NCBI GenBank assembly: GCA_025356505.1
Contig: JANXSV010000194.1
Location: forward strand, 1-5,564
DNA from: Methylovirgula sp.
GTDB taxonomy: Bacteria; Pseudomonadota; Alphaproteobacteria; Rhizobiales; Beijerinckiaceae
Direction: 5' to 3'
DNA: 5,564 nucleotides
A model generated the notes under the pieces. That model worked only from the letters and a program-made list of their open reading frames with translations, searched no databases and had not been told where the DNA came from. Positions 1 to 5,564 of the stretch are shown here, piece after piece (position 1 is the first letter of the stretch; each line of letters starts with the position of its first letter). A program made the translations under genes and the position numbers.

Positions 1-501
1 GTTGAGCCAGAAAATCCATCGCCAGTGGAAATAGGTGGTGATGAAACCGCCGACGAGCGGGCCAACAACAGGACCGATGAGCGCTGGTGTGGTTAGCCAG
101 GCCATGGCGCCTACGAGTTCGCGCTTTGGAATGGATCGCAGCACGACGAGGCGGCCGACCGGCACCATCATCGCGCCGCCAAAACCCTGAATGATACGCG
201 CAGCCACAAAACCAGCCAGTGTATCGGAAAACGCGCAGGCGATAGAGCCAAGTGTAAAAACCCCGATCGCCGCACGAAACACGGTGCGCGAACCGAAACG
301 GTCGGCGCACCAGCCGCTAAGGGGGATGAATACCGCGAGACTAAGAAGATAAGCCGTGAAGGCCAGTTTTAGAGCGATCGGGTCTTGATGCAAATCGACT
401 GCGATGGCAGGCAGCGAAGTGGCAAGTACGGTTCCATCCATGTTTTCAAGGAATAAGGCGCTGGCAACGACCAGCGGGATCACTCTGTTATTTTCGAGCA
501 T
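1..501 (-). CDS. MFS multidrug efflux transporter, DHA2 (EmrB/QacA-like) family, N-terminal part
   Basis: Inner-membrane proton-driven drug exporter of the 14-helix DHA2 type, by family resemblance; the substrate cannot be told. The reading frame is open from the ATG at 501 to the window edge, giving 167 residues of a protein usually near 450-550, so the C-terminal two thirds are missing. Visible features: a first helix carrying MDGTVLATSLPAI (21-33), the DHA2 helix-1 signature; the loop 2-3 motif GWCADRFGSR (63-72), matching MFS motif A; a helix-4 region with RIIQGFGGAMMVP (102-114); the antiporter motif C, GPVVGPLVGG (143-152); and HWRWIFWLN at the edge, typical of the end of helix 5 or the start of helix 6. 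About five hydrophobic segments are present. No clear Shine-Dalgarno precedes the ATG, but the start matches the usual N-terminus length. The gene lies behind gcrA on the same strand, with a 204-base gap, and is probably a separate unit. Confidence 0.9.
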   Translation of the reverse strand, partial: MLENNRVIPLVVASALFLENMDGTVLATSLPAIAVDLHQDPIALKLAFTAYLLSLAVFIPLSGWCADRFGSRTVFRAAIGVFTLGSIACAFSDTLAGFVAARIIQGFGGAMMVPVGRLVVLRSIPKRELVGAMAWLTTPALIGPVVGPLVGGFITTYFHWRWIFWLN

Positions 502-567
502 GAAAGGTCGGATACTTTTAAAGGGACAATAAGAGAGGACGCGCCCTGTTGAGGGATTTAGGCCCAA

Positions 568-596
568 AACTTAGGCCAGCAGGTCTAGTGCGTCAA
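568..596 (-). promoter_or_regulatory. Possible sigma-70-type promoter for the MFS gene
   Basis: Read on the minus strand, TTGACG (596-591, five of six to TTGACA) is followed after 17 bases by TAAGTT (573-568, three of six to TATAAT). This would place the transcript start near 561 and leave a leader of about 60 bases before the ATG at 501. The -35 element and spacing are good and the -10 element is poor. The rest of 502-705 shows only short repeats: TTAGGCC occurs at 558, 571 and 706, and a weak 6-bp inverted repeat lies at 613-633. I see no gene there. Confidence 0.3.
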
Positions 597-641
597 ATTA
601 ACACCCTGTCATGTAAGCCTTCCACGTGCTTACTTTGCCAT

Positions 642-677
642 AAAAATGGTAGCGGCCCGGGCAAAAGCTTGAGCCGC
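642..677 (-). terminator. Candidate intrinsic terminator downstream of gcrA
   Basis: On the minus strand GCGGCTC (677-671) can pair with GGGCCGC (658-652), forming seven pairs including one G-U. The 12-base loop can close further by GC-TTTT-GC. Five T residues (646-642) follow after a five-base gap. It lies about 30 bases past the gcrA stop. The gap before the T run and the wobble pair make this a moderate candidate only. Confidence 0.4.
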
Positions 678-705
678 GCAAGTGCACGTGCCGTTTCCCT
701 AAAGG

Positions 706-1230
706 TTAGGCCGAGCGTGCCATTTTTTGTGCCGGACGACGTCGATCTTGGCTTGGCTGATAAGCGATGCGGGCATGTGCGCCGCAGTAAGTGGCGCCGG
801 GACCGGATTTCGTACCGCAGAAGCGGAATTCCGGAGTGGAGGGATCGCCAAGCGGCCAACGACACATTGCTTCTTTCAGTTCCATAATGGTTACGCGCTC
901 GGATATCGGAACCACTACATCTTCGGCGGATCTGAGCTGGCGCTGCGGTGCCACAAAAGTATCCAGGGCCAGGGCCGTATTGCCGCGCACTGGCGGCATT
1001 GGTCTGGCTGACTGAAGCCGCTCAACCGGCTTGGTGGAGGCAACGATACGATTACGCGGCTGAGGACTCGCGGCAGCCTTGTCACGCCCGGACAGGCCGA
1101 GGCGATGAACCTTGCCAATAACGGCATTGCGGGTGATGCTATGGCCCAGTTCGGCTGCAATCTGGCTGGCGCTGTGGCCATCAAGCCATAATTTTTTAAG
1201 CGATTCAACCCGCTCGTCGGTCCAGGACAT
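706..1230 (-). CDS. gcrA: GcrA-family cell cycle transcriptional regulator
   Basis: A DNA-binding cofactor of sigma-70 RNA polymerase that, in Caulobacter and relatives, activates promoters carrying CcrM-methylated GANTC sites and so times S-phase gene expression. The 174-residue protein begins MSWTDERVESLKKLWLDG, the family's hallmark N-terminus. The helix-turn-helix continues through SASQIAAELG and TRNAVIGKVHRLGLSGR (to about residue 49). A low-complexity Pro/Arg/Ala linker (about 50-110) follows. The conserved C-terminal domain has CRWPLGDP (123-130), FRFCG (135-139) and YCGAHARIAYQP (148-159), which in the family contacts sigma-70. Length is normal. The frame is open upstream to an ATG at 1353, but residues before MSWTD do not resemble the family, and AAAGG lies 8 bases ahead of the ATG at 1230, so that start was chosen. 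It is divergent from argD, with candidate CtrA, DnaA and GANTC sites in the shared region. There are no signs of damage. Confidence 0.96.
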   Translation of the reverse strand: MSWTDERVESLKKLWLDGHSASQIAAELGHSITRNAVIGKVHRLGLSGRDKAAASPQPRNRIVASTKPVERLQSARPMPPVRGNTALALDTFVAPQRQLRSAEDVVVPISERVTIMELKEAMCRWPLGDPSTPEFRFCGTKSGPGATYCGAHARIAYQPSQDRRRPAQKMARSA

Positions 1231-1247
1231 ATCAAATACCTTTGCTA

Positions 1248-1261
1248 GATATGTCGTTTGG
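1248..1261 (+). repeat. Inverted repeat, copy proximal to gcrA
   Basis: GATATGTCGTTTGG on the plus strand. The reverse complement of 1343-1356 reads GATATGTCGTGTGG, so the two copies match at 13 of 14 bases in inverted orientation, with the first 10 identical. This copy lies 18-31 bases upstream of the gcrA ATG, immediately before its ribosome binding site, so it is in or near the gcrA transcript start or leader. Confidence 0.6.
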
Positions 1262-1338
1262 CTTTCAAAATCTAAGAATCCACCATCAACATCGCACCGG
1301 AAAACCGACGGACGCAAACTGTTCATCAAGACAAGAAG

Positions 1339-1347
1339 CTTTCCACA
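1339..1347 (+). promoter_or_regulatory. DnaA-box-like sequence
   Basis: CTTTCCACA matches eight of nine positions of the relaxed DnaA box TTWTNCACA; only the first base differs. It lies about 110 bases upstream of the gcrA ATG. In Caulobacter DnaA activates gcrA, so the position makes sense, but a nine-base motif with a mismatch is weak evidence alone. Confidence 0.3.
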
Positions 1348-1356
1348 CGACATATC
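1343..1356 (-). repeat. Inverted repeat, copy distal to gcrA, within a small palindrome
   Basis: This is the partner of 1248-1261 (13/14 match, opposite orientation, 81 bases between the copies). Here it also overlaps a local palindrome, CACGA-CATA-TCGTG (1346-1359), which has perfect 5-base arms and looks like a dimeric-regulator operator. The DnaA-like box overlaps its left edge and the CtrA-like box begins just to its right. Confidence 0.55.
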
Positions 1357-1360
1357 GTGG

Positions 1361-1375
1361 TTAATGAAATGTAAA
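1361..1375 (-). promoter_or_regulatory. CtrA-box-like sequence
   Basis: Read on the minus strand from 1375 the sequence is TTTA-N7-TTAA followed by CCA. This matches the CtrA consensus TTAA-N7-TTAAC at eight of nine fixed positions, and TTAACCAC (1364-1357) matches seven of eight of the rhizobial motif TTAACCAT. CtrA represses gcrA in Caulobacter, and the site lies about 130-145 bases upstream of the gcrA start. It could also act on argD or on neither. Confidence 0.4.
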
Positions 1376-1389
1376 CTACACCATGCGTC

Positions 1390-1434
1390 GAATCGGGCGC
1401 AAGAGTCTGCCTTGGATTAATTCACAGGCGATTC
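1390..1434. promoter_or_regulatory. Cluster of three GANTC (CcrM methylation) sites
   Basis: GAATC at 1390-1394, GAGTC at 1403-1407 and GATTC at 1430-1434 lie within 45 bases, with a further GAATC at 1276-1280 in the same intergenic region. By eye I find about 15 GANTC sites in the whole window, mostly single. In alphaproteobacteria such sites are methylated by CcrM and, near promoters, can recruit GcrA. Confidence 0.5.
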
Positions 1435-1455
1435 GCGTTTTCAACAGGGCATTGT

Positions 1456-1480
1456 CAAGCGGGGCTTGTCGGTTTTATTT
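1456..1480 (+). other. Short hairpin followed by a T-rich tract
   Basis: CAAGC (1456-1460) can pair with GCTTG (1464-1468) around a GGG loop, followed by TCGGTTTTATTT. The stem has only five pairs, so it is a marginal terminator at best. It sits just upstream of the predicted argD promoter, whose -35 begins in the T-rich part. Confidence 0.2.
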
Positions 1481-1507
1481 GACCAAATTCGGCGCAAGCT
1501 CTAATGT
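1479..1507 (+). promoter_or_regulatory. Candidate promoter of the argD-argF-hslO operon
   Basis: TTGACC (1479-1484, five of six to the -35 consensus) is followed by a 17-base spacer and TAATGT (1502-1507, three of six to TATAAT). An overlapping CTAATG suits the CTA-type -10 of many alphaproteobacteria about as well. Transcription would begin near 1513-1515, giving argD a leader of about 70 bases that starts with the hairpin at 1516. It is the best promoter-like pair I see between gcrA and argD on this strand. Confidence 0.4.
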
Positions 1508-1513
1508 CCGCTT

Positions 1514-1561
1514 ATGTGCCGCCTCATCTGGGCGGCACCTTTGTTTTATCGCCGACGTTAA
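1514..1561 (+). CDS. Possible 15-residue leader peptide ending in Arg-Arg-Arg
   Basis: The frame from the ATG at 1514 reads [15 protein letters not shown] and stops at TAA (1559-1561), 22 bases before the argD ATG. The last three codons are CGC, CGA and CGT, all arginine, and one more arginine codon is at position 3. Amino-acid operons are often controlled by leader peptides rich in the end product, and argD-argF make arginine, so the content fits. There is no Shine-Dalgarno before the ATG, but the predicted transcript start is about at the ATG, so it could be a leaderless message, as known for the trp leader of Sinorhizobium. Against it: the hairpin at 1516-1538 precedes the arginine codons, which does not fit classical attenuation, and a run of three CGN codons can occur by chance. 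This is a hypothesis. Confidence 0.3.
1516..1547 (+). terminator. Strong GC-rich hairpin with T-rich tail ahead of argD (terminator, attenuator or 5' stabiliser)
   Basis: GTGCCGCC (1516-1523) and GGCGGCAC (1531-1538) form a perfect 8-bp stem around a 7-base loop, followed by CTTTGTTTT (1539-1547). By shape it is a good intrinsic terminator. It lies between the predicted argD promoter and the argD start, so it may be an attenuator or a stem that protects the mRNA end. Alternatively it ends an unrecognised small RNA transcribed from further upstream, although I found no good promoter for one in 1350-1450. Confidence 0.6.
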
Positions 1562-1583
1562 AAGCCTCGCCTGCGTGGAGATT

Positions 1584-2798
1584 ATGCCCGTGTCAGCCAC
1601 TGTTTCGCCGATGTTGCCTACATTTGCCCGTGCACCTCTTGCCTTCGAACGCGGCGAGGGGGTTTGGCTGTTTGACAGCGACGGCGAGCGCTATCTCGAC
1701 TTTGGTTCGGGCGTTGCTGTAAATTCGCTGGGGCATTTGCATCCGCATCTTGTTGCGGCATTGTCGGCTCAAGCTCATAAGTTATGGCATACATCGAACC
1801 TCTATCACATTCCAGAAGGCGAGCGGCTGGCGCAACGGCTGGTGGATTCAACTTTTGCCGATTATGTGTTTTTCACAAACTCCGGAGCCGAAGCGCTGGA
1901 ATGCGCCATTAAGACCGCGCGGAAATTCCACGCCAGTCACGGTCACCCCGAACGGTTTCACATCATCACTTTTGAGGGTGCCTTCCACGGGCGCACACTT
2001 GCGACCATTGCCGCAGGTGGCCAACAAAAATATATCGATGGGTTCGGACCCAAGGTCGCGGGCTTTGATCAAGTACCTTTTGGCGACCACGAAGCTTTAA
2101 AGGCCGCGATAGGGCCGCAAACGGCTGCAATCCTGATTGAACCGATTCAAGGTGAGGGCGGCGTACGCAGCGTACCACCCTATTGTTTGCGCGGGCTGCG
2201 CGCCTTGTGCGACGAACACGGACTATTGCTGATATTTGACGAGGTTCAAACCGGCGTGGGCCGTACAGGCAAATTTTTTGCACACGAGCACTCCGGCGTT
2301 GCTCCCGATATTATGGCAATTGCCAAGGGGATTGGCGGCGGTTTCCCGATGGGTGCCTGCTTGACCACGCACGCAGCGGGCGAGGGAATGACGCCCGGAA
2401 GTCACGGATCAACTTTTGGCGGCAATCCCCTAGCAATGGCGGTAGGAAATGCTGTGCTGGATATTGTTTTAGCGCCTGGGTTTTTCGACCACGTGGCAAA
2501 AATGGGGCTTCTGCTCAAACAGCGACTGGCTGAACTGAAGGACCTCCATCCGAAAATCATCGCCGAAATTCGCGGAGAAGGTCTGTTGATGGGATTGAAG
2601 TTGCATGTGCCAAACACGGATTTCACGACGCAGGCGCGCTTGCACAAATTGTTGACGATTCCGGCCGGAGACAATGTCGTGCGACTTCTGCCGCCGCTTA
2701 TTATCAGCGAGGATGAGTTGGCCGATGGTTTCACCCGGCTGGACGCCGCCTGCACCTCGCTGGAGCAAACACTGTTGCAAAAGGAATTGACCGTATGA
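1584..2798 (+). CDS. argD: Acetylornithine aminotransferase
   Basis: Cytoplasmic PLP enzyme, class-III aminotransferase, that converts N-acetylglutamate 5-semialdehyde plus glutamate to N-acetylornithine, the fourth step of arginine synthesis; many ArgD proteins also serve lysine synthesis. At 404 residues the length is normal. Visible: [31 protein letters not shown] in outline at residues 21-51; SGAEA (100-104) for PLP phosphate binding; AFHGRT (133-138); EPIQGEGG (186-193); [13 protein letters not shown] (218-230) with the PLP-ring Asp219; the Schiff-base lysine K248 in IAKGIGGG; and [10 protein letters not shown] (275-284). The frame is open back to an ATG at 1383, but those residues are unlike the family. 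ATG 1584 gives the usual short N-terminus. Its GGAG (1577-1580) is only three bases away, whereas GTG 1590 would have nine; ATG 1611 lacks a site. argF overlaps its end by four bases. Confidence 0.97.
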
Positions 2799-3727
2799 CG
2801 AAACCCGTCAGGCACTTTTGCGATCTGAGTGATTTCTCCGGGGCGGACCTGCGCCGTATTCTCAATGAGGCTTCGCGCATCAAGGCTTTGCGGCGCAAAG
2901 GCAAGGTCGCTGCCGACCGACCTTTGACCGGCAAGACACTTGCAATGATTTTCGATAAGCCCTCCACCCGCACGCGCGTGTCTTTTGATGTGGGCATGCG
3001 AGAGCTTGGCGGCGAAACGCTCATGCTCACCGGCACCGAAATGCAGCTCGGCAGAGGCGAGACCATCGCCGACACCGCGCGGGTTTTGTCCCGCTTTGTC
3101 GATTTGATCATGATAAGAATTCTTGATCACGAGGCCATGCTTGAACTGGCAGCTCATGCCTCGGTGCCTGTGATTAATGGCCTGACCAAACGCACCCATC
3201 CTTGTCAGATCATGGCGGATGTCATGACATTTGAAGAGCATCGCGGGCCAATCCAAGGCCGCACTGTGGCCTGGACCGGCGACATCAATAATGTGATGAC
3301 GAGCTGGATTCATGCGGCGCAATTATTCGACTTTACCTTGCGTATTGCTGCTCCACCGGCCTTTCCTTTGCCAAAAGCCATCGCTGACTGGGCGCGAGAG
3401 CATGGGACTAAGTTGGTTTTGACTGACGATGCCTCAACCGCAGCGCGCGGCGCTGATGCTGTGGTCACTGACTGCTGGGTTTCTATGGGAGATGAAGAGG
3501 AGGAGCGCTTCCGTCACAATTTGCTCAAGCCATACCAAGTCAATGAACGGCTGATGTCGCTTGCGGTGGAGGACGCGCTATTTATGCACTGTCTGCCGGC
3601 GCATAGGGGCGAAGAAGTCACAGACGCGGTGATGGACGGCCCACATTCAGTGGTTTTCGATGAGGCGGAAAACAGGCTTCACGTGCAAAAGGGCATCATG
3701 AATTGGTGTCTTGGAGCAGAAGCATGA
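2795..3727 (+). CDS. argF: Ornithine carbamoyltransferase (anabolic)
   Basis: Cytoplasmic enzyme, normally trimeric, that joins carbamoyl phosphate and ornithine to give citrulline and phosphate. The 310-residue length is normal. The carbamoyl-phosphate domain has STRTR (57-61) for phosphate binding and HPCQ (135-138). The ornithine domain has TGDINNV (161-167), DCWVSMG (226-232) with the ornithine-binding Asp226, Ser230 and Met231, and [11 protein letters not shown] (265-275) with catalytic Cys266. In many relatives the 161-167 stretch reads GDGNNV, so the Ile is a mild departure; all the catalytic residues I can place are present. The start overlaps the argD stop as ATGA, and AAGGA lies nine bases ahead, inside argD, so translational coupling is likely. 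The pairing with argD points to a biosynthetic rather than catabolic role. It overlaps hslO by four bases at its end. Confidence 0.97.
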
Positions 3728-4683
3728 GTGAAGCCGATATGACCAGCGATGTGATCTTGCCTTTTTCGGTTGAAGCGCTGGATGTCCGGGGACGGGCTGT
3801 GCGGTTGAGTCAGAGTTTTGATACGATTGTGCGCCTGCATCAATATCCACCTCAGGTCTGCCGCGCGATTGGAGAAGGCCTCGCGCTGACGGCGCTGCTG
3901 GGTTCCGCTCTCAAGCTCGACGGTCGCTTTCAACTGCAGACCAAAACTGAAGGCGCGATCAGCCAGATCGTCGTTGATTATGATGCACCTGATCGCCTTC
4001 GGGCCTATGCTCGCTACGACGCTGCGCGGCTTGCTGACCAATCAAACGCCACCACAGCCGAATTGATGGGCAAGGGGCATCTTGGCCTGACGATCGATCA
4101 GGGTGGTGATATGTCGCGCTATCAAGGTATCGTGGTGCTGGATGGCGAAGGTTTTGAAGCTGCGGCGCATCATTATTTTGCGCAGTCCGAACAAATTCCA
4201 ACCGTGATACGCTTGGCCGTGGCCGAGAACATTTCTCCGCACGCTGCCACATGGCGAGCCGGGGGGCTTATGGTTCAATTTTTGCCTCACTCCGAAGACC
4301 GGCGGCGGCAGCGCGATCTCGCACCCGGTGATCATCCCGATGGCGTAACCGTGGCGCTGGATACGGAGGATGACGCGTGGGCCGAGGCGCGCGCTTTGGT
4401 TGGCACCGTCGAAGATCACGAACTTGTGGACCCCTTACTGACGAATGAACATTTGCTCTATCGCCTGTTTCACGAGCGGGGTGCAACTGTATATGAATCC
4501 CAAAGTGTACGGCAGGCCTGCCGCTGCTCCCGGCCAAGCGTTTTGGCGATGCTAGGTCGCTTTTCACCGCAGGAATGTCAGGACATGGTCGAATCTGACG
4601 GCAAAATTGGCATTACCTGCGAATTCTGTTCAACGCGCTACGATGTGGCGCTCAGCGAAATCCCCGCATCAGACATCTCTTGA
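3724..4683 (+). CDS. hslO: Hsp33 redox-regulated molecular chaperone
   Basis: Cytoplasmic holdase chaperone activated by oxidation: in the family four cysteines hold zinc when reduced, then form disulfides, release zinc and expose a substrate-binding surface under oxidative and unfolding stress. The 319-residue protein has an N-terminal folding domain (about 15-190; for example [20 protein letters not shown] at 51-70 and [11 protein letters not shown] at 128-137) and the C-terminal redox switch CRC (266-268) and CEFC (299-302). The spacing, CXC-X30-CXXC, fits the family. Further cysteines are at 46 and 285; I cannot say whether they matter. The start at 3724 overlaps the argF stop as ATGA and has GGAG seven bases ahead, which is ideal; ATG 3739 is a weaker alternative, and ATG 3703 lies inside argF and adds unlike sequence. 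A chaperone gene behind argF is a known arrangement in this bacterial group. Confidence 0.96.
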
Positions 4684-4699
4684 GAGGAAAGGCTTCGAC

Positions 4700-5564
4700 T
4701 TGAGCGATCAGGCCAGACCACGCAAAATTTTATTTGTCCAGACGCAAGCTGAAAATGCTGGAGCGCAGGAGATCTCGCGTATTCTGGGTGAAAGCCTTGC
4801 TGCGCGGGGCCACGACGTTCATCACCTGTTTTTTTTCCGGCGCACTTCGGGATTTGATAATCAGCCGAATACGGAATTTTGTGCGCTGGAGCGGCCATCA
4901 AATCCCCTCGCTTTTGCGCGGTTTCTCCTTGCGCTGTTCCACGCGTTCCGGCGAATTAAACCGGATGTGACGTTGCCTTTGCAACATTATGGCAACGTTA
5001 TCGGCGGCATCGTGGCGCGTGTCGCGGGACTGAAAAACATCGTTGCCTCGACAACATCGGCACCTGCAACTATGAATGCTGCCGTGCGCATGGCTGATCT
5101 TGCCTGCGGCACGCTGGGTGTTTACGACAAGATTATTGTCAATTCAGAAGATACCCAAAAAGACTACGGCAAATGGCCGTTAAGCTACAGAAATCGGATG
5201 GTCAGAATTGATCACGGATTTGAAGACAAAACGGCGCATACCTCCAAATTTGACGCGCGCGCGTTGCTCAATTTGCCCCAGAACGTCACTCTGCTTGGAT
5301 GCGTTGCCCGATTGCACCCTTTGAAATGTCTTGACGCCAATATCGCGTTGCTTTCTGACAATGCTGATTGGCACTATGCCCACGCCGGGCAGGGAGCTGA
5401 GCTCGAACCATTGCTCGCACTGGCGAAGTCGCTGGGATGCCTTGAACGGGTTCATTTTCTTGGCGAAATAAGCCCCAAGTCCATCGGCACGTTCTTGGCT
5501 GCCCTTGATGTTTTTGTGTTTCCAAGCGCTTCCGAAACGTTTGGTCTCGCGCCAGTGGAGGCGG
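4700..5564 (+). CDS. Glycosyltransferase, GT-B fold, family-4-like (partial at the 3' end)
   Basis: Probably transfers a sugar from a nucleotide-sugar to a glycan or lipid acceptor, perhaps for surface polysaccharide or lipopolysaccharide; donor and acceptor are unknown. The frame runs 288 codons to the window edge without a stop; the family usually has 340-400 residues. The N-terminal Rossmann half begins RKILFVQTQAENAGAQEISR (residues 8-27), with the AGAQE segment where relatives have a GG-AE loop. The C-terminal half shows CVARLHPLKCLD (201-212) with donor-phosphate residues Arg204 and Lys209, AGQGAELEPLLALAKSLG (229-246), VHFLGEI (251-257), and SETFGLAPVE with Glu279 and Glu287 (the E-X7-E signature). 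The TTG start was chosen because AAAGG (4688-4692) lies seven bases ahead and it gives a normal short N-terminus; no in-frame ATG occurs before residue 125. It starts 16 bases after the hslO stop, so co-transcription is likely. Cys210 replaces the usual Gly after the lysine. Confidence 0.9.
   Translation, partial: MSDQARPRKILFVQTQAENAGAQEISRILGESLAARGHDVHHLFFFRRTSGFDNQPNTEFCALERPSNPLAFARFLLALFHAFRRIKPDVTLPLQHYGNVIGGIVARVAGLKNIVASTTSAPATMNAAVRMADLACGTLGVYDKIIVNSEDTQKDYGKWPLSYRNRMVRIDHGFEDKTAHTSKFDARALLNLPQNVTLLGCVARLHPLKCLDANIALLSDNADWHYAHAGQGAELEPLLALAKSLGCLERVHFLGEISPKSIGTFLAALDVFVFPSASETFGLAPVEA

Follow-up and report, generated by a model that had tools for sequence, protein, structure and literature searches.

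In the DNA upstream of argD in Methylovirgula sp., promoter-like hexamers, a hairpin and a T-tract follow one another in a fixed order, and this arrangement is conserved at argD across the order. Judged from the leaders compared, the conserved feature of the site is the start-site hairpin with its T-tract, and not the short frame ending in arginine codons for which an initial annotation had singled the site out. We consider it moderately probable that the hairpin and T-tract (positions 1516-1547) constitute a start-site attenuator of argD, in the form of an intrinsic terminator.

The argD upstream region and its start-site hairpin

Within the window (the whole stretch of 5,564 nucleotides that was analyzed), the acetylornithine transaminase gene argD occupies 1584-2798 on the + strand (NCBIfam NF002325 and TIGR00707, both above cut-off) and is followed by argF, encoding ornithine carbamoyltransferase, at 2795-3727 on the same strand (NCBIfam NF001986 and TIGR00658, both above cut-off). 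These genes share an ATGA overlap at 2795-2798, and a further ATGA overlap at 3724-3727 joins argF to hslO, the Hsp33 chaperone gene; given these overlaps, hslO probably shares a transcript with the arginine genes and is coupled to them. The cell-cycle regulator gene gcrA (706-1230, - strand) scores above the cut-off of the Pfam GcrA model and below that of the NCBIfam GcrA model, and it is divergent from argD in the window and in many relatives. The same orientation is given for Sinorhizobium in a transcription-start study, whose relevant passage is silent on a leader (PMC3616915). Methylobacterium loci in which no gcrA was found beside argD still keep the hairpin. A partial MFS transporter gene (1-501, - strand) and a partial group-1 glycosyltransferase gene (4700-5563, + strand) lie at the two contig ends. 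Rfam gave no match in the window at E-values up to 1 and none up to 0.1 in loci of five relatives, and a tRNA scan of two loci found none.

On the + strand, a -35-like hexamer, TTGACC, stands at 1479-1484, with TTGAC at the same place in most relatives, and is followed after 17 nt by a predicted -10-like hexamer, TAATGT, at 1502-1507. The initial annotation had the ATG of the short frame coincide with the predicted transcription start; because of this hexamer pair, a start near 1514 is plausible, but a consensus promoter scanner called no promoter in the argD upstream region of the window. The likely ribosome binding site of argD, GGAG, lies at 1577-1580 (+ strand).

The hairpin (1516-1538, + strand) comprises nine pairs, one of them G-T, and is followed by CTTTGTTTT; the T-tract itself, TTTGTTTT, spans 1540-1547 on the + strand. 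A terminator scanner scores the element as a terminator, and its conservation across the order likewise points to a likely intrinsic terminator, although the interrupted T-tract may make it a weak one. The stem begins approximately 2 nt after the predicted start, the promoter-like pair ending at 1507. Taken as a whole, the 93-nt leader folds no more stably than its shuffles (z 0.00), and the case for the hairpin thus rests on conservation.

Leaders were compared from four sources: the window's family (f1, 43 genera), 80 titled loci found by ArgD, the remainder of the order, and further orders of the class. A loosely defined hairpin was present in 158 of the 164 readable leaders of the family and named-Rhizobiales sets, 150 of these being distinct, and was absent from six (L110, L119, L010, L022, L151 and L174). 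A stricter test required a stem of at least six pairs whose start lay no more than 28 nt from the -10 hexamer, followed by at least six T in nine positions. It was applied to 143 leaders, namely the 150 distinct ones minus four repeats and three without a recognizable promoter, and 131 passed, against 3.8 expected from shuffles; with the six dropped leaders restored, 133 of 148 passed. Among the other members of the order (69 leaders, six of which lacked a promoter), 49 of the 63 tested passed against 2.1 expected from shuffles and 14 failed, and inspection by eye found no such hairpin in L247, L250 and L252. For the other orders, sampled with one leader per family (63 leaders, eight without a promoter), the corresponding figure was 11 of 55 against 1.0 expected. 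The stems there are mostly of different sequence, the five examined mostly differing from GCCGCC, and none of the 30 leaders from the order of genome G502 passed. Beyond the order, the element occurs patchily. In three leaders of other orders (L289, L294 and L298), inspection by eye showed terminator-like hairpins with long loops downstream of the argD promoter, which the counting rule had missed.

At the genome level, a pattern consisting of TTGAC, a spacer, GCCGYC-loop-GRCGGC and a split T-tract was found in 113 of 149 family genomes, with 116 matches in total, or about one per genome; a reversed-pattern control gave none. In all 30 of the 116 matches that were fetched as loci, argD lay less than 300 nt downstream, and at least three other matches, compared by eye, lie away from argD (G133:C69, G085:C21 and G022:C2). 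The element is specific to argD. The window copy itself misses the strict pattern, its T-tract being shifted by one base. A looser pattern gave nine matches in the window genome versus 17 in the reversed control; the argD copy is the richest in T among these matches, with 8 of 14 positions, the other re-found matches having 2-6.

A promoter was scored in 124 of 185 leaders, and in 122 of these 124 the stem base lies 3-16 nt after the -10 hexamer. The loop between the fixed stem parts measures 3-11 nt in 176 distinct hairpins. Across these 176, in which the T-tract is split, T occupies tail positions 3, 4, 9 and 10 in 91-99% of copies; the copies had been selected for at least five T in 14, which favors T generally and not those four positions. 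Of the 176 hairpins, 121 retain the first pair beyond the core (shuffled mean 91.3, maximum 109), but pairs 2-6 show no clear excess over shuffles and the core hardly varies, so that covariation backs the hairpin only modestly. These pairs were counted on core-anchored arms; a MAFFT alignment was discarded because loops of unequal length misplaced the 5' arm.

Proposed attenuation and competing readings of the hairpin

If the element works as an attenuator, transcripts would likely start near 1514 and likely terminate at the T-tract, giving short RNAs of approximately 35 nt whenever the polymerase did not continue into argD-argF; this step would likely be the regulated one. From the position of the stem base relative to the -10 hexamer and hence to the predicted start, there is no room for an upstream anti-terminator: the RNA is predicted to start only a few bases before the stem, which would leave no upstream sequence to form one. 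A ribosome would hardly be able to load before the polymerase reached the T-tract. Since there is neither room for an anti-terminator nor time for a ribosome, control would have to act on the polymerase or through something that binds the hairpin. Read-through could accordingly be set by the polymerase itself (its elongation rate), by Nus factors, or by a protein or RNA binding the hairpin.

The chief competing reading of the hairpin is that of a 5'-end stabilizer, a cap structure shielding the argD-argF mRNA from 5'-end-dependent decay without terminating transcription. A position near the RNA 5' end is where a stabilizer is expected, and the stem lies near the predicted end in almost all scored relatives. 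However, a stabilizer needs no T-tract, yet T is kept at the four tail positions, and T-tracts also accompany the different stems of other orders. We therefore regard this reading as unlikely. It is highly improbable that the palindrome is a DNA operator at which an argD repressor would overlap the start site: its inverted-repeat form and its occurrence roughly once per genome, where a single gene starts, would suit an operator, but loops varying from 3 to 11 nt would alter the spacing and face of a dimer site, the stems of other orders have other sequences, and the T-tract is on one side only. We give equally little credence to a role in terminating an upstream transcript or insulating argD from read-through, for despite the terminator-like shape on the + strand, the gcrA gene of the window, like that of many relatives, points the other way, and the hairpin has the promoter directly 5' of it.

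Arginine-run frames in the window and in two other lineages

More than half of the frame at 1514-1561 (+ strand) consists of the hairpin plus the T-tract, an overlap that the initial annotation had not noticed. It had proposed a candidate arginine leader peptide here, and rereading of the coordinates found the frame as described: 15 codons from the ATG at 1514 to the TAA at 1559-1561, ending Arg-Arg-Arg-stop with CGC-CGA-CGT at 1550-1558 (+ strand), then 22 nt to the argD ATG at 1584. Dinucleotide shuffling of the 76-nt leader produced ATG frames ending Arg-Arg-Arg-stop in 4 of 20,000 cases and those ending Arg-Arg-stop in 11 of 4,000, a rarity that is post hoc because the frame had been picked out of 5.5 kb.

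The expectation that relatives would keep the frame or its Arg run was contradicted by the comparison. ATG frames ending Arg-Arg-stop occurred in none of the 111 non-Bosea family-set leaders, none of the 69 order-set leaders and none of the six dropped leaders; with GTG starts allowed, the family set yielded one (L053) and the order set two (L197 and L253). Furthermore, the Arg codons lie 3' of the T-tract, which ends at 1547, and therefore cannot govern it. The suggestion that a ribosome stalled at 1550-1558 controls argD translation also fares poorly, since from the coordinates such a ribosome would crowd the ribosome binding site under arginine scarcity, whereas feedback would need the opposite sign. 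Given the lack of a counterpart in the 111 non-Bosea leaders and the position of the Arg codons past the T-tract, the frame is probably not functional; the GC-rich stem together with a chance CGC-CGA-CGT accounts for it more plausibly than a working leader peptide does. In the argD-argF-hslO genes of the window, CGC is the commonest Arg codon (48% of 67) and CGA accounts for 9%.

The leader-peptide proposal holds better elsewhere, as such frames occur in the Bosea clade and in family f112. The 38 Bosea-type leaders, which were gathered by the string CGACGA-stop, cover the whole Bosea clade: all 36 Bosea-clade rows of the ArgD tree (support 99), together with L164 and L180, carry a 15-codon frame after the start-site hairpin, for example MRMTARREVGSWVRR followed by a stop. 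In loci L061-L098 (e.g., L083:2274-2497), the conserved frame ends CGA-CGA-stop. The start, stop, length and control codons are conserved across the 38 leaders, whereas codons 8-13 change freely and the spacing varies from 25 to 86 nt before the frame and from 82 to 124 nt after it. The length is 15 codons in 37 of 38 and 16 in L043, where the start became AAG and the preceding codon became ATG, moving the start by one codon. CGA-CGA recurs at codons 6-7 in 37 of 38 frames, and CGA makes up 0.6% of the 829 Arg codons in 36 argD genes of this type. The stops are TAA in 34, TGA in two and TAG in two.

RNA structure may share in this constraint, because the CGA pairs show no third-base variation and the stop is followed directly by conserved bases able to pair with codons 14-15. 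A consensus hairpin lies at codons 14-16, and a single downstream CGTCG could serve as pairing partner for either CGACGA copy. In L164 (genome G107, genus g12), a divergent Bosea-type frame, MKRLVWTGCPSRERR, keeps Arg-Arg-stop; the available pairing partner of its CGACG lies upstream, not downstream, which hints at conservation of the codons and not of the fold. Genome searches for CGACGA-N18-CGACGATRR (matches in 150 of 199 genomes) and for CGACGACGATAR (154 of 289 genomes) were uninformative, the patterns being too short or too common in coding sequence.

The second lineage emerged from the class sample with one leader per family, in which ATG/GTG frames ending Arg-Arg-stop occurred in 5 of 63 leaders (L291, L298, L310, L326 and L360); of these, L310, which led to family f112, was followed up. 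In its order, that of G502, 43 genomes were searched, of which 36 had a match and 30 were fetched (L362-L391); 32 f112 genomes had a match. All 26 fetched f112 leaders contain at least two CGA codons in the Arg run, which abuts the stop in 22 leaders and ends one codon short of it in the other four, and CGA constitutes 2.7% of the 714 Arg codons in 30 argD genes of the order holding f112 and f166. The f112 frames span 15-41 codons and end 48-110 nt before argD; their peptides differ almost everywhere outside the Arg run, and the control codons are conserved. In family f166 of the same order, none of the four leaders has such a frame, and three of the four show another GC-rich hairpin before argD. 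Over the full set of 93 leaders from other orders, ATG/GTG frames that end Arg-Arg-stop are present in 27, where shuffles would give 2.5.

On this sequence pattern, the Bosea-type and f112 frames are strong candidates for arginine leader peptides, and these tiny frames probably sense arginine. Most Bosea-type leaders have no T-tract and no clear intrinsic terminator after the frame, and C outnumbers G in the RNA that follows the stop (C 40% and G 27% between stop and argD in the Bosea type; C 41% and G 22% in f112); from the hairpin to argD, other family leaders have C 33% and G 31%. Rho or translational control is thus a likelier guess than terminator-based control. A ribosome stalled on the CGA run would cover a Rho site or a structure behind the stop, and we infer that such coverage would explain why the Arg run abuts the stop.

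These lineages bear on a reading of the window frame as a leaderless peptide that senses arginine: ribosomes would pause on the Arg run before the stop when arginine is short, and the device could coexist with the hairpin. The discovery of a second lineage with Arg-run-stop frames raised this reading from very unlikely to rather unlikely. The shuffle counts for Arg-Arg-Arg-stop speak for it, as do the Arg run directly before the stop, shared with the 38 Bosea-type and 22 of 26 f112 frames, the coexistence of both devices in Bosea leaders, and an ATG at the predicted start, as in the leaderless trpL of Sinorhizobium (PMC10117765). Against it count the lack of a counterpart in the non-Bosea family and order sets, the run of the frame through the hairpin with its Arg codons past the T-tract, the gap between stop and argD of only 22 nt, compared with 82-124 nt in the Bosea type and 48-110 nt in f112, and the codons CGC-CGA-CGT in place of CGA-CGA. 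Residues shared between the window frame and the L164 peptide were judged by eye. The window lies on a long branch of the ArgD tree, where its placement is not firm (no starred set holds it), so that any common ancestry of the window and Bosea frames is conjectural. Because the genus is represented by one genome and the nearest ArgD is approximately 75% identical, a peptide specific to the genus is conceivable.

Published analogues and arginine control

The best published analogue of the argD start-site element is the rimP-leader, a predicted attenuator of rimP-nusA-infB for which a protein acting on the terminator is proposed (PMC2965389). Both are short conserved, predicted terminator hairpins with a conserved stem sequence in the 5' UTR of one operon in many species, and neither has a visible anti-terminator. 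The rimP-leader differs in its gene and in its G-rich 5' arm, that of the argD hairpin being C-rich; a further difference is that the predicted start site is where the argD stem begins. The main text of that paper contains none of the terms argD, Rhizobi and arginine (PMC2965389).

For the window frame, the closest likeness is to the leaderless Sinorhizobium meliloti trpL/peTrpL, which also belongs to an alphaproteobacterial biosynthetic operon and has its ATG at the RNA 5' end, with a peptide of 14 residues; however, the trpL frame is part of a known Trp attenuator, whereas the window frame runs through the hairpin and has its Arg codons after the T-tract (PMC10117765). The nearest bacterial precedent found for the Bosea-type and f112 frames is the carA leader of Pseudomonas aeruginosa, an arginine-linked operon reported to have a leader peptide, arginine control and possibly attenuation by pyrimidines (PMC4997734). 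It concerns a gammaproteobacterium and another gene, and the likeness is one of description. His-type leader peptides resemble these frames in placing end-product codons in a short leader frame, and in a Salmonella his-leader assay, Arg-Arg pairs containing the rare CGA stalled ribosomes strongly (PMC4046918). Unlike the his-type leaders, the Bosea-type and f112 frames have their control codons at or almost at the stop, and most Bosea-type leaders are without a clear intrinsic terminator after the frame. Among open PMC papers, no description of the argD leader element or of the arginine-run frames was found, which is weak evidence.

ArgR (PF01316) was detected in none of 60 genomes, comprising that of the window and 59 relatives, with the control positive in 9 of 14. 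This agrees with a report that gammaproteobacteria conserve ArgR whereas the other classes of proteobacteria lack it (PMC5343134). As a tentative proposal, ArgR-less alphaproteobacteria may use two interchangeable argD leader devices: a start-site terminator without room for an anti-terminator or a ribosome in most Rhizobiales, and a leader peptide ending in a stalling-prone CGA run and stop in Bosea and f112, with Bosea having both and the window perhaps a leaderless in-between. Under the peptide device, a ribosome short of charged arginine tRNA would cover the RNA beyond the stop and so keep Rho or a structure off argD. With ArgR in none of the 60 genomes, the argD element, present about once per genome across the order, and the arginine-run frames in two other lineages offer concrete, testable places at which to ask how these bacteria tune arginine synthesis.
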